Positions 1 to 64,000 of a DNA stretch of 64,000 nt are shown in pieces (positions within the stretch are counted from its first letter, which is position 1; every line of letters begins with the position of its first letter). Origin of the DNA: Streptomyces sp. NBC_00536. Lineage in GTDB: Bacteria > Actinomycetota > Actinomycetes > Streptomycetales > Streptomycetaceae. Both the position numbers and the translations under genes were made by a program. The notes below the pieces were generated by a model that was given only the letters and a program-made list of their open reading frames with translations, was not told the DNA's origin and made no database searches. The stretch covers positions 3,410,001-3,474,000 of the forward strand of contig NZ_CP107819.1 in assembly GCF_036346295.1 (NCBI RefSeq), in the 5' to 3' direction.

Positions 1-707
1 AGGACCGCCGTCTTGCCGCCGCTGGCGTGCCGGCTGGCTCCGCAGATCTCGGCCGGGAGCGGGATGGACCACTTCTGGGCGCCGGTGTTCAGGTCGTAGC
101 CGACGATCTTGGCCACATCGGACTTCACGTAGACGGTGTCGGTGACCCAGGAGCCCTCGACGTGCGTGATGTCGGCGACCTTCGGCTGATCCAGGTTGAC
201 CAGGGTCTTGGCCTTGGTGTTCGCCGGGGCCTTCTCGGTGGCGGGCCCGCCGCCGGGCTTGTCGCCGTCGCCGGTCGCGCCGGGGCTCTTGCCGTCGGTG
301 GGGCTCTTGCTGACGTCCTGCTTGCCGCCGTCGTCACCGACGTACCAGAAGCCGCCGCCCACGATCAGGGCGATGGCCACGATCGCGGCGACGACGATGA
401 GGATCTGGTTGCGCAGGTCGTTGCTCCCGCCGCCGGTGCCACCGGTGCCGCTCCCGCCGCCGCTCGCAGGCGGGACGTAGGCGGGCGCGGGCACGGTCTG
501 CGGCGGCTGCGGGGCCTGCGGGTAGCCGTAGGCGGGCTGCTGCTGCGGGTAGCCGTAGGCGGCGCCCGGCTGGTGGGGCGGCTGCTGCGGGGGCGCGGGC
601 GGTACGGGCGGTGCGGCCGGCGGCGGCGCGAAGCCGCCCGGCGGCGGGTCCTGGGGCGCGCCGAAGCCGCCCGACGGGGGCTGGTTCGGGGGCGGCGGGG
701 TACTCAT
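1..707 (-). CDS. PQQ-type beta-propeller membrane protein, 3' end cut by window
   Basis: Partial gene: about 235 N-terminal residues are present and the C-terminus lies beyond the window edge. The first ~100 residues are Pro/Gly/Gln/Tyr-rich (repeats such as AYGYPQQQPAYGYPQ) and presumably cytosolic. One transmembrane segment follows (ILIVVAAIVAIALIVGGGF) and then a Gly/Lys/Asp-rich linker. The exposed part starts a beta-propeller blade with the typical phrase GYDLNTGAQKW, as in PQQ-binding-like repeat proteins. It lies 70 bp downstream of a gene of the same architecture, so the two are probably a tandem duplicate pair in one operon. ATG at 707 is preceded by GAGAGG. The ligand and function are unknown; a BamB-like scaffold or serine-kinase-associated sensor role is only a guess. 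Confidence 0.8.
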   Translation of the reverse strand, partial: MSTPPPPNQPPSGGFGAPQDPPPGGFAPPPAAPPVPPAPPQQPPHQPGAAYGYPQQQPAYGYPQAPQPPQTVPAPAYVPPASGGGSGTGGTGGGSNDLRNQILIVVAAIVAIALIVGGGFWYVGDDGGKQDVSKSPTDGKSPGATGDGDKPGGGPATEKAPANTKAKTLVNLDQPKVADITHVEGSWVTDTVYVKSDVAKIVGYDLNTGAQKWSIPLPAEICGASRHASGGKTAV

Positions 708-777
708 CGGGTGCTTCTGCCTCTCATGGGCGGCCTGGGGGACGACGGGGCGGCGGACACGGTCACTTGAGGAGGAT

Positions 778-2445
778 TCATTTGCCGAAGACCATCAGGA
801 ACTTCTCGTCCTTGCCCTCGCCGGTGATGTGCGTGGAGGACATGAAGAGCCGCCCGTCCACATAGGCGATCTGCGGGGTGTAGAAGGAGTTCTCCAGCGG
901 CGCGGCGGGCCCGGACGGATTGTGCAGGACCGTCGTGGGCTTGCCTCCGGCGCCGATCGGGAGGGAGATGACCTCGCCGCCGGTCGCGCGGTCCGCCGCG
1001 GAGTTGTAGGCGTACAGCTTGCCGCCCTCGGCCTTCAGCGGGACCAGGGCGCGCTTGTCGCCCGCCGGGGTGCGCCACTTGGGCTTTCCGGTGCCGAGGT
1101 CGAAGGCGACCAGTTCGTTGGAGGCGCCTTCGGTGGGCAGGACGATGGTGTCGGAGCCCGCGTCGACGACGACGCCCCAGCAGTCCTGGAGCGGCCGGTC
1201 GAGGATGGGGTCGTCGCAGCGGGGCGTGAACTGGCCCTCGCCGCTGAGCTGCGAGCGCTGCTTGCCGTCGGGGCCGAGGACCATGATGGAGCGCTGGTTC
1301 TTGTCGCGCTGCTTGACGTCGACGACGAGCGGGTCCACGGAGTAGACCTTGCTGACCTTCCAGCCCTGCGGGAAGCGGTAGGTCCAGCTCTTCTGGCCGC
1401 TGACCGGGTCGGTGCCCTGGAGTTCCTCGATGCCGTCTGCGCAGGTGGCGACGGCGACGATCTTGCCCTGGCCGGCCGCGTAGGAGCCGGGCGTGCAGCC
1501 CTCGGGGACGTTGGAGCCGAAGAGCCGGTCCCCGGTGCTCACCTTGAAGGCGCTGGCGGCGCCGACGCGGCTGGCGGTGACGGTGTCACCGGTGATGGCG
1601 AGGCTGGGGGTGACCATGATGTCGAACATCCCCTCCTTGGGGATCTCCTTCGTCCAGCCCTCCTTGCCCGTCTTGAGGTCGACCAGCTTCAGCTGGTTGC
1701 AGGTCGCGGAGTCGGACTCGCCGTCCATGATGCCCACGACGACCTTGCCGTCGGTGGTGGTCTGCGGGGGCGTGCTGCACACCTTGGTGGGGAAGGTGAC
1801 CTTCCACTTCTCTTTGCCGTCGCTCACGCCGAAGCCGGTGAGCGACTTGTAGAAGGACTTGACGACGGTGTCGCCCACGATCCACTGGCCCGTCGCGTCC
1901 CCGCCGCCGCCCGGCAGCTGGGTGGAGTTGGTCCTCAGCCACAGGACCTTGCTCTCGCCGGGCTTGCGGCCGGAGTTCAGGTCGGCGTCGCTCATGCCGG
2001 TGCCCTTGCCGTCGCCCTGGTCGACGGACGCCGAGCCGGAGGGCTGGGCCACGGGCGCGGAGCCGCCGCCCGCGACCGGCTTCTTGCCGCCGTCGCCCTT
2101 CCCGCCGTCGTCGCCCGCGAAGGTGAAGTACGCGCCGGTGCCGAGCACGAGCGTGACGACCACGGAGGCCGTGACGAGGAGGTGCATCCGGCCCCGGGGT
2201 GCGGCGGGCGCGCCGGGGGCCGCCATCGGCACCGTGGCCGGGGGCGGCGGATATCCGTATCCGGGCTGCGGCTGCTGCCCGTACGGGGCCTGCGGGGCCT
2301 GCTGACCCACCGGCTGCGCGTACGGATTGTCGCCCTGTGGCGGGAAACCGTGGGCGGAGGGCGGCGGGGGCCCGGGCAGGTGTCCGTAACCGGGAGGTAC
2401 AGGTGGCTGGTTCGGCGGCGTCGGCGGACTCGGCGGCTCGGTCAT
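778..2445 (-). CDS. PQQ-type beta-propeller membrane protein
   Basis: 555-residue protein with the same layout as its downstream neighbour. A Pro/Gly/Tyr-rich cytosolic tail covers about residues 1-95. One membrane helix follows (MHLLVTASVVVTLVLGTGAY), then a Gly/Ser/Lys linker and an extracellular beta-propeller with repeated blade phrases such as VSDGKEKWKVTFP, VDLKTGKEGWTKE and FDLGTGKPKWRTP. ATG at 2445 is chosen over an upstream in-frame ATG because GAAGG sits just before it and the protein then starts MTEPPSPPTPP, like the neighbour's start. Function unknown. No PQQ-dehydrogenase catalytic signature was seen, so an interaction or sensing role is more likely than an enzyme. Confidence 0.82.
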   Translation of the reverse strand: MTEPPSPPTPPNQPPVPPGYGHLPGPPPPSAHGFPPQGDNPYAQPVGQQAPQAPYGQQPQPGYGYPPPPATVPMAAPGAPAAPRGRMHLLVTASVVVTLVLGTGAYFTFAGDDGGKGDGGKKPVAGGGSAPVAQPSGSASVDQGDGKGTGMSDADLNSGRKPGESKVLWLRTNSTQLPGGGGDATGQWIVGDTVVKSFYKSLTGFGVSDGKEKWKVTFPTKVCSTPPQTTTDGKVVVGIMDGESDSATCNQLKLVDLKTGKEGWTKEIPKEGMFDIMVTPSLAITGDTVTASRVGAASAFKVSTGDRLFGSNVPEGCTPGSYAAGQGKIVAVATCADGIEELQGTDPVSGQKSWTYRFPQGWKVSKVYSVDPLVVDVKQRDKNQRSIMVLGPDGKQRSQLSGEGQFTPRCDDPILDRPLQDCWGVVVDAGSDTIVLPTEGASNELVAFDLGTGKPKWRTPAGDKRALVPLKAEGGKLYAYNSAADRATGGEVISLPIGAGGKPTTVLHNPSGPAAPLENSFYTPQIAYVDGRLFMSSTHITGEGKDEKFLMVFGK

Positions 2446-2511
2446 CAGCTGTACCTTCGGGGTCGGTCGGGCGCGGGGGATGACCTTTGTATCACTGCGG
2501 GCGCACGACGG

Positions 2512-2554
2512 ACGGGCCGGTCCAGCCCCTGTGCCCAAGGGAGGACCGGCCCGT
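2512..2554 (-). terminator. Terminator hairpin between ABC-F gene and PQQ-protein gene
   Basis: Perfect 12-bp stem ACGGGCCGGTCC / GGACCGGCCCGT with a 19-nt loop. It lies just past the stop of the ABC-F gene and before the start of the next gene on the same strand. There is no U-tract, which is normal in high-GC actinobacteria. Confidence 0.7.
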
Positions 2555-2599
2555 GACTCCGTCGTTATCCGGCCAGTTGGTGCGCGGAGGCGGCGGAAC

Positions 2600-4402
<1,803 letters not shown>

Positions 4403-4510
4403 CAGACGCGCTCCAGGGAAAGGGGTGGATCAGCCCCTTACCCTAACCTTCCCCGCCCGGCCCGACCGCTGCGCGAGCGGCCGGGCGGGTGCCCTGCCCT
4501 GGTGTGGTGC

Positions 4511-4690
4511 CTAGGGCGTGTTTTAAAAGTCCCGCCTGGCCCGCGACGCCTGGCACCGCGCCTCGCTGCGTTGTCGGAACGCCCGATTACGTCCAGTAGG
4601 CGGGCGATCCTCCGCCTTGCGATGCACGGCACCAGACGCCGCGGGCCGCGCCCTCCGGGCGCCCGGCGCTACTTTTAAAACACGCCCTAG
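4511..4690. mobile_element. IS630/Tc1-like MITE (180 bp) at the 3' end of ispE
   Basis: The ends are a perfect 20-bp inverted repeat: CTAGGGCGTGTTTTAAAAGT at 4511-4530 and its exact reverse complement at 4671-4690. The repeat proper begins GGGCGTG and is flanked on both sides by TA, the target duplication typical of IS630/Tc1 elements. The interior is also imperfectly self-complementary (GGCCCGCGACGCCTGGCACC near the left end against GGCCCGCGGCGTCTGGTGCC read from the right), so the whole element can fold into one long hairpin. There is no coding capacity. The TAG stop of ispE lies in the right flank/TIR. Confidence 0.85.
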
Positions 4691-5607
4691 TGGCGGGTGG
4701 CGCCCGGGGCCGGGGAGGTGGCCACCCGGGTGGTCCGGCAGGTGCCGGAGGCGGCCAGCGCCTCGGCGACCTTCACCGCGGACTCGGGGTCCCGGACCAG
4801 GAAGGCCGTCGTCGGGCCGGAGCCCGAGACGAGGGCGGCCAGCGCCCCGGCCCCCAGGCCCGCGTCCAGCGTCTGCCGCAGCTGCGGGCGCAGCGAGAGC
4901 GCCGCGGGCTGGAGGTCATTGGCCAGGGTCGCGGCCAGCGCGTCCGGGTCCCCGGCGGCCAGCGCGGCCAGCAGCGCGGGCGAAGCCTCGGGCACGGGGA
5001 TGTCCGTACCGGCTTCGGCCGCGAGCCGGTCGAACTCGCGGAAGACCGCCGGGGTCGACAGTCCCCCGTCGGCCACGGCGAACACCCAGTGGAAGATCCC
5101 CGACTCCAGCGGGGCGAGCTGCTCGCCGCGCCCGGTGCCGAGCGCGGCCCCGCCGACCAGGCTGAACGGGACGTCGCTGCCCAGCTCGGCGCAGATCTCC
5201 AGCAGCTCGGCGGGCGTGCTCTGAAGGCCCCACAGCAGGTCGCAGGCGAGCAGCGCGCCCGCGCCGTCCGCACTGCCGCCCGCCATGCCGCCCGCGACGG
5301 GGATGTGCTTCGCGATGTGGATGTGGACCGCCGGGTCCAGGCCGTGCCGGGCGGCCAGCAGCTCGGCCGCCCGCGCGACCAGGTTCGTACGGTCGAGGGG
5401 GACCTGGTCGGCGTCGGCGCCGGAGCAGGTCACCGTGAGGGTGTCGGCCGGGGTGACCGTCACCTCGTCGTAGAGCGAGACCGCCAGGAAGACGTTGGCG
5501 AGGTCGTGGAAGCCGTCCGGGCGGGCCGCGCCCACCGCCAGCTGCACATTGACCTTGGCGGGCACGCGAACGGTGACGGCGTGGGCACGGACTCCACGGG
5601 TACTCAT
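4687..5607 (-). CDS. ispE: 4-diphosphocytidyl-2-C-methyl-D-erythritol kinase
   Basis: 306-residue GHMP kinase of the MEP isoprenoid pathway; it phosphorylates the 2-OH of CDP-methylerythritol using ATP, in the cytosol. The N-terminus VPAKVNVQLAVGAARPDGFH matches the family motif around the catalytic Lys. The ATP-binding Gly-rich loop is PVAGGMAGGSADGAGALL and the C-terminal GHMP motif is LVSGSGPTTAFL. ATG at 5607 overlaps the rsmA stop by one base (TGATG), so the two are translationally coupled. Its TAG stop lies at the edge of the inserted MITE, but the TA target bases alone would also give a stop, so the protein end appears unchanged. Confidence 0.96.
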   Translation of the reverse strand: MSTRGVRAHAVTVRVPAKVNVQLAVGAARPDGFHDLANVFLAVSLYDEVTVTPADTLTVTCSGADADQVPLDRTNLVARAAELLAARHGLDPAVHIHIAKHIPVAGGMAGGSADGAGALLACDLLWGLQSTPAELLEICAELGSDVPFSLVGGAALGTGRGEQLAPLESGIFHWVFAVADGGLSTPAVFREFDRLAAEAGTDIPVPEASPALLAALAAGDPDALAATLANDLQPAALSLRPQLRQTLDAGLGAGALAALVSGSGPTTAFLVRDPESAVKVAEALAASGTCRTTRVATSPAPGATRH

Positions 5608-6584
5608 CAGAGGGCCGCCCTCTCCGCCACCGGCTTGTTCTCGGCGATCCGCGCGAACTCCTCGACCGTCAGCCCCTCGCCGCGGGCCTGCGGCGAGATC
5701 CCGGCCGCGACCAGCGCGTTCTCGGCGCCCGCGGCCGACCCGGCCCAGCCGGACAGCGCGGCGCGCAGCGTCTTGCGGCGCTGCGCGAAGGCGGCGTCGA
5801 CGACCGCGAAGACCTCCCGCTTGGTGGCGGTCGTCTTGACCGGCTCGGCCCGCCGCACCAGGGAGACGAGCCCGGAGTCGACGTTCGGCGCGGGCCAGAA
5901 GACGTTGCGGCCGATCGATCCGGCGCGCTTGACGTCGCAGTACCAGGCGGCCTTCACCGAGGGCACGCCGTAGACCTTGTTGCCGGGCTTGGCGGCGAGC
6001 CGGTCGGCGACCTCCGCCTGCACCATGACCAGCGTCCGCTCGATGCTCGGGAACCGGTCGAGCATGGTCAGCAGCACCGGCACGGCCACGTTGTACGGCA
6101 GGTTGGCGACCAGCGCGGTCGGCGCCGGGCCGGGCAGCTCCTTCACGAGCATCGCGTCGGAGTGCACCAGCGCGAACCGGTCGGCGCGCGCGGGCATCCG
6201 CGCCTCGATGGTCGCGGGCAGCGCGGCGGCCAGTACGTCGTCGATCTCGACGGCGGTCACCCGGTCCGCGGCCTCCAGCAGCGCCAGCGTCAGCGAGCCC
6301 AGGCCCGGACCGACCTCGACGACCACGTCATCGGGGCGCACCTCGGCCGTGCGCACGATCCGGCGCACGGTGTTGGCGTCGATGACGAAGTTCTGGCCCT
6401 TCTGCTTCGTCGGCCGCACGCCGAGTACGGCCGCCAGCTCCCGGATGTCGGCCGCGCCGAACAGCGCGTCGGCCCCCTGCGCCGGGGCGCCGGCCTGCTT
6501 CACGGCGCCGTCGTCCTGCTGCCCGGTGCTGTCGTCCTGCTGCTCGTTGCCGTGCTCTGCGGTGTCGTGCTCTGCGGTGCTCAC
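5607..6584 (-). CDS. rsmA: 16S rRNA dimethyladenosine transferase
   Basis: 325-residue KsgA/RsmA that dimethylates the two adjacent adenosines in the helix-45 loop of 16S rRNA. SAM-binding motifs are [31 protein letters not shown] and the catalytic [11 protein letters not shown]. It carries an ~45-residue Gln/Asp-rich N-terminal extension ([18 protein letters not shown]) not found in the E. coli enzyme. The GTG start at 6584 overlaps the rpfB stop in a GTGA sequence, supporting this start by coupling. It is the middle gene of rpfB-rsmA-ispE. Confidence 0.96.
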
Positions 6585-8107
6585 CGGTAAAGCCTACGGC
6601 CGCAGTGCGGCCACGGACTCGCCCCCCGCTGCACGTAGAGCTTCTTGGCCCGGTACGTCTGCTCCGCACCCGGCGCCTCCTGCGGCCGGCCGGAGCCGCC
6701 GAGGGTCTGCCAGGTCTGGACGTCGAACTGGTAGAGGCCGCCGTAGGTGCCGGAGGCGTCGGTGGCCGCGGCGCGGCCGCCGGACTCGCACTGGGCCAGC
6801 GCTCCCCAGTCCAGGCCGTCCGCCCCGGCGACCGAGTCGGGCAGCGGGCGGGTGCCGACCTTGACCAGCTGCGAGACGGGCTCGCGGAGGGTCTCCTCGG
6901 CGATCCGGCGGGGCTTCTGGCGGACCCCGTTGACGGTGCGCAGGGTGTAGGTGACCCGGCGGGCACCCGGGCGGCCGACCCGCTCGACCACCTCCGTCCC
7001 GGCGAAGCCGTCCGGGTCCTTGACCCGCTCGATCTCGAACGGGATGCGCTCCTCGCGGACCTCGCGGGTGCCGGTGATGCGCAGCACGGTGACGGTCTGG
7101 CCGTCGCGCGGGAAGGAGGCGGGCGGCACGGAGGTGGTGTCCTGCGCGTGCAGGGTGATCCCGGCCTGGTCGAGGGCCTCCTGGACGGTGGCGGCGTTGG
7201 TGCGGATGGTGCGTTCGCGGCCGTCGGCCATGAAGGTGACGCTGCGCTCGGTGCGGACGTTCAGGGTGAGGCCGCGGCGCGGTACGGGGGTGGTGCGGGG
7301 TGCGGAGAGGTACGCGCCCTCCGCGCGGACGCCGAGCTGGCGCAGCGCGCCGTCCACGGTGGCGGCGGTGGTCCACACCTGGCGGCGCTGCCCGTCGAGG
7401 GTGAGCTGGAGGGGGCGGCCGTAGCGGACGACGACCTCGTCGCCGTCGTCCAGCGCGGTGGCCGGGGCGGGGGCGACGAGGTCGTGGGCGCCGACGCCCA
7501 GCCCCTCGGCCTGGAGCAGCTCGTCGACGTCGTCGGCGAAGGTGTGCAGGGTGCGGGGTACGCCGTCCACGGTGAGGCGGACCGCCTTGTCGGCGGCGAC
7601 GAAGGCGGTGGTGCCGCCCGCGAGGAAGGCGACGACCAGGGCCTGCGGGACGATCCGGCGCCAGCTGGCGGTGCCGCGCCCGGCCTTGCTGCCCCTGCCC
7701 CGGCGGGCCCGAGTGGCGGTGCCTCCGGGTTCCGGGCGGGGGGCGGCGTCCGTGCCGGGGGCGGAGGCGGGGCCGAAATCGAGGTCGAGTTCCAGGTCCA
7801 GGTCGAGGTCGAGGTCGACGTCCAGGTCGAGGTCGTCGAGGACGGTTTCGGCGTCCGGCCAGGCCGTGGCGACGGCTCCCGCCGGGACGCCGGGTGCCGC
7901 GGGGAGGGGGGAGCGGCCGCGGGCCCGGCGCCCGCCGGGACCGTCCGCCTTGCGGCGGCGCGCGGCCCTGCGGTCGCCGGTACGGGGGGCCGGGACGGGC
8001 CCGGGGGCCGGGTCGGCGGACAGGGCCGAGTCGAGCCAGCCCGTCGGCGCGGCGGCATCCGGCTCGTCCCTGCCGCCACGGCGGTGGCTGCCCTGGGTAT
8101 CGCTCAC
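6581..8107 (-). CDS. rpfB: Resuscitation-promoting factor, RpfB type
   Basis: 508-residue cell-wall muralytic enzyme. Layout: basic/disordered cytosolic head (1-85), a run of alternating Leu-Asp (about 91-110), one membrane helix (about 152-172, [18 protein letters not shown]), three DUF348 ubiquitin-like repeats (about 173-350), a G5 domain containing [17 protein letters not shown] (about 355-430) and a C-terminal Rpf lysozyme-like domain (about 432-508). The catalytic Glu is in [15 protein letters not shown] at 8107 follows GGAG at 8-nt spacing; upstream in-frame codons fall in repeat DNA and were rejected. Rpf enzymes cleave peptidoglycan to promote spore germination and resuscitation. It is coupled to rsmA by a GTGA overlap. 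Confidence 0.93.
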
Positions 8108-8270
8108 GACGCTCGCTCCACTGGTCCGGTCCCGTTGGTTCGGGCACGGCACCCTAGCGGAGCGCCCGTCACGCAACAAAGTCAGTCGAACACACAGCGT
8201 GTCGCCGGGGGCACGTCCCGGCCGGCGCCAATCCAGCCTCGCCCGGGGGCGCGTCCCGGCCGGGGCATCC

Positions 8271-8540
8271 CAGCCTCGCCGGCGTTTGAGGCGCGGGGTT
8301 CGGGGCGGAGCCCTGAGAGGCGACGCCGCCACCCTCAGCCCCGCCCTGAGAGGCGGCGCCGCCACCCTCAGCCTCGCCGGCGTTTGAGGCGCGGGGTTCG
8401 GGGCGGAGCCCTGAGAGGCGGCGCCGCAGGTCGCCCACTGGGGCTCCGCCCCAGACCCTGCGCCTCAAACGCCGGCGAGGCTGGATTTGCCGCACCAGCG
8501 GCCCAGCGCGCAGCCCGCGCCTCAAACGCCGGCGAGGCTG
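8271..8540. repeat. Cluster of four GGCGTTTGAGG-type intergenic repeats
   Basis: The 578-bp gap between rpfB and tatD has no credible gene. It holds two forward copies (8271-8313, 8369-8412) and two reverse copies (8440-8483, 8516-8540) of a repeat with the core CCTCGCCGGCGTTTGAGGCG followed by GGGGCGGAGCCC. The forward pair also shares the flank CCCTGAGAGGCG. The opposed copies at 8369-8412 and 8440-8483 can pair into a large cruciform. The same core recurs near 15042-15412, 32391-32500 and 62466-62510. A transcription-terminating or REP-like role is an inference. Confidence 0.8.
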
Positions 8541-8685
8541 AAATGGCCCCCGGGCACGGCTGGGTTTGCTCGCCCCAAGGGACAGGGGCGCAGCCCGGGG
8601 AACGGCCCGGCCGGGTGGGGCAGTCGGCGAAGGCCCCGGCCAGGTGGGCCAGTGGGTGCAGGGGCGGGCGCAAGGGCGGCCCGGG

Positions 8686-9609
8686 TCAGTACCCGAAGGC
8701 GCGGGCCGTGTTCGTTGCCAGGGCCTTGGCCATGGTGTCCTCGTCGATGCCACGGGCGGCGGCCATCGCGCGGACGGTGAGCGGGATCAGGTACGGCGCG
8801 TTGGGCCGTCCGCGGTACGGCGCGGGGGTCAGGTACGGCGCGTCCGTCTCGACGAGCAGCAGCTCGGCCGGGGCCACCGCCACCGCCTCGCGCAGCGCCG
8901 CCGCGTTCTTGAAGGTGACCGTCCCGGCGAAGGACATGAAGTACCCGGCGGCCGCGCACTCGCGCGCCATCTCGGCGTCGCCGGAGTAGCAGTGGAAGAC
9001 GGTCCGCTCGGGCGCGCCCTCCTCGCGCAGCACGCGCAGGACGTCGGCGTGGGCCTCGCGGTCGTGGATGACCAGGGCCTTGCCCTGGCGCTTGGCGATC
9101 TCGATGTGGGCACGGAAGGAACGCTCCTGCGCGGCCATGCCCTCGGGGCCGGTGCGGAAGTAGTCGAGTCCGGTCTCGCCGACCGCCTTCACGTGGTCCA
9201 GGGCGGCCAGCGCCTCGATCTCGGCGAGGGCCTCGTCCAGGGCCGCCTCGCCGCCGCCGGGCCGGGCTCCCTGGCGGGACCAGCCGTCGGGGTCTCCGTG
9301 CACGATCCGGGGGGCTTCGTTCGGGTGAAGGGCGACGGCCGCGTGGATGTTCTCGTACGCGGCGGCGGTCTCGGCCGCCCAGCGGGATCCCTTCACGTCG
9401 CAGCCGACCTGGACGACGGTGGTGACGCCCACCGAGGCGGCCTTGCGCAGGGCCTCCTCGACGGTGCCGCTCTGCATGTCGAGGTGGGTGTGGGAGTCCG
9501 CCACCGCCACCCGGAGGGGCTCCGGGAGCGGCGGCGGGGTGTCCCGGTCGGAACGGTCGGAACGGGACGAAGGGCTGGCAGGAGAAGGGCTGGCGGGGCT
9601 GGCACTCAT
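8686..9609 (-). CDS. tatD: TatD-family metal-dependent DNase
   Basis: 307-residue TIM-barrel hydrolase. Metal-binding motifs are DSHTHLD, the Glu in AVGETGLDYFRTG, VIHDREAH, FHCYSGD and LLLVETDAPYLTP. There is a ~35-residue Ser/Pro-rich N-terminal extension. TatD proteins are 3'-5' exonucleases linked to DNA repair and quality control. ATG at 9609 has no Shine-Dalgarno; instead TAAGAT ends 7 nt before the start, predicting a leaderless message. The stop is at the edge of the repeat-rich gap. Confidence 0.93.
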   Translation of the reverse strand: MSASPASPSPASPSSRSDRSDRDTPPPLPEPLRVAVADSHTHLDMQSGTVEEALRKAASVGVTTVVQVGCDVKGSRWAAETAAAYENIHAAVALHPNEAPRIVHGDPDGWSRQGARPGGGEAALDEALAEIEALAALDHVKAVGETGLDYFRTGPEGMAAQERSFRAHIEIAKRQGKALVIHDREAHADVLRVLREEGAPERTVFHCYSGDAEMARECAAAGYFMSFAGTVTFKNAAALREAVAVAPAELLLVETDAPYLTPAPYRGRPNAPYLIPLTVRAMAAARGIDEDTMAKALATNTARAFGY

Positions 9610-9616
9610 ACGGTCG

Positions 9617-9622
9617 ATCTTA
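9617..9622 (-). promoter_or_regulatory. -10 box for leaderless tatD
   Basis: Read on the minus strand, TAAGAT-N7-ATG. With no ribosome-binding site, the transcript probably starts at or next to the ATG. Confidence 0.5.
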
Positions 9623-9651
9623 TGACCGGGTGACCGGGTGCCGCCGGGGCC

Positions 9652-10257
9652 TCAGGCCCCGCGGATCCGCCGCCAGAGCCGTGCCAGCAGGCCCAGCAGG
9701 CCCCTGCCCTCGCTCGCGTCCCGCGCCTGCGGGTCGATCGCGACCGGCCCGGGTACGTCGTGTGCGTCGTGCGCCCGGCCCGTCTCGTGCGGCTTCGCCA
9801 TCCGCGACGCCTTCGGCTCCTTCGGCTCCTTCGGCTCCTTCGCGTGGCGCGGGACGTTGGCCCCGGCAGGGACGGGTCCGGCGATGCCGGGCGCGACCCG
9901 GTGGTGGTAGAGCTGGTCGAGCATGCCGAGTACCGAGGAGACCTGCCCCTCCCGCATGATCCGCACGACGTGCCCGCCACAGTTCAGACAGGTGGGGTTG
10001 GACAGCGGGGACGGGACCCGTTCGCCACCCTTGACGGTGTACACGATGAACGGATGGCCCTTGCCGTCCACGTGGTGTTCGATCTCGTACGCCTGCTCCC
10101 AGCCGTACCCGCACTTCATGCACGCGAAGGAGTAGGCCTCGCGCACGGTCGTCACGGGTGTGGCGGTCGGAGTGGCGGTTCTGGCGGCGGCGACGGTCGG
10201 CGGTGCGGGCGCGACCGGCGGGGCCGCGGGAACCGGGGTGTCTGCGATCTCACTCAT
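9652..10257 (-). CDS. Double CxxC zinc-ribbon protein, function unknown
   Basis: 201-residue protein I do not recognise beyond its features. An Ala/Pro/Thr-rich N-terminus (1-40) precedes a likely zinc ribbon built from CMKC (FACMKCGYGWEQ) and CLNCGG about 40 residues apart. The C-terminal half is charged, with a KEPKEPKEPK triplet repeat. ATG at 10257 has AGGAG at 6-nt spacing and is preferred to an ATG ten codons upstream. It stands alone between tatD and rsmI on the same strand. A nucleic-acid or protein-binding role is an inference from the zinc ribbon only. Confidence 0.75.
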   Translation of the reverse strand: MSEIADTPVPAAPPVAPAPPTVAAARTATPTATPVTTVREAYSFACMKCGYGWEQAYEIEHHVDGKGHPFIVYTVKGGERVPSPLSNPTCLNCGGHVVRIMREGQVSSVLGMLDQLYHHRVAPGIAGPVPAGANVPRHAKEPKEPKEPKASRMAKPHETGRAHDAHDVPGPVAIDPQARDASEGRGLLGLLARLWRRIRGA

Positions 10258-10346
10258 GCCAGCTCCTCTTGTCCGCTGGTGTTTCATTAGCCAGTGGACG
10301 CCTGTTCCGGCGGGAGCGCATCAGGCCCTGTCCAGTGTTGGACGGC

Positions 10347-10369
10347 CTTTGGGCCAAGCATGCCCAAAG
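10347..10369 (-). terminator. Hairpin downstream of rsmI
   Basis: CTTTGGGC / GCCCAAAG, an 8-bp stem with a 7-nt loop, lies 30 bp past the rsmI stop and before the next gene on the same strand. A second small hairpin (GTCCA-GTGT-TGGAC) is adjacent. No U-tract. Confidence 0.45.
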
Positions 10370-10398
10370 CGCCCTGTGCGCGGTCTGAGCTTTGCTTT

Positions 10399-11328
10399 TC
10401 AGCCTAGCTCTTTACCGACTGACGGCACCTTTTGTGCCGCATTCTTTGCCGCCACCACCGCGTCGAAGACCTCGCGCTTGGGTACGCCGGCCTCGGCGGC
10501 GACCGCCGCGATGGCCTCCTTGCGCCGCTCCCCCGCCTCCTCCCTCACCTGCACCCTGCGCACCAGCTCGTCGGCGTCGATGTCGCCCGGCGCCGCGTCC
10601 GGCGCGCCTTCGACGACCACCGTGATTTCGCCACGTACGCCCTCGGCGGCCCACTCGGCGAGCGCGGCCAGTCCGCCGCGCTTGACCTCTTCGTAGGTCT
10701 TGGTCAGCTCGCGGCAGACGGCGGCCCGGCGGTCGGGGCCGAAGACCTCGGCCATCGCGGCGAGGGTGTCGTCGAGGCGGTGCGGGGCCTCGAAGTAGAC
10801 GAGGGTGCGGCGCTCGCCCTCGACCTCGCGCAGCCGGCTGAGGCGCTCGCCCGCCTTGCGCGGCAGGAAGCCCTCGAAGCAGAACCGGTCCACGGGCAGC
10901 CCGGACATGGCGAGCGCGGTGAGCACGGCGGACGGGCCGGGTACGGCCGTCACCTTGATGTCCTTCTCCACGGCGGCGGCGACCAGCCGGTAGCCGGGGT
11001 CGGACACCGAGGGCATGCCCGCGTCGGTGACCAGCAGCACCCGGGACCCGGCGAGCAGCGCCTCGACCAGCTCGGGGGTGCGCGCGGACTCGTTGCCCTC
11101 GAAGTACGACAGGACGCGCCCGGTGGTGTGCACGCCGAGGCCCTGGGTGAGGCGGCGCAGCCGCCGGGTGTCCTCGGCGGCGATCACGTCGGCGCGTTCC
11201 AGTTCGGTGGCGAGCCGGGGCGGTGCGTCCGCGAGATCCCCGATCGGGGTCCCGGCGAGGACGAGGACACCCGCCGGGTCGGTGGTCGGGTGGGCGGCTT
11301 CGGTGGCTCGGGGCTGCGCAGTGGTCAC
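10399..11328 (-). CDS. rsmI: 16S rRNA 2'-O-ribose C1402 methyltransferase
   Basis: 309-residue tetrapyrrole-methylase-fold enzyme that methylates the ribose of C1402 with SAM. Family motifs: VLAGTPIGDLADAPPR, AEDTRRLRRL, VLLVTDAGMPSVSDPGYRLV, AVPGPSAVLTALAMSGLP and FEGFLPRK. GTG at 11328 is chosen because GAGAGG stands 8 nt before it; an alternative GTG two codons upstream would be only 2 nt from that site. It is divergent from pmt, the usual actinobacterial arrangement. Confidence 0.95.
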   Translation of the reverse strand: MTTAQPRATEAAHPTTDPAGVLVLAGTPIGDLADAPPRLATELERADVIAAEDTRRLRRLTQGLGVHTTGRVLSYFEGNESARTPELVEALLAGSRVLLVTDAGMPSVSDPGYRLVAAAVEKDIKVTAVPGPSAVLTALAMSGLPVDRFCFEGFLPRKAGERLSRLREVEGERRTLVYFEAPHRLDDTLAAMAEVFGPDRRAAVCRELTKTYEEVKRGGLAALAEWAAEGVRGEITVVVEGAPDAAPGDIDADELVRRVQVREEAGERRKEAIAAVAAEAGVPKREVFDAVVAAKNAAQKVPSVGKELG

Positions 11329-11459
11329 CCGCACATCCTCTCAGCACCACGGCCGCGTCCTCTCGGCGCCGCCGCCCGCCCGGTCCCGGCCGGGCCCGGG
11401 CGGGCTTCCCGGCCAGGCCCGGCGGCCCCCGGTGCTGGGGTTCCCACAGGGCTGTTCCC

Positions 11460-11465
11460 TACGAT
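11460..11465 (+). promoter_or_regulatory. -10 box for leaderless pmt
   Basis: TACGAT-N6-GTG with no Shine-Dalgarno upstream of the start at 11472, the actinobacterial leaderless pattern. Confidence 0.5.
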
Positions 11466-11471
11466 GACCCG

Positions 11472-13274
11472 GTGACCAGTACCGCGACGCCGCAACCCAG
11501 CCCCGCGGGGGCCCCGCCCGCGCCGCCCGGCGACGGCGAGAACGAGCCGCCGACCTGGCTGCGCCGCCTGCGCGGCTTCGGCTACGCGCCGCCGGGCGCG
11601 GGGAGTCCGGGGGGCGGGTGGGGTCCGCGGTCCGCGGCGCCGGGCGCCGATGTCCGCGACCGCCTGGTGCCGCCGTACGCGAAGCCCTCGCAGGCGCTGT
11701 GGACGGCGCTCGGGGTGCCGCCCTCCGCGAACGACATGGTGCTGCGGGTGCTGTCCTGGGCCGGGCCGCTGCTGGTGGCGCTGGTGGCCGGGGTGCTGCG
11801 GTTCGCGCACCTGGGCAGCCCGAAGGCGGTGATATTTGACGAGACGTACTACGCGAAGGACGCCTGGGCCACCATCCAGCAGGGCTACGAGGCCAGCTGG
11901 CCCAAGGACATCGACAAGGCGATCCTCGCGAACCCCGACGGGGTCGTGCTGCCCTCCGACCCGGGGTACGTCGTGCACCCGCCCGTCGGCAAGTGGGTCA
12001 TCGGGCTCGGCGAGTGGATGTTCGGCTTCGACCCCTTCGGCTGGCGGTTCATGACCGCGCTGCTCGGCACCCTGTCGGTGCTGATGCTGTGCCGGATCGG
12101 GCGGCGCCTCTTCCGCTCCACCTTCCTCGGCTGCCTGGCGGGCGCGCTGCTGGCGGTGGACGGCCTGCACCTGGTGATGAGCCGCAACGCGCTCCTCGAC
12201 CTGGTGCTGATGTTCTTCGTGCTCGGGGCCTTCGGGGCGCTGCTGATCGACCGGGACAAGGCCCGGGCCAGACTCGCGGCGGCGCTGCCCGTGGACGACG
12301 AGGGCCGTAGCCGGCCGGATCCGCTGGTCGCGGAGACGCTGCGGCTGGGCTGGCGCCCGTACCGGCTCCTCGCGGGCGTCTGCCTCGGCCTCGCCTTCGG
12401 CACCAAGTGGAACGGGCTGATCGTCCTCGCCTTCTTCGGCGTCATGACCGTGCTGTGGGACGCCGCCGCGCGCCGCGTCGCGGGCGCGGGCGCCCCGTAC
12501 GCGGCGATGCTTCGCCGGGACGCGCTGCCCGGTTTCCTCTCCACCGTGCCGGTGGCGGTCGCCGTGTACCTGGCCTCCTGGACGGGCTGGATCCTGAGCC
12601 CGGACAACGGCAAGGGCGGCTACTTCCGCGACTGGGCGCGGACGCAGGACCAGGGCAGCTCGCTGTCGTTCCTGCCGGAGTGGCTGCGCAGCCTGTGGCA
12701 CTACGAGACGGAGGTCTACAAGTTCCACGTGGGCCTGACCTCGGGCCACACCTACCAGTCGAACCCCTGGAGCTGGCTGGTCCTGGGCCGCCCGGTCTCC
12801 TTCTACTACGAGTCCCCCGCGCCCGGCACCGACGGCTGCCCGTCGACCGCGGCGGGCAAGTGCGCCCGCGAGGTCCTGGCGATGGGCACCCCGCTGCTGT
12901 GGTGGGCGGGCTGCTTCGCGCTCCTCTACGTGCTGTGGCGCTGGCTGTTCCGGCGCGACTGGCGGGCCGGCGCGATCGCCTGCGCGCTGGCGGCGGGTCT
13001 GCTGCCCTGGTTCAACTACCAGGAGCGGACGATCTTCTACTTCTACGCGGTGGTCTTCGTCCCGTACCTGTGCCTGGCGGTGGCCATGATGATCGGGGCG
13101 CTGCTCGGGCCCGCCGGATCATCGGAGAGACGGCGCGCGGTGGGGGCCATCGGAGCGGGGGTCCTCGTCCTCCTCATCGTGTGGAACTTCATCTACTTCT
13201 GGCCCCTCTATACCGGCCAGTCGATCCCCCTGGACTCCTGGAGAGGCCGGATGTGGCTGGACACCTGGGTGTAG
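11472..13274 (+). CDS. pmt: Dolichyl-phosphate-mannose-protein mannosyltransferase (GT39)
   Basis: 600-residue polytopic glycosyltransferase that moves mannose from polyprenyl-phosphate-mannose to Ser/Thr of exported proteins. An ~85-residue Pro/Gly-rich cytosolic head precedes about ten hydrophobic segments. The catalytic acidic motif FDETYYAKDAW and HPPVGKWVIGLGEW follow the first helix, as in PMT family members. Later hydrophobic stretches include AGVCLGLAFGTKWNGLIVLA and the C-terminal AVGAIGAGVLVLLIVWNFIY. The GTG start keeps the conserved cytosolic head; it has no ribosome site and probably begins a leaderless mRNA. Divergent from rsmI. Confidence 0.94.
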   Translation: MTSTATPQPSPAGAPPAPPGDGENEPPTWLRRLRGFGYAPPGAGSPGGGWGPRSAAPGADVRDRLVPPYAKPSQALWTALGVPPSANDMVLRVLSWAGPLLVALVAGVLRFAHLGSPKAVIFDETYYAKDAWATIQQGYEASWPKDIDKAILANPDGVVLPSDPGYVVHPPVGKWVIGLGEWMFGFDPFGWRFMTALLGTLSVLMLCRIGRRLFRSTFLGCLAGALLAVDGLHLVMSRNALLDLVLMFFVLGAFGALLIDRDKARARLAAALPVDDEGRSRPDPLVAETLRLGWRPYRLLAGVCLGLAFGTKWNGLIVLAFFGVMTVLWDAAARRVAGAGAPYAAMLRRDALPGFLSTVPVAVAVYLASWTGWILSPDNGKGGYFRDWARTQDQGSSLSFLPEWLRSLWHYETEVYKFHVGLTSGHTYQSNPWSWLVLGRPVSFYYESPAPGTDGCPSTAAGKCAREVLAMGTPLLWWAGCFALLYVLWRWLFRRDWRAGAIACALAAGLLPWFNYQERTIFYFYAVVFVPYLCLAVAMMIGALLGPAGSSERRRAVGAIGAGVLVLLIVWNFIYFWPLYTGQSIPLDSWRGRMWLDTWV

Positions 13275-13289
13275 CCCCCGGACCATGGG

Positions 13290-13328
13290 TCTGAACACGT
13301 ACTGAACATGTTCAGACGAATGTTCAGA
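13290..13328 (+). promoter_or_regulatory. Nested inverted repeats upstream of PBP gene
   Basis: A perfect 14-bp palindrome CTGAACATGTTCAG (13302-13315) is flanked by outer half-sites TCTGAACA (13290-13297) and TGTTCAGA (13321-13328). The four TGTTCAG-type half-sites lie just before the ribosome site of the gene starting at 13354. This looks like an operator for a dimeric or cooperatively binding regulator; the regulator is unknown. Confidence 0.5.
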
Positions 13329-13353
13329 CATGTGACTCCTGGGGAGGGGACGT

Positions 13354-14994
13354 ATGAACGGGGCGGCGAAGGGTGCCATCGTCGGCGGGGTGTTCCTCAC
13401 GATGGTCGGTGCGGCCGGATACGGGGTGTACTCGCTGGTCGGCGAGGAATCGGGGAGTACGGGCGGGAGCGGGGGCGGCAGCGGGACCACGGCCCGGTCG
13501 GAGAAACGGACCGGGCCGCCCGACGCGAAGGAGACCGCCGAGACCGCCAAGGCGTTCCTGGCGGCCTGGGCCGCCGGGGACGCGCGGGCCGCGGCCGACC
13601 TGACGAACAATCCGGCGGTCACGCAGGGCGCGGTGGGCGACTTCAAGACGAAGGCGTACGTGTCGAAGGCCGTCATCACGCCCGGTACGCCGAGCGGGAC
13701 CACCGTGCCCTTCACGGTCGCCGCGGAGGTGACCTACGAGGGGGTCACCAAGCCCCTGGCCTACGAGTCCCAACTGACCGTGGTCCGCGGCCTCACCAGC
13801 GGCAAGGCGCTCGTCGACTGGCAGCCCACGATCCTGCACCCGCAGCTGCAGAAGGACGAGAAGCTGCGCACGGGCACGCCCGCGGCCCCGCCGGTCAAGG
13901 CGGTCGACCGCAACGGCGCGGAGCTGACGCCGGAGAAGTACCCCTCGCTGAGGCCGGTCCTGGAACAGCTGCGCAAGACCTACGGGCAGACCTCGGGCGG
14001 CACCGCCGGCGCCGAGACCTGGATCGAACCGGCCGCGCCGGACGCCCCCAAGCGGGTCCTGCTGACCCTGGCCGAGGGCAGGCCGGGCCTGCTGAAGACC
14101 GTGCTCGACGCGGACGTGCAGGCGGCCGCGGAGAAGGCGGTCGCCGCGTACCCGGAGTCCTCGGTGGTCGCGCTCCAGCCCAGCACGGGGCACATCCTGG
14201 CGATCGCCAACCACCGCGCGGACGGCTTCAACGCGGCGGTGCAGGGCACCCGGGCGCCGGGCTCCACGATGAAGATCGTGACGGCGTCCATGCTGATCGG
14301 CCGGGGCGTGGTGAGCGCGGACAAGGTGGTGGAGTGCCCGAAGACGGTGTCGGGCGGCGGGCGGTCCTTCCACAACCTGGAGAACATGGAACTGAAGGGC
14401 GCGAACTTCGCGACCAGCTTCGCCAAGTCCTGCAACACGGCCTTCATCGGGCAGATGAAGGCCGTCGGCGACGAGTCGGCGATGGCGGACGAGGCGCGGC
14501 GGGTGTTCGGTCTCGGGCTGGAGTGGAAGGCGGGCATCCCGGTCTTCGACGGTGACGTCCCGGCGGCCTCGGGCCCGGAGGCGGCCGCGGAGTACATCGG
14601 GCAGGGGCGGATCCGGATGAGCCCGCTGAACATCGCCTCCGTCACGGCGACGGCGAAGACGGGGGTCTTCCGCCAGCCGGTGATCATCGAGGAGGGCGTC
14701 GGGGAACGCGTCCTGGCCCGGGCCGAGCGCCAGATGAAGCCCGGGACCTCCCGCCAGCTGACCCAGATGATGCGGCAGACCGCGACCAGTGGCACGGCGG
14801 CCCGGGTGATGTCCTCGGTCGGCGGTGACAAGGGGGCGAAGACCGGGTCGGCGGAGGTCGACGGCGCGGCCAGCCCCGACAGCTGGTTCACCGCCTACAG
14901 CGACGACCTGGCCGCCGCGGCCCTGGTCCAGTCCGGCGGCCACGGCACCGACGCGGCGGGCCCCCTCGTCGCCCAGATCCTGACCACCGGCTGA
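13354..14994 (+). CDS. Penicillin-binding protein with NTF2-like (MecA-N) domain
   Basis: 546-residue class-B-type transpeptidase. One N-terminal membrane helix (IVGGVFLTMVGAAGYGVYSL) precedes a Gly/Ser linker. An NTF2-like MecA-N domain follows (about residues 60-190, starting KETAETAKAFLAAWAAGDAR), then the transpeptidase domain (about 255-546). All three active-site motifs are present: SxxK as STMK in RAPGSTMKIVTAS, SxN as SCN in FAKSCNTAFI, and KTG in GAKTGSAEVDG. GGGGAGGGG precedes the ATG. It cross-links peptidoglycan outside the membrane. It lies 79 bp after pmt behind an operator-like palindrome, so its own promoter is likely. Confidence 0.92.
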   Translation: MNGAAKGAIVGGVFLTMVGAAGYGVYSLVGEESGSTGGSGGGSGTTARSEKRTGPPDAKETAETAKAFLAAWAAGDARAAADLTNNPAVTQGAVGDFKTKAYVSKAVITPGTPSGTTVPFTVAAEVTYEGVTKPLAYESQLTVVRGLTSGKALVDWQPTILHPQLQKDEKLRTGTPAAPPVKAVDRNGAELTPEKYPSLRPVLEQLRKTYGQTSGGTAGAETWIEPAAPDAPKRVLLTLAEGRPGLLKTVLDADVQAAAEKAVAAYPESSVVALQPSTGHILAIANHRADGFNAAVQGTRAPGSTMKIVTASMLIGRGVVSADKVVECPKTVSGGGRSFHNLENMELKGANFATSFAKSCNTAFIGQMKAVGDESAMADEARRVFGLGLEWKAGIPVFDGDVPAASGPEAAAEYIGQGRIRMSPLNIASVTATAKTGVFRQPVIIEEGVGERVLARAERQMKPGTSRQLTQMMRQTATSGTAARVMSSVGGDKGAKTGSAEVDGAASPDSWFTAYSDDLAAAALVQSGGHGTDAAGPLVAQILTTG

Positions 14995-15041
14995 CCCCTC
15001 CGGGGCCCGGGGGCCGCCTTCCTGGCCCGGGGGCGGCATTT

Positions 15042-15412
15042 CAGCCCCGCCGGCGTTTGAGGCGCGGGCGCGGGCGGCGCCCGAACCCGGCCCGGCGGGC
15101 ACCCTCCGACCCGGGGCATTCCCAGCCCCGCCGGGTCGCGCCTCCGGCCCCGGGCCGGCACATCCAGCCCCGCCGGCGTTTGAGGCGCGGGCGCGGGCTG
15201 CGCCCGAACCCGGCCCGGCGGGCACCCTCCGGCCCGGGGCATTCCCAGCCCCGCCGGCGTTTGAGGCGCGGGCGCGGGCAGCGCCCGAACCCGGCCCGGC
15301 GGGCACCCTCCGGCCCGGGGCATTCCCAGCCCCGCCGGCACTTGAGGCGCGGGGGCGGGCAGCGCCCGGTGGGGCCTCCGGCGGGCCCTCAAGCGCCGGG
15401 CAGGCTGGAATG
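15042..15412. repeat. Tandem ~81-bp repeat array with GGCGTTTGAGG core
   Basis: The 456-bp gap 14995-15450 has no credible gene. Repeat units starting CAGCCCCGCC occur at 15042, 15122 (truncated), 15165, 15246 and 15328, with a main spacing of about 81 bp. Each full unit contains GGCGTTTGAGGCGCGGGCGC, a stretch CCCGAACCCGGCCCGGCGGG and CGGGGCATTCC. A degenerate reverse copy (CCTCAAGCGCCGGG) closes the array near 15391-15412. Confidence 0.82.
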
Positions 15413-15450
15413 GCTCCCCAGCCGCGCCAGCGGTTTAGGCCCGGCCCGGG

Positions 15451-16626
15451 TCAGGGCGTGGTGGACCTCAGGGCCCGGACCAGGGCCTGGGCTCGGGGGT
15501 CGGCGGTGACCGAGGGGGCCAGGGTGTTGGTGACGTAGCCGAAGGCGATCCCGGCCTCGGGGTCCGCGAAGCCGAGGGATCCGCCGCGCCCGGGGTGCCC
15601 GAAGGAGGCCGGAGAGAGGAGCGGCGAGGCCGGCCCGTGCAGCATGTAGCCGGGCCCGAAGCGCGTGTTGACGACCAGCACCCGGTCCGCCCCGGAGGAC
15701 AGCTCGCGGCCCGCCAGGGCCACCGTCTCCGGGGTGTACAGCCGCCGCCCGCCGCCCTCCACGTCGCCGAGCGTGGCGGCGTAGAACCCGGCCAGGGCGC
15801 GCGCGGTGCCGATCCCGGTGGAGCCGGGCAGCTCGGCGGCCCGGTAGCCGGGGTCGTTCTCGTCGGGCAGCGGGCTGATCGCGGCGAAGGCGCGCCGGGT
15901 GAGGGAGCCGGGGTCGGCGTAGGCCTCGGAGACCTCCCGCCTGGGCCGGGTCTTCAGCCCGTTGGAAGTCCGCGGCGGTTCGGCCGCCGCGCTCCGACCC
16001 ACCCGCCCCGCCACGGAATCCGGCAGCCCGATCCAGAAGTCCAGCCCGAGCGGACCGGTGACCTCCTCGGCCAGCCACTTGCCGAGCGAGGCCCCGGTGA
16101 CCCGCAGCACCAGTTCGCCCAGCAGCCAGCTGAAGGTGTGCGGGTGGTAGCCGTGCGCGGTGCCGGGCGCCCAGAAGGCGGCCTGTTCGGCGACGGCGCG
16201 CGGCCCGGAGATCCCGTCGGCGGCCTGCGCGGGGGTCAGCGGCCGGTCCAGGGCCGGTATCCCGGCGCGGTGCGCGAGGACGTCGCGGACCAGGGCGCCT
16301 TCCTTGCCGCCCGCCTTGAACTCGGGCCAGTACTCCGCCACCGGCGCGTCGAGGTCGAGCAGCCCCCGCTGGTGCAGGAGCAGCGGGACGGCGGCGGCGA
16401 CGCCCTTGGTGGCGGAGCGGACGATCTGCGCGGTGTCCCGTTCCCAGGGGGCCGCGTCGGCGCCGGTGGCATCGGCGTCCCGGACGCCGCCCCACAGGTC
16501 GACGACCTTGCGGCCGTCACGGTAGACGGCGACGGCCGCGCCCCGGTCCCCGAGCACCTCGAAGTTGCGTACGAAAGCGTCCCGGACCGGCTCGAAGCCG
16601 TCCGCCACCTCACCCTGAATGTCCAC
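15451..16626 (-). CDS. Serine beta-lactamase-fold hydrolase (class C / esterase family VIII type)
   Basis: 391-residue cytosolic protein (no signal peptide seen). The nucleophile motif SxxK is SATKG (VRSATKGVAAAVPLLL), followed by an Asp/Leu-rich RGLLDLDAPVAEYWP typical of EstB/LACTB-like hydrolases. The Tyr of the second motif is probably in GYHPHTFSWLLGEL, and a C-terminal FGHPGRGGSLGFAD supplies the H/K-x-G position. The lack of a secretion signal argues against a true antibiotic beta-lactamase; an esterase or D-peptidase role is more likely. GTG at 16626 is preferred, with a second GTG six codons later as an alternative. Transcribed toward the tandem repeats. Confidence 0.85.
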   Translation of the reverse strand: MDIQGEVADGFEPVRDAFVRNFEVLGDRGAAVAVYRDGRKVVDLWGGVRDADATGADAAPWERDTAQIVRSATKGVAAAVPLLLHQRGLLDLDAPVAEYWPEFKAGGKEGALVRDVLAHRAGIPALDRPLTPAQAADGISGPRAVAEQAAFWAPGTAHGYHPHTFSWLLGELVLRVTGASLGKWLAEEVTGPLGLDFWIGLPDSVAGRVGRSAAAEPPRTSNGLKTRPRREVSEAYADPGSLTRRAFAAISPLPDENDPGYRAAELPGSTGIGTARALAGFYAATLGDVEGGGRRLYTPETVALAGRELSSGADRVLVVNTRFGPGYMLHGPASPLLSPASFGHPGRGGSLGFADPEAGIAFGYVTNTLAPSVTADPRAQALVRALRSTTP

Positions 16627-16669
16627 GAGCGGTCCAACGTCAACGGATCCGTGCTTATGCCACGGACAC

Positions 16670-17443
16670 CTATCCCACGGACACCGAACGCGGATCGAAG
16701 CCGAACGGCAGCTCCAGCCGGTGCGCCCGCATCAGCGCGTCGTCGCACAGCAGGTCCTGGGTGCGTCCGTCGGCCGCGATGACGCCCTCGCTGAGGATCA
16801 CGGCGCGGGAGCAGAGTTCGAGGGCGTACGGCAGGTCGTGGGTGACCATCAGCACGGTGACGTCGAGCGAGCGCAGGATGTCGGCGAGTTCGCGCCGCGA
16901 GGCCGGGTCCAGGTTGGACGAGGGCTCGTCCAGGACCAGGATCTCCGGCTCCATGGCCAGTACGGTCGCGACGGCGACCCGGCGGCGCTGCCCGAAGGAG
17001 AGGTGGTGCGGCGGCCGGTCGGCGAAGTCGGCCATCCCGACCCGCTCCAGGGCGCCCCGCACCCGGGCCTCCAGCTCGGCGCCGCGCATCCCGGCGGCGG
17101 CCGGGCCGAAGGCGACGTCCTCGCGGACGGTCGGCATGAAGAGCTGGTCGTCGGGGTCCTGGAAGACGATGCCGACCCGGCGCCGGATCTCGGCGAAGTT
17201 CCGCTTCTCCACGGGCAGCCCGGCGACGGTGACGGAGCCGACGCCGCCGGTCAGGATCCCGTTGAGGTGCAGGACGAGCGTGGTCTTGCCCGCACCGTTG
17301 GGCCCGAGCAGCGCGACGCGCTCGCCGCGTCCGACGGTGAGGTCGACCCCGAAGAGGGCCTGGTGCCCGTCGGGATAGGCGTAGGCGAGCCCGGACACCG
17401 CGAGGGACGGGGCGGAAGCGGCGGAGGAAGCAGAGTCGGTCAC
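16670..17443 (-). CDS. cbiO: ECF-type nickel/cobalt transporter ATPase
   Basis: 257-residue ABC ATPase that energises nickel or cobalt uptake with CbiQ and CbiM. Walker A GPNGAGKTTL, Q-loop VFQDPDDQLFMPTV (the DPDDQLF form typical of ECF ATPases), signature LSFGQRRRVAVATVL, Walker B ILVLDEPSSNLD and switch His in MVTHDLPYAL. GTG at 17443 overlaps the cbiQ stop in GTGA; an ATG three codons upstream is an alternative. It is the last gene of cbiM-cbiQ-cbiO. Because CbiM carries a PDGLE (NikN-like) domain and a Nur-like box precedes the operon, nickel is the more likely substrate (NikO). Confidence 0.93.
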   Translation of the reverse strand: MTDSASSAASAPSLAVSGLAYAYPDGHQALFGVDLTVGRGERVALLGPNGAGKTTLVLHLNGILTGGVGSVTVAGLPVEKRNFAEIRRRVGIVFQDPDDQLFMPTVREDVAFGPAAAGMRGAELEARVRGALERVGMADFADRPPHHLSFGQRRRVAVATVLAMEPEILVLDEPSSNLDPASRRELADILRSLDVTVLMVTHDLPYALELCSRAVILSEGVIAADGRTQDLLCDDALMRAHRLELPFGFDPRSVSVG

Positions 17444-18201
17444 AGGGTCCATCCCATCAGGCAGACGGCAAGGGCCGTCACCGGGAGCACGGCCGCGTAC
17501 GCCCACTGGGCGCGGGTGGCGGTCACCTCGTCGATCACCGGCATGGAACCGGCGTAGCCGCGGCTGACCATCGCCAGGTACACGCGCTCGCCGCGTTCGT
17601 AGGAGCGGATGAAGAGCGCGCCCGCGGTCTTGGCGAGGACGCCCCAGTGCCGGATCCCGCGCGCCTCGAAGCCGCGCGAGCGGCGGGCGATGGACATCCG
17701 GCGCAGTTCGTCGCTGATCACATCGCCGTACCGGAGCATGAACGAGGCGATCTGGACGAGCAGGGGCGGCATCCTGAGCCGCTGGAGGCCCAGCAGCAGC
17801 GCCCGCAGTTCGGTGGTGGAGGCGAGCAGGACGGACGCGGCGACCCCGAGGGTGCCCTTGGCCAGTACGTTCCATGCGCCCCACAGGCCGGAGACGCTGA
17901 GCGACATCCCGAGCACGTCGACCCGCTCGCCCCGCGCCACGAAGGGCATCAGGACGGCGAAGGCGACGAAGGGGACCTCGATCAGCATCCGCTTGAGGAG
18001 GAACCCGGCGGGGATCCGGGCCGCGGCGGCCACCACCGCGAGCAGGACGGCGTAGAGGCCGAAGGCCCACACCGCCTCGCGCGGGGTGGACACGACGACC
18101 ACGACGAAGCAGAACGCGGCGGCGAGCTTGCAGTGCGGGGGCAGCGCGTGGACGGCGGTGTGCCCCTGCCGGTAGAGCTTGTGGGCGTGACCCGCGCCCA
18201 C
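17440..18201 (-). CDS. cbiQ: ECF transporter transmembrane subunit CbiQ/NikQ
   Basis: 253-residue polytopic T-component. Hydrophobic segments near the N-terminus (AAFCFVVVVVSTPREAVWAF) and C-terminus, and the two cytosolic coupling motifs with conserved Ala-Arg-Gly: SIARRSRGFEARG and MVSRGYAGSMP. These transmit ATP hydrolysis by CbiO to the CbiM substrate component. GTG start, one base after the cbiM stop; the stop overlaps the cbiO start, so the three subunits are translationally coupled. Confidence 0.93.
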   Translation of the reverse strand: MGAGHAHKLYRQGHTAVHALPPHCKLAAAFCFVVVVVSTPREAVWAFGLYAVLLAVVAAAARIPAGFLLKRMLIEVPFVAFAVLMPFVARGERVDVLGMSLSVSGLWGAWNVLAKGTLGVAASVLLASTTELRALLLGLQRLRMPPLLVQIASFMLRYGDVISDELRRMSIARRSRGFEARGIRHWGVLAKTAGALFIRSYERGERVYLAMVSRGYAGSMPVIDEVTATRAQWAYAAVLPVTALAVCLMGWTL

Positions 18202-18202
18202 G

Positions 18203-19276
18203 TCAGAGCGCCGTGGCGGTGGACACGGGCGTACGGTCGTCGGCGCCGCGGCGGCGGCGGACCGCCCAGAAGACGCCGGAGCCGACCGCGATGGTCGCGC
18301 CGACGCCGATGACCCCGGCGAGGCCGCCGGACAGGCGGGCGTCGCTGACGTCCTTGACGCCGTAGTCGGCGAGCGGGGAGTCGGCGGCGGCGTGCGGCTC
18401 GGCCTTCTGGTCGATGCCCTGGTCGGCGGCGACCTTCTCCAGGCCGTCGGGGCTGGAGGAGGCGTAGTAGGAGACGAACCCGGCCAGCAGCAGGGCGGTG
18501 ACCAGGCCGGTCGCCCACACCTTCCTGGTGGAGCGGGCGGCGAGGGGCACGGCGGCGGGGGCCTTGGCCGCGGCGGGCGCGACCGGCGCGTCCACGAGTC
18601 GCCCGTCCACGCGCAGCTTGAGCGGGGTGACCAGGCCGGTCGCGCCGTGGACGAGGTCGGGGCGGACGGCGAGCACGGCGCCGACGGTGAGGGCGGTGAT
18701 CGCGGCCTCGCCGAGGCCGATCAGGACGTGGACGCCGACCATCGCGGTGAAGACCTTGCCGACGGGCACGTCGGTGGTGCCGCCCAGCGCGTAGAGCAGG
18801 GTGAACATGCCGGCGGCGGCGGGGACCGAGAGGAGCGCGCCGGTGAAGGCGGCGGCGGTCACCGAGCGGCGGGTGTCCGGGAGCACCTTGAGCAGCCCGC
18901 GGAAGACGGCGTAGGCGACGATCACGGTGACCACGGCCATGTTCATGACGTTCACGCCGAGGGCGGTCAGGCCGCCGTCGGCGAAGAGCAGCCCCTGCAT
19001 GAGCAGGACCACCGAGACGCACAGCACCCCGGTGTAGGGCCCGACGAGGACCGCGGCGAGCGCCCCGCCCAGGAGGTGACCGCTGGTGCCGGCGGCGACC
19101 GGGAAGTTGAGCATCTGGACGGAGAAGATGAAGGCGGCGACGAGGCCGGCGAGCGGCGCGGTGCGTTCGTCGAGTTCCCGGCGGGCGCCCCGCAGGCTGA
19201 TGGCGACGGCGCCCGCGGCGGCGACTCCGGCGGCCATCGAGACGGGGGCGTTGATGAAGCCGTCGGGCACATGCAT
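18203..19276 (-). CDS. cbiM: Nickel/cobalt ECF substrate-binding subunit, CbiM-PDGLE fusion
   Basis: 357-residue fusion. Residues 1-~210 are CbiM/NikM: the N-terminus MHVPDGFINAPVS carries the metal-binding His2 (MHxPDG), and GTSGHLLGGALAAVLVGPYTG the second conserved His region. The C-terminal ~110 residues are a NikN-like PDGLE domain (YYASSSPDGLEKVAADQG) with two helices. Fusion of M and N components is known for NikMN. ATG at 19276 is fixed by the essential MHVPDG N-terminus and GGAG 8 nt upstream; longer readings would bury His2. First gene of the operon, divergent from ssgE, behind a Nur-like operator. Confidence 0.93.
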   Translation of the reverse strand: MHVPDGFINAPVSMAAGVAAAGAVAISLRGARRELDERTAPLAGLVAAFIFSVQMLNFPVAAGTSGHLLGGALAAVLVGPYTGVLCVSVVLLMQGLLFADGGLTALGVNVMNMAVVTVIVAYAVFRGLLKVLPDTRRSVTAAAFTGALLSVPAAAGMFTLLYALGGTTDVPVGKVFTAMVGVHVLIGLGEAAITALTVGAVLAVRPDLVHGATGLVTPLKLRVDGRLVDAPVAPAAAKAPAAVPLAARSTRKVWATGLVTALLLAGFVSYYASSSPDGLEKVAADQGIDQKAEPHAAADSPLADYGVKDVSDARLSGGLAGVIGVGATIAVGSGVFWAVRRRRGADDRTPVSTATAL

Positions 19277-19369
19277 GGGCGTTGCTCCGCTTCCTGCGGT
19301 GATCCTGCGGTGATCGGCCGAAGGCGGTGAAGCCGTCGAACTCTTGAGCCGTTCAAGAATAGTGCCCAG

Positions 19370-19386
19370 TTGCGAATCATTGGCAA
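19370..19386 (-). promoter_or_regulatory. Nur-box-like operator upstream of cbiMQO
   Basis: 17-bp dyad, minus strand TTGCCA-ATGAT-TCGCAA. The published Streptomyces nickel-regulator (Nur) box is tTGCaa-N5-ttGCAA; spacing is identical and 10 of 12 arm positions match. It lies ~95 bp before the cbiM start and could overlap a -35 element (TTGCCA) with TATTCT or CACTAT downstream. Confidence 0.6.
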
Positions 19387-19485
19387 GAGCGTGTGAGACA
19401 CAAAAGGCGTCTCGCATGTTCGTCGGAATATGCGAGGCTGGGGTAAATACGGACGCATTTGTTCCGCTTTTGAGGAGACCGGTCG

Positions 19486-19875
19486 ATGTCTGCCACCGCC
19501 GAGAATCCCCGCGCGACCGCCGTCGCGACCGCCGTCGAGGTCCGGGTCACCGCACGCGTGATCACCGACGATCCCCTCTACCGGAAGATCCCGGTCGCGC
19601 TGCGCTTCACCCCCGACGAGCCCCTGGCCGTGCGGATCGTCTTCCCCGCGGACCTCTCCCCCGAGGGCACCGACAACGAGTGGGTCTTCCCGCGCGCCCT
19701 GCTGGAGGCGGGCCTCCAGGCCCCGACCGGCACCGGCGACGTCCGCGTGTGGCCGTGCGGACGGGTGCAGGCGGTCGTCGAGTTCCACTCGCCCGAAGGG
19801 GTCGCGGTGGTCCAGTTCGACATCGCGGGACTGCGCCGCTTCCTGCGCCGTACGTACGGACCCCTCACCCGGTAG
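19486..19875 (+). CDS. ssgE: SsgA-like sporulation/cell-division regulator (SsgE type)
   Basis: 129-residue SALP (SsgA-like protein), a family limited to morphologically complex actinomycetes that guides septum placement and spore-wall processes. Family hallmarks: IPVALRFTPDEPLAVRIVFP, WVFPRALLEAGLQAPTGTGD-like core, and the C-terminal VQFDIAGLRRFLRRTYGPL. ATG follows GAGGAG at good spacing. Assignment to SsgE rests on its position near the nickel-uptake, rsmI and pmt genes, where S. coelicolor ssgE is located to my recollection; SsgE has been linked to spore separation. Divergent from cbiM; convergent with the MMPL gene, separated by a strong terminator. Confidence 0.85.
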   Translation: MSATAENPRATAVATAVEVRVTARVITDDPLYRKIPVALRFTPDEPLAVRIVFPADLSPEGTDNEWVFPRALLEAGLQAPTGTGDVRVWPCGRVQAVVEFHSPEGVAVVQFDIAGLRRFLRRTYGPLTR

Positions 19876-19897
19876 GCGTACCCGGGCCCGACGGAAA

Positions 19898-19943
19898 CGG
19901 CCCGGCCCCGCACCCCCTCGTTCAGGGGTGCGGGGCCGGGCCG
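19898..19943. terminator. Bidirectional terminator between ssgE and MMPL gene
   Basis: Perfect 19-bp stem (19898-19916 with 19925-19943; starts CGGCCCGGCCCCGCACCCC) and 8-nt loop CTCGTTCA, placed between two convergent genes. Confidence 0.88.
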
Positions 19944-19963
19944 TCGAAGCCGCGTCGCGGAAC

Positions 19964-22183
19964 TCAGACCTTGACCAGCTCGCGGTCCGCGTCCGGACCC
20001 TCGGCACCGGCGCCGGTCGTGGCGAGGTGCTTGCGCAGGCTCTCGCCCTCCACGTCCACGTTGGGCAGGATCCGGTCCAGCCAGGCCGGCAGCCACCAGG
20101 CCTTGTGGCCGAGCAGCGCCAGTACGGCCGGGACGATCGCCATGCGGACCACGAAGGCGTCGAAGAACACCGCGATCGCGAGGCCGAAGCCGATCATCTT
20201 GATCATCTGCTCGCTGGCCCCGATGAAGCCGGAGAACACCGCGATCATGATGACGGCGGCGGCCACGACGACCCGCGCGCTGTACTGGAAGCCGGTCACG
20301 ACCGCCTGTCCGGGGCGCTCGCCGTGGACGTACGCCTCGCGCATCCGGGTGACCAGGAAGACCTCGTAGTCCATGGCCAGACCGAAGACCACGCCCACCA
20401 TGAAGATCGGCATCATCGACATGATCGGACCGGTCTGCTCCACCCCGAAGAGCGAGCCGAGCCAGCCCCACTGGAAGACCGCGACGACCGCGCCGAGGGC
20501 GGCGACGACGGAGAGCAGGAAGCCGAGGGCCGCCTTGAGCGGGACCAGGATCGAGCGGAAGACGAGCATCAGCAGCAGGAAGGCGAGGCCGACGACCAGC
20601 GCCAGGTACGGCAGCAGCGCGTCGTTCATCCGCTGCGAGAAGTCGATGTTCATGGCGGTCGCGCCGGTGACGTAGACGTTGTCGCCGTTGCCCGCGCGGA
20701 TCTCGTGGACCAGGTCCTCGGTCTTCTTGGAGGACGGGCGGTCCTCCGGGATCACCGTGATCACCGCGGCGTCGCCGGCCTCGTTGAGGGTCGGCTTCAT
20801 GACCGCGACGACCCCGTCGAGCTTCTTGATCCGCTCGACCGTGCTGTCGGCGAGGCTCTGCCCGCCGTTGACGACGACCATCAGCGGGCCGTTGAAGCCC
20901 GGCCCGAAGCCGTCGGACAGCATGTCGTAGGCCTTGCGCTGGGTGGTGGAGACCGGCTGGGCGCCGTCGTCCGGCAGGCCCATCTGCAGGCTGCTCGCCG
21001 GGATCGCGATCGCGCCGAGGCCGATCACGCCGACCAGCAGCACCATGACCGGGCGGCGCAGGACGAAGCGGGCCCAGCGGGTGCCGCCGTTCGGGCGCTC
21101 CTCAGGCTTGCCGTCCTTGTCCGTGCGGACCGGCTTGCCCTTGCCGAAGAGCTTGCTCTTCGTACCGGCGGGCAGCACCTTGCGGCCCGCGAAGCCGAGG
21201 ATGGCGGGGACCAGGGTGAGGGCGACCAGGACCGCGATGACCACGGTTCCGGCGGCGGCGAAGCCCATCTTGGTGAGCATCGGGATGTTGACGACGGCCA
21301 GGCCCACGAGGGCGATGACCACGGTCAGACCGGCGAAGACGACCGCGGAGCCCGCGGTTCCGGCGGCCCGTCCGGCGGCCTCGTCCCGCGCGTGGCCCTC
21401 GGCCAGTTCCGCGCGGTAGCGGGAGACGATGAAGAGCGCGTAGTCGATGCCGACCGCGAGGCCGATCATCATCGCGAGCGTGGAGGTGGTGGAGCCGAGG
21501 TCGAGCACGTTGGCGAGCGCGGTGATCGAGGAGACCCCGATGCCGACGCCGATCAGCGCGGTCAGCAGCGGCAGTCCGGCCGCGATCAGCGAGCCGAAGG
21601 TGATGACCAGGACGATCGCCGCGATGGCGATGCCGATGATCTCGCCGGAGCCGGTCTCGGGCGCCGTCATCAGCGCGTCGCCGCCGATCTCGACGGTCAG
21701 CCCGTGGGCCTGGGCGTCCTTGCCGGACTCCTTCAGCGCGTCACGGGTCTTGTCGGTCAGCTCCATGCCGCTGACCTTGTACTTCGTGCTGATGTAGGCG
21801 GTGGAGCCGTCCTGGCTGGTGGCCTGCGCCTGGTACGGGTCGGTGACCGAGGCGATCTGGGCCTCGCCGGGACCGGTCTTCAGGCCCGAGACGATCTTCT
21901 CGACCTCGGTCTTGACGGCCGGGTCGGTGACCTTCTTGCCCGCCGGGGCCTTGATCACGATGCGGGCGGTGGCGCCGTCGGCGGCCATCCCCGGGAAGCG
22001 CTGGTCGAGCAGGTCGAAGGCCTTCTGGGCCTCCGTGCCGGGTATCGAGAAGGATCCGGAGGTGGGCGCGGCAGCGGTCGCCGCGCCGAAGATGGCGGCG
22101 CACAGCAGCGCCACCCAGGCGAGGGCGACATAGCGGCGGCGCCGGAAGGCGCCCCGGCCGAGCCGGTAGAGGAAGGTGGCCAC
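19964..22183 (-). CDS. MMPL-family RND transporter
   Basis: 739-residue transporter with two MMPL halves, each with a large periplasmic loop and about six helices. The first helix is YVALAWVALLCAAIFGAATA. The proton-relay Asp-Tyr pairs are visible in both halves: VGIDYALFIVSRYRAEL and FGLAMDYEVFLVTRMREAY. A cytosolic Lys-rich linker (SKLFGKGKPVRTDKDGKPEE) separates the halves. MMPL proteins export lipids, siderophores or drugs using the proton gradient. GTG at 22183 has GGGAGAA upstream. It lies 128 bp downstream of a TetR gene on the same strand, suggesting TetR control of this exporter. Confidence 0.92.
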   Translation of the reverse strand: MATFLYRLGRGAFRRRRYVALAWVALLCAAIFGAATAAAPTSGSFSIPGTEAQKAFDLLDQRFPGMAADGATARIVIKAPAGKKVTDPAVKTEVEKIVSGLKTGPGEAQIASVTDPYQAQATSQDGSTAYISTKYKVSGMELTDKTRDALKESGKDAQAHGLTVEIGGDALMTAPETGSGEIIGIAIAAIVLVITFGSLIAAGLPLLTALIGVGIGVSSITALANVLDLGSTTSTLAMMIGLAVGIDYALFIVSRYRAELAEGHARDEAAGRAAGTAGSAVVFAGLTVVIALVGLAVVNIPMLTKMGFAAAGTVVIAVLVALTLVPAILGFAGRKVLPAGTKSKLFGKGKPVRTDKDGKPEERPNGGTRWARFVLRRPVMVLLVGVIGLGAIAIPASSLQMGLPDDGAQPVSTTQRKAYDMLSDGFGPGFNGPLMVVVNGGQSLADSTVERIKKLDGVVAVMKPTLNEAGDAAVITVIPEDRPSSKKTEDLVHEIRAGNGDNVYVTGATAMNIDFSQRMNDALLPYLALVVGLAFLLLMLVFRSILVPLKAALGFLLSVVAALGAVVAVFQWGWLGSLFGVEQTGPIMSMMPIFMVGVVFGLAMDYEVFLVTRMREAYVHGERPGQAVVTGFQYSARVVVAAAVIMIAVFSGFIGASEQMIKMIGFGLAIAVFFDAFVVRMAIVPAVLALLGHKAWWLPAWLDRILPNVDVEGESLRKHLATTGAGAEGPDADRELVKV

Positions 22184-22311
22184 GTCGGCGGTTCTCCCGT
22201 TCGGGTCGTGGGATGGATCCGGGATGGATCAGGGCGTGATGAGCCGGCCCGACGACGAGAGCGGCGTGTCAGGAGCAGCAGGAAGGGGTCGTGAGGGCCT
22301 GGGGAAGTGCC

Positions 22312-22902
22312 TCAAACGCCGAGGGCGGGGAAGACCACGGCATCGATGAAGTCGGCGAGGAAGGTCCGGTCGACCGAGCGGTCCTCGATCAGCGGGAGCG
22401 CGATGAACGCCCCGATGAGCATGTGCGGTACGAAGTCGAGCGCGGGACAGTCGGCGGCGATCTCGCCCCGTTCCACCGAGCGCTGCAGCATCGTCTGGAG
22501 ACCGTTGATCTCCGGGTCGACCAGCAGGTCGCGCAGCGCCTTGTGGAGTTCGGGACTCTCGTGGACGGCGTGTGCCAGGCCCCGCATCAGTGCGGTGTCC
22601 TTCGCCATCTGGGCGTCGTCGGAGTGTTCGACCATCAGCGCGAAATCGCCGCGCAGGCTGCCCGTGTCGATGTCCCGCAGCGAGACCGGCTGGGTACATC
22701 GCAGTGCCTTGGCGACCAGCTCCGGCTTGCTCCCCCACTGGCGGTAGAGGGTGGCCTTGCTGGACTTGGTGCGGGCCGCGACCGCGTCCATCGTGAGTGC
22801 TTCATAGCCGACCTCGCGGAGCAGGTCCAGGACCGCTCCGTGCAGTTCGGCCTCCCGCTCGGGGGTGATCCGGCTGCGTCGTGACAAGACCTCTTCGGTC
22901 AT
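22312..22902 (-). CDS. TetR-family repressor
   Basis: 196-residue regulator. The N-terminal HTH (about 15-60) reads LLREVGYEALTMDAVAARTK and SSKATLYRQWGSKPEL, the canonical TetR recognition helix with K-TLYRxWxSK. The C-terminal ligand domain is TetR_C-like. ATG at 22902 follows AGGGG at 7-nt spacing. The stop codon TGA falls inside GGCGTTTGAGGC, the core of the dispersed repeat family. Predicted to repress itself and the downstream MMPL gene through the dyad at 22977-22999; the divergent tricorn gene may also be affected. Confidence 0.92.
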   Translation of the reverse strand: MTEEVLSRRSRITPEREAELHGAVLDLLREVGYEALTMDAVAARTKSSKATLYRQWGSKPELVAKALRCTQPVSLRDIDTGSLRGDFALMVEHSDDAQMAKDTALMRGLAHAVHESPELHKALRDLLVDPEINGLQTMLQRSVERGEIAADCPALDFVPHMLIGAFIALPLIEDRSVDRTFLADFIDAVVFPALGV

Positions 22903-22976
22903 TTCCACGCCCCTTCCACCGGTCGCGTCCCGAACGGATACAGCTCGTACTCCACAGACGATACCCGCGAGCCTAA

Positions 22977-22999
22977 CGAAACGAAACCGTTCCGTTTCG
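22977..22999. promoter_or_regulatory. Putative TetR operator
   Basis: Arms CGAAACG (22977-22983) and CGTTTCG (22993-22999) form a perfect dyad with a 9-bp spacer, in the intergenic region between the divergent tetR-mmpL operon and the tricorn gene. Size and position fit an autoregulatory TetR site. Confidence 0.6.
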
Positions 23000-23077
23000 A
23001 TCGCGGCAGTGGCGTGTGTCACGCGTGGATCAGTTGTACGAGTTGCCAGGCCCCCTCGGCGCGGAAAGCATTGGGGG

Positions 23078-26000
23078 GTGAGTCACGACGTCGCGTACCT
23101 CCGGTTCCCGCACCTGCACGACGACATGCTGTGTTTCGCCACTGAGGACGATCTTTGGGTGGCGCCCTTGGTTCCTCCTGGAGAACCGGTCGGCCGGGCC
23201 TGGCGGATCACTGTCGACCGGACCCGGGTCGGCCATCCGCGCTTCTCCCCGGACGGCCGCCACATCGCCTACACCACCTGGCGCAGCCTCGACCCCGAGA
23301 TCCACCTCGCCCCCGTCGAGGGCGGCCCCGGGCGCCGCCTGACCCACTGGGGTTCCACCGACACCCGGGTCTGCGGCTGGACCCCGCCCGACAAGGACGG
23401 CCGCAGCGACATCCTGGCCGTCTCCTCGCACGGCCAGCCCTTCTCCTACTTCTCCTGGGCCTACAGCCTGCCCACCGACGGCAGCCCCGGCGGCCGGCTG
23501 CCCTGGGGCCCGGTCTCCGACATCGCCGTCCACGAGGCGGACGGCGGCGAGCGCCGGACCCTGCTGCTGACCGGCAAACCGCCGCACGAGCCCGCCGCCT
23601 GGAAGCGCTACCGCGGCGGCGCCACCGGACGGCTCTGGCTGCACGGCGAGCGGCTGCTGGAGGGCATCGAGGGCCACCTCGACTCCCCGATGTTCGTGGA
23701 CGGCCGGATCGCCTTCCTCTCCGACCACGAGGGCATCGGCAACCTGTACTCCTGCCTGCCCGACGGCACCGGACTGCGCCGGCACACCGACCACGCGGAG
23801 TTCTACGCGCGCCACGCCTCCAGCGACGGGACCCGCGTGGTCTACCAGTGCGCGGGCGACCTGTGGCTCGTCGACTCCCTCGCGCCCGGATCCGTACCGC
23901 GCAAGCTGGAGGTGCGCCTCGGCGGGCCGCGCGCGGGGCGGCGTACGTACCAGGTCCCGGCCGCCAGCCACGTGGACTCCCTCTCCGTGGACGCCACCGG
24001 GCGGGCCAGCGCCGTCGTGGTGCGCGGCAGCCTGTACTGGCTCACCCACCGGGACGGGCCCGCGCGGACCATCGCCGACACCCCGGGCGTGCGGGTGCGG
24101 ATGCCGGAGATGCTGGGCAGCGGCGGCCAGGTCGCCTACGTCACGGACGCCGAGGGCGAGGACGCGGTCGAGATCGCCTACCTGCCCCGGGCCAGCGGGG
24201 AGCGGGAGCCGCGGCGGCTCGCCTCGGGCGCGCTGGGGCGCGTACTGGAGATGGTCTCGGACCCGGACGGGGAGCGGCTCGCGATCGCCTCGAACGACGG
24301 CCGGGTCCTGCTCATCACGGTGTCCGAAGAAGCGGCTGCCGCCGCGGGCACGGAGGAGCCGAACGGGTCGGACGGGTCGAACGGGTCGAACGGGGAGGTC
24401 ACCGAGCTGATCCAGTCGGTCAACGGGCCGGTCACCGACCTGGCCTTCTCCCCCGACGGGTGCTGGCTGACCTGGTCGCACCCGGGGATCGGGCGCTCGC
24501 TGCGGCAGATCAAGATGGCCCGGATCTCCGGGCCCGGCGGGCGGACCATCGTCGACGTCACCAACGGCCGCTTCGAGGACGAGAACCCGGTCTTCACCCG
24601 GGACGGGCGCTACCTCGCGTTCCTGTCGTGGCGCGGTTTCGACCCGGTCTACGACGTGCACACCGGGGACCTGTCCTTCCCGCTGGGCTGCCGCCCCTAC
24701 CTGGTGCCGCTGTCCTCGGCGACCCCCTCGCCCTTCGCGCTGTCGCCGGACGGACGCCCCGCGGCGGGCGGACTCGACCCGGTGGAGGGGGACGCCGATG
24801 CGGGTGACGGGGCCGTGACGGTGGAGGTGGAAGGCTTGGAGAGCCGGGTCACGCCCTTCCCGGTGACCGCCTCCAAGTACTCCGCCCTGTACCCGGTGAG
24901 CGGTGGCGGGCTGGTGTGGCTGCGCTGGCCCATCTCCGGCGCGCTCGGCGAGACCTTCGCCAATCCCGCCGACACCAGCGGGAAGCCGACGCTGGAGTAC
25001 TTCGACATCACCAAGGCGCGCAAGACCGAACTGGCCTCCGGGCTGGACTGGTTCGCAGTCAGCGGCGACGGGACCCGCCTCGTCGTCAATGACGACGGGG
25101 ACCTGCGCGCCGTACCGGCGACCGAATCGGGCGACAGCGACTCGACGGTCTACCTCGACCTGCGCCGGATCCACCACGAGGTGGACCCGGCGGCCGAGTG
25201 GCGCCAGGCCTTCGAGGAGGCCGGGCGGATCATCCGCGCCTACTTCTGGGAACCGAAGATGTGCGGGATCGACTGGGACGGCATCCTGCGCCAGTACCGC
25301 TCCCTGGTCGAACGGGTCGCGTCCCCCGACGAGTTCGCCGACCTGATGCGCGAGGTCCTCGGCGAACTGGGCACCTCCCACGCCTACGTCTCCCCCGCGC
25401 GCCGCAACGAGGGCCCCCCGCACTACCAGCGCGCGATCGGGCTGCTGGGCGCCAACCTCGTGCCCCGGGACGGCGCCTGGGTGGTCACCCGGATCCTGCC
25501 CGGCGACTCCTCCGACTCCAAGGCCCGCTCCCCCCTGGCGGGCACCGGGATCCGCGACGGCGCGGTGCTCACCCATGTCGACGGGCGGCCGGTGGACCCG
25601 GTGACCGGCCCCTACCCCCTGCTGTCGGCGGCGGGCGGCACCACCGTGGAGCTGACCTTCCAGCCCGCCGAGGGCGAGGGCCGCTCCCGCCGGGTCGCGA
25701 TCGTCCCCCTCATCGACGAGCGGCCGCTGCGCTACCAGGACTGGGTGGCCAAGCGGCGCACGGTCGTCCGCGAGCTGAGCGGCGGCCGGTGCGGGTACCT
25801 GCACATCCCCGACATGGGCGGCTCCGGATGGGCCCAGTTCAACCGGGACCTGCGCCTGGAGGTGTCACGGCCCGCCCTGATCGTGGACGTCCGCGGCAAT
25901 GCGGGCGGGCACATCAGCGAACTGGTGGTGGAGAAGCTGACCCGATCCATCCTGGGCTGGGACCTGACCCGCAACGCCCAGCCCGTCTCGTACGCCTCGA

Positions 26001-26419
26001 ACGCGCCGCGCGGCCCAATCGTGGCCCTGGCCGACGAAGCCACCTCCTCCGACGGGGACATGATCACCGCGGCCTTCAAGCTCCTGGGGCTGGGACCGGT
26101 GGTCGGCCAGCGCACCTGGGGCGGGGTGGTCGGCATGACCGGCCGTCACACCCTCGGCGACGGCACGGTGATCACGGTCCCGATGAACGCCGCCTGGTTC
26201 CCCGAGTACGGCTGGTCCGTGGAGAACCACGGCGTCGAGCCGGACCTGGCGATGCTGCGCACCCCGCTCGACTGGGCGGAGGGGCGGTACGCGGAGCTCG
26301 ACGACGCGGTGCACCTGGCGCTGGAGCTGCTGGAACAGGACCCGGCGGCCGTACCGCCCGGCTACGCGGACGTACCGGACCGGCGCCGCCCGAAGCTGCC
26401 GCCCCGGTCCGGAGATTGA
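23078..26419 (+). CDS. Tricorn-like protease (S41)
   Basis: 1113-residue cytosolic protease. N-terminal WD/TolB-like propellers contain phrases such as PRFSPDGRHIAYTTW, AFSPDGCWLTW and VFTRDGRYLAFLSW (about 1-600). A C1 helical domain follows (about 700-780), then a PDZ domain around GIRDGAVLTHVDGRPVDP, and a C-terminal S41 catalytic domain. Likely active-site residues are Ser/His in LGTSHAYVSP, nucleophile Ser in DEATSSDGDMITAAF, and Glu in WSVENHGVEPD. Tricorn cuts peptides released by the proteasome. A Gly/Ser/Asn-rich insertion lies near residue 430. GTG at 23078 gives the conserved start MSHDVAYLRFP. Divergent from tetR. Confidence 0.94.
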   Translation: MSHDVAYLRFPHLHDDMLCFATEDDLWVAPLVPPGEPVGRAWRITVDRTRVGHPRFSPDGRHIAYTTWRSLDPEIHLAPVEGGPGRRLTHWGSTDTRVCGWTPPDKDGRSDILAVSSHGQPFSYFSWAYSLPTDGSPGGRLPWGPVSDIAVHEADGGERRTLLLTGKPPHEPAAWKRYRGGATGRLWLHGERLLEGIEGHLDSPMFVDGRIAFLSDHEGIGNLYSCLPDGTGLRRHTDHAEFYARHASSDGTRVVYQCAGDLWLVDSLAPGSVPRKLEVRLGGPRAGRRTYQVPAASHVDSLSVDATGRASAVVVRGSLYWLTHRDGPARTIADTPGVRVRMPEMLGSGGQVAYVTDAEGEDAVEIAYLPRASGEREPRRLASGALGRVLEMVSDPDGERLAIASNDGRVLLITVSEEAAAAAGTEEPNGSDGSNGSNGEVTELIQSVNGPVTDLAFSPDGCWLTWSHPGIGRSLRQIKMARISGPGGRTIVDVTNGRFEDENPVFTRDGRYLAFLSWRGFDPVYDVHTGDLSFPLGCRPYLVPLSSATPSPFALSPDGRPAAGGLDPVEGDADAGDGAVTVEVEGLESRVTPFPVTASKYSALYPVSGGGLVWLRWPISGALGETFANPADTSGKPTLEYFDITKARKTELASGLDWFAVSGDGTRLVVNDDGDLRAVPATESGDSDSTVYLDLRRIHHEVDPAAEWRQAFEEAGRIIRAYFWEPKMCGIDWDGILRQYRSLVERVASPDEFADLMREVLGELGTSHAYVSPARRNEGPPHYQRAIGLLGANLVPRDGAWVVTRILPGDSSDSKARSPLAGTGIRDGAVLTHVDGRPVDPVTGPYPLLSAAGGTTVELTFQPAEGEGRSRRVAIVPLIDERPLRYQDWVAKRRTVVRELSGGRCGYLHIPDMGGSGWAQFNRDLRLEVSRPALIVDVRGNAGGHISELVVEKLTRSILGWDLTRNAQPVSYASNAPRGPIVALADEATSSDGDMITAAFKLLGLGPVVGQRTWGGVVGMTGRHTLGDGTVITVPMNAAWFPEYGWSVENHGVEPDLAMLRTPLDWAEGRYAELDDAVHLALELLEQDPAAVPPGYADVPDRRRPKLPPRSGD

Positions 26420-26470
26420 TCGAAAACTGATCGAAATGCGCGGTTTATCCGCTCATGGAAGTCTGTTCGC

Positions 26471-26647
26471 ATGGGAATAAGAGAGCAGTTCCAGGACAAG
26501 GCGAAGGAGCTGGCCGAGAAGACCAAGGCGGCCGCGGAGAGGCAGCGGGACAAGGCCTCCGAGCAGGCGCCGCAGGTCTCCGAGCGGGCGAAGGAACGGG
26601 CGCGCGCCACCTTCGACCAGCCCTTCGACGAAGCCTCCGAGAGATAG
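26471..26647 (+). CDS. Small highly charged helical protein (58 aa)
   Basis: Short gene between tricorn and a terminator. The product is almost entirely predicted amphipathic helix (begins MGIREQFQDKAKELAEKTKA) with many Lys/Glu/Gln/Arg and no Cys or Trp, resembling CsbD- or LEA-like stress proteins in composition. GGAAG lies 9 nt before the ATG. Related small proteins are common in Streptomyces as far as I recall; function unknown. Confidence 0.7.
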   Translation: MGIREQFQDKAKELAEKTKAAAERQRDKASEQAPQVSERAKERARATFDQPFDEASER

Positions 26648-26668
26648 AACAGCCGTCACCGGCTGAGC

Positions 26669-26712
26669 CCGAAGGGGCGCGACCCGGCCCTCCCCCGGTC
26701 ACGCCCCTTCGG
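26669..26712. terminator. Bidirectional terminator
   Basis: CCGAAGGGGCGCGACC (26669-26684) pairs with GGTCACGCCCCTTCGG (26697-26712): 16-bp stem with one mismatch, 12-nt loop. It separates the 58-aa gene from the convergent SDR gene. Confidence 0.8.
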
Positions 26713-26717
26713 CATGC

Positions 26718-27602
26718 TCACGCCCGCCGGGACCGCTCCTGCTCGTCCGCCGCCCCGCCCGCGCCCACGAGCCCCTTGGACACACCGGCCAGCCGCGGCT
26801 CGAACCGCTTCATCTCGCGCTGCCCGACCGCCGCGATCATCCCCGGCAGGTAGCCGCGCACGCCCTGCATCCCGCGCAGCCACCACTGCGCGTACACGTG
26901 CGCCGAGCGCCGCTCGATCCCGGCGACGATCCGGTCCACGGCGGGCCCGAGCGGGTACGTACGGTTCGACGGCCACGGCAGCCGCTGGCGCAGTTCCCGC
27001 ATGACCTCGTTCTCGTCGGCCCCGCGCACCATGTCGGTGTCGGTCCAGGACAGGTAGCCGACGCCCACCTTGACGCCCTGGTAACCGACCTCGGCGCGCA
27101 GACAGTGCGCGAAGGCCTCCACCCCGGACTTGGAGGCGCAGTACGCCGTCATCATCGGCGCCGGGGTGATCGCGGCGAGCGAGGCGATCTGGAGGAAGTA
27201 CCCCCGGCTCTCCCTCAGCACCGGCAGGAACGCGCGGGCGGTGACCGCCCCTCCGATCAGGTTGACCTCGATCACCCGGCGCCAGGCGTCCGGGTCGGAG
27301 TCGGCGAACGGACCGCCCGCCGCGACCCCGGCGTTGGCGACGACGATGTCCACCTTGCCGAAGCGCTGCTTGACCTCCTGGGCCACCCGGGCCATCGCCT
27401 CGTGGTCGGTGACGTCGGCGTACCAGTGGTCGCTGTCGGTGTGCAGCCGCTCGGAGACCTCCTTGAGGGCCTCCGGCTCCAGGCCCACCAGGGCGACCCT
27501 GGCCCCGCGCGCGGACAGCTTGCGGGCGAGCAGCTCGCCGACGCCGCGGGCGGCGCCGGTGACGACGGCGACCTGGCCTTCCAGACTCCTGCGCTCGCTC
27601 AC
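26718..27602 (-). CDS. Short-chain dehydrogenase/reductase
   Basis: 294-residue classical SDR. NAD(P)-binding TGAARGVGELLARKL, NAG motif in VANAGVAAGGPF, catalytic Ser in FLQIASLAAITP and Tyr-x3-Lys as YCASKSG. The C-terminal ~50 residues (WWLRGMQGVRGYLPGMIAAV) look membrane-associated, as in mycobacterial SadH-type SDRs. GTG at 27602 overlaps the upstream hydrolase stop (GTGA) and has GGAG at 8 nt. Last gene of BVMO-hydrolase-SDR; likely oxidises the alcohol released by the two preceding enzymes. Confidence 0.9.
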   Translation of the reverse strand: MSERRSLEGQVAVVTGAARGVGELLARKLSARGARVALVGLEPEALKEVSERLHTDSDHWYADVTDHEAMARVAQEVKQRFGKVDIVVANAGVAAGGPFADSDPDAWRRVIEVNLIGGAVTARAFLPVLRESRGYFLQIASLAAITPAPMMTAYCASKSGVEAFAHCLRAEVGYQGVKVGVGYLSWTDTDMVRGADENEVMRELRQRLPWPSNRTYPLGPAVDRIVAGIERRSAHVYAQWWLRGMQGVRGYLPGMIAAVGQREMKRFEPRLAGVSKGLVGAGGAADEQERSRRA

Positions 27603-28540
27603 GGCGTCTTCTCCTTCGTGGGGGTCGTGGTCGGGGTGGCCGCGATCGCGGCCAGTTCGCGGATGACCCGGGTGACGGCCTCGGGGGCCTCGATTGGGGT
27701 CATGTGCCCCATGCCGGTCAGCTCGGTGAGCCCGACGCAGTGCGGCAGCGCGGCGGCGAGGGCGCGGGCGTGCCCGACCGGGGTGAGCCGGTCCGCGGTG
27801 CCGCCGATGACGGCGGTGGGCACGGTGAGCCGGGCGAGCCGGTCGTCCAGGTCCAGCCCGGCGAGCACCTGCGACCACCCGTGCCGTACCGCGGTCGGGC
27901 AGCCGTGCACGATACGGGCGCAGGCCTCGACCCGGTCGGGAGCCGAACCGGGGCCCATCGTGGCGTACTTCAGCATCGCCCTGGCCACCGGCGTGACCGG
28001 CCCCAGGGGGGCGCGCGAGCCGAGGACCGCGCCGGTCATCCGGGTCCGTGCGCGCCCGGCGCGCAGGGGCACCACCCGTGCCTCCGCGACCAGCCGGGAG
28101 CTGCCCGTGCTGCACAGCAGCGCGGCGGCGACCCGCTCGTCGAAGCCGGGCCGCCCGGCGGCGGCCATGACCGTCATCCCGCCCATGGAGTGCCCGGCGA
28201 CCACCGCGCGCTCCCCGGGGGCCAGGGTGGCCGCGAGGACCGCGATCAGATCGTCGGCGAGGGCGTCGGCGGTGTAGCTGCGGGCGGCCGGGCTGCGGCC
28301 GTGGCCACGCTGGTCGTAGGCGATCACCCGGTGGGTGACGGCCAGGTCACGGATCTGCGCGGCCCAGAACGCGGTGGAACAGGTCCAGCCGTGGGCCAGG
28401 ACCACGGCCGGGGCGTCCTCGGCCCCGTGCACCTCCACGTGGAGCCGGGAGCCGTCGGCGGAGACGGCCTCCAGGGTGCGGCGCGCGGGAGGGGGCGCGT
28501 AGGCACCGGTGGTGACGTGGGGCGTGCGCCGGGCGCTCAC
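27599..28540 (-). CDS. Alpha/beta hydrolase (esterase-like)
   Basis: 313-residue hydrolase with oxyanion HGWTCSTAFW, nucleophile elbow GHSMGGMT, catalytic Asp in GGTADRLTP and His in GMGHMTPIEAPE. Close to LipR/haloalkane-type serine hydrolases in layout. GTG at 28540 overlaps the stop of the monooxygenase gene (GTGA) and its own stop overlaps the SDR start, so stoichiometric coupled translation is likely. In context it would hydrolyse the ester made by the BVMO. Confidence 0.92.
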   Translation of the reverse strand: MSARRTPHVTTGAYAPPPARRTLEAVSADGSRLHVEVHGAEDAPAVVLAHGWTCSTAFWAAQIRDLAVTHRVIAYDQRGHGRSPAARSYTADALADDLIAVLAATLAPGERAVVAGHSMGGMTVMAAAGRPGFDERVAAALLCSTGSSRLVAEARVVPLRAGRARTRMTGAVLGSRAPLGPVTPVARAMLKYATMGPGSAPDRVEACARIVHGCPTAVRHGWSQVLAGLDLDDRLARLTVPTAVIGGTADRLTPVGHARALAAALPHCVGLTELTGMGHMTPIEAPEAVTRVIRELAAIAATPTTTPTKEKTP

Positions 28541-30177
28541 GCGGCGCCGTCCTCGGCGCCGACGGAGACCGCTCCGGTGACCACTTCGGGGACTCCGGCG
28601 GCTTCGGGTGCGGGGGCGGGCTCCCGGCCCTTCTCCCGGCCGCGCAGGACCTCGTACTCGGCGAGGTCCACCGACCGGGTCTCGCGCCGGAACTCCGCGG
28701 TCGTCCCCGGCCACACGGTGGTGTTGCGCCCGTTCGCGTCGAGGTACCAGCTGGTGCAGCCGCCGGTGTTCCAGACGGTCCGCTTCATCCGGTCCTGCAC
28801 GCGCCGGTTCCAGGCGTGCACGGCGGAGGGGCGCGCGGCGAGCGCCGTGCGCCCGCCGGGCCGGTTCGTCGTGAGGAGGCCGAGCTGGCGGACGTAGTCG
28901 GCCATGTAGCTCAGCTGCGACTCGATCATCAGGATCATCGAGCTGTTCCCGAGCCCGGTGTTCGGCCCGATGATCGTCATCCAGTTCGGGAAGCCCGCGG
29001 CGGTGGCCCCGCGCAGGGACTGCATCCCGTCCTTCCACTCCTCCGCGAGGGTCCTGCCCCCGTCGCCCACCACGCGGTCCGCGATCGGCATGTCCGTGAC
29101 GTGGAAGCCCGTACCGAAGACGATCGCGTCGGCCTCGGTCTCCGTACCGTCGGCGGCGACCAGCACCGAGCCGCGGATCTCCTTCAGCCCGGAGGCCACG
29201 AGGTCCACGTTCGGCCGGGCGAGCGCCGGGTAGTACTCGCTGGAGAGCAGGATCCGCTTGCAGCCGATGCGGTACGACGGCGTCAGCTTGGCCCGCAGCG
29301 CCGGGTCCTTGATGGAACGGGCCATATTGGCCTTGGCCAGGGATTCGATCAGGCCGAGCCGGCCCGGGTGCTTGGTGAAGGCGCCGACCTGGAGTTCGCG
29401 GATGCCCCAGAGCAGCCCGCGGCGCGCGGCGCGGGTGAAGGGCAGCTGGCGGTGCAGCCAGCGCTCCCCTGCGCTGATGGCGCGGTCGGTGCGCGGCATC
29501 ACCCACGGCGGGGTGCGCTGGAAGAGGGTCAGCCGCTCCACGTCGGGCGCGATGGCGGGCACGATCTGGATGGCCGAGGCGCCGGTCCCGATCATCGCGA
29601 CGCGCTTGCCGCGCAGGTCGTAGTCGTGTTCCCAGCGCGCGGAGTGGAAGACCTTGCCGGGGAAGGAGGCGAGCCCGGGGATCTCCGGCATCTTCGGGTC
29701 GGACAGCGGCCCGGTCGCGGAGACGACCATGTCGGCGGTGAAGGAGCCCCGGGAGGTCTCGATCTCCCAGCGCAGCTCGTCGGCGTCCCAGCGCATCATC
29801 TCGACCTCGGTGTTCAGCCGGAGGTGCGGGCGCAGGCCGAAGGTGTCGGCGACGTGCTCCAGGTAGGCGCGGATGTGCGGCTGGCCGGAGAAGGTGCGCG
29901 GCCAGTCGGGGTTGGGGGCGAAGGAGAAGGAGTAGAGGTGCGACGGCACGTCGCACGCGCACCCCGGGTAGTCGTTGTCGCGCCAGGTCCCGCCCACCGA
30001 GTCCGCGCGCTCCAGGACCACGAAGTCCGTGACCCCCTCGCGCCGGAGCCGGACGGCCGCCCCGAGTCCGCCGAATCCGGACCCGACCACCGCCACCCGT
30101 ACGTGCTCACGCTCACGCTCACCCGCGTGTCCGTCGCCCATGCCCGCCGCCTCCGCTTCCGCTTCCGCTTCACTCAC
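28537..30177 (-). CDS. Type I Baeyer-Villiger flavin monooxygenase
   Basis: 546-residue FAD/NADPH enzyme. FAD-binding GSGFGGLGAAVRLR, BVMO fingerprint FxGxxxHxxxW as FPGKVFHSARWEHD, NADPH-binding GTGASAIQIVPAI. It inserts oxygen next to a ketone carbonyl to give an ester or lactone. GTG at 30177 is preferred over ATG 30246 because GGAG stands 8 nt before it and the longer reading has no ribosome site. The N-terminus has a short EAEAEAEA run. First gene of a three-gene operon matching the order of mycobacterial mymA-lipR-sadH; divergent from a MerR regulator. Confidence 0.92.
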   Translation of the reverse strand: MSEAEAEAEAAGMGDGHAGEREREHVRVAVVGSGFGGLGAAVRLRREGVTDFVVLERADSVGGTWRDNDYPGCACDVPSHLYSFSFAPNPDWPRTFSGQPHIRAYLEHVADTFGLRPHLRLNTEVEMMRWDADELRWEIETSRGSFTADMVVSATGPLSDPKMPEIPGLASFPGKVFHSARWEHDYDLRGKRVAMIGTGASAIQIVPAIAPDVERLTLFQRTPPWVMPRTDRAISAGERWLHRQLPFTRAARRGLLWGIRELQVGAFTKHPGRLGLIESLAKANMARSIKDPALRAKLTPSYRIGCKRILLSSEYYPALARPNVDLVASGLKEIRGSVLVAADGTETEADAIVFGTGFHVTDMPIADRVVGDGGRTLAEEWKDGMQSLRGATAAGFPNWMTIIGPNTGLGNSSMILMIESQLSYMADYVRQLGLLTTNRPGGRTALAARPSAVHAWNRRVQDRMKRTVWNTGGCTSWYLDANGRNTTVWPGTTAEFRRETRSVDLAEYEVLRGREKGREPAPAPEAAGVPEVVTGAVSVGAEDGAA

Positions 30178-30221
30178 AGCCTGCACTCCGCAATCGCGCC
30201 AGCAATCACTGGCACGGTTTG

Positions 30222-30239
30222 GAGCGTAGAGCAGCTCCG
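30222..30239. promoter_or_regulatory. Dyads between BVMO operon and merR
   Basis: GGAGC-N8-GCTCC lies in the 121-bp divergent intergenic region. A second dyad (GCCAG-N6-CTGGC) lies beside it nearer the BVMO start. Either could be the MerR site; the choice is not decided by the sequence. Confidence 0.3.
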
Positions 30240-30286
30240 TACTCATGGGTAGGGGTCGCGACGGGAAAGTTACCCGCGGTACGCCT

Positions 30287-30292
30287 TAGGGT
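30287..30292 (+). promoter_or_regulatory. -10 box for leaderless merR
   Basis: TAGGGT-N6-GTG directly before the merR start, with no Shine-Dalgarno. Confidence 0.5.
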
Positions 30293-30298
30293 GCGGCT

Positions 30299-31024
30299 GT
30301 GGTGGACAAAGAGGCACGAGAGCCGGACCCGGCGGACCCGGCGGACCCGGACGGCCCGGCCGGGCCGGGGCGCGAGTACCGCACGGAGGAGCTGGCCGAG
30401 GCGGCCGGCATCACCGTGCGCACCCTGCGCTTCTACCGCGAGCGCAAACTGCTCCCGCCACCGCGCCGCGAGGGCCGCATCGCCTGGTACGACGACCACC
30501 ACCTGGCCCGGCTGCGCACCATCGCCGCCCTGCTGGAGCGCGGCCACACCCTGGGCGGGATCGCCGAGCTGACCGCCGCCTTCGAGAGCGGCCGCGACGT
30601 CGGCCAGCTCAGCGAGCTGCTCGGCATCGGCTGGTCCCAGGAGACCCCGGTCCGGCTCACCCCGCAGGCCCTGGCCGACTACTTCGAGGGCGAGGTCACC
30701 CCGGAGAACCTGGCGGCCTCGCTCGACCTCGGCTACCTCGCCACCGACGGGGACGAGATCGTCCACGTCAGCCGCAACCTCCTCGACGTCTCCTCCGCGC
30801 TGGTCCGCGAGGGGATCCCGCTGGCCGCCGTCCTGGAGACCGGCCGCCGGGTGCGCGCCCACGCGGACGCCCTGGCCGCCCTGTTCACCGAGCTGATGGA
30901 GGCCCACCTGCCCGAGGGGGCCGTACCGCGGCTGCGCCCGCTCGCCAAGAGCGTGGTGGAGGCGGAACTGACGATGGCCATGGACCGCCTCCTGGCCGCA
31001 CGGGACCGCCCTCAGGCTCCGTAG
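30299..31024 (+). CDS. MerR-family transcriptional regulator
   Basis: 241-residue regulator. The N-terminal winged HTH reads YRTEELAEAAGITVRTLRFY then RERKLLPPPRREGRIAWYDD, typical MerR; a coiled region IAALLERGHTLGGIAEL follows. The C-terminal ~140 residues are a ligand-type domain without the Cys signature of metal sensors. Start is GTG 30299 or 30302; TAGGGT 6 nt before the first suggests a leaderless mRNA. Divergent from the BVMO operon, which it probably controls. Its 3' end overlaps the convergent exonuclease gene by 13 bp. Confidence 0.9.
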   Translation: MVDKEAREPDPADPADPDGPAGPGREYRTEELAEAAGITVRTLRFYRERKLLPPPRREGRIAWYDDHHLARLRTIAALLERGHTLGGIAELTAAFESGRDVGQLSELLGIGWSQETPVRLTPQALADYFEGEVTPENLAASLDLGYLATDGDEIVHVSRNLLDVSSALVREGIPLAAVLETGRRVRAHADALAALFTELMEAHLPEGAVPRLRPLAKSVVEAELTMAMDRLLAARDRPQAP

Positions 31025-31809
31025 ACCACGGTGACCGGGGCGTGGTCGGACCAGCGCTCGGGGTGGGTCTCGGCGCGCTCGACGAACGCCTTCACCGCCC
31101 GCTCCGCCAGCCCCGGCGTGGCCACGTGCAGGTCGATCCGCCAGCCCGCGTCGTTGTCGAAGGCCCGCCCGCGGTAGGACCACCAGGAGTACGGCCCCTC
31201 GCCCTCGGGCTGCAGCGCCCGCACCACGTCCACATATCCGGCCTGGTCATAGACCTGCCCGAGCCACTCCCGCTCCTCGGGCAAGAAACCGGCGTTCTTC
31301 CGGTTGGTCTTCCAGTTCTTCAGATCGGCCTCGCGGTGGCAGATGTTCCAGTCCCCGCAGACCAGCACCTCGCGCCCGTCGGCGGCGGCGCGCGCCTTGA
31401 GCGCGACGAGGTAGGCGTGGAACTCCGCCATGAAGCGGTACTTCTCGTCCTGCTTCTCGGTACCGGCCTCGCCCGAGGGCAGGTAGAGGCTGGCGACGGT
31501 CACCCCGGGAAGGTCGATCTCCAGGTACCGCCCGGCCGCGTCGAACTCCTCGCTCCCGAAACCGACCTGTACGCGCTCGGGCGCACGCCGCGTGTACAGC
31601 GCGACCCCGGCCCGCCCCTTGGCGGCGGCCGGCGCGAAGACGGTGTGCCACCCCTCGGGCTCCCGGACCTCGTCCGGAATCTGCCCCTCCTCGGCCCTGA
31701 CCTCCTGGAGGCAGACCACATCGGCGCCGGACCCGGCGAGCCACGCCCCGAACCCCTTCTTGGCGGCGGCGCGGATCCCGTTCACATTCACGGACGTCAC
31801 AGTGATCAA
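31012..31809 (-). CDS. xth: Exonuclease III / AP endonuclease
   Basis: 265-residue ExoIII-family nuclease for abasic-site repair. Motifs: SVNVNGIRAA, catalytic Glu in CLQEVRAEEG, Tyr in ASLYLPSGE, VCGDWNICHREADLKN, WRIDLHVAT and the C-terminal SDHAPVTVVY. The start is an unusual TTG at 31809, supported by GGAG at 7-nt spacing and by the family's usual N-terminus just after Met-Ile-Thr-Val. Convergent overlap of 13 bp with merR. Confidence 0.94.
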   Translation of the reverse strand: MITVTSVNVNGIRAAAKKGFGAWLAGSGADVVCLQEVRAEEGQIPDEVREPEGWHTVFAPAAAKGRAGVALYTRRAPERVQVGFGSEEFDAAGRYLEIDLPGVTVASLYLPSGEAGTEKQDEKYRFMAEFHAYLVALKARAAADGREVLVCGDWNICHREADLKNWKTNRKNAGFLPEEREWLGQVYDQAGYVDVVRALQPEGEGPYSWWSYRGRAFDNDAGWRIDLHVATPGLAERAVKAFVERAETHPERWSDHAPVTVVYGA

Positions 31810-31881
31810 GACTTGGCTCCAAACATCGCGCCCCCACGACACACAAAACGGCCACCAGCGTACCGCCGCGGGCGGCGGCCG

Positions 31882-31887
31882 TACGAT
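31882..31887 (+). promoter_or_regulatory. -10 box for leaderless GNAT gene
   Basis: TACGAT-N6-ATG ahead of the start at 31894; no ribosome-binding site. Confidence 0.5.
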
Positions 31888-31893
31888 GTTCGA

Positions 31894-32409
31894 ATGCCTC
31901 ACGGGATCCAGCTCCGCGCCGTGCCGTACGACCACCCGGACGCGGTCAAACTCAACGACCAGGTCCAGCTCGAATACCAGGCGCGGTACGACGGCGACGG
32001 CGACGCCACGCCGCTCGACCCGGCCATGTTCGCCCCGCCGAACGGTCACTACCTGCTCGCCTACGACGCCCAGGGCGCCCCCGTCGCGAGCGGCGGCTGG
32101 CGCGCCCAGGACGCGAACGACGAGGGCTACGCGGACGGCGACGCCGAGCTGAAGCGCATGTACGTCATACCCGAGGCCCGAGGCCTCGGCCTGGCCCGGC
32201 GCATCCTGGCCGAACTGGAAGCGGACGCCCGCCGCGCGGGCCGCGTCCGCATGGTCCTGGAAACGGGCGACCAGCAGCCGGAGGCCATCGCCCTCTACTT
32301 CTCCGAGGGCTACACCCTGGCCCCGACGAAATTCGGCCTCTACCGCGACCACGACTCCAGCCGCTGCATGACCAAACCCCTCACCGACTCCAGCCCCGCC
32401 GGCGTTTGA
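31894..32409 (+). CDS. GNAT-family N-acetyltransferase
   Basis: 171-residue acetyl-CoA-dependent acetyltransferase. Acetyl-CoA motif A is visible as MYVIPEARGLGLARRILAEL, followed by motif B around LYFSEGYTLAPTKFG. Substrate unknown. The last seven residues and the TGA stop (DSSPAGV then stop) are encoded by the dispersed GGCGTTTGAGG repeat that follows, so the original C-terminus may have been altered by repeat insertion. Divergent from xth. Confidence 0.88.
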   Translation: MPHGIQLRAVPYDHPDAVKLNDQVQLEYQARYDGDGDATPLDPAMFAPPNGHYLLAYDAQGAPVASGGWRAQDANDEGYADGDAELKRMYVIPEARGLGLARRILAELEADARRAGRVRMVLETGDQQPEAIALYFSEGYTLAPTKFGLYRDHDSSRCMTKPLTDSSPAGV

Positions 32410-32500
32410 GGCGCGGGGTCCGGGGCGGAGCCCCGGGAGCCCCGCCAGGGGCACAGTCAGCCCCGCCGGCGATTGAGGCGCAGGTGCCGGGCGGAGCCCA
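32391..32500. repeat. Two GGCGTTTGAGG-type repeats after GNAT gene
   Basis: One copy from 32391 (CAGCCCCGCC, GGCGTTTGAGGCGCGGGGTC, then GGGGCGGAGCCCC) and a diverged copy from 32458 with GGCGATTGAGGCGC. They lie between convergent genes and contain hairpin-forming GGGGC-GGA-GCCCC, so they may also terminate transcription. Confidence 0.78.
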
Positions 32501-32523
32501 GCGGCCCCGCGCCCAGCGGAACC

Positions 32524-33924
32524 TCACCCCGCCCACTCAGCGGCATCGGTCCCGAACCGCGACGGCCCCCGCAGCCACCCACCCCCCGGCCCCCCGCCGA
32601 CAGGCGAAACGGCATGGCGCAGCACCCCGTACCCCGACGCCACCTCCCGCAGCCACACCCCCGCGTCGTACGCGACAGCGCCCCGGCCCCCCGCCAAGGG
32701 AGCCGCCCCCGCCGCGACCCCCCGGACGAGCCACGACCCCGTCCCCGCCAGCGAGTACCGCAGCGCCCGCCCGCCCCCGTCCGCCAGCGCCCGCAGCACC
32801 CCGGCCGCCATCAGGTACCCCGTCCCGTGGTCCAGTGCCTGCGCGGGCAGCACCCCCGGCGTCCCGTCCGGCCCCGCCTCGCGCGCCGCGATCCCGTACC
32901 CGGCCTGCACGAGCGAGTCGAACCCGCGCCGCCCGGCCCAGGGACCGTTCCCGCTCCATCCCCACGCGCACAGCTGGGCCACCACCAGCCCCGGCCGCCG
33001 CTCCAGCAGTTCCTCGGCCGAGAGCCCGTACCGCTCCAGCGCGCCCGGCCGGTACCCGGTGACCACCACGTCGGCCTCCGCCAGCAGCCGTTCGAAGGCC
33101 TCCCGGTCGGCCGCCGCCCCGAGGTCCAGCAGCGCGGACCGCTTCCCGAAGCCGGTGTCGGCGTAGGCATCGTCGCCCTCCGCGAGCCGTGGCGAGTCGA
33201 TCCGCAGGACGTCCGCCCCGAGCAGGCCCAGCGTCCGCGTGGCCACGGGACCGGCGATGACCCGGGTCAGGTCGAGCACCCGTACCCCCGAGGCGGGCAG
33301 CGCCCCCGGCCCGAGCCGCCGCCCGCGCGCGGCCCCGTCCCACTTCTCCACCAGCGGCAACGGATCCCCGTACGCGCGCGCCACCGCGACGGCCAGCCCG
33401 CCCGCCGCGTACACCGCTTCCTCCACCTCGACCGCGCCCCGCCCGGCGAGGGCCTCCCGCAGCGCCTCGGGCGTGTCCGCGGCCAGCCCGAGCCCGCGCA
33501 CCAGCGCCTCCCGGTGGTGCGGATAGTTCGCGTGCGTCCGCACCCACCCGTCCGCCGTCCGCCAGAACCCGGACAGCGGCGCGAAGACGACCGGGGCCCG
33601 CCCCTCGACCAGCAGGTGCCGCTCGCTCACGAACGCGGTGGACACCGCCCCTTCGTCCACGACGACCGGCCCTACGTCCGCCACGCAGCCCCCGGCCCGT
33701 ACGGCGGCCAGCTCCGCGGCGGCCAGCGAACACACCCCCACGGTGGCCCGCGCCAGCTCCCGCACCGGCAGCCGCCCGCCCCCCAGCACCCCGGCCCCGC
33801 GGTAGCCCACCCGCTCCGTGACCCCGTCGGCGCCCCCAACCGCCGCCCAGGCCGCCGCCGTTGCCGCATCCCCACCGCCGCTACCACTGCCGCTGTCACT
33901 GCCACTGCCCGCACTGATCGCCAT
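32524..33924 (-). CDS. Class III CoA-transferase (CaiB/BaiF family)
   Basis: 466-residue protein. The C-terminal half has the family motifs VRVLDLTRVIAGPVATRTLG, ADVLRIDSPR, the catalytic-type Asp region DLGAAADREAFERLL, and GYRPGALERYGLS. The N-terminal half is a shorter CoA-transferase-like lobe with an extra 33-residue Ser/Gly/Ala-rich head (AGSGSDSGSGSGGGD). These enzymes transfer CoA between carboxylic acids. ATG at 33924 chosen; weak ribosome site. Divergent from the DUF1963 gene and convergent on the repeats after the GNAT gene. Substrate unknown. Confidence 0.86.
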   Translation of the reverse strand: MAISAGSGSDSGSGSGGGDAATAAAWAAVGGADGVTERVGYRGAGVLGGGRLPVRELARATVGVCSLAAAELAAVRAGGCVADVGPVVVDEGAVSTAFVSERHLLVEGRAPVVFAPLSGFWRTADGWVRTHANYPHHREALVRGLGLAADTPEALREALAGRGAVEVEEAVYAAGGLAVAVARAYGDPLPLVEKWDGAARGRRLGPGALPASGVRVLDLTRVIAGPVATRTLGLLGADVLRIDSPRLAEGDDAYADTGFGKRSALLDLGAAADREAFERLLAEADVVVTGYRPGALERYGLSAEELLERRPGLVVAQLCAWGWSGNGPWAGRRGFDSLVQAGYGIAAREAGPDGTPGVLPAQALDHGTGYLMAAGVLRALADGGGRALRYSLAGTGSWLVRGVAAGAAPLAGGRGAVAYDAGVWLREVASGYGVLRHAVSPVGGGPGGGWLRGPSRFGTDAAEWAG

Positions 33925-33963
33925 TCCCCCATTCTGACCGGCGGGACTGTCAGTGGCCTCCGG

Positions 33964-33969
33964 CATGAT
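33964..33969 (+). promoter_or_regulatory. -10-like box for DUF1963 gene
   Basis: CATGAT-N6-ATG without a ribosome site; a weaker example of the leaderless arrangement. Confidence 0.35.
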
Positions 33970-33975
33970 CGGACC

Positions 33976-34842
33976 ATGACGCATGGAACGACCGACGCCC
34001 TCCGTGACCTCGCCCGGCAGCACCTTCCCGCCGAGGCGGCCGAGCGGTGGATCGGCCTGCTGCGGCCCGGGGTGCGGCTCGAAGTCGGGGTGGGCACGGG
34101 CGGGGCCGCCGCGCGGCTCGGCGGGCTGCCGCGGCTGCCGGACGGGGTGGAGTGGCCCGTCTGGGAGGGGCACGGGCCGCTCTCGTTCGTCGCCTCCGTC
34201 GACTGCGCGGCGCTGCCCGCGGACGGCCTCGACATCGCGCTGCCCACCGACGGCACGCTGCTCTTCTTCTACTTCGACGGCCAGTTGGACGACGGCGACG
34301 CCCTGGTCCTGGCCGAGGACCCCGACAGCCAGGCCGGGGCCCGCGTCCTGTACGTCCCCGCCGACGCGGACACCGGGGAGCGCGCCGCCCCGGCGGGCCT
34401 GACCCCGTACCCCGTCGTGCACCTGACGGCCCGCCCGACGATGACCTCCACCGAACCCTGGCACCCCCGGGTCCAGCAGGTCTTCGCCCCGCAGGCCGCC
34501 TTCGGCCGGCGCTACGACCACCCGGTCTGCGACCAGGAGTTCCTCGACGCCGTCTGGGACTTCGACGGCGAGGTGGGCCACCAGCTCGGCGGCCACGCGC
34601 ACGCCGTCCAAAACCCCGTGGAGCTGGAGATCGCCCACGCCGCCCTGGACGGTGCCCCGGCATGGGACGACCCGCGCATACGCGACGAGGTCGGCCGCTG
34701 GGTGCTGCTGGCCCAGTTCGACAGCGAGGAGGCCGCCGACATGATGTGGGGCGACTGCGGGGCCCTGTACTGGCTGATCCGCCCCGAAGACCTGGCCGCC
34801 CGCCGCTTCGACCGCGCCGCCTTCACCTGGCAGTGCGGCTGA
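33976..34842 (+). CDS. DUF1963 (YwqG-like) protein
   Basis: 288-residue soluble protein. Features typical of the DUF1963/YwqG family: an N-terminal helical part, GGLPRLPDGVEWPVWEGHGP, then PLSFVASVDCAAL, LLFFYFDGQ and a C-terminal LLAQFDSEEAADMMWGDCG followed by LYWLIRPEDLAARRFD. The family has no known enzymatic activity. ATG has no ribosome site. Divergent from the CoA-transferase, convergent with a lipoprotein gene. Confidence 0.85.
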   Translation: MTHGTTDALRDLARQHLPAEAAERWIGLLRPGVRLEVGVGTGGAAARLGGLPRLPDGVEWPVWEGHGPLSFVASVDCAALPADGLDIALPTDGTLLFFYFDGQLDDGDALVLAEDPDSQAGARVLYVPADADTGERAAPAGLTPYPVVHLTARPTMTSTEPWHPRVQQVFAPQAAFGRRYDHPVCDQEFLDAVWDFDGEVGHQLGGHAHAVQNPVELEIAHAALDGAPAWDDPRIRDEVGRWVLLAQFDSEEAADMMWGDCGALYWLIRPEDLAARRFDRAAFTWQCG

Positions 34843-34864
34843 CCGACCGCTCCGCGGGCGGGCG

Positions 34865-35617
34865 TCAGGAGGCCGCGTCGACCGGCTCGGGGTGGTTCGA
34901 TTCGACCTGCGCCACGGCAGCGGGCGTGAACGCCATGACGGCATCGACCTCCTGCTGGGTCAGCGAGAAGACGGTGCTGATGACGACGAGCGAACTCCCC
35001 ACCCGCACAACGGTCGCGTCGGCGCGCTCCACGTACCCCGTGGCAGCCTCCGTGACCGTCCCCTGCACGACGAGGCTCTCGTCGCCGAGCCGGGGGCCTT
35101 CGGCGACGACGAAGCCGGCCGTATCGGCGGGTTCCCAGGAGGCGTGCGGCAGTTCCACCTTCCGGCACCGGGCCACCAGGGTGCGCATGTCCTGCATCGC
35201 CCGGTGCGCGCCGTCGCCCGCGAACGAGTAGAGCGTCTCCAAGCCGCCGTTGACGCCGCCCCCCGCGGTGTGTCCGCCGCTGAACATGGCTGTCGCCAAC
35301 GCGGACGACCCCTTGGTGGCCGCGTCCACCACGGTCTGACCGTCGAGAAGCTCCGTGCAGGCCGCCGGTGTTGCCGACGCGCCCGAGGCCCCCTTCGCGT
35401 CATGGCCCTGGGGATCCGCCACGGAGTGCCAGCCGTCCGGCATGACGGCGGGCAGCAGGTGCGCGCGCAACTCGGCCGCCGACTGCGGCTTCGCCTGCGC
35501 CTGGGCCTGCGGCCGCGCGGTCGCCACCGGCGGCTGAGGCTTCGCCGAGCTGCCGCACCCCGTGACCGCCGCGAGCACCACCAGCCCTGCCACCCACCGC
35601 ATCCCGAAGTCCGTCAC
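34865..35617 (-). CDS. Secreted lipoprotein, PknH-sensor-like
   Basis: 250-residue lipoprotein. Signal peptide MRWVAGLVVLAAVTGC with a lipobox ending VTG-Cys, followed by an Ala/Gln/Pro/Lys-rich linker. The globular part (about 55-250) has two Cys (AACTELL and VARCRKVEL) that could form the disulfide of PknH-like extracellular sensor domains; that assignment is tentative. GTG at 35617 has GGGGGAG at 7-nt spacing. Convergent with the DUF1963 gene. Confidence 0.8.
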   Translation of the reverse strand: MTDFGMRWVAGLVVLAAVTGCGSSAKPQPPVATARPQAQAQAKPQSAAELRAHLLPAVMPDGWHSVADPQGHDAKGASGASATPAACTELLDGQTVVDAATKGSSALATAMFSGGHTAGGGVNGGLETLYSFAGDGAHRAMQDMRTLVARCRKVELPHASWEPADTAGFVVAEGPRLGDESLVVQGTVTEAATGYVERADATVVRVGSSLVVISTVFSLTQQEVDAVMAFTPAAVAQVESNHPEPVDAAS

Positions 35618-35743
35618 CTCAGCGCTCCCCCACCCCAAGTGATCAAATCACCGGAAGCTAACAGGGCCCCGCCGCTTCGGCAATCGTCTCGACAGCGGGC
35701 GGCCGGGCAGACGGATCGGCGAACAAACACCCGGAAACGCCAA

Positions 35744-35775
35744 GATCCCGCCCGGTCTTGCGACCGGACGGGATC
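35744..35775 (-). terminator. Terminator after tRNA-Ala
   Basis: GATCCCG-x-CCGGTC hairpin: GATCCCGCCCGGTC / GACCGGACGGGATC, 14-bp stem with one mismatch and a 4-nt loop, 40 nt downstream of the tRNA and followed on its strand by TTGGCGTTTCC. Confidence 0.8.
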
Positions 35776-35814
35776 TCGTGACGTTCTCGGGAGCAACCCG
35801 CGAACTGTCGTCTG

Positions 35815-35888
35815 TGGACCTGTGGGGATTTGAACCCCAGACCCCCTCGATGCGAACGAGGTGCGCTACCAGACTGCGCCACAGGCCC
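35815..35888 (-). tRNA. tRNA-Ala (anticodon CGC)
   Basis: 74-nt cloverleaf on the minus strand. Acceptor GGGCCTG pairs with CAGGTCC and includes the alanine identity pair G3:U70. The anticodon stem-loop is CCTCG-TTCGCAT-CGAGG, giving anticodon CGC (reads GCG). The T arm is TGGGG-TTCAAAT-CCCCA. CCA is not encoded. A terminator hairpin follows. Confidence 0.95.
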
Positions 35889-35976
35889 TTGCGACGTGTG
35901 AAACATTAGCATCCCATCCGGGGTGCACGGAAATCCGTTGTCCCGCAGGTCACGTCACTCGTCCGTCGCCCGTCCG

Positions 35977-37050
35977 TCACTCGTTCGCGGCGCGCGGGCG
36001 GTCGTCGCCCTCGTACTGGTCGAAGAGCGGGGTGCGGCCGCGGTCGCGGCTGCGGCGGGGCGGCGGGGGCGACGGCTTCTGGTCCGCGCGCGGGTCCGGG
36101 ACGGCCGGGTGGGCGGCCGGGTGGTGGCCCGCGTGCTGGTTCGGCTGCTGGGCGCGCAGCCGGGGTTCCGTCGGTTCCGCCGCGCTGGAGCGCGCCGAGC
36201 TCCAGGCGTCCGGGGCCGCCGGGCCGGTGGCCCGGGGGGCCACGGGCGCCGTCACGTACGTCGGCAGCGGGACCGGGACCGGCTCCCAGCTGTCGCCGCG
36301 CGCCGGACCCCGCTCACGCTCGCGCTGCTGGTCCACCCACTCCGCGTGGTCGGTCTGTTCGACCAGGGCGCGCCGGCCGGCCTCCTGCGGGGAGACCGGT
36401 GGCGCGGGGTCCGGTTCGGATCCCGTGGCGGCCTCGGGCTCGCGGCGCCGGGGCCGGTTCTCGCGCAGCCGCCGGGCGGCGTTCTCGGCGCGGAGCCGGT
36501 CCATGGTGAACACGAACCTGCGCCGCTCCTGCACCCGCAGGTGCACGATGTACGCGCTCAGCAGGACGGCGGGGACGGCGGGTGCCCAGAGGTAGCGCAG
36601 GCCGCCGACGGCCGCGACGACCGCGCCGAGGGTGAAGACGAGGAAGAGCATCGCGGTGGTGCGACGGCGCCGGGCGAGGACCTGGAGGCGCTGTTCGCGC
36701 CGGGCGCGCTCCGCGCGGTCCGCCCGTTCGGCGCTCGCGCCCCGCGGTTCCGCCCTGGTTCTGGGCACGGCATTGACCCGGGCGTCGGCGTCGACGGAAT
36801 TCACTTTCTCCGTCGCGGCGTCCGGGTCCGCGTGGGGCTGGGGTTCCGCCTCCTCGTCACCGCGCTCACGCAGTCCCTTGGCGTAACGGCGCTCCATTCC
36901 CGCCCGGCCGGAAAGCAGCCGGATGGCGGTGGAGAAGCGTTCCGTCGGACGGGCTTCGTTCAGCTCGTCCTGCCTCCGGAGCCACATGGGCACCAAGTAG
37001 GCGGCCCAGGCCCCGACAATGACTGCGTAGATGAGGCCGCTGCTGCTCAC
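35977..37050 (-). CDS. sepX: Divisome membrane protein SepX/GlpR
   Basis: 357-residue actinobacterial protein. Layout: N-terminal helix (SSGLIYAVIVGAWAAYLVPM) followed by LRRQDELNEARPTERFSTAI, a long charged cytosolic region, two further helices (TTAMLFLVFTLGAVVAAVGG and LWAPAVPAVLLSAYIVHL), then a Pro/Arg-rich tail. This matches SepX, which stabilises FtsZ-ring septa in Streptomyces and is the counterpart of GlpR, the membrane partner of the gephyrin-like Glp in Corynebacterium. A glp-type moeA gene lies 2 kb away. GTG at 37050 follows TACGGT-N7, a leaderless arrangement, with no ribosome site. Confidence 0.85.
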   Translation of the reverse strand: MSSSGLIYAVIVGAWAAYLVPMWLRRQDELNEARPTERFSTAIRLLSGRAGMERRYAKGLRERGDEEAEPQPHADPDAATEKVNSVDADARVNAVPRTRAEPRGASAERADRAERARREQRLQVLARRRRTTAMLFLVFTLGAVVAAVGGLRYLWAPAVPAVLLSAYIVHLRVQERRRFVFTMDRLRAENAARRLRENRPRRREPEAATGSEPDPAPPVSPQEAGRRALVEQTDHAEWVDQQRERERGPARGDSWEPVPVPLPTYVTAPVAPRATGPAAPDAWSSARSSAAEPTEPRLRAQQPNQHAGHHPAAHPAVPDPRADQKPSPPPPRRSRDRGRTPLFDQYEGDDRPRAANE

Positions 37051-37057
37051 ACCCCAC

Positions 37058-37063
37058 ACCGTA
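37058..37063 (-). promoter_or_regulatory. -10 box for leaderless sepX
   Basis: Minus strand TACGGT-N7-GTG. Confidence 0.45.
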
Positions 37064-37185
37064 GAGGGGGACGGCCGGAGGCATCGGCCAATTGAGCCGG
37101 TGTGTCGCACGATCCGGCTGATATCACGGACTTTTTTTGTGATTCTTCGGATCAGGTTATGGATACCCGGCTCAACCCGACCCGA

Positions 37186-37207
37186 CATTCGAACCCATAT
37201 TCGAATG
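37186..37207. promoter_or_regulatory. Palindrome between GNAT and sepX
   Basis: CATTCGAA-N6-TTCGAATG, perfect 8-bp arms, 15 bp past the GNAT stop and ~136 bp before sepX. An unusual A/T-rich patch with seven consecutive T (near 37131-37137) follows. It could be an operator for sepX or a terminator of the GNAT operon. Confidence 0.4.
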
Positions 37208-37221
37208 CCGGGCGGCCCATG

Positions 37222-37833
37222 CTATTTCTGCGGCGGAGCGTGCCCGTGCCGTTCCCGTTGCCAGCGGCTCAGCAGCCCTTCGCGCACTTCCTCCGCCGTC
37301 AGCGCGTACACGAGGTGGTCCCGCCACGCGCCGTCGATGTGCAGATAGCGCGGCCGCATGCCCTCCTCGCGGAAGCCCAGCTTCTCCACGACGCGCCGGC
37401 TCGGCCCGTTCTCCGGCCGGATGCACACCTCGATGCGGTGCAGACCGACCTGGCGGAAGCAGTGGTCCACCGCCAGCGCGACCGCCGTCGGCATCACGCC
37501 CCGCCCGGCCACGTCGCGGTCCACCCAGTAGCCGACGTGGCCCGCGCACATGGAGCCCCAGGTGATCCCGGCGACCGTCAGCTGTCCGACGAGCCGGCCC
37601 TGGTACTCGATGACGAAGGGCAGCATCCGGCCCGCGTTCGCCTCGGCCCGCAGGTGGCGGACCATCTGGCGGTACGTCGGCCGCTGCACGACCGGGCCCC
37701 AGGGCGCGGCGGGCGGAATGGTCGCCTCCCACGGCCGCAGCCAGTCGCGGTTGCGCCGGTTCACCTCGCGCCAGGCACGCTGGTCACGGACTTTTATCGG
37801 CCGGAGCGTGACATCGCCGTCCGCCAGCACCAC
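37222..37833 (-). CDS. RimJ/RimL-type GNAT acetyltransferase
   Basis: 203-residue acetyltransferase with VTLRPIKVRDQRAWREVNRR at the N-terminus, VGYWVDRDVAGRGVMPTAVA (acetyl-CoA loop) and RIEVCIRPENGPSRRVVEKL, typical of ribosomal-protein N-acetyltransferases. Start placed at GTG 37833, but the reading frame stays open upstream and a conserved-looking Pro-Thr-Trp-Pro precedes it, so the true start could be a few codons earlier at a non-standard codon. It lies 17 bp after mog, in the galU-glp-moaC-mog-rimJ-like run. Confidence 0.88.
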   Translation of the reverse strand: MVLADGDVTLRPIKVRDQRAWREVNRRNRDWLRPWEATIPPAAPWGPVVQRPTYRQMVRHLRAEANAGRMLPFVIEYQGRLVGQLTVAGITWGSMCAGHVGYWVDRDVAGRGVMPTAVALAVDHCFRQVGLHRIEVCIRPENGPSRRVVEKLGFREEGMRPRYLHIDGAWRDHLVYALTAEEVREGLLSRWQRERHGHAPPQK

Positions 37834-37850
37834 CGGCCAGGTGGGTCCGT

Positions 37851-38438
37851 TCAGCTCGGGCTCCCGGGTCTGGGATGGTCGCCGCCCCGGATCTGGTCGA
37901 CGGCGTGGAGCAGGATGCGGTCCAGGACGGCCAGGCCGTCCCGTACGCCGCCGGTCGAACCCGGCAGGTTGACGATCAGGGTGTGCCCGGCGACGCCCGC
38001 CAGTCCCCGGGACAGGGCCGCGGTCGGCACCTTCGCGAGGCCTTCGGCGCGGATCGCCTGCGGGATGCCGGGGATCTCGTAGTCCAGGACCCGCGCGGTG
38101 GCGTCCGGGGTCCGGTCGGTGGGCGAGATCCCGGTCCCGCCGGTGGTGAGGATGACGTCGTACCCGGCGGCCACGCCTTCGCGCAGGGCCTGTTCGACGG
38201 GGTCGCCGTCGGGGACCACGCGCGGGCCGTCCACCGTGAAGCCGAGACCGGCGAGGGCGTCCGCGAGCAGCGGGCCGCCCTTGTCGGCGTACACGCCCCG
38301 CGAGGCGCGGTTGGAGGCCGTCACGACGAGGCCGCGCAGCGGCGCGGAGGTCCCGGCGGCGGGCTCGGTGGCGGCCGGGGCATGTCCCTCCGGCGTGTGG
38401 CTGTGGCTGTGGACCTCGCCGCCGCGGGGGGCGTTCAC
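37851..38438 (-). CDS. mog: Molybdopterin adenylyltransferase (MogA/MoaB family)
   Basis: 195-residue protein. The His-rich head ([11 protein letters not shown]) precedes a MoCF domain with [37 protein letters not shown] and [18 protein letters not shown]. It adenylylates molybdopterin before metal insertion. GTG at 38438 overlaps the moaC stop (GTGA). The extra His-rich N-terminus is unusual and could bind metal (inference). Confidence 0.93.
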
Positions 38439-38914
38439 GCGCGGTTCCAGTCGCCGGACTTGCCGCCGGTCTTCTCCTCCACCCGGACGTCGGTGATGAC
38501 CGCGCCCTTGTCGACGGCCTTGACCATGTCGATCACGGTGAGCCCGGCGACCGCGACGGCGGTCAGCGCCTCCATCTCGACGCCCGTGCGGTCGGTGGTC
38601 TTGACGGTGGCCAGGATCTCCACGGCGTCGTCCGTCACCGACAGGTCGACCTTGACGCCCGAGACGGCGAGCGGGTGGCACAGCGGGATCAGGTCCGGGG
38701 TCCGCTTCGCGCCCATGATCCCGGCGATCCGCGCGGTGGCGAGGGCGTCGCCCTTCGGCACGCCCTCGCCCCGCAGCAGTTCGATCACCCGGGGCGAGAC
38801 GAGCACCCGGCCGCTGGCGCGCGCCGTCCGCGTCGTGACGTCCTTCTCGGACACGTCGACCATCCGGGCCGCGCCGGCCTCGTCGATGTGCGTCAGCCTG
38901 CTCTGCGTGCTCAT
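38435..38914 (-). CDS. moaC: Cyclic pyranopterin monophosphate synthase
   Basis: 159-residue MoaC, which converts the MoaA product to cPMP in molybdenum cofactor synthesis. Motifs: [39 protein letters not shown], and [20 protein letters not shown] with the catalytic Asp. ATG at 38914 gives the usual length; an upstream in-frame start is rejected. Coupled to mog by a GTGA overlap. Confidence 0.96.
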
Positions 38915-38987
38915 AAGTGCGTGCCGCTCCCGTCCGGGCCCCGCAAGGGCCTGTGTGGTGCAACACGCTACCCGCACCGGGCGGGGT

Positions 38988-40343
38988 TCAGCCGAGCAGG
39001 ACCACTTCGAGCTCGGTGCCGGGCTCCACCGAGGTGACCTCCTCGGGCACCACCATCAGGGAGTCCGCGTGCGCGAGGGCCGCGATCAGGTGGGAGCCGG
39101 ATCCGCCGACCGGGCTCACCGTCCCGCTCTCGGCGTCGTACTTGCCGCGCAGGAACTGGCGGCGCCCGGCCGGCGAGCGCAGCGCCTTGTCGGCCTCCAG
39201 GACCGCCCGGAGAACCGGGCGGTTCAGGTCCGCACCGGGCAGGCCCATCAGGGCGCGGATCGCCGGGCGGACGAAGAGTTCGAAGGAGACGTACGAGGAC
39301 ACGGGGTTGCCGGGCAGCGCGAGCAGCGGGGTCCGGTCGGGGCCGACCGTGCCGAAGCCCTGCGGCTTGCCGGGCTGCATGGCCAGCTTGCGGAAGTCGA
39401 CCCCGGCGGCGTCGACGTCGTCACCGTCGCCCTCGCCGTCGCCGGTGGACACGCTGGTCAGGGCTTCCTTCACCACGTCGTAGGCGCCGACGCTGACGCC
39501 GCCCGTGGTGACGATCAGGTCGGCCCGGATGAGCTGGTCCTCGATCGTCGAGCGCAGGGTGTCGGCGTCGTCGGCGACCGCGCCGACCCGGTAGGCGATG
39601 GCTCCGGCGTCGCGGGCCGCGGCGGCCAGCGCGAAGCTGTTGGAGTCGTAGATCCGGCCCTCGGTCAGCGGTTCGCCGGGCTGGACCAGCTCGCTGCCGG
39701 TGGACATGACGACGACCCGGGCGCGGGGGCGCACCCGGACGGTGCCGCGCCCGATGGCGGCGAGCAGGGCGATCTGCGGCGGGCCGAGGACGGTCCCGGC
39801 GCGCAGCGCGAGGTCGCCCGCCTGTACGTCGCTGCCGCGCGCGCGGACGTGGGCGCGCGCCTCGGCGGCCCGGTGCACCCGGACCTCGCCGCGCGCGCCC
39901 TCGGGGGCCTCGCTGGCCGGGGTCATCCCCGAGGCCGCGCCGCCGCCCGTACCGCCGTCGGTCCATTCGACCGGTACGACGGCCTCCGCGCCCGGGGGCA
40001 GCGGGGCGCCGGTCATGATCCGGGCGGCCTCGCCGGGGCCGACGGTGGGCAGCGATCCGCTGCCCGCCGCGACGTCCCCGATGACCGTCAGCACCGCGGG
40101 GAACTCCTCGCCCGCACCCTGGACATCGGCGACCCGGACGGCGTAGCCGTCCATGGAGCTGTTGTCGAAGGGCGGGAGGGCGACGGGCACGGTGACGTCC
40201 TCGACCAGGACACAGCCCTGGGCGTCCAGCAGCTGGAGCTCGATCGGCTCCAGCGGGCGGATGGCGGCGAGGACGTCAGCGAGGTGCTCGTCGACCGACC
40301 ACAGACGCTGCTGGCCGGTGTCGTGCGGTGCTGAACTGGTCAA
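38988..40343 (-). CDS. glp: Gephyrin-like molybdopterin molybdotransferase
   Basis: 451-residue MoeA/Glp. N-terminal [15 protein letters not shown], then [52 protein letters not shown] and [20 protein letters not shown]; domain IV is at the C-terminus. A ~25-residue Gly/Ala insertion sits in domain II. It inserts molybdate into adenylylated molybdopterin; the corynebacterial orthologue Glp also binds FtsZ and the SepX homologue GlpR. TTG start at 40343, 4 bp after the galU stop, with GGAGGAG 10 nt upstream inside galU. Confidence 0.93.
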
Positions 40344-40347
40344 GGTG

Positions 40348-41250
40348 CTACATCTCCTCCGTGACGTAACTGTGAAGCCAGGTGCGGAACTCCGGGCCCA
40401 GGTCCTCGCGCTCGCACGCGAGGCGGACGATGGCCCGCAGGTAGTCCCCGCGGTCCCCGGTGTCGTAGCGGCGGCCCCGGAAGACCACGCCGTGCACCGG
40501 GCCGCCGATGGACTCGTCGGCGGCCAGCTTCTGCAGGGCGTCGGTGAGCTGGATCTCCCCACCGCGGCCCGGCTCGGTCTCCCGCAGTATGTCGAAGATC
40601 GCGGGGCTGAGGACGTACCGCCCGATGATCGCGTAGTTGCTGGGCGCCTCGTCCGCGTCCGGCTTCTCGACGAGACCGGTGATCTTGACGATGCCGTCGT
40701 CGCCGGTCTCCTCCACGGCGGCGCAGCCGTAGAGGTGGATGGACTTGGGGTCCACCTCCATCAGCGCGATGACGGTGCCGCCGGTGCGCTGCTGCAGGTC
40801 GACCATCTGCTGGAGGAGCGGGTCGCGCGGGTCGATCAGGTCGTCGCCGAGGAGGACCGCGAAGGGTTCGTCGCCCACGTGCGGGGCGGCGCAGAGCACG
40901 GCGTGGCCGAGGCCGCGCGGGTCGCCCTGGCGGACGTAGTGCATGGTGGCCAGGTCGCTGGACTCCTGGACCTTCTTGAGCCGGTCGTCGTCGCCCTTGG
41001 CGATGAGGGCCGACTCCAGCTCGTAGTTACGGTCGAAGTGGTCCTCAAGGGGCCGCTTGTTACGCCCAGTGATCATGAGGACGTCGTCGAGTCCGGCCGC
41101 GACGGCCTCTTCGACCACGTACTGGATGGCCGGCTTGTCCACAACCGGGAGCATTTCCTTCGGGGTGGCCTTCGTCGCCGGGAGGAAGCGAGTGCCGAGG
41201 CCCGCGGCCGGGATGACGGCCTTCTTGATCACGGGGTGCAACTGAGTCAT
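40348..41250 (-). CDS. galU: UTP-glucose-1-phosphate uridylyltransferase
   Basis: 300-residue GalU making UDP-glucose. Signature PAAGLGTRFLPATKATPKE, VVDKPAIQYVVEEAVAAG, LGDDLIDPRDPLL and GLVEKPDADEAPSN. ATG at 41250 gives the usual family length; an in-frame ATG 23 codons upstream adds an unconserved tail and is rejected. TATCGT ends 7 nt before the ATG, suggesting a leaderless mRNA. Divergent from 5-FCL; leads the galU-glp pair. Confidence 0.95.
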   Translation of the reverse strand: MTQLHPVIKKAVIPAAGLGTRFLPATKATPKEMLPVVDKPAIQYVVEEAVAAGLDDVLMITGRNKRPLEDHFDRNYELESALIAKGDDDRLKKVQESSDLATMHYVRQGDPRGLGHAVLCAAPHVGDEPFAVLLGDDLIDPRDPLLQQMVDLQQRTGGTVIALMEVDPKSIHLYGCAAVEETGDDGIVKITGLVEKPDADEAPSNYAIIGRYVLSPAIFDILRETEPGRGGEIQLTDALQKLAADESIGGPVHGVVFRGRRYDTGDRGDYLRAIVRLACEREDLGPEFRTWLHSYVTEEM

Positions 41251-41257
41251 GGGCAGA

Positions 41258-41263
41258 ACGATA
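41258..41263 (-). promoter_or_regulatory. -10 box for leaderless galU
   Basis: Minus strand TATCGT-N7-ATG; no Shine-Dalgarno. Confidence 0.5.
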
Positions 41264-41345
41264 GTCGGTGGCTCTGACCGCCCTGCGAGCGCCCGGGTGA
41301 ATTCTTCCGTCTTTGTCATGAAATAGAAGGGTCTTCGAGTCAGCT

Positions 41346-41951
41346 GTGGTACAGAACCGTTCCAATAAAGCGGAGTTGCGCCGCTCACTTCTCGCCAGTC
41401 GCCGGGCCCTGCCCGAGCCGGTCCTGCGTACGTCGGCCCGCGCGCTCGCCCGCCAGGCCCTCGGCCTGCCCGAGCTGGCCGACGCGGACACCGTCGCCGC
41501 CTACGTCTCCATCGGCGCCGAACCCGGCACCCGGGACCTGCTCGACGTCCTGCGCGAGCGCGGCGTCCGCGTCCTGCTGCCCGTCCTGCTCCCCGACAAC
41601 GACCTCGACTGGGCCCGCTACGAGGGCCCCGGCGGCCTGGCCGAGGCGGCGCACGCCGGGAAGATGACCCTGCTGGAGCCGGCCGGTCCGCGGCTGGGTC
41701 CCGACGCGGTCACCGGCGCGGGCGCGGTGCTGCTGCCCGGGCTCGCGGTGGACGGGCGCGGGATGCGGCTCGGGCGGGGCGGGGGCTCGTACGACCGGGT
41801 CCTCGCCCGGCTGGAGCGGGCGGACGCCCATCCGGCGCTGGTGGTGCTCCTCTACGACGAAGAGGTGGTCGCGCGGGTCCCGGAGGAACCGCACGACCAC
41901 CCCGTGCACGCCGTGGTCACCCCGTCGGGGGTGCGCCGCTTCAGGCCCTGA
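41346..41951 (+). CDS. 5-formyltetrahydrofolate cyclo-ligase
   Basis: 201-residue MTHFS. ATP/substrate motifs: NKAELRRSLLASRRAL near the N-terminus, VLLPGLAVDGRGMRLGRGGG then SYDRVLARL, and the C-terminal VHAVVTPSGVRRF. It converts 5-formyl-THF to 5,10-methenyl-THF. GTG start at 41346 with weak ribosome site; the family start should be close to this because NRSNKAELRR is the usual first helix. A GAGCCCT triplet repeat follows the stop (about 41946-41966). Divergent from galU, convergent with the acylase. Confidence 0.93.
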   Translation: MVQNRSNKAELRRSLLASRRALPEPVLRTSARALARQALGLPELADADTVAAYVSIGAEPGTRDLLDVLRERGVRVLLPVLLPDNDLDWARYEGPGGLAEAAHAGKMTLLEPAGPRLGPDAVTGAGAVLLPGLAVDGRGMRLGRGGGSYDRVLARLERADAHPALVVLLYDEEVVARVPEEPHDHPVHAVVTPSGVRRFRP

Positions 41952-41975
41952 GCCCTGAGCCCTGAGCCCGGAACG

Positions 41976-44825
41976 CTAGGGCTTCAGCGTCAGCGTCTCG
42001 GTCGTCGCCTTGGCGACCGCGTCCTTGCCGAACGGCCAGTCCAGCAGCTCGCCCTTGGCCCACATGTCCGTCTGGTCGGTGTAGTGGTCGTGGTAGGCGT
42101 GGCCCGACGCGCCGGTCAGGTTGATCCACCGGGACTTGTCGAGGTCGTTGAGGTTCACGACCATGCGCATCGAGGGGACCCAGGTGACGTCGTAGCCGCT
42201 GGAGGCGTTCCAGCCGGTGGCGTTGACCGTGGCCTCGCCGCCGCCCAGGTTCCAGGGACCCCGGTTGAGCAGCCACTTCATGAAGCCGGGGCCCTCGGTG
42301 CCGATCGTCTGGTTCTTCAGGGTCAGCTGGTGCAGCCGGCCCCAGCTCCAGCTGGACTGGTCCTTGCCGAGCTTGGCGGTCAGCTCCCAGCGGGCGTCCT
42401 TCATGGCCCGCGCGAACAGCTCGTCGCGGGTGGTGGTCGCCTTGTCCGAGTACAGGGCGGGCGACTGCCACCAGGCCGACTTCTCGTCCTTGACCAGCTT
42501 GCGGACCACCTCGAACCAGCGGTCACCGCCGTCGGGCTGCGCCGAGTCCGAGCCGCGCTGGCCGCATTCGCGGACCACCTGCGCCAGGTCGTCGGCCGGG
42601 CCGGTGCCGTTGCCCTTGACGTTCATGCAGCTGTCCTTGACCCGCAGCTCCTTCGGCATCTTGTCGCCGAAGGACAGCTTCAGGATGTTGCGCCAGACCG
42701 CGTTGAAGTAGGCGGCCGCCGCCGAGTCGGGCTCCTGCGTGTAGTTCCAGCCCTCCAGCAGCTTCTGGGCGGAGCGCACGTCCGGGTCCGAGACGCGGAT
42801 CTTGGTCAGCATGGGCGCCAGCAGCGCGGCGATCTCGCTGCTGTTGTCCATCTGCATGGTGCGCATGTCATCGGTGGAGATCTTGCCGCTGTCCTTGATC
42901 TTCGCCTCGATGAGGTCGTTGATCCGCTGGCTGCGGGCGCCGTAGCCCCAGTCGGTGGTCAGCGTGTACGGGTACTTGCCCGCGCCGGTCTCCACGACCG
43001 CCTGGTTCGCGGTGACGACGTAGCCGCGCTGCGGGTTGTACTCGGAGGGCAGCTCGGCCTGCGGGATGAAGCCCTTCCAGCCGTACTTCGAGTCCCAGCC
43101 GGGGGCGGGCATCCGGCCGTCGCCGGTGGTGCGCAGCGGGATCCTGCCCGGGGCCTGGTAGCCGATGTTGCCGGTGGCGCCCTTGTTGTCGGCGTAGATC
43201 AGGTTCTGCGAGGGGACCTCGAAGTCGGCGGCGGCGGCCCGGAAGCTCGTCCAGTCCTTCGCCCGGTTGATCTTGAACACGGCGTCCATCGACTTGCCCG
43301 GGTCCAGGGCGGTCCAGCGCAGGGCGACGGCGTAGCCCTCGCCGCGGTCGGGGGCCGTGCCGCCGACGGGGGCGCGGGCGCCGACCGTGCCCAGCTCGTC
43401 GCTGCGGTCGGAGACCAGCGGACCGTTGTTCGTGGTCCGCACGGTGATCTTCTTCGAGGCGCCGCCCGCGACCTTGATGACCTCTTCACGGGTGGTGAAG
43501 GGGAGCACCTTGCCGTCGTAGACGTAGCCCTCGGGCTTGACCTGCTCCAGGTAGAGGTCGGTCACGTCGGCGCCGAGGTTGGTCATGCCCCAGGCGATGT
43601 CGGCGTTGTGGCCGATGACCACACCCGGCATGCCGGAGAAGGAGAACCCGGCCACGTCGTACTGGCAGGACGCCGAGGCGGTCCGGCAGTGCAGGCCCAT
43701 CTGGTACCAGACCGAGGGCAGCTGCGGGGCCAGGTGCGGGTCGTTCGCGAGCAGCGGCTTTCCGGTGGTCGTGTACTTGCCCGCGACGACCCAGGAGTTC
43801 GATCCGATGCCGCTGCCGTTGGGGCCGAGCAGGGCGGGGATCTGGTCCAGGGTCGAGGCCAGCGAGGTGAGCTGGGTGCGCAGGCCCGCGCTGGCGCCCT
43901 GGACGGTGGTGTTGTCCACGGCGCTGGTGTTGTTGGCGGAGGCACCGGTTCCGGAGGGGGTGTTCGAGCCGGAGGTCCCGTTGGTGCCCGTGGTGCCCGT
44001 ACCCGAGGTGCCGGTGCCGCTCGCCGAGTCGGTGCCCTTGCCGGACGTGGAGCCGGGGGCGCCCTGGGCGACGTACTTGCCGCCCTCGACCTTGCCTCCC
44101 TCGATGACCGGCTTGTTCCGGTCGAAGGGGTACGGCGGGTACAGCTCGTCGATCTGCGCCTGCGTGAGCTTGCCGGTCATCAGCGAGCGGTCGATCTCTT
44201 CCTGCATGTTGCCGCGCAGGTCCCAGGCCATCGCCTTGAGCCAGGCCACGGAGTCGACCGGGGTCCACTGCTCGGGCTTGTAGTCGTCGCTGAGCTTGAG
44301 GGCCGCGTGCTCGACGGACAGGTCCTTGCCGGACTTGCCCTTGAGGTACTCGTTGACCCCGTCGGCGTAGGCCTGGAGGTACTTCTTCGTCTCGGGTGAG
44401 AGCTTGGTGTCGTACTCGGTCTGCGCGACCTGGCGCCAGCCCAGCGTGCGCAGGAAGGCGTCGGTCTCGACCTGGCCGGCCCCGAACATCTCGGAGAGGC
44501 GGCCGGAGGTCATGTGACGGCGTACGTCCATCTCCCAGAACCGGTCCTGCGCGTGCACGAAGCCCTGCGCCCGGAAGAGGTCCTGGTCGGTGTCGGCGTA
44601 GAGCTGTGGGATGCCCTTGGCATCGCGCTTCACCTCTACGGGGGCGGTGAGTCCGGCGAGCTTGAGGGTGCCGGTCGTCTGCGGATAGGAAGCGCGCAGG
44701 GTGTCCGCGCTCCAGTACGCCCCGTAGCCAAGGCCCGCGACGAGCGCCAGCACCAGCATGAGCACGATCAGACGGGCGCGTCGTCCCTTCTTCTTGACGG
44801 AAGGGGCGGATTCGTTGGCGGGCAT
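41976..44825 (-). CDS. Penicillin acylase family (S45) Ntn-hydrolase
   Basis: 949-residue exported amidase precursor. One N-terminal membrane helix (LIVLMLVLALVAGLGYGAYW) may act as signal anchor. The alpha-chain region is about 40-258. A Ser/Thr/Gly/Asn-rich spacer follows (about 259-316). Autoproteolysis is expected at Gly341/Ser342, where the beta chain starts SNSWVVAGKYTTTGKPLLAN with the nucleophile Ser. The conserved Asn region is near SGMPGVVIGHNADIAWGMTN. Homologues hydrolyse acylated homoserine lactones, penicillins or lipopeptides; substrate unknown. ATG at 44825 has AAGGA upstream. Confidence 0.92.
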   Translation of the reverse strand: MPANESAPSVKKKGRRARLIVLMLVLALVAGLGYGAYWSADTLRASYPQTTGTLKLAGLTAPVEVKRDAKGIPQLYADTDQDLFRAQGFVHAQDRFWEMDVRRHMTSGRLSEMFGAGQVETDAFLRTLGWRQVAQTEYDTKLSPETKKYLQAYADGVNEYLKGKSGKDLSVEHAALKLSDDYKPEQWTPVDSVAWLKAMAWDLRGNMQEEIDRSLMTGKLTQAQIDELYPPYPFDRNKPVIEGGKVEGGKYVAQGAPGSTSGKGTDSASGTGTSGTGTTGTNGTSGSNTPSGTGASANNTSAVDNTTVQGASAGLRTQLTSLASTLDQIPALLGPNGSGIGSNSWVVAGKYTTTGKPLLANDPHLAPQLPSVWYQMGLHCRTASASCQYDVAGFSFSGMPGVVIGHNADIAWGMTNLGADVTDLYLEQVKPEGYVYDGKVLPFTTREEVIKVAGGASKKITVRTTNNGPLVSDRSDELGTVGARAPVGGTAPDRGEGYAVALRWTALDPGKSMDAVFKINRAKDWTSFRAAAADFEVPSQNLIYADNKGATGNIGYQAPGRIPLRTTGDGRMPAPGWDSKYGWKGFIPQAELPSEYNPQRGYVVTANQAVVETGAGKYPYTLTTDWGYGARSQRINDLIEAKIKDSGKISTDDMRTMQMDNSSEIAALLAPMLTKIRVSDPDVRSAQKLLEGWNYTQEPDSAAAAYFNAVWRNILKLSFGDKMPKELRVKDSCMNVKGNGTGPADDLAQVVRECGQRGSDSAQPDGGDRWFEVVRKLVKDEKSAWWQSPALYSDKATTTRDELFARAMKDARWELTAKLGKDQSSWSWGRLHQLTLKNQTIGTEGPGFMKWLLNRGPWNLGGGEATVNATGWNASSGYDVTWVPSMRMVVNLNDLDKSRWINLTGASGHAYHDHYTDQTDMWAKGELLDWPFGKDAVAKATTETLTLKP

Positions 44826-44976
44826 CGCTGTCCTTCGCGGGGCAGGGTGGTCCTGGAGTGCTGGAGCAACCATAGGCGCAGGGCGCCCGGGAGTGATCCG
44901 CGAGGGGTCCCGGCAGCTGGCGGCGGGGACGATCACCGACTGCCAGGAGGGCTATCGCCGTTTGGCGGGAGCCGTT

Positions 44977-44987
44977 TCACAATGTGA
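44977..44987. promoter_or_regulatory. Small palindrome upstream of antiporter gene
   Basis: TCACA-A-TGTGA, a perfect 5+5 dyad in the 259-bp gap before the antiporter gene (start 45085). An A/T-rich stretch ATATTAGGTAAGG at about 45011 may hold the promoter. No regulator is assigned. Confidence 0.3.
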
Positions 44988-45084
44988 GGAGACCGTCAAG
45001 GAATCGTCAAATATTAGGTAAGGTAACGAAGTACTTGCCGCCGGAGGAACGATCCGGCAGGCGCTCCGAGGGAAGGATCGCCCG

Positions 45085-46614
45085 CTGAATGTCCACCAGC
45101 TCAATGAGCTTCTGCTGGTCTGCTCGCTCGTGCTGCTCATCGCCGTCGCGGCGGTGCGCATCTCCTCGCGCAGCGGGCTCCCCAGTCTGCTCATTTACCT
45201 CGGCATAGGCATAGCGATAGGCCAGGACGGCATAGGCAACGTCGTCTTCGACAACGCCGAACTGACCCAGGTCATCGGCTACGCGGCCCTCGTGGTGATC
45301 CTCGCCGAGGGTGGTCTGGGCACGAAGTGGAAAGAGATCAAACCGGCCCTGCCCGCCGCGATCGTGCTCTCGCTCGTCGGAGTCGCGGTCAGCGTGGGCG
45401 TCACGGCCGCCGGGGCGCACTATCTGGTGGGGCTGGAGTGGCGCCAGGCGCTGCTGATCGGAGCGGTCGTCTCCTCGACGGACGCCGCCGCCGTCTTCTC
45501 CGTCCTGCGCAAGGTGCCGCTGCCCGCGCGGGTGACCGGCGTACTGGAAGCCGAGTCCGGCTTCAACGACGCTCCCGTGGTGATCCTCGTCGTGGCCTTC
45601 GCCGCGGCCGGTCCGGTGGACGACTGGTACGTCCTGGTCGGGAAAATAGCCCTGGAACTCGCCATCGGCGTCGCGATCGGCCTGACCGTGGGGTTCGTGG
45701 GCGCGTACGGCCTGCGGCACGTGGCACTGCCCGCCTCCGGCCTCTACCCGATCGCGGTCATGGCGATCGCCGTGACCGCCTACGCGGCGGGCGCGATGGC
45801 CCACGGCTCCGGCTTCCTCGCCGTCTACCTGGCGGCGATGGTGCTCGGGAACGCGAAGCTCCCCCACTGGCCCGCCACCCGCGGCTTCGCGGACGGGCTC
45901 GGCTGGATCGCCCAGATCGGCATGTTCGTCCTGCTCGGCCTGCTGGTCACCCCGCACGACCTGGTCCACGACTTCTGGCCCGCCGTGATCATCGGACTGG
46001 TGCTGACCATGGTGGCGCGGCCCCTGGAGGTCTTCCTCAGCCTGCTGCCCTTCCGGGTGCCCTGGCAGGAGCAGGCCCTGATGTCCTGGGCGGGCCTGCG
46101 CGGCGCCGTCCCCATCATCCTGGCGACCATCCCGATGGTGACCGGGATCGAGGGCAGCGACCGGGTCTTCAACATCGTCTTCGTGCTGGTCGTCGTCTAC
46201 ACCCTGGTCCAGGGGCCGACGCTGCCGTGGCTGGCGCGCAAGCTCAAGCTCGGCGACCAGGCACCGGGGGCGGCCGACCTCGGGATCGAATCGGCGCCGC
46301 TGGAGCGGCTGCGCGGCCACCTCCTGTCCTTCGGGATCCCCGAGGGCTCGCGGATGAGCGGGGTCGAGGTCAGCGAGCTGCGGCTGCCGGCCGGGGCCGC
46401 CGTGACGCTGGTGGTGCGGGACGCGAAGAGCTTCGTACCGCTTCCGGCGACCGTGCTGCGGCGCGGGGACGAGCTGCTGGTGGTGACGACCGATCCGGTA
46501 CGGGACGCCACGGAGGCCCGGCTGCGGGCGGTGGCCCGGGGCGGCAAGCTGGCGGGCTGGCTGGGGACGGGCGGGGCGACGGCCGTCACGCACCGGGGAC
46601 CCCGCGAGGGGTAG
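45085..46614 (+). CDS. CPA1-type K+/Na+ : H+ antiporter with RCK-C domain
   Basis: 509-residue antiporter. About twelve helices (first ELLLVCSLVLLIAVAAV) with PSLLIYLGIGIAIGQDGIG, EGGLGTKWKEIKPALPAAIV, SSTDAAAVFSVLR (the conserved TDAAAV ion-binding motif), and ESGFNDAPVV. A TrkA-C/RCK-C domain (about 405-485) starts GIPEGSRMSGVEVSELRLP, so the type is NhaP2/CvrA-like. The first in-frame start is probably the rare CTG at 45085, with AAGGA 7 nt before it; starting at GTG 45130 would remove half of the first helix. The stop is followed by a 356-bp gap. Confidence 0.9.
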   Translation: MNVHQLNELLLVCSLVLLIAVAAVRISSRSGLPSLLIYLGIGIAIGQDGIGNVVFDNAELTQVIGYAALVVILAEGGLGTKWKEIKPALPAAIVLSLVGVAVSVGVTAAGAHYLVGLEWRQALLIGAVVSSTDAAAVFSVLRKVPLPARVTGVLEAESGFNDAPVVILVVAFAAAGPVDDWYVLVGKIALELAIGVAIGLTVGFVGAYGLRHVALPASGLYPIAVMAIAVTAYAAGAMAHGSGFLAVYLAAMVLGNAKLPHWPATRGFADGLGWIAQIGMFVLLGLLVTPHDLVHDFWPAVIIGLVLTMVARPLEVFLSLLPFRVPWQEQALMSWAGLRGAVPIILATIPMVTGIEGSDRVFNIVFVLVVVYTLVQGPTLPWLARKLKLGDQAPGAADLGIESAPLERLRGHLLSFGIPEGSRMSGVEVSELRLPAGAAVTLVVRDAKSFVPLPATVLRRGDELLVVTTDPVRDATEARLRAVARGGKLAGWLGTGGATAVTHRGPREG

Positions 46615-46970
46615 AAATAAGACAGGTTCGATGCCTGGTGGCTCGTTCTGCCCTGTTTTCATGGGTACCGGAAGACGAAGTTCCCGTTAATCGCAGGTGA
46701 AGTCATGCGATGTCGCCACAATCACAGGGCCTGGTGGGCCGAAACCCTGTAGCATGAAGGCACACCATATCGAACCAACTCTGTCTGACGCAGAGCTGGC
46801 GCGACCGCTCGGCGGCCGTGGCACCCTCCCGCAGTGGGCGCCCAGGTATCACTCGGTTCGGCGCAAGAGGACAGCTCTCGGGGCTCCCACATGTACGGGT
46901 GCGACTCGCTCACAAGGCGGTGCACCGTCCGCAGTCGGGGAGTTCTACCAGGCAGCGGAAAGGCAAGGCC
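46615..46970. other. 356-bp gap between antiporter and MFS genes
   Basis: No convincing gene seen; short open frames here have atypical composition and no family resemblance. TAGCAT near 46750 may be a -10 element for the MFS gene. No strong hairpin was seen. Confidence 0.4.
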
Positions 46971-48341
46971 GTGACATCCGCGGTCACGACCGACACGTCC
47001 CGCCCCGGCTACGGCCGGCTCCTGCGCACCCCCGGTGCCCTCAGCTTCCTGATCCCCGGCTTCGCCGCCCGGCAGCCCTTCGCGATGCTGACCATCGGCA
47101 TCGTCCTGCTCGTCCAGCACACCACCGGCTCCTTCGGTGACGCGGGCATCGTCGCCACCGTCACCGGCATCTCGATGGCCCTGTTCGCCTCGCAGACCGG
47201 CAAGCTCGCCGACCGCCGCGGCCAGAGCGCCGTCCTGGTCCCCATCGTCATCGTGCACGCCGCGTCCGTCGTCGGGCTGACCCTGCTCGCCCTCGCGGGC
47301 GCTCCGCTGTGGGCGCTCGCGCTGGCCGCCGTCCCCGCCGGTGCCTCGGTGCCGCAGGTCGGACCGATGGTCCGGGCCCGCTGGGCCGCCAAGCTCGAAG
47401 GCTCGCCGCTGCTGTCGACGGCCGCCGCGTGGGAGTCCGTCACCGACGAGCTGACCTTCGTCGTCGGCCCGGTGCTCGCGACCTTCCTGTGCACCACGGT
47501 CCACCCCTCGGCCGGTCTGCTCACCGAGGCGGGCCTGACCCTCATCGGCGGCCTGCTGTTCGCCGCGCAGCGCGGCACCCAGCCGAAGCCGGTACCCCGC
47601 CTCGCGGGCGGCGAGAAGCACGCCTCGGCGCTGTCCTTCCCCGGTCTGCGCGTCCTGATCGTCGCCTTCGTCGGCATCGGCGCCGTCTTCGGCGGCATGC
47701 TGATCTCGCTCGCCGCGTTCTCCGAGGAGATCGGCAACCCGGGCGCGAACGGCCTGCTCTACGGCATCTTCGCGGGCGGCAACATGATCGCGGGCATCGC
47801 CTGCGGCACCATCGCCTGGAAGATCGGCCCGCGCCGCCGCCTGATCCTCGGCTACGTCGGCCTCACCGCCGCCGCGTCGGTGCTGTGGACCGTGAACTCC
47901 GTGTTCCTGCTCGGCGCGCTCGGCCTGGTCGTCGGCCTGTGCATCGCCCCGGCCCTGATCACCGGCTACACGATGATCGAGCAGCTGGTCCCGGCCGCCT
48001 CGCGGACCGAGGCCTTCACCGCGCTGACCGGTGCGGTCGCCTTCGGGCAGGCCGCCGCGGTCACCGTCGCGGGCCGGCTGACCGACGCCCACGGGGCCTC
48101 GTACGGCTTCCTGGTCCCGGCGGCCGCCACCGCGCTGGCGCTGCTCACCCTGCTGGCGCTGCGCTCCAAGCTGGCGCCGAAGGCTCCGAGCCGGGTCATC
48201 AGCTCGTCGCAGGAGCCCGCGCACTCGTCGCAGGAGCCGTCGACCCCGGCCGGGCGCCCGTCGAAGGGGGCCGCTCCGGCGGCTACCGTGCGGGCGAATG
48301 AGCGTGTCGTGGGTCACCGCGTACCGGTGACGGTGGACTGA
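46971..48341 (+). CDS. MFS transporter
   Basis: 456-residue major-facilitator protein. Twelve hydrophobic segments; the loop 2-3 signature appears as GKLADRRGQSAVLVP and a second-half equivalent as GRLTDAHGASYGF. The C-terminal ~50 residues are a Ser/Pro/Gln-rich cytosolic tail with a repeated SSQEP (SSSQEPAHSSQEPSTP). Substrate unknown; similar to drug-export-type MFS. GTG at 46971 with AAGG at 7-nt spacing. Confidence 0.86.
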   Translation: MTSAVTTDTSRPGYGRLLRTPGALSFLIPGFAARQPFAMLTIGIVLLVQHTTGSFGDAGIVATVTGISMALFASQTGKLADRRGQSAVLVPIVIVHAASVVGLTLLALAGAPLWALALAAVPAGASVPQVGPMVRARWAAKLEGSPLLSTAAAWESVTDELTFVVGPVLATFLCTTVHPSAGLLTEAGLTLIGGLLFAAQRGTQPKPVPRLAGGEKHASALSFPGLRVLIVAFVGIGAVFGGMLISLAAFSEEIGNPGANGLLYGIFAGGNMIAGIACGTIAWKIGPRRRLILGYVGLTAAASVLWTVNSVFLLGALGLVVGLCIAPALITGYTMIEQLVPAASRTEAFTALTGAVAFGQAAAVTVAGRLTDAHGASYGFLVPAAATALALLTLLALRSKLAPKAPSRVISSSQEPAHSSQEPSTPAGRPSKGAAPAATVRANERVVGHRVPVTVD

Positions 48342-48371
48342 TCCGCCGGAATACGTCACCATGGAACGTCG

Positions 48372-48398
48372 TTAGCACTCATTGAGTGAGAGTGCCAG
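48372..48398 (+). promoter_or_regulatory. CIRCE (HrcA operator) upstream of fmdB-type gene
   Basis: TTAGCACTC-N9-GAGTGCCAG. The CIRCE consensus is TTAGCACTC-N9-GAGTGCTAA: left arm 9/9, spacer exactly 9, right arm 7/9. It ends 10 bp before the start codon, immediately ahead of and overlapping the AGGAGG ribosome site, a typical position for HrcA repression. Confidence 0.75.
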
Positions 48399-48408
48399 GA
48401 GGAAATTC

Positions 48409-48753
48409 GTGCCGACCTACCAGTACCAGTGCACCGAGTGCGGTGAGGGCCTTGAGGCCGTGCAGAAGTTCACCGATGACGCGCTGACCGTGTGCCCGAG
48501 CTGTGACGGACGCCTGAAGAAGGTGTTCTCCGCGGTCGGCATCGTCTTCAAGGGCTCCGGTTTCTACCGGAACGACAGCCGCGGCTCCTCGTCGAGCAGC
48601 TCGCCGGCGTCCAAGCCCGCGTCCACGACGACCGCGTCCGCCCCGGCGGCTTCGTCGTCGTCCTCGGCGTCGTCCTCCTCGTCCTCGTCCTCTTCGGCGT
48701 CCTCGTCGTCGAGCGGTTCGTCGAGCAGCAGCGGCAGCACCTCGGCCGCCTGA
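48409..48753 (+). CDS. FmdB-family zinc-ribbon protein with poly-Ser tail
   Basis: 114-residue protein. The N-terminal ~50 residues are an FmdB/putative regulatory zinc ribbon: PTYQYQCTECGEGLEAVQKF and VCPSCDGRLKKVF supply two CxxC knuckles. The rest (about 65-114) is almost pure Ser with Ala/Thr/Gly, a disordered tail. Strong AGGAGG before the GTG start. FmdB proteins were first named for formamidase regulation but their role is unclear. The CIRCE element directly upstream suggests HrcA-controlled heat-shock expression. A terminator follows. Confidence 0.9.
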   Translation: MPTYQYQCTECGEGLEAVQKFTDDALTVCPSCDGRLKKVFSAVGIVFKGSGFYRNDSRGSSSSSSPASKPASTTTASAPAASSSSSASSSSSSSSSASSSSSGSSSSSGSTSAA

Positions 48754-48803
48754 CGCTCCGCGTTCCGTCCGCTCTGCCCGTTCTGCCCGTTTCTTGCTTC
48801 GCG

Positions 48804-48841
48804 AAAGGCCCCGCACCGGTCACACCGGCGGCGGGGCCTTT
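48804..48841 (+). terminator. Terminator after fmdB-type gene
   Basis: AAAGGCCCCGC / GCGGGGCCTTT, 11-bp perfect stem with a 16-nt loop and terminal T residues. Confidence 0.8.
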
Positions 48842-48883
48842 GGCATGATCGTGACCGCTCGGCCGGCGCCGGGAGGCCCCGGT

Positions 48884-48889
48884 TAGGGT
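48884..48889 (+). promoter_or_regulatory. -10 box for leaderless mtnP
   Basis: TAGGGT-N7-ATG before the start at 48897. Confidence 0.5.
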
Positions 48890-48896
48890 GGGGGCC

Positions 48897-49730
48897 ATGG
48901 CGAACGCAGAGATCGGTGTCATTGGCGGCTCGGGCTTCTACTCCTTCCTGGAGGACGTCTCCGAGATCGAGGTGGACACCCCGTACGGCAAGCCCAGCGA
49001 CTCCCTCTTCCTCGGTGAGCTGGCCGGGCGCCAGGTCGCGTTCCTGCCCCGCCACGGCCGTGGCCACAAGGTCCCGCCGAACAAGATCAACTACCGCGCC
49101 AACCTCTGGGCCCTGCGCTCGGTGGGCGTCCGCCAGGTGTTCGGCCCCTGCGCGGTGGGCGGCCTGCGCCCCGAGTACGGACCGGGCACCCTGCTCGTCC
49201 CCGACCAGCTGGTCGACCGTACGAAGTCCCGCGCCCAGACCTACTTCGACGGCGAGCCCCTCCCGGACGGCACGGTCCCGAACGTCGTCCACACCACCTT
49301 CGCCGACCCCTACTGCCCGGTGGGCCGCGCGGCCGCCCTGGCCGCGGCGCGCGGCCGGGACTGGGAACCGGTGGACGGCGGCACCATGGTCGTCATCGAG
49401 GGCCCCCGCTTCTCGACCCGCGCCGAATCCCGCTGGCACGCGGCGGCGGGCTGGTCCGTGGTCGGCATGACGGGCCACCCCGAGGCCGTCCTCGCCCGCG
49501 AGCTGGGCCTCTGCTACTCCTCGATCGCCCTGGTCACGGACCTGGACGCGGGCGCGGAGACGGGCGAGGGGGTCTCCCACACCGAGGTCCTGCGCGTCTT
49601 CGGCGAGAACGTCGGCCGCCTGCGCGAGGTCCTCTTCGACGCGGTCGCCGCCCTTCCGGCGACGGAATCGCGCGACTGCCTGTGCACGCACGCGCACGAC
49701 GGCTGGGACCTGGGGATCGAACTGCCGTAA
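48897..49730 (+). CDS. mtnP: S-methyl-5'-thioadenosine phosphorylase
   Basis: 277-residue PNP/MTAP-family enzyme that phosphorolyses MTA, the polyamine/SAM by-product. Motifs: IGVIGGSGFYSFLED, LPRHGRGHKVPPNKINYRAN, VVIEGPRFSTRAESRWH and GMTGHPEAVLARELGLCYSS. ATG at 48897 preferred (a GTG three codons upstream is possible). No Shine-Dalgarno; leaderless start likely. Confidence 0.93.
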   Translation: MANAEIGVIGGSGFYSFLEDVSEIEVDTPYGKPSDSLFLGELAGRQVAFLPRHGRGHKVPPNKINYRANLWALRSVGVRQVFGPCAVGGLRPEYGPGTLLVPDQLVDRTKSRAQTYFDGEPLPDGTVPNVVHTTFADPYCPVGRAAALAAARGRDWEPVDGGTMVVIEGPRFSTRAESRWHAAAGWSVVGMTGHPEAVLARELGLCYSSIALVTDLDAGAETGEGVSHTEVLRVFGENVGRLREVLFDAVAALPATESRDCLCTHAHDGWDLGIELP

Positions 49731-49769
49731 CGCGGCGTGGCGGCGGCTCGGCACCGGGGCTCCCTGGTG

Positions 49770-50624
49770 TCAGCCGGCCCGCAGGGTCTCGGTGAGGCGG
49801 ACCGCGAATTCCTTCGGGTACGCGAGGAATCCGCCGTGATCGCCCGGGAATTCGGTCGCGGCGGAGCCCAGGCGGGTGGCCAGGGCGAGCGCCGTCCGGT
49901 GCGCCAGCTGCCCCCGGGAGTCCGCGCCGACGCCGACGACGAGGCGGCTGGAATCCGCGGCCAGGGCGGCGACGTCGGGCCGGTAGGCGATGGTGCCGCG
50001 CAGCTCGTGGTCGAAGAACCGGGCGCTGTTGGCCAGGTCCTGGGCGGACGGCCCGACGGGCGCGGCCGCGGGGTCCCGCGAGGGCTGTACGCCGCCCGGG
50101 GCCACGGGTTCGTCGATACCCGCCATGGCGAGGAACCTGCCGAAGGCCGCCCCCGCGCCCTCGCGGTGGAAGACGCCGATGACCTCCTCGGCCTCGGCAC
50201 GCAGCTCGGCGGCATCGGGGAGCAGCTCCACCAGTGGGGGCTCGTGCGCGACGAGGGTCCGCACCCGCCCCGGGTGGCGGGCGATGAGCGCGAGGCCGGT
50301 GATGGCGCCGCCGCTGCTGCCGAACACGTCGGCGCTGTCGGCACCCAGCGCGTCCAGGACGACGGCGACGTCATCGGCGCGCAGGTCCGGGGTGGAGTCC
50401 TGGAGCGGGTCGTCGAGGACGCTGCCTGAGATGCCGCGCGGGTCGAGGGTGACGACGGTGTGGTCGACGGCGAGTACGTCGGCGACCGCACCGAAGGCCG
50501 CGGCGTCCATCGGCGCCCCCAGGAGCAGGAGCAGCGGTCCGGCGCCGCGCACCTCGTAGTGCAGGCGTACGCCGGGCACCTGGAGGGTGTGGGGCCGGGG
50601 GGTGTGGTCGTCGGTGCGGGTCAT
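49770..50624 (-). CDS. Alpha/beta hydrolase
   Basis: 284-residue hydrolase. Nucleophile elbow GSSGGAITGLAL, conserved DPRGISGS after strand 4, and C-terminal His in FPGDHGGFLAYP; an acidic residue is probably in GVGADSRG. It resembles haloperoxidase/esterase-type hydrolases common in Streptomyces. ATG at 50624 has AAGGAG at 7 nt. Convergent with mtnP. Substrate unknown. Confidence 0.88.
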   Translation of the reverse strand: MTRTDDHTPRPHTLQVPGVRLHYEVRGAGPLLLLLGAPMDAAAFGAVADVLAVDHTVVTLDPRGISGSVLDDPLQDSTPDLRADDVAVVLDALGADSADVFGSSGGAITGLALIARHPGRVRTLVAHEPPLVELLPDAAELRAEAEEVIGVFHREGAGAAFGRFLAMAGIDEPVAPGGVQPSRDPAAAPVGPSAQDLANSARFFDHELRGTIAYRPDVAALAADSSRLVVGVGADSRGQLAHRTALALATRLGSAATEFPGDHGGFLAYPKEFAVRLTETLRAG

Positions 50625-50890
50625 GGCGGGCTCCTTCGCTGGGCGGGCGGCCACGGGGCCACTGTGGCGCATGGGCACAGGTAAGACCGTGGGGTACGCA
50701 AAAACTCATCGGTCGACTCGGTCGACGGCGAAATGGCGGCCCTGGTCGGCTCGATCGCTCGTGTGGGTGACGGGGTTGTCCACAACCTGGGGACCGTCCA
50801 CAGGCCGGAGCGGGATCCGGGAGGGCGGGGGATCGTGAGGGAAGTCCGGGCAAGGCGCCCGGGGTTCACCTGACGAAGGGTGTGGTGGGC

Positions 50891-51574
50891 ATGTCCGGTT
50901 CCTCTTCTTCCTCCTCTGCTCGTTCTTCTTCCGGCCGGCCTCCCGGCCGGTTTCCCGGTCGGGTTTCCAGCCGGTCTGCCGGCCGACCTCCCGGTCTCTC
51001 CTCCAGCCGGTCTGCCGATGCCGCTTCCGGTAGCCCATCCGCTTCCGGCTCCTCCCCCGGCTCCGCCGCCCGGGCCGCTGTCGCCTGCGGGCGCGCGCAC
51101 ACCGTTCCGGATTTCGCCCCGCTCCGGGTGGGCCGGAGCGGGGACCGGCTGCGCAGGGCGGTGCGGCGCAGGCGGCGGGTGGTGGGCGTGGGGCTGGCGG
51201 TGGCGGCGGCCGCGCTGGCCGCTGCCGCCGGGACCGAGGCACAGGCTTCGCGGGGCGCGCCGCCCCCGCCGCCCCCGGTGAGGGTGGCTGCCGGGCAGCC
51301 CCGGCCCGCCCCGCTGGTGTCGGCGCCCGTGCGGATCGCGGACGCGGCGACGGTGCGGCTGCTGCGGGTCGGGGACCGGGTGGACGTGGTGGCGGCGGAG
51401 CGGGACGGTCCGCCGCGGGTGCTGGCGGAGACGGCCCGGGTCGCCGAAGTACCGGCTCCCGACAAGGGGGTTGGGGACGGCGGGGCCCTGGTGGTCCTGT
51501 CCGTGCCCCGGGACACCGCACGGGCTCTCGTGGGGGCGGGCACCGTGACACGCCTGGCGGTGACGTTGTGCTGA
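50891..51574 (+). CDS. Membrane-anchored SAF/RcpC (CpaB-like) domain protein
   Basis: 227-residue protein. The first ~90 residues are Ser/Arg/Gly/Pro-rich with degenerate repeats (SSGRPPGRFPGR). One membrane helix (VVGVGLAVAAAALAAAAG) follows an Arg-rich RRAVRRRRR. The C-terminal ~95 residues resemble the RcpC/CpaB domain: VRIADAATVRLLRVGDRVDV and VLSVPRDTARALV. CpaB proteins assemble Flp/Tad pili, but no other tad genes are near. ATG at 50891; the 5' end has strong low-complexity bias, so the exact start is less certain. 135 bp before mscL, same strand. Confidence 0.72.
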   Translation: MSGSSSSSSARSSSGRPPGRFPGRVSSRSAGRPPGLSSSRSADAASGSPSASGSSPGSAARAAVACGRAHTVPDFAPLRVGRSGDRLRRAVRRRRRVVGVGLAVAAAALAAAAGTEAQASRGAPPPPPPVRVAAGQPRPAPLVSAPVRIADAATVRLLRVGDRVDVVAAERDGPPRVLAETARVAEVPAPDKGVGDGGALVVLSVPRDTARALVGAGTVTRLAVTLC

Positions 51575-51709
51575 CTCGCACGCCGACTCGCACGCACGCG
51601 CGGTCAAGTCACCTGAAGGTGTGCGCCGATTGGACACGCCGGGCCCGGACTGCCGTAGCTTTCGGAACCGTTGACTCCGAGTGCAGTACGAGCGAAATGA
51701 GATGCAGTG

Positions 51710-52198
51710 GTGAGCGAGAAGAAGACCGGCCTCCTGGCAGGCTTCAAGGCCTTCCTGATGCGCGGCAACGTGGTCGACCTCGCGGTGGCCGTGGTCATCG
51801 GCGCGGCGTTCACGAACATCGTGAACTCGGTGGTCAAGGGGATCATCAGCCCACTGGTCGGCGCGATCGGCACCAAGGACCTGGACAAGTACTCGTCCTG
51901 CCTGAAGAGCCCCTGCGAGACGAACGCCACGGGCGAGGTCGTGTCCGGCATCCCGATCATGTGGGGCTCGGTGCTGAACGCGACGCTGAGCTTCGTGATC
52001 ACCGCCGCCGTCGTCTACTTCCTGATGGTGCTGCCGATGGCGAAGTACCTCGCCAAGCAGGAGCAGCGGCGCAAGGCGAAGGAAGGCGTCCAGGAGACCA
52101 TGGAGATCACCGAGCTGGTGGTCCTCAAGGAGATCCGCGACGCCCTCGTCGCCCAGCGCAACGCGGGCCCGGGCGGCCCGGGGGGCGCCTCGGCCTGA
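51710..52198 (+). CDS. mscL: Large-conductance mechanosensitive channel
   Basis: 162-residue MscL. N-terminal helix motif KAFLMRGNVVDLAVAVVIGA and TM2 NATLSFVITAAVVYFLMVLP. The periplasmic loop is longer than in E. coli and contains two Cys (YSSCLKSPCE) that could form a disulfide. The C-terminal helix is charged. GTG at 51710 (8 nt after GAG) preferred to GTG 51707. It releases solutes at osmotic downshock. Confidence 0.95.
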   Translation: MSEKKTGLLAGFKAFLMRGNVVDLAVAVVIGAAFTNIVNSVVKGIISPLVGAIGTKDLDKYSSCLKSPCETNATGEVVSGIPIMWGSVLNATLSFVITAAVVYFLMVLPMAKYLAKQEQRRKAKEGVQETMEITELVVLKEIRDALVAQRNAGPGGPGGASA

Positions 52199-52199
52199 C

Positions 52200-52400
52200 T
52201 CAGATGTGGTGCGGCGGCTTCTCGTCGAGGAAGCGGGCCAGATCGGCCGCGCTGTCCGCGGCGGGCGGCCGTTCGCCCCAGCCCCGGTCCGTGTCGTCCG
52301 AGGACTGCCGGTCCAGCGGGTCGTCGAAGTCCAGCTTCGGCCTGGGCCGGGTCCCGGCGGGCTGGGACGACTGCGGGCCGGAGGCGGGGGCGGTGCTCAT
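52200..52400 (-). CDS. Small conserved-looking hypothetical protein (66 aa)
   Basis: Acidic, soluble 66-residue protein with a C-terminal DSAADLARFLDEKPPHHI and a central KLDFDDPLDRQSSDDTDRGW. I do not recognise a family with a known function. ATG at 52400 lies 6 nt after TACCCT, a leaderless arrangement. Convergent with mscL, with one base between stops. Confidence 0.68.
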   Translation of the reverse strand: MSTAPASGPQSSQPAGTRPRPKLDFDDPLDRQSSDDTDRGWGERPPAADSAADLARFLDEKPPHHI

Positions 52401-52406
52401 GCCTCA

Positions 52407-52412
52407 AGGGTA
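52407..52412 (-). promoter_or_regulatory. -10 box for leaderless 66-aa gene
   Basis: Minus strand TACCCT-N6-ATG. Confidence 0.42.
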
Positions 52413-52431
52413 CGGCCGCCCCCGCGGCGGG

Positions 52432-53865
52432 TCAGCTGGGAGCCTCGGCGCCCTTGCGGGCGTAGAACCACCAGCAGACGGCCAGGCAGGTCGCATAGAA
52501 CCCGATGAAGATCCACAGGGCGGTCGTCACCTGGAGGTTCGCGAACATCGCCGGGATGAAGAAGAAGCCGTAGGCGGCGATCGCGGAGGAGAAGCCGGTG
52601 ACGGCACCCGCCTCCATCTCGGACTGCTTGAGGGCGGCGGCCTGCGCCTCGGGGCCCTGCCCCGCGGCCTGCTTCGCGTGCTGGTCCCGGAAGATCACCG
52701 GGATCTGCCGGAAGGTCGAGCCGTTGCCCAGGCCGGAGAAGAAGAAGGCCACCAGGAAGCCGATGAAGAAGGTCCAGAAGCTCCCCTGGTCGCCGCCGGA
52801 CGGCAGCGCGAAGATCACCACGACCAGCGCGGCCGCCATGCCGACGAAGGAGAGCATGGTGACCCTGGCGCCGCCCATCTTGTCGGAGAGCCAGCCGCCG
52901 GCCCACCGCATGATCGCGCCGACGAAGGGGCCGATCCAGGCATAGGTGGTGGCCTGGTAGCCCTGGGTCTCGAAGTTGTTCTTGATGAGCAGCGGCAGGC
53001 CCGCGGCGAATCCGATGAAGGATCCGAAGGTGCCGACGTAGAGCCAGGTCATCAGCCAGTTGTGCTTGCGCTTGAAGATGATCTTCTGCTGGCTGAACGG
53101 GGCGGCGGCCACCTTGAGGTCGTTCATCAGGAACCACGCGAGCAGCGCCATGATGACCAGCAGCGGCACCCAGAGGAACGCGCCGTTCTGGAGCCAGATG
53201 TCGGTGTTCTTCTTGGCGTCGTGCTGCGGGCCGCCCGCGGGCGCGCCGAGGACGGCCGCGGTGACCACCAGCGGCGCGACCAGCTGGACCACGCTGACGC
53301 CGAGATTGCCCAGGCCGCCGTTGAGGCCGTTGGCGCTGCCCTTCTCCCGTTTGGGGAAGAAGAAGCCGATGTTGGCCATCGAGGACGCGAAGTTGGCGCC
53401 GCCGATGCCGCAGACGGCCGCGATCAGGGCCAGCTCCCAGTACGGCGTGCCGGTGTCCTGGAGCGCGAAGCCCAGCCAGAGCATCGGGCCCACGAGCACC
53501 AGCGTGCTGAGCGCGGTGAACTTCCGTTCGCCGAAGATCGGCCCGATGAAGGTGTACAGGATCCGGAAGGTGCCGCCGGTGATGCCGGGGATCGCGGTCA
53601 GCCAGAACAGCTGCGACTTGGAGAAGCCGAAGCCGACGTCGTTCAGCTTGACGACGGTGACCGACCAGACCTGCCAGACCACGAAGCCGAGCATCAGCGC
53701 GGGGACCGAGATCCACAGGTTGCGCTGGGCCACCTTGCGGCCGGTGGACTGCCAGAAACCGTCGTCCTCGGGACGCCAGTCCCCGATCGTGGAACCGGGC
53801 TTGTAGGTCTCGGCCCGGTGCGAACGGGGCGCCTGCGAGACGGGGGTGGGTATGGACATGGTCAT
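52432..53865 (-). CDS. narK: NarK-family nitrate/nitrite transporter (copy 1)
   Basis: 477-residue MFS transporter with about twelve helices and NarK signatures: GIGGANFASSMANIGFFFPK (nitrate signature 1 region) and AGLPLLIKNN. It may move nitrate/nitrite, or possibly another small anion such as formate given the context. ATG at 53865 overlaps the upstream stop (ATGA) with GAAGGA upstream. Last gene of a six-gene oxidoreductase operon. Closely similar throughout to the NarK at 62539-63960 (for example identical FSQQK motif and SAIAAYGFFFIPAMFAN-like end). Confidence 0.92.
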   Translation of the reverse strand: MTMSIPTPVSQAPRSHRAETYKPGSTIGDWRPEDDGFWQSTGRKVAQRNLWISVPALMLGFVVWQVWSVTVVKLNDVGFGFSKSQLFWLTAIPGITGGTFRILYTFIGPIFGERKFTALSTLVLVGPMLWLGFALQDTGTPYWELALIAAVCGIGGANFASSMANIGFFFPKREKGSANGLNGGLGNLGVSVVQLVAPLVVTAAVLGAPAGGPQHDAKKNTDIWLQNGAFLWVPLLVIMALLAWFLMNDLKVAAAPFSQQKIIFKRKHNWLMTWLYVGTFGSFIGFAAGLPLLIKNNFETQGYQATTYAWIGPFVGAIMRWAGGWLSDKMGGARVTMLSFVGMAAALVVVIFALPSGGDQGSFWTFFIGFLVAFFFSGLGNGSTFRQIPVIFRDQHAKQAAGQGPEAQAAALKQSEMEAGAVTGFSSAIAAYGFFFIPAMFANLQVTTALWIFIGFYATCLAVCWWFYARKGAEAPS

Positions 53866-54230
53866 CGGTCCTTCGGGTCGAGGATCCACAGACCCAGCAC
53901 GACCAGGAAGGACAGGAACAGGAATCCCGCCCCCCACCAGGCCGTGTGGGTGTTTCCCTTCATCCATTCGTTGACGGTCACGGTCAGCGCCCAGAGCTGG
54001 CCGATCACCACGGTGAGGGCCAGTGCGAGACGGGCGTTGAGCTTCGAGGAGCGCTCCGGTTCCTGCTCGGTACCGGCTCCCGGGCCGGGGCCCGTGTGCC
54101 GGATCCGGGGGTCGCCGTAGCCGCTGGTGGCGCGGATCTGGGGGTAGCGCTCCCGGACCGGCCGGTTCAGCCGGGGCTGGGCGCTGCCCGGCCGGTACGC
54201 GGGCCGGGGAGGCAGCTGGGGCTCGCTCAT
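53862..54230 (-). CDS. Two-TM membrane protein of oxidoreductase operon
   Basis: 122-residue protein. A Pro/Arg/Tyr-rich cytosolic head (1-60) precedes two helices (ALALTVVIGQLWALTVTV and AGFLFLSFLVVLGLWIL) joined by a short KGNTHTAWW loop. No family recognised. It overlaps both neighbours by ATGA, so it is co-translated with the Rieske protein and NarK. It may be an accessory or assembly subunit of the complex. Confidence 0.8.
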   Translation of the reverse strand: MSEPQLPPRPAYRPGSAQPRLNRPVRERYPQIRATSGYGDPRIRHTGPGPGAGTEQEPERSSKLNARLALALTVVIGQLWALTVTVNEWMKGNTHTAWWGAGFLFLSFLVVLGLWILDPKDR

Positions 54231-54910
54231 GTCCGCCTGCTCTCGGTGGCGCGGGCCGCGCCCGGGCAGCCCAGGCGGGCGGCCATCTCGGGTCGGGCGT
54301 CGCCGAACTGCCGGCACAGGGCTTCCTTGGCCGGCTCCCCGGACCGGGCGGTGGCCACGGCCCAGACGCTTCCGTCGACCTCCTCGGTCAGGAAGACCTT
54401 GGGGAGCGGGCGGGGCGGCGGGCCCGCGGTGACCTCACCGGTGCGGGCGTCGAAGACGCCTTCGTGGCAGGGGCAGTACAGCTCCCCGTCGGCGCCGCGG
54501 TCCCCGCGCCACAGCACCGCGCAGGCCAGGTGGGTGCAGACGGCGGAGTAGCCGACGAGGCTGCCGTCCTTGAGGCGTACGGCGACCGCCCGGTCCTCGT
54601 CGCCGGGGAACCGGAAGGCGACGGACTCCCCCGGCGGGAGCAGGTCGGCGACCTTCTTGGCCGTGGGCAGCTTCTCGGCGTCGCCGTGCCGGTGCAGGAT
54701 GCCCGCGGCCACGCCCACCCCGCCGATGGCCAGTCCGCCGGAGACGGTGGCGACGATCCGCAGGTAGTCGCGCCGGGTCGTCAGGGAGTCGGCGCTGATC
54801 CGGTCACGGAGCTGCTCGGCGGCGGCGTCCACCCCCGTATCGGAAGCGGAGCCGGGGCCGGGGCCCGGTTCGCCACCGGGGGCCGGAGCGGGCTGTTCGG
54901 TGACGCTCAT
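54227..54910 (-). CDS. Rieske 2Fe-2S protein
   Basis: 227-residue Rieske protein. A Pro/Gly-rich head precedes TTRRDYLRIVATVSGGLAIG (residues ~44-63), a twin-arginine-type membrane anchor. Cluster ligands are Cys125-x-His127 and Cys146-x2-His149 (VCTHLAC and YCPCHEGVFD), with Cys130 and Cys148 as the conserved disulfide. The cluster is therefore expected outside the membrane. Start ATG overlaps the FeS subunit stop (ATGA). A Rieske subunit next to a molybdenum oxidoreductase plus a cytochrome-b-like anchor recalls archaeal nitrate reductases and arsenite oxidase more than E. coli NarGHI. Confidence 0.9.
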   Translation of the reverse strand: MSVTEQPAPAPGGEPGPGPGSASDTGVDAAAEQLRDRISADSLTTRRDYLRIVATVSGGLAIGGVGVAAGILHRHGDAEKLPTAKKVADLLPPGESVAFRFPGDEDRAVAVRLKDGSLVGYSAVCTHLACAVLWRGDRGADGELYCPCHEGVFDARTGEVTAGPPPRPLPKVFLTEEVDGSVWAVATARSGEPAKEALCRQFGDARPEMAARLGCPGAARATESRRT

Positions 54911-55506
54911 CGGACATCCACTCCGTTGATCTCGACCACGGGGAGCCCGCCCGGGACGGGCCACTGCACCTTGTCGGCGGGGACGACCATCGCCACGCCG
55001 GTCTGGACGACCACGTCGCCGAAGACGAAGGAGTCGGCGACCTGGACGCCGGGACGCTCGGCCTGGAGTTCCTCCAAGGTGCCGTAGAACAGGGCACCGG
55101 TCGGGCAGACCGTGGCGCACATGGGGGCAAGGCCGTAGGCGGTGCGGTCGTAGCAGAGGTTGCACTTCATCTGCAGCTTCGCCTGGAGGTCGATCTTCGG
55201 GACGCCGAAGGGGCAGGCGTTGACGCAGTTGCTGCAGCCGATGCAGCGGGTGGTGTCGGCCTGCTGCACCACGCCGTCGGCGGTCACCAGGATCGCGTCG
55301 GCGGGACAGACCTCGGCGCAGGGCGCGACCGGGTCCTCACAGTGCATGCACACCGTGGGAAGGGAGGCGACGGACATGCCGGGGTCGGTGTAGTCCAGGT
55401 GGATCATCGATTTGCCGCGGTGCGAATCGCACTCGCGGCAGGCGGAGACACAGGCCTGGCAGCCGATGCAGCGCCCCGGGTCGATGAAGATCGTTCTGCC
55501 CATCAT
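54907..55506 (-). CDS. Four-cluster 4Fe-4S electron-transfer subunit (NrfC/HybA/FdhB type)
   Basis: 199-residue ferredoxin-like protein with 16 clustered Cys: RCIGCQACVSACRECD, VCMHCEDPVAPCAEVCPADA, RCIGCSNCVNACPFG and CNLCYDR with CATVCPTGA. It would wire the molybdoenzyme to the membrane anchor or Rieske protein. Start at ATG 55506 (or 55503). It begins 7 bp after the catalytic subunit stop, with a ribosome site inside that gene, and its stop overlaps the Rieske start. Confidence 0.93.
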   Translation of the reverse strand: MMGRTIFIDPGRCIGCQACVSACRECDSHRGKSMIHLDYTDPGMSVASLPTVCMHCEDPVAPCAEVCPADAILVTADGVVQQADTTRCIGCSNCVNACPFGVPKIDLQAKLQMKCNLCYDRTAYGLAPMCATVCPTGALFYGTLEELQAERPGVQVADSFVFGDVVVQTGVAMVVPADKVQWPVPGGLPVVEINGVDVR

Positions 55507-55513
55507 GGCGCGA

Positions 55514-57814
55514 TCAGTTCCTCTCCGCCGTGCCGCGGCCCTGGGGGGCCGTGGGGGGCAGGGGGTCGGTACGGGACACCTGGGTCTCCGGGTAGGCCTC
55601 GTGACCGGGGGCCGTGGGCGGGGCGGGCACCTCGTCGACCCGCTCGGCGGACTCGATCCGGGCGGCGCAGACCTTGTACTCGGGGATCTTGGAGCGGGGG
55701 TCGAGGGCGTCGATGGTCAGGGCGTTCGCGGCCGTCGGGACGGGCCAGTGGTAGGGGATGAAGACGGTGTCCGGGCGGATCGCCTCGGTGACCAGGGCCG
55801 GGAAGACCTCGCTGCCCCGGCGGGTGATCACCCGGACCGGATCGCCGTTGCGGAAGCCGTGCGAGGGGTGGACCTCCACCCACGGGCGCGGGGTCTGCTC
55901 GACCAGGGCACCCAGGCGGCGGGTCTGGTTGCCGGAGAGGAAGTGCGCGACGGTGCGGCCGGTGGTGAGGGAGAGGGGGTACTCCTCGGTGTAGGCGTCC
56001 ATTGGCGGATGCCATTCCACGACCTGCATGTGGACCTTCCCGTCGGGATGGAAGGTCGTGCCGCCCTCGAACAGCCGGGGGGTGCCCGGGTGGTCGGTGG
56101 AGGGGCAGGGCCAGGCGATCCCGCCGGTCTCCTCCAGCCGCTCGTAGGTGATCCCGTAGTAGTCGTTGACCGTGCCCGCGGAGGCGGTGCGCAGTTCCTC
56201 GAACACCTCGCGGGAGCCGGGGAAGTCGAACTTGTCGCCGACGCCGAGGCGGCGGGCCAGTTCGCACATCACCCAGGTGTCGGTGCGGACCCCGGCGGGC
56301 GGTTCCTGCGCCTTGTTGTGCTTGACGACGCGGGCCTCGGTGTTGGCCATGACGCCCTCGTCCTCGGCCCAGACGGTGACCGGGAAGACCACGTGCGCGT
56401 TGGCGGCGGTCTCGGAGAGGAAGAAGTCGAACTGTGCGTGGAATTCGAGGGTGTCGTAGCCCTCCTTGACCGTCCCGTAGTTGGGGAGGGAGACGAAGGG
56501 GTTGTTGCAGATGCCGATCAGCCCGCGGATCTCGCGCCGCTGCATCTGCCAGACCATCTCCATCATGGAGGTGCCGGCGAGCGGGAGTTCGGATTCCTCG
56601 ATGCCCCAGATCGCGCAGATCTGGCGGCGGTGCTCCTCGTTCATGATCGAGCGGCCGCCGGGGAGGAGGTCGGACTTCTGGCCGTGTTCGCGGCCGCCCT
56701 GACCGTTGCCCTGGCCCGTGATGGTGCCGTATCCGGCGCCCGGTTTGCCGAGGTTCCCGGTGGCCGTGCAGAGGTTGATGATCGACAGGCAGTTCTCGAC
56801 GCCCTGGGAGTGGTGCTCCACGCCGCGCGCGTGCATGGCCATCGCGTTCCCGGCGCCCGCGAACATCCGGGCCACCTGGACGATCTGGGAGGCGGGGATC
56901 CCGCAGATCTCGGCGGCGCGCGCGGGCGGGTACTGGGCGACGGTCGCCTTGACCTCCGCCCAGCCGGTGGTGTGGTCGGCGAGGAAGGCCTCGTCGGTCA
57001 GGCCCTCCTCGATCACCACGCCCAGGACGGCGTTGAAGAAGGCCGAGTCGGTGCCGGGCTTGAGGGCGACGTGCACGTCCGCGGTGCGCGCGACCGCCGT
57101 CTCGCGCGGGTCGACCACGATGAGGGAGGCCCCCCGGTCGCGGGCTCCCCACACGTACTGGGTCATCACGGGGAAGCACTCCCCCACGTTCGACCCGGCG
57201 ATCAGCAGGCAGTCGGTGAGGAGGATGTCGGAGAAGGGGTTGCCCGCCCGGTCGATGCCGAAGGCGAGCTTGTTGGCCCCGGCCGCGCTGACCATGCACA
57301 GCCGGCCGTTGTAGTCGACGTGCCGGGTCTTCAGCGCGACCCGGGCGAACTTGCCGACCAGGTAGGTCTTCTCGGAGTACAGGCTGGCGCCGCCGAGCAG
57401 GCCGAAGGCGTCGTTGCCGTGGGCGCCCTGGATGCGCCGGACCTCGGCGACGGTGTGGTCCAGCGCCTCGTCCCAGGACACCTCCTTGAAGGGTTCGTCC
57501 CGGGAGCGGCGCATGAGCGGGGAGGTCAGCCGGTCGGGGTGGTTGACCTGCTGGTAGGCGTTGATGCCCTTGGGGCACAGGCGCATCCGGTTGATGTCGT
57601 GGTTGCGCGGCTCGACGCCGAAGACCTTGCCGCCCTTGTCGACGCGCAGGTACATCCCGCACTGCACGCCGCAGAAGCAGCAGTGGGTGGGGACGAGGGT
57701 CTCGCCGTTCTGGTCGGCGTGCCACTGGTCGGCGGGGATCCCGCCCGCGTCCCGGAAGTTGCGGGTTCCGGGCGGGGCGAGCGAAGGGTCGAGCGGGATG
57801 CGCTGCGTGCTCAT
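55514..57814 (-). CDS. Molybdopterin oxidoreductase catalytic subunit (nitrate reductase/formate dehydrogenase-like)
   Basis: 766-residue Mo/W-bisMGD enzyme. The N-terminal 4Fe-4S site is HCCFCGVQCGMYL followed ~27 residues on by CPKGINAY. The likely Mo ligand is Cys in GSNVGECFPVMTQY, the position used by Cys in assimilatory/periplasmic nitrate reductases (E. coli FdhF uses Sec). The C-terminal dinucleotide domain includes TGRTVAHFLSGNQTRR. No twin-arginine signal, so it is probably cytosolic. Either nitrate reduction or formate oxidation fits: NarK genes favour nitrate, the adjacent pflBA favours formate. Start ATG overlaps the anchor gene stop (ATGA). Confidence 0.9.
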   Translation of the reverse strand: MSTQRIPLDPSLAPPGTRNFRDAGGIPADQWHADQNGETLVPTHCCFCGVQCGMYLRVDKGGKVFGVEPRNHDINRMRLCPKGINAYQQVNHPDRLTSPLMRRSRDEPFKEVSWDEALDHTVAEVRRIQGAHGNDAFGLLGGASLYSEKTYLVGKFARVALKTRHVDYNGRLCMVSAAGANKLAFGIDRAGNPFSDILLTDCLLIAGSNVGECFPVMTQYVWGARDRGASLIVVDPRETAVARTADVHVALKPGTDSAFFNAVLGVVIEEGLTDEAFLADHTTGWAEVKATVAQYPPARAAEICGIPASQIVQVARMFAGAGNAMAMHARGVEHHSQGVENCLSIINLCTATGNLGKPGAGYGTITGQGNGQGGREHGQKSDLLPGGRSIMNEEHRRQICAIWGIEESELPLAGTSMMEMVWQMQRREIRGLIGICNNPFVSLPNYGTVKEGYDTLEFHAQFDFFLSETAANAHVVFPVTVWAEDEGVMANTEARVVKHNKAQEPPAGVRTDTWVMCELARRLGVGDKFDFPGSREVFEELRTASAGTVNDYYGITYERLEETGGIAWPCPSTDHPGTPRLFEGGTTFHPDGKVHMQVVEWHPPMDAYTEEYPLSLTTGRTVAHFLSGNQTRRLGALVEQTPRPWVEVHPSHGFRNGDPVRVITRRGSEVFPALVTEAIRPDTVFIPYHWPVPTAANALTIDALDPRSKIPEYKVCAARIESAERVDEVPAPPTAPGHEAYPETQVSRTDPLPPTAPQGRGTAERN

Positions 57815-58926
57815 TTGAAGCCCTTCTTGACGTGGTTGAGGTAGGCACCGCCGCGCAGCACCCGCTTGCAGCGGGGGCAGTATTCGGCCCAGGCGTCGAA
57901 GTCGAGCTTCAGGTCCTTCATCGTGCCGCGCAGGTTCTCGACGTACGGGGCGGTGTCCACGGGCTCTCCGCACCGCTTGCAGGCGAAGATCTCTTCGTCC
58001 TGGCGGGCGGTGTACTTGAAGAGCTGCATCCCGACGGCCGCGGGCCGCTGCACGATGTGGAAGAACTTCCCGAACGGGATGTAGATGAGGGTGAAGACCA
58101 CCGAGACCATGTGCAGGATGGCCAGGAACTCGTAGCCGCCGCCGTGCAGGAAGATCGAGGAGAAGGTGAGCAGCAGCCCGGTCACCGAGATGACGATCAG
58201 CATGATCAGCGGGAGCAGGTCGTAGGCGAAGCGCTGCCCGGTGATGGCGCCGCGGTCCTTCATCCGCCGCCACAGGAAGTACGAGGCGCCGGGGATGACG
58301 AGGACGGCGGCGATGTCCAGGCCGTGGAACATCAGCCAGCCCAGGACGTTCAGCGCGTCGAAGCCGAGCACCTTGAAGCCCCAGATCCGCATCTCGTAGC
58401 CGGGGCCGGATCCGGTGCCGGAGGTGAAGGTGAACCAGCCCCAGGTCAGCGGGAAGGTGATCAGCGCGGCGAGGATGCAGCCCCAGAAGATCATCTGGTG
58501 GGCGGCCCAGCGGGCGTGCGAGCGGGCACCGAGGAACTTCTGGAAGCCTAGGTAGGTGGCGGTCATCTTCGGCAGGGCGGTGGGGGCCTTGCGGAAGTTC
58601 GCGGCCGAGAAGAGGCTGCCGAAGCCCTTCTTGAAGAGGCGGCGCGCGCCGGGGGCCGAGACCCAGACCGTGTAGCGGTAGGCCACGCCGAAGGCCAGGA
58701 AGACGGTGGCCACGGCGTACGGGAGCAGCGCGGAGTCGAAGTCGCGCAACAGTCTGCTGCCGAGCACGATCGCGGCGATCAGGAGCAGGGAGACCACCGC
58801 GCCCGTCAGGGTGGCCCGCGCGGTCACGGACCGCCCGGCCACGGGCCGCGCCCCCGGCCGCGGCTGCGGCGGGGGCGCCTCATCGGGTGGTGGCGCTGCG
58901 GCGAGTACTTCTGAGGGCTCGGGCAC
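57811..58926 (-). CDS. NarI/HdrE-like cytochrome-b-type membrane anchor with CxxC ribbon
   Basis: 371-residue polytopic protein. A Pro-rich head, then six helices, with His residues placed like heme-b ligands (WAAHQMIFWG, LMFHGLDIAAV, LAILHMVSVV and GKFFHIVQR). The C-terminus has two CxxC pairs (FACKRCGEP and YCPRCKRVL), a likely metal ribbon. It would exchange electrons with the quinol pool. GTG at 58926. First gene of the six-gene operon; the preceding 121 bp contain a tandem repeat with a palindrome. A twist on the usual NarI is the extra ribbon. Confidence 0.85.
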   Translation of the reverse strand: MPEPSEVLAAAPPPDEAPPPQPRPGARPVAGRSVTARATLTGAVVSLLLIAAIVLGSRLLRDFDSALLPYAVATVFLAFGVAYRYTVWVSAPGARRLFKKGFGSLFSAANFRKAPTALPKMTATYLGFQKFLGARSHARWAAHQMIFWGCILAALITFPLTWGWFTFTSGTGSGPGYEMRIWGFKVLGFDALNVLGWLMFHGLDIAAVLVIPGASYFLWRRMKDRGAITGQRFAYDLLPLIMLIVISVTGLLLTFSSIFLHGGGYEFLAILHMVSVVFTLIYIPFGKFFHIVQRPAAVGMQLFKYTARQDEEIFACKRCGEPVDTAPYVENLRGTMKDLKLDFDAWAEYCPRCKRVLRGGAYLNHVKKGFK

Positions 58927-58980
58927 AGGACCACGCTAGGCCGTATGTACCGATTCAGCCCGCTATCGCCGCTCTTGTGT

Positions 58981-59012
58981 TGGGCCATTCGAGGAATGGG
59001 TCATTCGAGGAA
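58981..59012. promoter_or_regulatory. Tandem 16-bp operator-like repeat before oxidoreductase operon
   Basis: TGGGCCATTCGAGGAA (58981-58996) and TGGGTCATTCGAGGAA (58997-59012), 15 of 16 identical and directly abutting. The first copy with the start of the second forms the perfect dyad CCATTC-GAG-GAATGG (58985-58999). Located 55-86 bp before the GTG of the anchor gene. Confidence 0.55.
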
Positions 59013-59047
59013 ACTGTCATCGCCCTGCCCTGGGGGGGGAGGGCGGA

Positions 59048-59875
59048 TCAGACCGCCAGCAGCCCCCGTGCCGCGAAGATCTCCTTGGCGCGCGCGACCT
59101 GCCCGGCGGTGGGCGACGGCGTGTCGTGCAGCGAGAAGTTCATGTCCAGCGCCTCCCACTTGCTCTCGCCGAGCTTGTGGAAGGGCAGCACGTCGACCCG
59201 CGAGACGTTGCCGAGGCCCGCGGCGAAGGCCGCGACGCCCTCGATGTTCTCCCGCGCGTCGGTCAGCCCCGGCACCAGCACGAACCGCAGGAGCACCTCG
59301 TTGCCGAGGTCGGCGAGGCGGCGGGCGAAGTCGAGGGTGGGCTCCAGCGGGCGGCCGGTCACCTTCGTGTAGGTCTCCCGGTCCCAGGACTTGATGTCCA
59401 GCAGCACCAGGTCCACGTCGCGCAGCAGCGCGTCGGTGGCGCGGGCACCCAGGAACCCGGAGGTGTCCAGGGCGGTGTGCAGCCCGAGGTCGTGCTTCAT
59501 CCGGTGCAGCAGCTCGCCCGCGAAGACCGGCTGGAGCAGCGGCTCGCCGCCGGAGATGGTGGCGCCGCCGCCGGAGGCGGTGATGAAGCGGGTGTACTTG
59601 CGCGCCTCGGCGATCACGTCGTCGGCCGAGGTCCGCTTGCCGCTGCGCATCCGCATGGTGTCGGGGTTGTGGCAGTAGAGGCAGGCCAGCGGGCAGCCCG
59701 CGAGGAAGGTGACGAACCGGGTGCCGGGACCGTCCACGCCCGTCGACAGGTCCCAGGAGTGGACGGAACCCTCGCTCGGCCGCTGGGTCGCGGCGGCGGC
59801 GGGCGTCTGCCCCGCACTGACGGGCACGGCGTTGGCGGCGCCGACGGGGATGTTCGTACCGAGCAGGACGGTCAT
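59048..59875 (-). CDS. pflA: Pyruvate formate-lyase activating enzyme
   Basis: 275-residue radical-SAM activase. Cluster motif CPLACLYCHNPD (CxxxCxxC), then GGGATISGGEPLLQP and DIKSWDRETYTKVTG, with C-terminal VLPFHKLGESKW. It abstracts H from the Gly731 region of PflB using SAM. A ~30-residue Ala/Pro/Gln-rich N-terminal extension is unusual. ATG at 59875 has GGAG at 8 nt. It lies 95 bp downstream of pflB behind a hairpin. Confidence 0.94.
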   Translation of the reverse strand: MTVLLGTNIPVGAANAVPVSAGQTPAAAATQRPSEGSVHSWDLSTGVDGPGTRFVTFLAGCPLACLYCHNPDTMRMRSGKRTSADDVIAEARKYTRFITASGGGATISGGEPLLQPVFAGELLHRMKHDLGLHTALDTSGFLGARATDALLRDVDLVLLDIKSWDRETYTKVTGRPLEPTLDFARRLADLGNEVLLRFVLVPGLTDARENIEGVAAFAAGLGNVSRVDVLPFHKLGESKWEALDMNFSLHDTPSPTAGQVARAKEIFAARGLLAV

Positions 59876-59927
59876 GGCAGGTGCTCCAGATTCGAGGGGC
59901 TGATCTGGTGTGGGGCGGTCGCCGGGC

Positions 59928-59961
59928 GTCCGGCCGGATCCCGTGGGAGACCCGGCCGGAC
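59928..59961 (-). terminator. Hairpin between pflB and pflA
   Basis: GTCCGGCCGG / CCGGCCGGAC perfect 10-bp stem, 14-nt loop. It lies just past the pflB stop and before the pflA start on the same strand, so it may terminate part of the transcripts or stabilise the pflB mRNA. Confidence 0.5.
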
Positions 59962-59970
59962 GGGCGGACC

Positions 59971-62241
59971 CTAAAGGGAGCCGTGGAACGTGCGGTTCAG
60001 CACGTCCAGCTGCTGGGCGCGGGTCAGCCGGACGAAGTTCACCGCGTACCCGCTGACGCGGATGGTCAGCTGCGGGTAGTTCTCCGGGTGCTCCATGGCG
60101 TCCATGAGCGTGTCGCGGTTGAGCACGTTCACGTTCATGTGGAAGCCGTCGCTGGCCATGTAGCCGTCGAGCACGCCCGCCAGGTTCTTGATCCGCTCCT
60201 CGGGGGTGCGGCCCAGGCCGTCGGGGGTGACCGTGTTGGTCAGCGAGATGCCGTCCTCGGCATCCTCGTACGGCAGCTTCGCGACCGACAGCGCGGAGGT
60301 GACGTAGCCGTGGGTGTCACGGCCGTTCATCGGGTTGGCACCCGGGGAGAACGGCTCGCCCGCGCGGCGTCCGTCCGGCGTGTTGCCGGTCTTCTTGCCG
60401 TAGACGACGTTCGAGGTGATGGTCAGCACCGACTGGGTGTGCTCGGCGTCGCGGTAGGTCGCGTGCCCCCGCACCTTCTTCATGAACTCCTCGACCAGCC
60501 ACACCGCGATGTCGTCGACCCGGTCGTCGTTGTTGCCGAAGGCCGGGTACTCGCCCTCGATGGTGTAATCGGTGGCCAGACCCGTCTCGTCGCGCACCGG
60601 CGTGACCTTGGCGTACTTGATGGCGGCCAGCGAGTCGGCGGCGACCGAGAGCCCGGCGATGCCGCAGGCCATCGTGCGGCGCACGTCGCGGTCGTGGAGC
60701 GCCATCTCGATGCGCTCATAGGCGTACTTGTCGTGCATGTAGTGGATGACGTTCAGGGCGTGGACGTAGGTGTCGGCGAGCCATTCCATCTGCTCGTCGA
60801 ACTTGGCCATGACCTGGTCGTAGTCGAGCACGTCGGAGGTGAGCGCGCCGGTCGAGGGGCCGACCTGGGCGCCGGACTTCTCGTCCCGGCCACCGTTGAT
60901 CGCGTAGAGCAGCGTCTTGGCGAGGTTCACCCGGGCGCCGAAGAACTGCATCTGCTTGCCGACGGGCATCGCCGAGACGCAGCACGCGATGGCGGTGTCG
61001 TCGCCGAAGCGCGGACGCATCAGCTCGTCCGACTCGTACTGGACCGACGAGGTGTCGATCGAGACGCGGGCGCAGAACTCCTTGAAGCCCTGCGGCAGCC
61101 GCGGCGACCAGAAGACCGTCATGTTCGGCTCGGGCGCCGGACCGAGGTTGTACAGGGTCTGGAGGTAGCGGAAGGAGGACTTGGTGACCAGCGGACGGCC
61201 GTCCTCACCCATGCCCGCGATCGACTCGGTGACCCAGGTGGGGTCTCCGGAGAACAGCTCGTCGTAGTCCGGGGTGCGCAGGAAGCGCACGATGCGGAGC
61301 TTGATGATGAAGTCGTCGACCAGTTCCTGCGCCTGCTCCTCCGTCAGGAGGCCGGCCTCGATGTCGCGCTGCAGGAAGACGTCGATGAAGGTGGAGGTGC
61401 GGCCGAGCGACATGGCCGCGCCGTTCTGCTCCTTCACGGCGGCGAGGTAGGCGAAGTACAGCCACTGGATCGCCTCGCGGCCGGTGGTCGCCGGGCCGGA
61501 GATGTCGTGACCGTAGGAGGCGGCCATCGCCTTCAGTTCGGCGAGCGCGCGGATCTGCTCGGAGAGTTCCTCGCGGAGGCGGATCGTTTCCTCCAGCGAG
61601 CGGTTGCCCGCGGGGAGGGCATTGAGCTCCTCCTTCTCCTCCTTCTTCACCACGATGAGGCGGTCGACGCCGTAGAGGGCCACGCGGCGGTAGTCGCCGA
61701 TGATGCGGCCGCGGCCGTAGGCGTCGGGCAGTCCGGTGACGATGCCCGCCTTGCGGGCGGCGCGGATCTCGGGGGTGTAGGCGTCGAAGACACCGGCGTT
61801 GTGGGTCTTGCGGTATTCGGTGAAGACCTTCTCCAGGTCCTCGGACACCGGGTAGCCGTAGGTCTCCAGGGCGCCGGCGACCATGCGCCAGCCGCCGTAC
61901 GGCATGATCGCGCGCTTGAGCGGGGCGTCCGTCTGGAGGCCGACGATCAGGTCCTTGTCGCGGTCGATGTAGCCGGGGGCGTGCGCGGTGATCGTCGAGG
62001 GGATGTCGTGGGCGACGTCGTAGACGCCCTTCTCGCGCTCCTCCGGGAACTTGTCCGTGATCGCCTTCCACACGGCGGTGGTGCGCTCGGTCGGGCCGGC
62101 GAGGAAGGAATCGTCACCCTCGTACGGCGTGTAGTTCTGCTGGATGAAGTCGCGGACGTCGATGGCGTCGCGCCACAGGCCGCCCTTGAAGCCGTTCCAG
62201 GCTTCGCCGTTCTTCGTGGTTTCCGCAGGGGTGGCAGTCAT
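59971..62241 (-). CDS. pflB: Pyruvate formate-lyase (glycyl radical enzyme)
   Basis: 756-residue PflB converting pyruvate and CoA to acetyl-CoA and formate, oxygen-sensitive. Catalytic Cys420-Cys421 are in [17 protein letters not shown], and the glycyl-radical Gly731 in RVSGYAVNF near the C-terminus, as in E. coli (Cys418/419, Gly734). Full length, close to the enterobacterial form. ATG at 62241. A perfect Rex-type operator lies ~177 bp upstream, and a TGATCGATCA palindrome about 55 bp upstream. Rare for a Streptomyces-like organism. Confidence 0.96.
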
Positions 62242-62293
62242 TTCGCCCGCACCTTCCGAGTCGCCTCATTACTTGTATCCATTGCACGCCTTT

Positions 62294-62303
62294 TGATCGA
62301 TCA
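62294..62303. promoter_or_regulatory. 10-bp palindrome near pflB promoter
   Basis: TGATCGATCA, fully self-complementary, in an A/T-richer patch ~55 bp before pflB. It lacks the N4 spacing of an FNR box; regulator unknown. Confidence 0.25.
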
Positions 62304-62417
62304 TTTGGCGCCGCGATGGTCCTGAGCTGGGGCCCGAAAGTCCCCTCATCCCCGGCTCCCAGGGTCCCGCATCCCGGCTGACCTGGCATTTTGAGCAGGC
62401 CAAAGGTCCGTCGTGCG

Positions 62418-62437
62418 CTTGTGAAAGCTTTCACAAG
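62418..62437. promoter_or_regulatory. Rex operator (ROP) upstream of pflB
   Basis: CTTGTGAAAGCTTTCACAAG is a perfect 20-bp palindrome. Its inner 18 bp match the Rex (NAD+/NADH sensor) consensus TTGTGAAxxxxTTCACAA with every arm base. It sits in the 297-bp gap between narK and pflB. Rex releases its sites at high NADH, so pflBA would be induced under low oxygen. Confidence 0.88.
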
Positions 62438-62465
62438 ATTCTCGGAACCAGCGCCCGGGGCAACC

Positions 62466-62510
62466 CAGCCCCGCCGGCGCTTGAGGCGCGGGGTCTGGGG
62501 CGGAGCCCCA
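62466..62510. repeat. GGCGTTTGAGG-family repeat (variant)
   Basis: CAGCCCCGCCGGCGCTTGAG followed by GCGCGGGG and GGGGCGGAGCCCC, one base changed in the core. Located just past the narK stop, on the distal side of the Rex site. Same family as at 8271, 15042 and 32391. Confidence 0.72.
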
Positions 62511-62538
62511 GGAACCCCGGGCAACCGGGAGCCGCCGG

Positions 62539-63960
62539 CTAGCTGGGCGCCTCCGCGCCCTTGCGGGCGTAGAAGTACCAGGCGACGACCACACAGCTGG
62601 CGTAGAAGGCCACGAAGCCCCACATCGCGCTGGTGACGGCGAAGTTCGCGAACATCGCCGGGATGAAGAAGAAGCCGTAGGCGGCGATCGCGGCGGTGAA
62701 ACCGGTGACCGCGCCCGACTCGATCTCGGCCTGCTTGAGCGCGGCCGCGTACTGCGGGGTGCCCTCGGTGAGGCCCTTCAGGTGCTGGCCGCGGAAGATG
62801 ACCGGGATCTGGCGGAAGGTCGAGCCGTTGCCGATGCCGGAGAAGAAGAACGCCGACAGGAAGCAGAAGAAGAAGCCGTAGAAGGAACCGGAGTCGGAAC
62901 CCGCCGGGAGGAAGGTGATCACGCCGATGATCGAGGCCGCCATGCCCACGAAGGACAGGATCGTGACCCGCGCACCGCCCAGCTTGTCGGCGATCCAGCC
63001 GCCCGCCCACCGGGCCAGGGCGCCCAGGGCCGGGCCCATCCAGGCGTAGGTGGCGACCGAGTACGCCGGGAACGTGGTCTTGATCAGCAGCGGCAGGGCC
63101 GCCGCGAAGCCGATGAAGGAGCCGAAGGTGCCGACGTAGAGCCAGGTCATCACCCAGTTGTGCTTGCGCTTGAAGATGACCTTCTGCTGGCTGAAGGGGG
63201 TGGAGGCGACCTTCAGGTCGTTCTGGCCGAACCAGGCCACCACGGCCAGGACCACCAGGACGGGCACCCACACGAAGGCGGCGTTCTGGAGGTAGATCTC
63301 CGTCCCGTCGGCCTTCTTCTGGCCGGCGCCGATCGCCAGTACCGAGGAGGTGATGAGGATCGGGGTCAGCAGCTGCACCACGGACACGCCCAGGTTGCCC
63401 AGGCCGCCGTTGATGCCGGTCGCGTTGCCCTTCTCCTGCTTCGGGTAGAAGAAGCCGATGTTGGCCAGCGAGGAGGAGAAGTTGGCGCCGCCGATGCCGC
63501 AGAGGGCGGCGATCGCGACCATCGTGGTGTAGGAGGTCGCCGGGTCCTGGACCGCGAAGCCCAGCCAGATCAGCGGCACGATGAGGACGATGGTGGAGAG
63601 CGCCGTGAAGCGGCGCTGGCCGATCATCGGGCCGAGGAAGGTGTAGAAGATGCGGGCGGTACCGCCCGTGATGCCCGGGACCGCCGTCAGCCAGAACAGC
63701 TGCGACTGGCTGAAGCCGAAGCCGACGTCCTTGAGGTTGGTGGCCGTGATGCTCCACACCTGCCAGACGACGAAGGCGACCAGCAGCGCCGGAACCGCGA
63801 TCCACAGGTTGCGGGTGGCGACCTTCTTGCCCGTGGACCGCCAGAAGGAGGGATCCTCCGGGGTCCATTCGGTGATGGTGCGGCCGGGCCGGTACTGCGC
63901 CGGGTCGGGCGCGAGCGCGCGGCCGGTCGCCGAGGGCGCATCCTGGGTGGCGGAACTCAT
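62539..63960 (-). CDS. narK: NarK-family nitrate/nitrite transporter (copy 2)
   Basis: 473-residue MFS transporter, highly similar to the copy at 52432. Shared segments include VGFGFSQSQLFWLTAVPGIT, GIGGANFSSSLANIGFFYPK, FSQQKVIFKRKHNW and GFTAAIAAYGFFFIPAMFAN. ATG at 63960 with AGGA upstream. Whether it is cotranscribed with pflB is unclear: a repeat and a Rex site lie between, so pflB probably has its own promoter. The two copies bracket the island. Confidence 0.93.
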   Translation of the reverse strand: MSSATQDAPSATGRALAPDPAQYRPGRTITEWTPEDPSFWRSTGKKVATRNLWIAVPALLVAFVVWQVWSITATNLKDVGFGFSQSQLFWLTAVPGITGGTARIFYTFLGPMIGQRRFTALSTIVLIVPLIWLGFAVQDPATSYTTMVAIAALCGIGGANFSSSLANIGFFYPKQEKGNATGINGGLGNLGVSVVQLLTPILITSSVLAIGAGQKKADGTEIYLQNAAFVWVPVLVVLAVVAWFGQNDLKVASTPFSQQKVIFKRKHNWVMTWLYVGTFGSFIGFAAALPLLIKTTFPAYSVATYAWMGPALGALARWAGGWIADKLGGARVTILSFVGMAASIIGVITFLPAGSDSGSFYGFFFCFLSAFFFSGIGNGSTFRQIPVIFRGQHLKGLTEGTPQYAAALKQAEIESGAVTGFTAAIAAYGFFFIPAMFANFAVTSAMWGFVAFYASCVVVAWYFYARKGAEAPS

Positions 63961-64000
63961 GGCGTGTCCTGAACGTTGAGAACTGGTACTGAGGGTCCTG
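63961..64000. other. Sequence upstream of second narK
   Basis: 40 bp to the window edge. It holds the narK ribosome site (AGGA) and nothing else that I can recognise. Confidence 0.4.

Follow-up and report, generated by a model that had tools for sequence, protein, structure and literature searches.

A probable membrane-bound nitrate reductase operon adjacent to pyruvate formate-lyase genes in Streptomyces sp. NBC_00536

The window analysed here is a stretch of 64,000 nucleotides from Streptomyces sp. NBC_00536 (contig NZ_CP107819.1), and the genes of interest are all located on its minus strand. The order is narK1, pflB and pflA, followed by genes for an anchor, a catalytic subunit, a 4Fe-4S subunit, a Rieske subunit and a DUF6755 protein, and then narK2. 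The genes narK1 (62539..63960) and narK2 (52432..53865), the latter being the final gene of the operon, encode NarK/NarU-type nitrate/nitrite transporters of the MFS type whose scores of 318 and 328 bits, respectively, barely exceed the TIGR00886 cut-off of 312. Pyruvate formate-lyase is encoded by pflB (59971..62241; TIGR01255, 1193 bits, cut-off 994) and its activating enzyme by pflA (59048..59875; TIGR02493, 281, cut-off 232). The anchor gene (57811..58926) begins with GTG and encodes a putative NarI-like cytochrome b of about six transmembrane helices with a C-terminal four-Cys ribbon. The catalytic subunit (55514..57814) is a Mo-bisPGD protein of the Nas/NapA type with matches to Molybdop_Fe4S4, Molybdopterin and Molydop_binding. 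The 4Fe-4S subunit (54907..55506) is DmsB-like with four cluster motifs (Fer4_11 and other matches), and the Rieske subunit (54227..54910; PF00355) carries a twin-arginine motif and, by hydropathy, one N-terminal transmembrane helix. The small DUF6755 protein (53862..54230) has two transmembrane helices predicted from hydropathy and scores 24.8 bits against PF20540, below the cut-off of 27, which is exceeded by the two orthologues that were scanned. ATGA overlaps are found at four junctions, including the one that joins narK2 to the DUF6755 gene, and a 7-bp gap separates the catalytic and 4Fe-4S genes. The initial annotation of six genes joined mostly by such overlaps, beside pflA, pflB and a second NarK gene, is therefore borne out.

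The core genes are also clustered in 80 Streptomyces-type loci, in 15 loci from other actinobacterial classes and on four Deinococcus plasmids. Because the same genes occur together in all three settings, their grouping is not due to chance, and the core represents an ancient, conserved module that often occurs without pfl. An anchor match is present in 37 of 150 Streptomyces genomes, or about a quarter of the sampled species, with a few of these matches being partial or weak. Genes that recur near the core include those for NarK, NirB, NirA-type, HPP and MobA proteins.

The Mo ligand site of the catalytic subunit, DYNGR-L/M-CMVSA, contains a Cys-Met pair that is present in all 23 of the chosen catalytic subunits in the alignment. 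This pair is shared with Nas and NapA, whereas formate dehydrogenases have Cys/Sec-His at this site, as seen from the His that follows the ligand Cys in five formate dehydrogenase references. One reference that is annotated as a nitrate reductase (L168) lacks Cys-Met. In the tree, the subunit groups beside Gram-positive NasC, and both NapA and the formate dehydrogenase references are placed elsewhere. A thiosulfate or polysulfide reductase was considered and rejected, since PhsA is distant and lies on a long branch. Thus, the phylogeny that had been proposed as a check reveals no grouping with an unrelated molybdoenzyme. Among NCBIfam models the best match is NasC, at 764 bits under a cut-off of 1100. 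This cut-off looks narrow because the NasA-like protein of the same genome also misses it, at 794. The NarG model is absent among the best 25 of 26 model matches listed. Judged by its sequence, this is a catalytic subunit of the kind found in nitrate reductases.

The initial annotation had offered two substrates for the complex, formate or nitrate. The active site, the tree and the neighbouring genes favour nitrate, and the Cys-Met site together with the tree placement disfavours formate oxidation. A formate dehydrogenase that passes electrons from PFL-derived formate to the quinone pool would be in keeping with the adjacency of pflBA in 13 of 150 Streptomyces genomes, with a TIGR01591 (Fdh-alpha) score of 567 bits that falls under the cut-off of 666, and with the closest PDB chains by sequence, which are formate dehydrogenases followed by NapA. 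Given the Met after the ligand Cys and the separate placement of the formate dehydrogenase references, we consider this function extremely improbable, and formate from PFL is probably not a substrate of the complex.

The remaining subunits supply candidate ligands for a chain of redox centres. Three His residues (H143, H272 and H290) and the four Cys residues of the ribbon (C316, C319, C350 and C353) are invariant in 20 anchor sequences. The anchor has no Pfam match, its NCBIfam matches to QmoC and TmcC are weak, and a sequence search of the PDB returned nothing at E values up to 1. Its structure model resembles EtfD and NarI; the Foldseek matches alone were chiefly to receptor bundles, none of them with an E value of 0.001 or better. 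Loose patterns find the four Cys motifs in all 23 chosen orthologues of the 4Fe-4S subunit, whose DmsB-type NCBIfam matches are under cut-off. The twin-Arg motif and the CxH and CPCHxGxF motifs are present in 24 of 24 chosen Rieske orthologues. Hence a Mo-bisPGD subunit, a four-cluster subunit and a membrane anchor are encoded together, which is the combination that characterizes a complex iron-sulfur molybdoenzyme of the DMSO reductase family.

We consider it likely that the five-gene core forms a membrane-bound, quinol-linked nitrate reductase that faces the cytoplasm. The NarI-like anchor would oxidize (mena)quinol, and electrons from its b heme or hemes would then be relayed by the four clusters in the DmsB-like protein to the Nas-type Mo subunit at the cytoplasmic face. 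The C-terminus of the anchor is positively charged and so presumably cytoplasmic. Perhaps the four-Cys ribbon, which is probably on the same side, docks the catalytic and 4Fe-4S pair and holds Zn or Fe. The Rieske protein, with its conserved Tat-type motif, is expected to reside on the outer face and would exchange electrons with the quinol site or with an outside partner. One rather unlikely elaboration is a quinol-bifurcating nitrate reductase resembling half of a bc1 complex joined to a nitrate reductase, wherein quinol would be oxidized on the outer side, one electron would travel via the exported Rieske protein to an acceptor outside and the other via the b hemes to nitrate inside. NarK proteins transport nitrate and nitrite, and NirB reduces nitrite to ammonium. 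In the proposed route, NarK would bring nitrate in and carry nitrite out, and NirB, where present, would convert nitrite to ammonium.

The orientation could also be reversed. In arsenite oxidase the Tat signal of the Rieske subunit drags its partner subunits across the membrane, and an outward-facing variant of the present complex would have the catalytic and 4Fe-4S subunits exported in this manner. The twin-Arg motif is indeed consistent only in the Rieske protein; a motif scan finds no twin-Arg or export signal in the catalytic subunit of the window, and a loose pattern finds one in only 1 of 23 catalytic subunits. However, the adjacent NarK gene and the positive charge of the anchor C-terminus favour the inside, which makes the reversed arrangement very improbable. 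The AioAB arsenite oxidase resembles the operon in having a Rieske partner with a Tat-type N-terminus, but it is not known to have a DmsB-like subunit or an anchor, and AioA lacks a ligand Cys at the Mo site in the alignment, unlike the catalytic subunit described here.

The neighbouring genes bear on the purpose of the proposed nitrate reduction. Of the 80 Streptomyces loci, 12 have a NarK gene after the DUF6755 gene. The next gene upstream of narK1, which shares its strand and lies past the end of the window, encodes a 952-amino-acid NirB with a NirD-like Rieske_2 domain. NirB is matched in 16 of the 80 loci, and many of the 80 are too short to extend this far. A NirA-type nitrite reductase is found in 3 of 15 loci from other classes. 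These genes and the tree position beside the assimilatory-type NasC could indicate that nitrate serves mainly for nitrogen or redox balance, with the membrane parts supplying electrons rather than energy. This assimilatory or redox-disposal role appears unlikely to us. The genome has a separate NasA-like gene, and NirB and NirA-type matches are absent from 12 of the 15 other-class stretches. Moreover, NarI-like anchors and four-cluster subunits are components of respiratory complexes. NirK was left out of the list of neighbours because the best model for one multicopper oxidase (L146) is a copper-resistance oxidase, with the Cu-nitrite reductase model reaching only 67 bits, and because another protein (L154) has the Cu-nitrite reductase model as its sole match at the threshold applied and remains under the cut-off of that model (187 of 296). 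A gene similar to the former oxidase is also present in control stretches.

As had been suspected from the NarI-like anchor, the Rieske protein and the double-CxxC ribbon, the operon corresponds to neither NarGHI nor formate dehydrogenase. It has in common with NarGHI a Mo subunit, a four-cluster subunit, a putative NarI-like anchor, a NarK partner and, presumably, cytoplasmic nitrate reduction with quinol. However, its catalytic subunit is of the Nas type (Cys-Met) and not NarG, the Rieske, DUF6755 and ribbon elements are additional, there is no NarJ gene in the operon, and a separate NarG locus is present in the genome. The periplasmic Nap system requires a Tat-exported NapA together with NapB and NapC, whereas the operon has other partners and a catalytic subunit without such an export motif. 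In the respiratory Nar of haloarchaea, a Rieske protein and a cytochrome b also serve a nitrate reductase, but its catalytic subunit is NarG and faces outside. With NasC, NasA and NarB, the catalytic subunit shares sequence, active-site motif and tree position. The clade containing Nas is said, in the available text of one study, to have no association with the canonical anchor or four-cluster subunits (PMC7331816), both of which are present here. A nasC cluster of Bacillus bataviensis, proposed to be assimilatory, includes Hcp and a Rieske-type 2Fe-2S gene, the latter as in our operon, and the accessible portion of that report names no anchor or four-cluster subunit (PMC3475470).

Another relative is NaoABC of the Symbiobacteriaceae, which, as far as the available text goes, consists of a catalytic subunit nearest to NapA, a DmsB-like 4Fe-4S protein and an AioB-like Rieske protein with an N-terminal transmembrane helix (PMC11521347). 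Expression in R. palustris led to nitrate-dependent Sb(III) oxidation, and NaoABC is reported as an antimonite oxidase. The gene order and subunit types, compared by description only, are the same as ours. One possibility is that the core likewise oxidizes a metalloid, with Sb(III) or a comparable donor feeding electrons into the quinone pool. Two neighbouring regulators also weakly match HTH_5 of the ArsR family, one above cut-off and one below. Nevertheless, the genes nearby concern nitrate and nitrite, the four annotated Deinococcus regions and 38 hand-picked other-class ORFs include no enzyme or efflux gene for arsenic or antimony, and the available account of nao describes no anchor, DUF6755 or NarK gene and no nitrate reductase assay of NaoABC (PMC11521347). 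Thus, a metalloid oxidase seems quite improbable. The proposed assignment prompts one to ask whether NaoABC itself has nitrate reductase activity.

If correct, the nitrate reductase assignment adds a membrane complex to a molybdoenzyme branch that has been described, in the available text, as lacking such partners (PMC7331816). It would be a membrane-anchored variant of the complex iron-sulfur molybdoenzymes that combines parts usually spread over separate enzymes, and it offers a concrete hypothesis for how 'aerobic' soil Streptomyces manage at low oxygen. Neither the operon nor a Streptomyces pfl system is among the matches listed by a literature search that covered titles and abstract openings, with subscription papers largely beyond reach.

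The initial annotation had treated the pfl genes and the core as a single anaerobic island. Adjacency is real, with pfl located beside the core in 13 of the 17 genomes that carry both, but co-occurrence in 17 of 150 Streptomyces genomes is not above chance (about 14 expected, p 0.33). The outcome that was to refute the annotation, an absence of pfl co-occurrence, therefore applies in a statistical sense only, and the island idea is partly right. Where Streptomyces loci extend 6 kb beyond the anchor gene on its upstream side, 36 of 70 have no pflB match. None occurs either in the fetched stretches of the 15 other-class loci and four Deinococcus plasmids, and these absences also count against a formate dehydrogenase. 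A joint regulon was rejected as well, since the only Rex-type site of the window is upstream of pflB and none occurs in Streptomyces loci without pflB. A scan for DevR/OsdR, FNR and GlnR motifs gave one DevR-like site, inside the coding sequence of narK2, which was set aside. PflB is the only PF02901 match in the genome and retains the Cys-Cys pair (ACCVSAM) and a glycyl-radical-type motif (RVSGYAV). The Rex-type operator TTGTGAAAGCTTTCACAA (62419..62436) is located 178-195 bp 5' of the pflB start and matches TTGTGAANNNNTTCACAA perfectly, where 0.01 sites are expected per window at two or fewer mismatches. Among the 35 Streptomyces loci in which the core has a pflB match next to it, 20 retain the site exactly, and none of 20 other PFL loci has it. 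These observations suggest that pflBA is a separate fermentation module and an optional neighbour of the core, with putative control by Rex. A perfect Rex-type site is likewise present at adhE, and together the two sites are indicative of a fermentation route under regulation in this Streptomyces group.

The unit of conservation is the core, which comprises the genes for the anchor, catalytic, 4Fe-4S, Rieske and DUF6755 proteins. They occur in a single order in the best 80 of 147 confirmed relatives (79 titled Streptomyces and one titled [Kitasatospora] papulosa), with the catalytic, 4Fe-4S and Rieske genes found in 79 of these loci and DUF6755 in 77. The loci with missing core genes (L049, L081 and L111) all lie at contig ends. 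Within the same best 80, a match to mscL adjoins the core in 68 loci, pflB is matched in 34 and pflA in 38, and at least one NarK is present in 36, located 3' of DUF6755 in 12. Among the 70 of these loci that have at least 6 kb upstream of the anchor gene, pflB is not matched in 36. Neither NarK nor pfl is matched by the core in S. griseus (L046), S. anulatus (L045) and S. californicus (L036), three loci whose ORFs were listed. Three other Streptomyces loci (L037, L042 and L070) keep pflA-like sequence by the core with no pflB match, as if pfl loss were in progress.

The initial annotation is correct on the order of the genes, their overlaps, the pair of NarK genes and the double CxxC ribbon, and the nine window genes are confirmed within this 9.15 Mb genome. 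The closest named loci are those of Streptomyces sp. G-G2 and S. xanthophaeus, whose anchors are 94% identical to that of the window, and we accordingly treat the genome as Streptomyces. The gene immediately upstream of narK1, transcribed from its strand and located past the window end (4129-6987 of the fetched locus L112, G000:C1), encodes a 952-amino-acid NirB that carries a C-terminal NirD-like Rieske_2 domain. This protein scores 952 bits with TIGR02374 (cut-off 578) and 60 with the NirD model, below its cut-off of 75.

PflB is the sole PF02901 match in the window genome. Among 150 Streptomyces genomes, an anchor match occurs in 37 (weak or short in G081 and G078, partial or in pieces in G008, G038 and G082) and a PFL match in 58, of which 54 exceed the cut-off. 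Both are found in 17 genomes (Fisher p 0.33, or 0.44 without G081), and the core adjoins pfl in 13 of these 17. We inspected 20 further PFL loci, of which 17 come from genomes without the core. One of them (L176, genome G093) has narK-pflB-pflA beside mscL with the core unmatched, and is an apparent natural empty site of the core. Another (L191) has NirB at the PFL locus, and the remaining 18 of the 20 have neither this arrangement nor NirB.

A Rex-type operator, TTGTGAAAGCTTTCACAA, is located upstream of pflB (window 62419-62436) and fits TTGTGAANNNNTTCACAA perfectly. This search pattern is the S. aureus Rex sequence with W4 loosened to N4; the published sequence, TTGTGAAW4TTCACAA, is described as corresponding to S. 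coelicolor Rex sites (PMC2883068). There are five sites with at most one mismatch genome-wide, versus none for the reversed pattern. They adjoin adhE and pflB (both perfect), rex-hemA, cydA (for subunit I of cytochrome bd) and a pyridine nucleotide-disulfide oxidoreductase gene, whose product we read as putatively NDH-like, with a family model score below the cut-off. Only fragments of adhE and cydA lie within the stretch, and these too fall below their cut-offs; the Rex protein of this genome scores above its own. There are 31 exact sites in 23 of 150 Streptomyces genomes, and 11 of them sit 215-243 bp from a PFL match. Among 22 further loci, six match pflB, five adhE, two cydA and nine none of the five probe proteins. 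Where pflB is matched next to the core, at whatever strength, the exact site is kept in 20 of 35 loci, with none in the other 15; none of the 20 further PFL loci has it. It is therefore likely that Rex controls pflB in this Streptomyces group, but not in every PFL-bearing Streptomyces. Such control is apart from the core. The pattern of sites suggests that this group has a Rex-controlled PFL/AdhE fermentation route.

Across the phylum, the anchor is matched in 21 of 296 sampled genomes: the window's own genome, one other Streptomyces, 14 other-class genomes with strong matches (family codes f9, f15, f20, f31, f45 and f70) and five with weak matches below 24 bits. None of the 21 carries the label of the same class outside the genus. 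Anchor and catalytic genes are present in all 15 strong other-class loci, 4Fe-4S and Rieske genes in 14 (L147 is cut) and a DUF6755 match in 11, although some kb distant in L151 and L152; pfl is unmatched in these 15 stretches. By tblastn, a NarK-type, HPP or NirA-type gene is found in 12 of the 15 loci and MobA in five, a post hoc neighbour count because the HPP, NirA-type and MobA queries were drawn from these same loci. The three loci without a NarK-type, HPP or NirA-type gene are L143 and L147, whose contigs are cut, and L151, where MobA is present. Control stretches totalling 216 kb, drawn from those genomes and in many cases short contigs, have no match to any of these genes. NarK strength is uneven, with L150 above the curated cut-off and L152, L142 and L144 below it; from its translation, we also read one ORF of L150 as MoeA-like. 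A gene for an HPP-family membrane protein, which we take to be a nitrite transporter, lies immediately 3' of the core in L145, L146, L148, L154, L155 and L156, following DUF6755 except in L156, where DUF6755 is unmatched and it follows Rieske. Both L144 and L146 also encode a histidine kinase with a GAF domain, together with a response regulator of the LuxR type, a pair resembling nitrate two-component systems.

The core plus NarK is also found on four Deinococcus plasmids (L118-L121), where the operons open with an ORF of 65-70 amino acids overlapping the anchor gene. An FmdE-family gene is near the operon in three of the four; in the fourth, L121, a gene annotated as TraR/DksA zinc finger adjoins NarK.

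The Mo ligand motif DYNGR-L/M-CMVSA is present in all 23 catalytic rows chosen for alignment (the window, five of the 80 Streptomyces loci, 14 of the 15 other-class loci and three of the four Deinococcus loci). The ligand is likewise C-M in nine Nas and two NapA references, whereas five FDH references carry H after C or X (selenocysteine codon), and L168, a further reference annotated as nitrate reductase, has C-T. In an IQ-TREE tree of 42 rows and 773 columns, the complex rows form a single clade (97/99*) that joins Gram-positive Nas proteins (89/82, unstarred). The FDHs, NapA and the Nas proteins of proteobacteria and halophiles fall on the opposite side, Nas as a whole is not monophyletic, and PhsA, AioA and FdnG are long branches of unsure placement. 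Among solved structures, the top sequence matches are formate dehydrogenases, with NapA next. The best reading, which we consider fairly probable, is that this conserved complex is a membrane-bound nitrate reductase of the Nas type; we infer its substrate, its sidedness and the role of its Rieske protein.

The clade that holds Nas, NapA and AioA together with one FDH lineage has been described as not associated with canonical four-cluster or anchor subunits, and the core operon would be a counter-example to that description as given in the source (PMC7331816). Bacillus nasC is reported to be linked with a Rieske-type gene (PMC3475470). NaoABC, whose three subunits are described in the same order as in the core, is reported to oxidise Sb(III); the strain used for that test carried narGHI as well, and a nitrate reductase assay of NaoABC is not among the tests we found described there (PMC11521347).

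Many orthologues have AAAAC[AG]GG about 20 bases 5' of CCTAnnGTGG, a little ahead of the anchor GTG start. The window's own copy of this pair, at 58931-58966, reads ATAGCGGG followed by CCTAGCGTGG, and is possibly a candidate promoter for the core.
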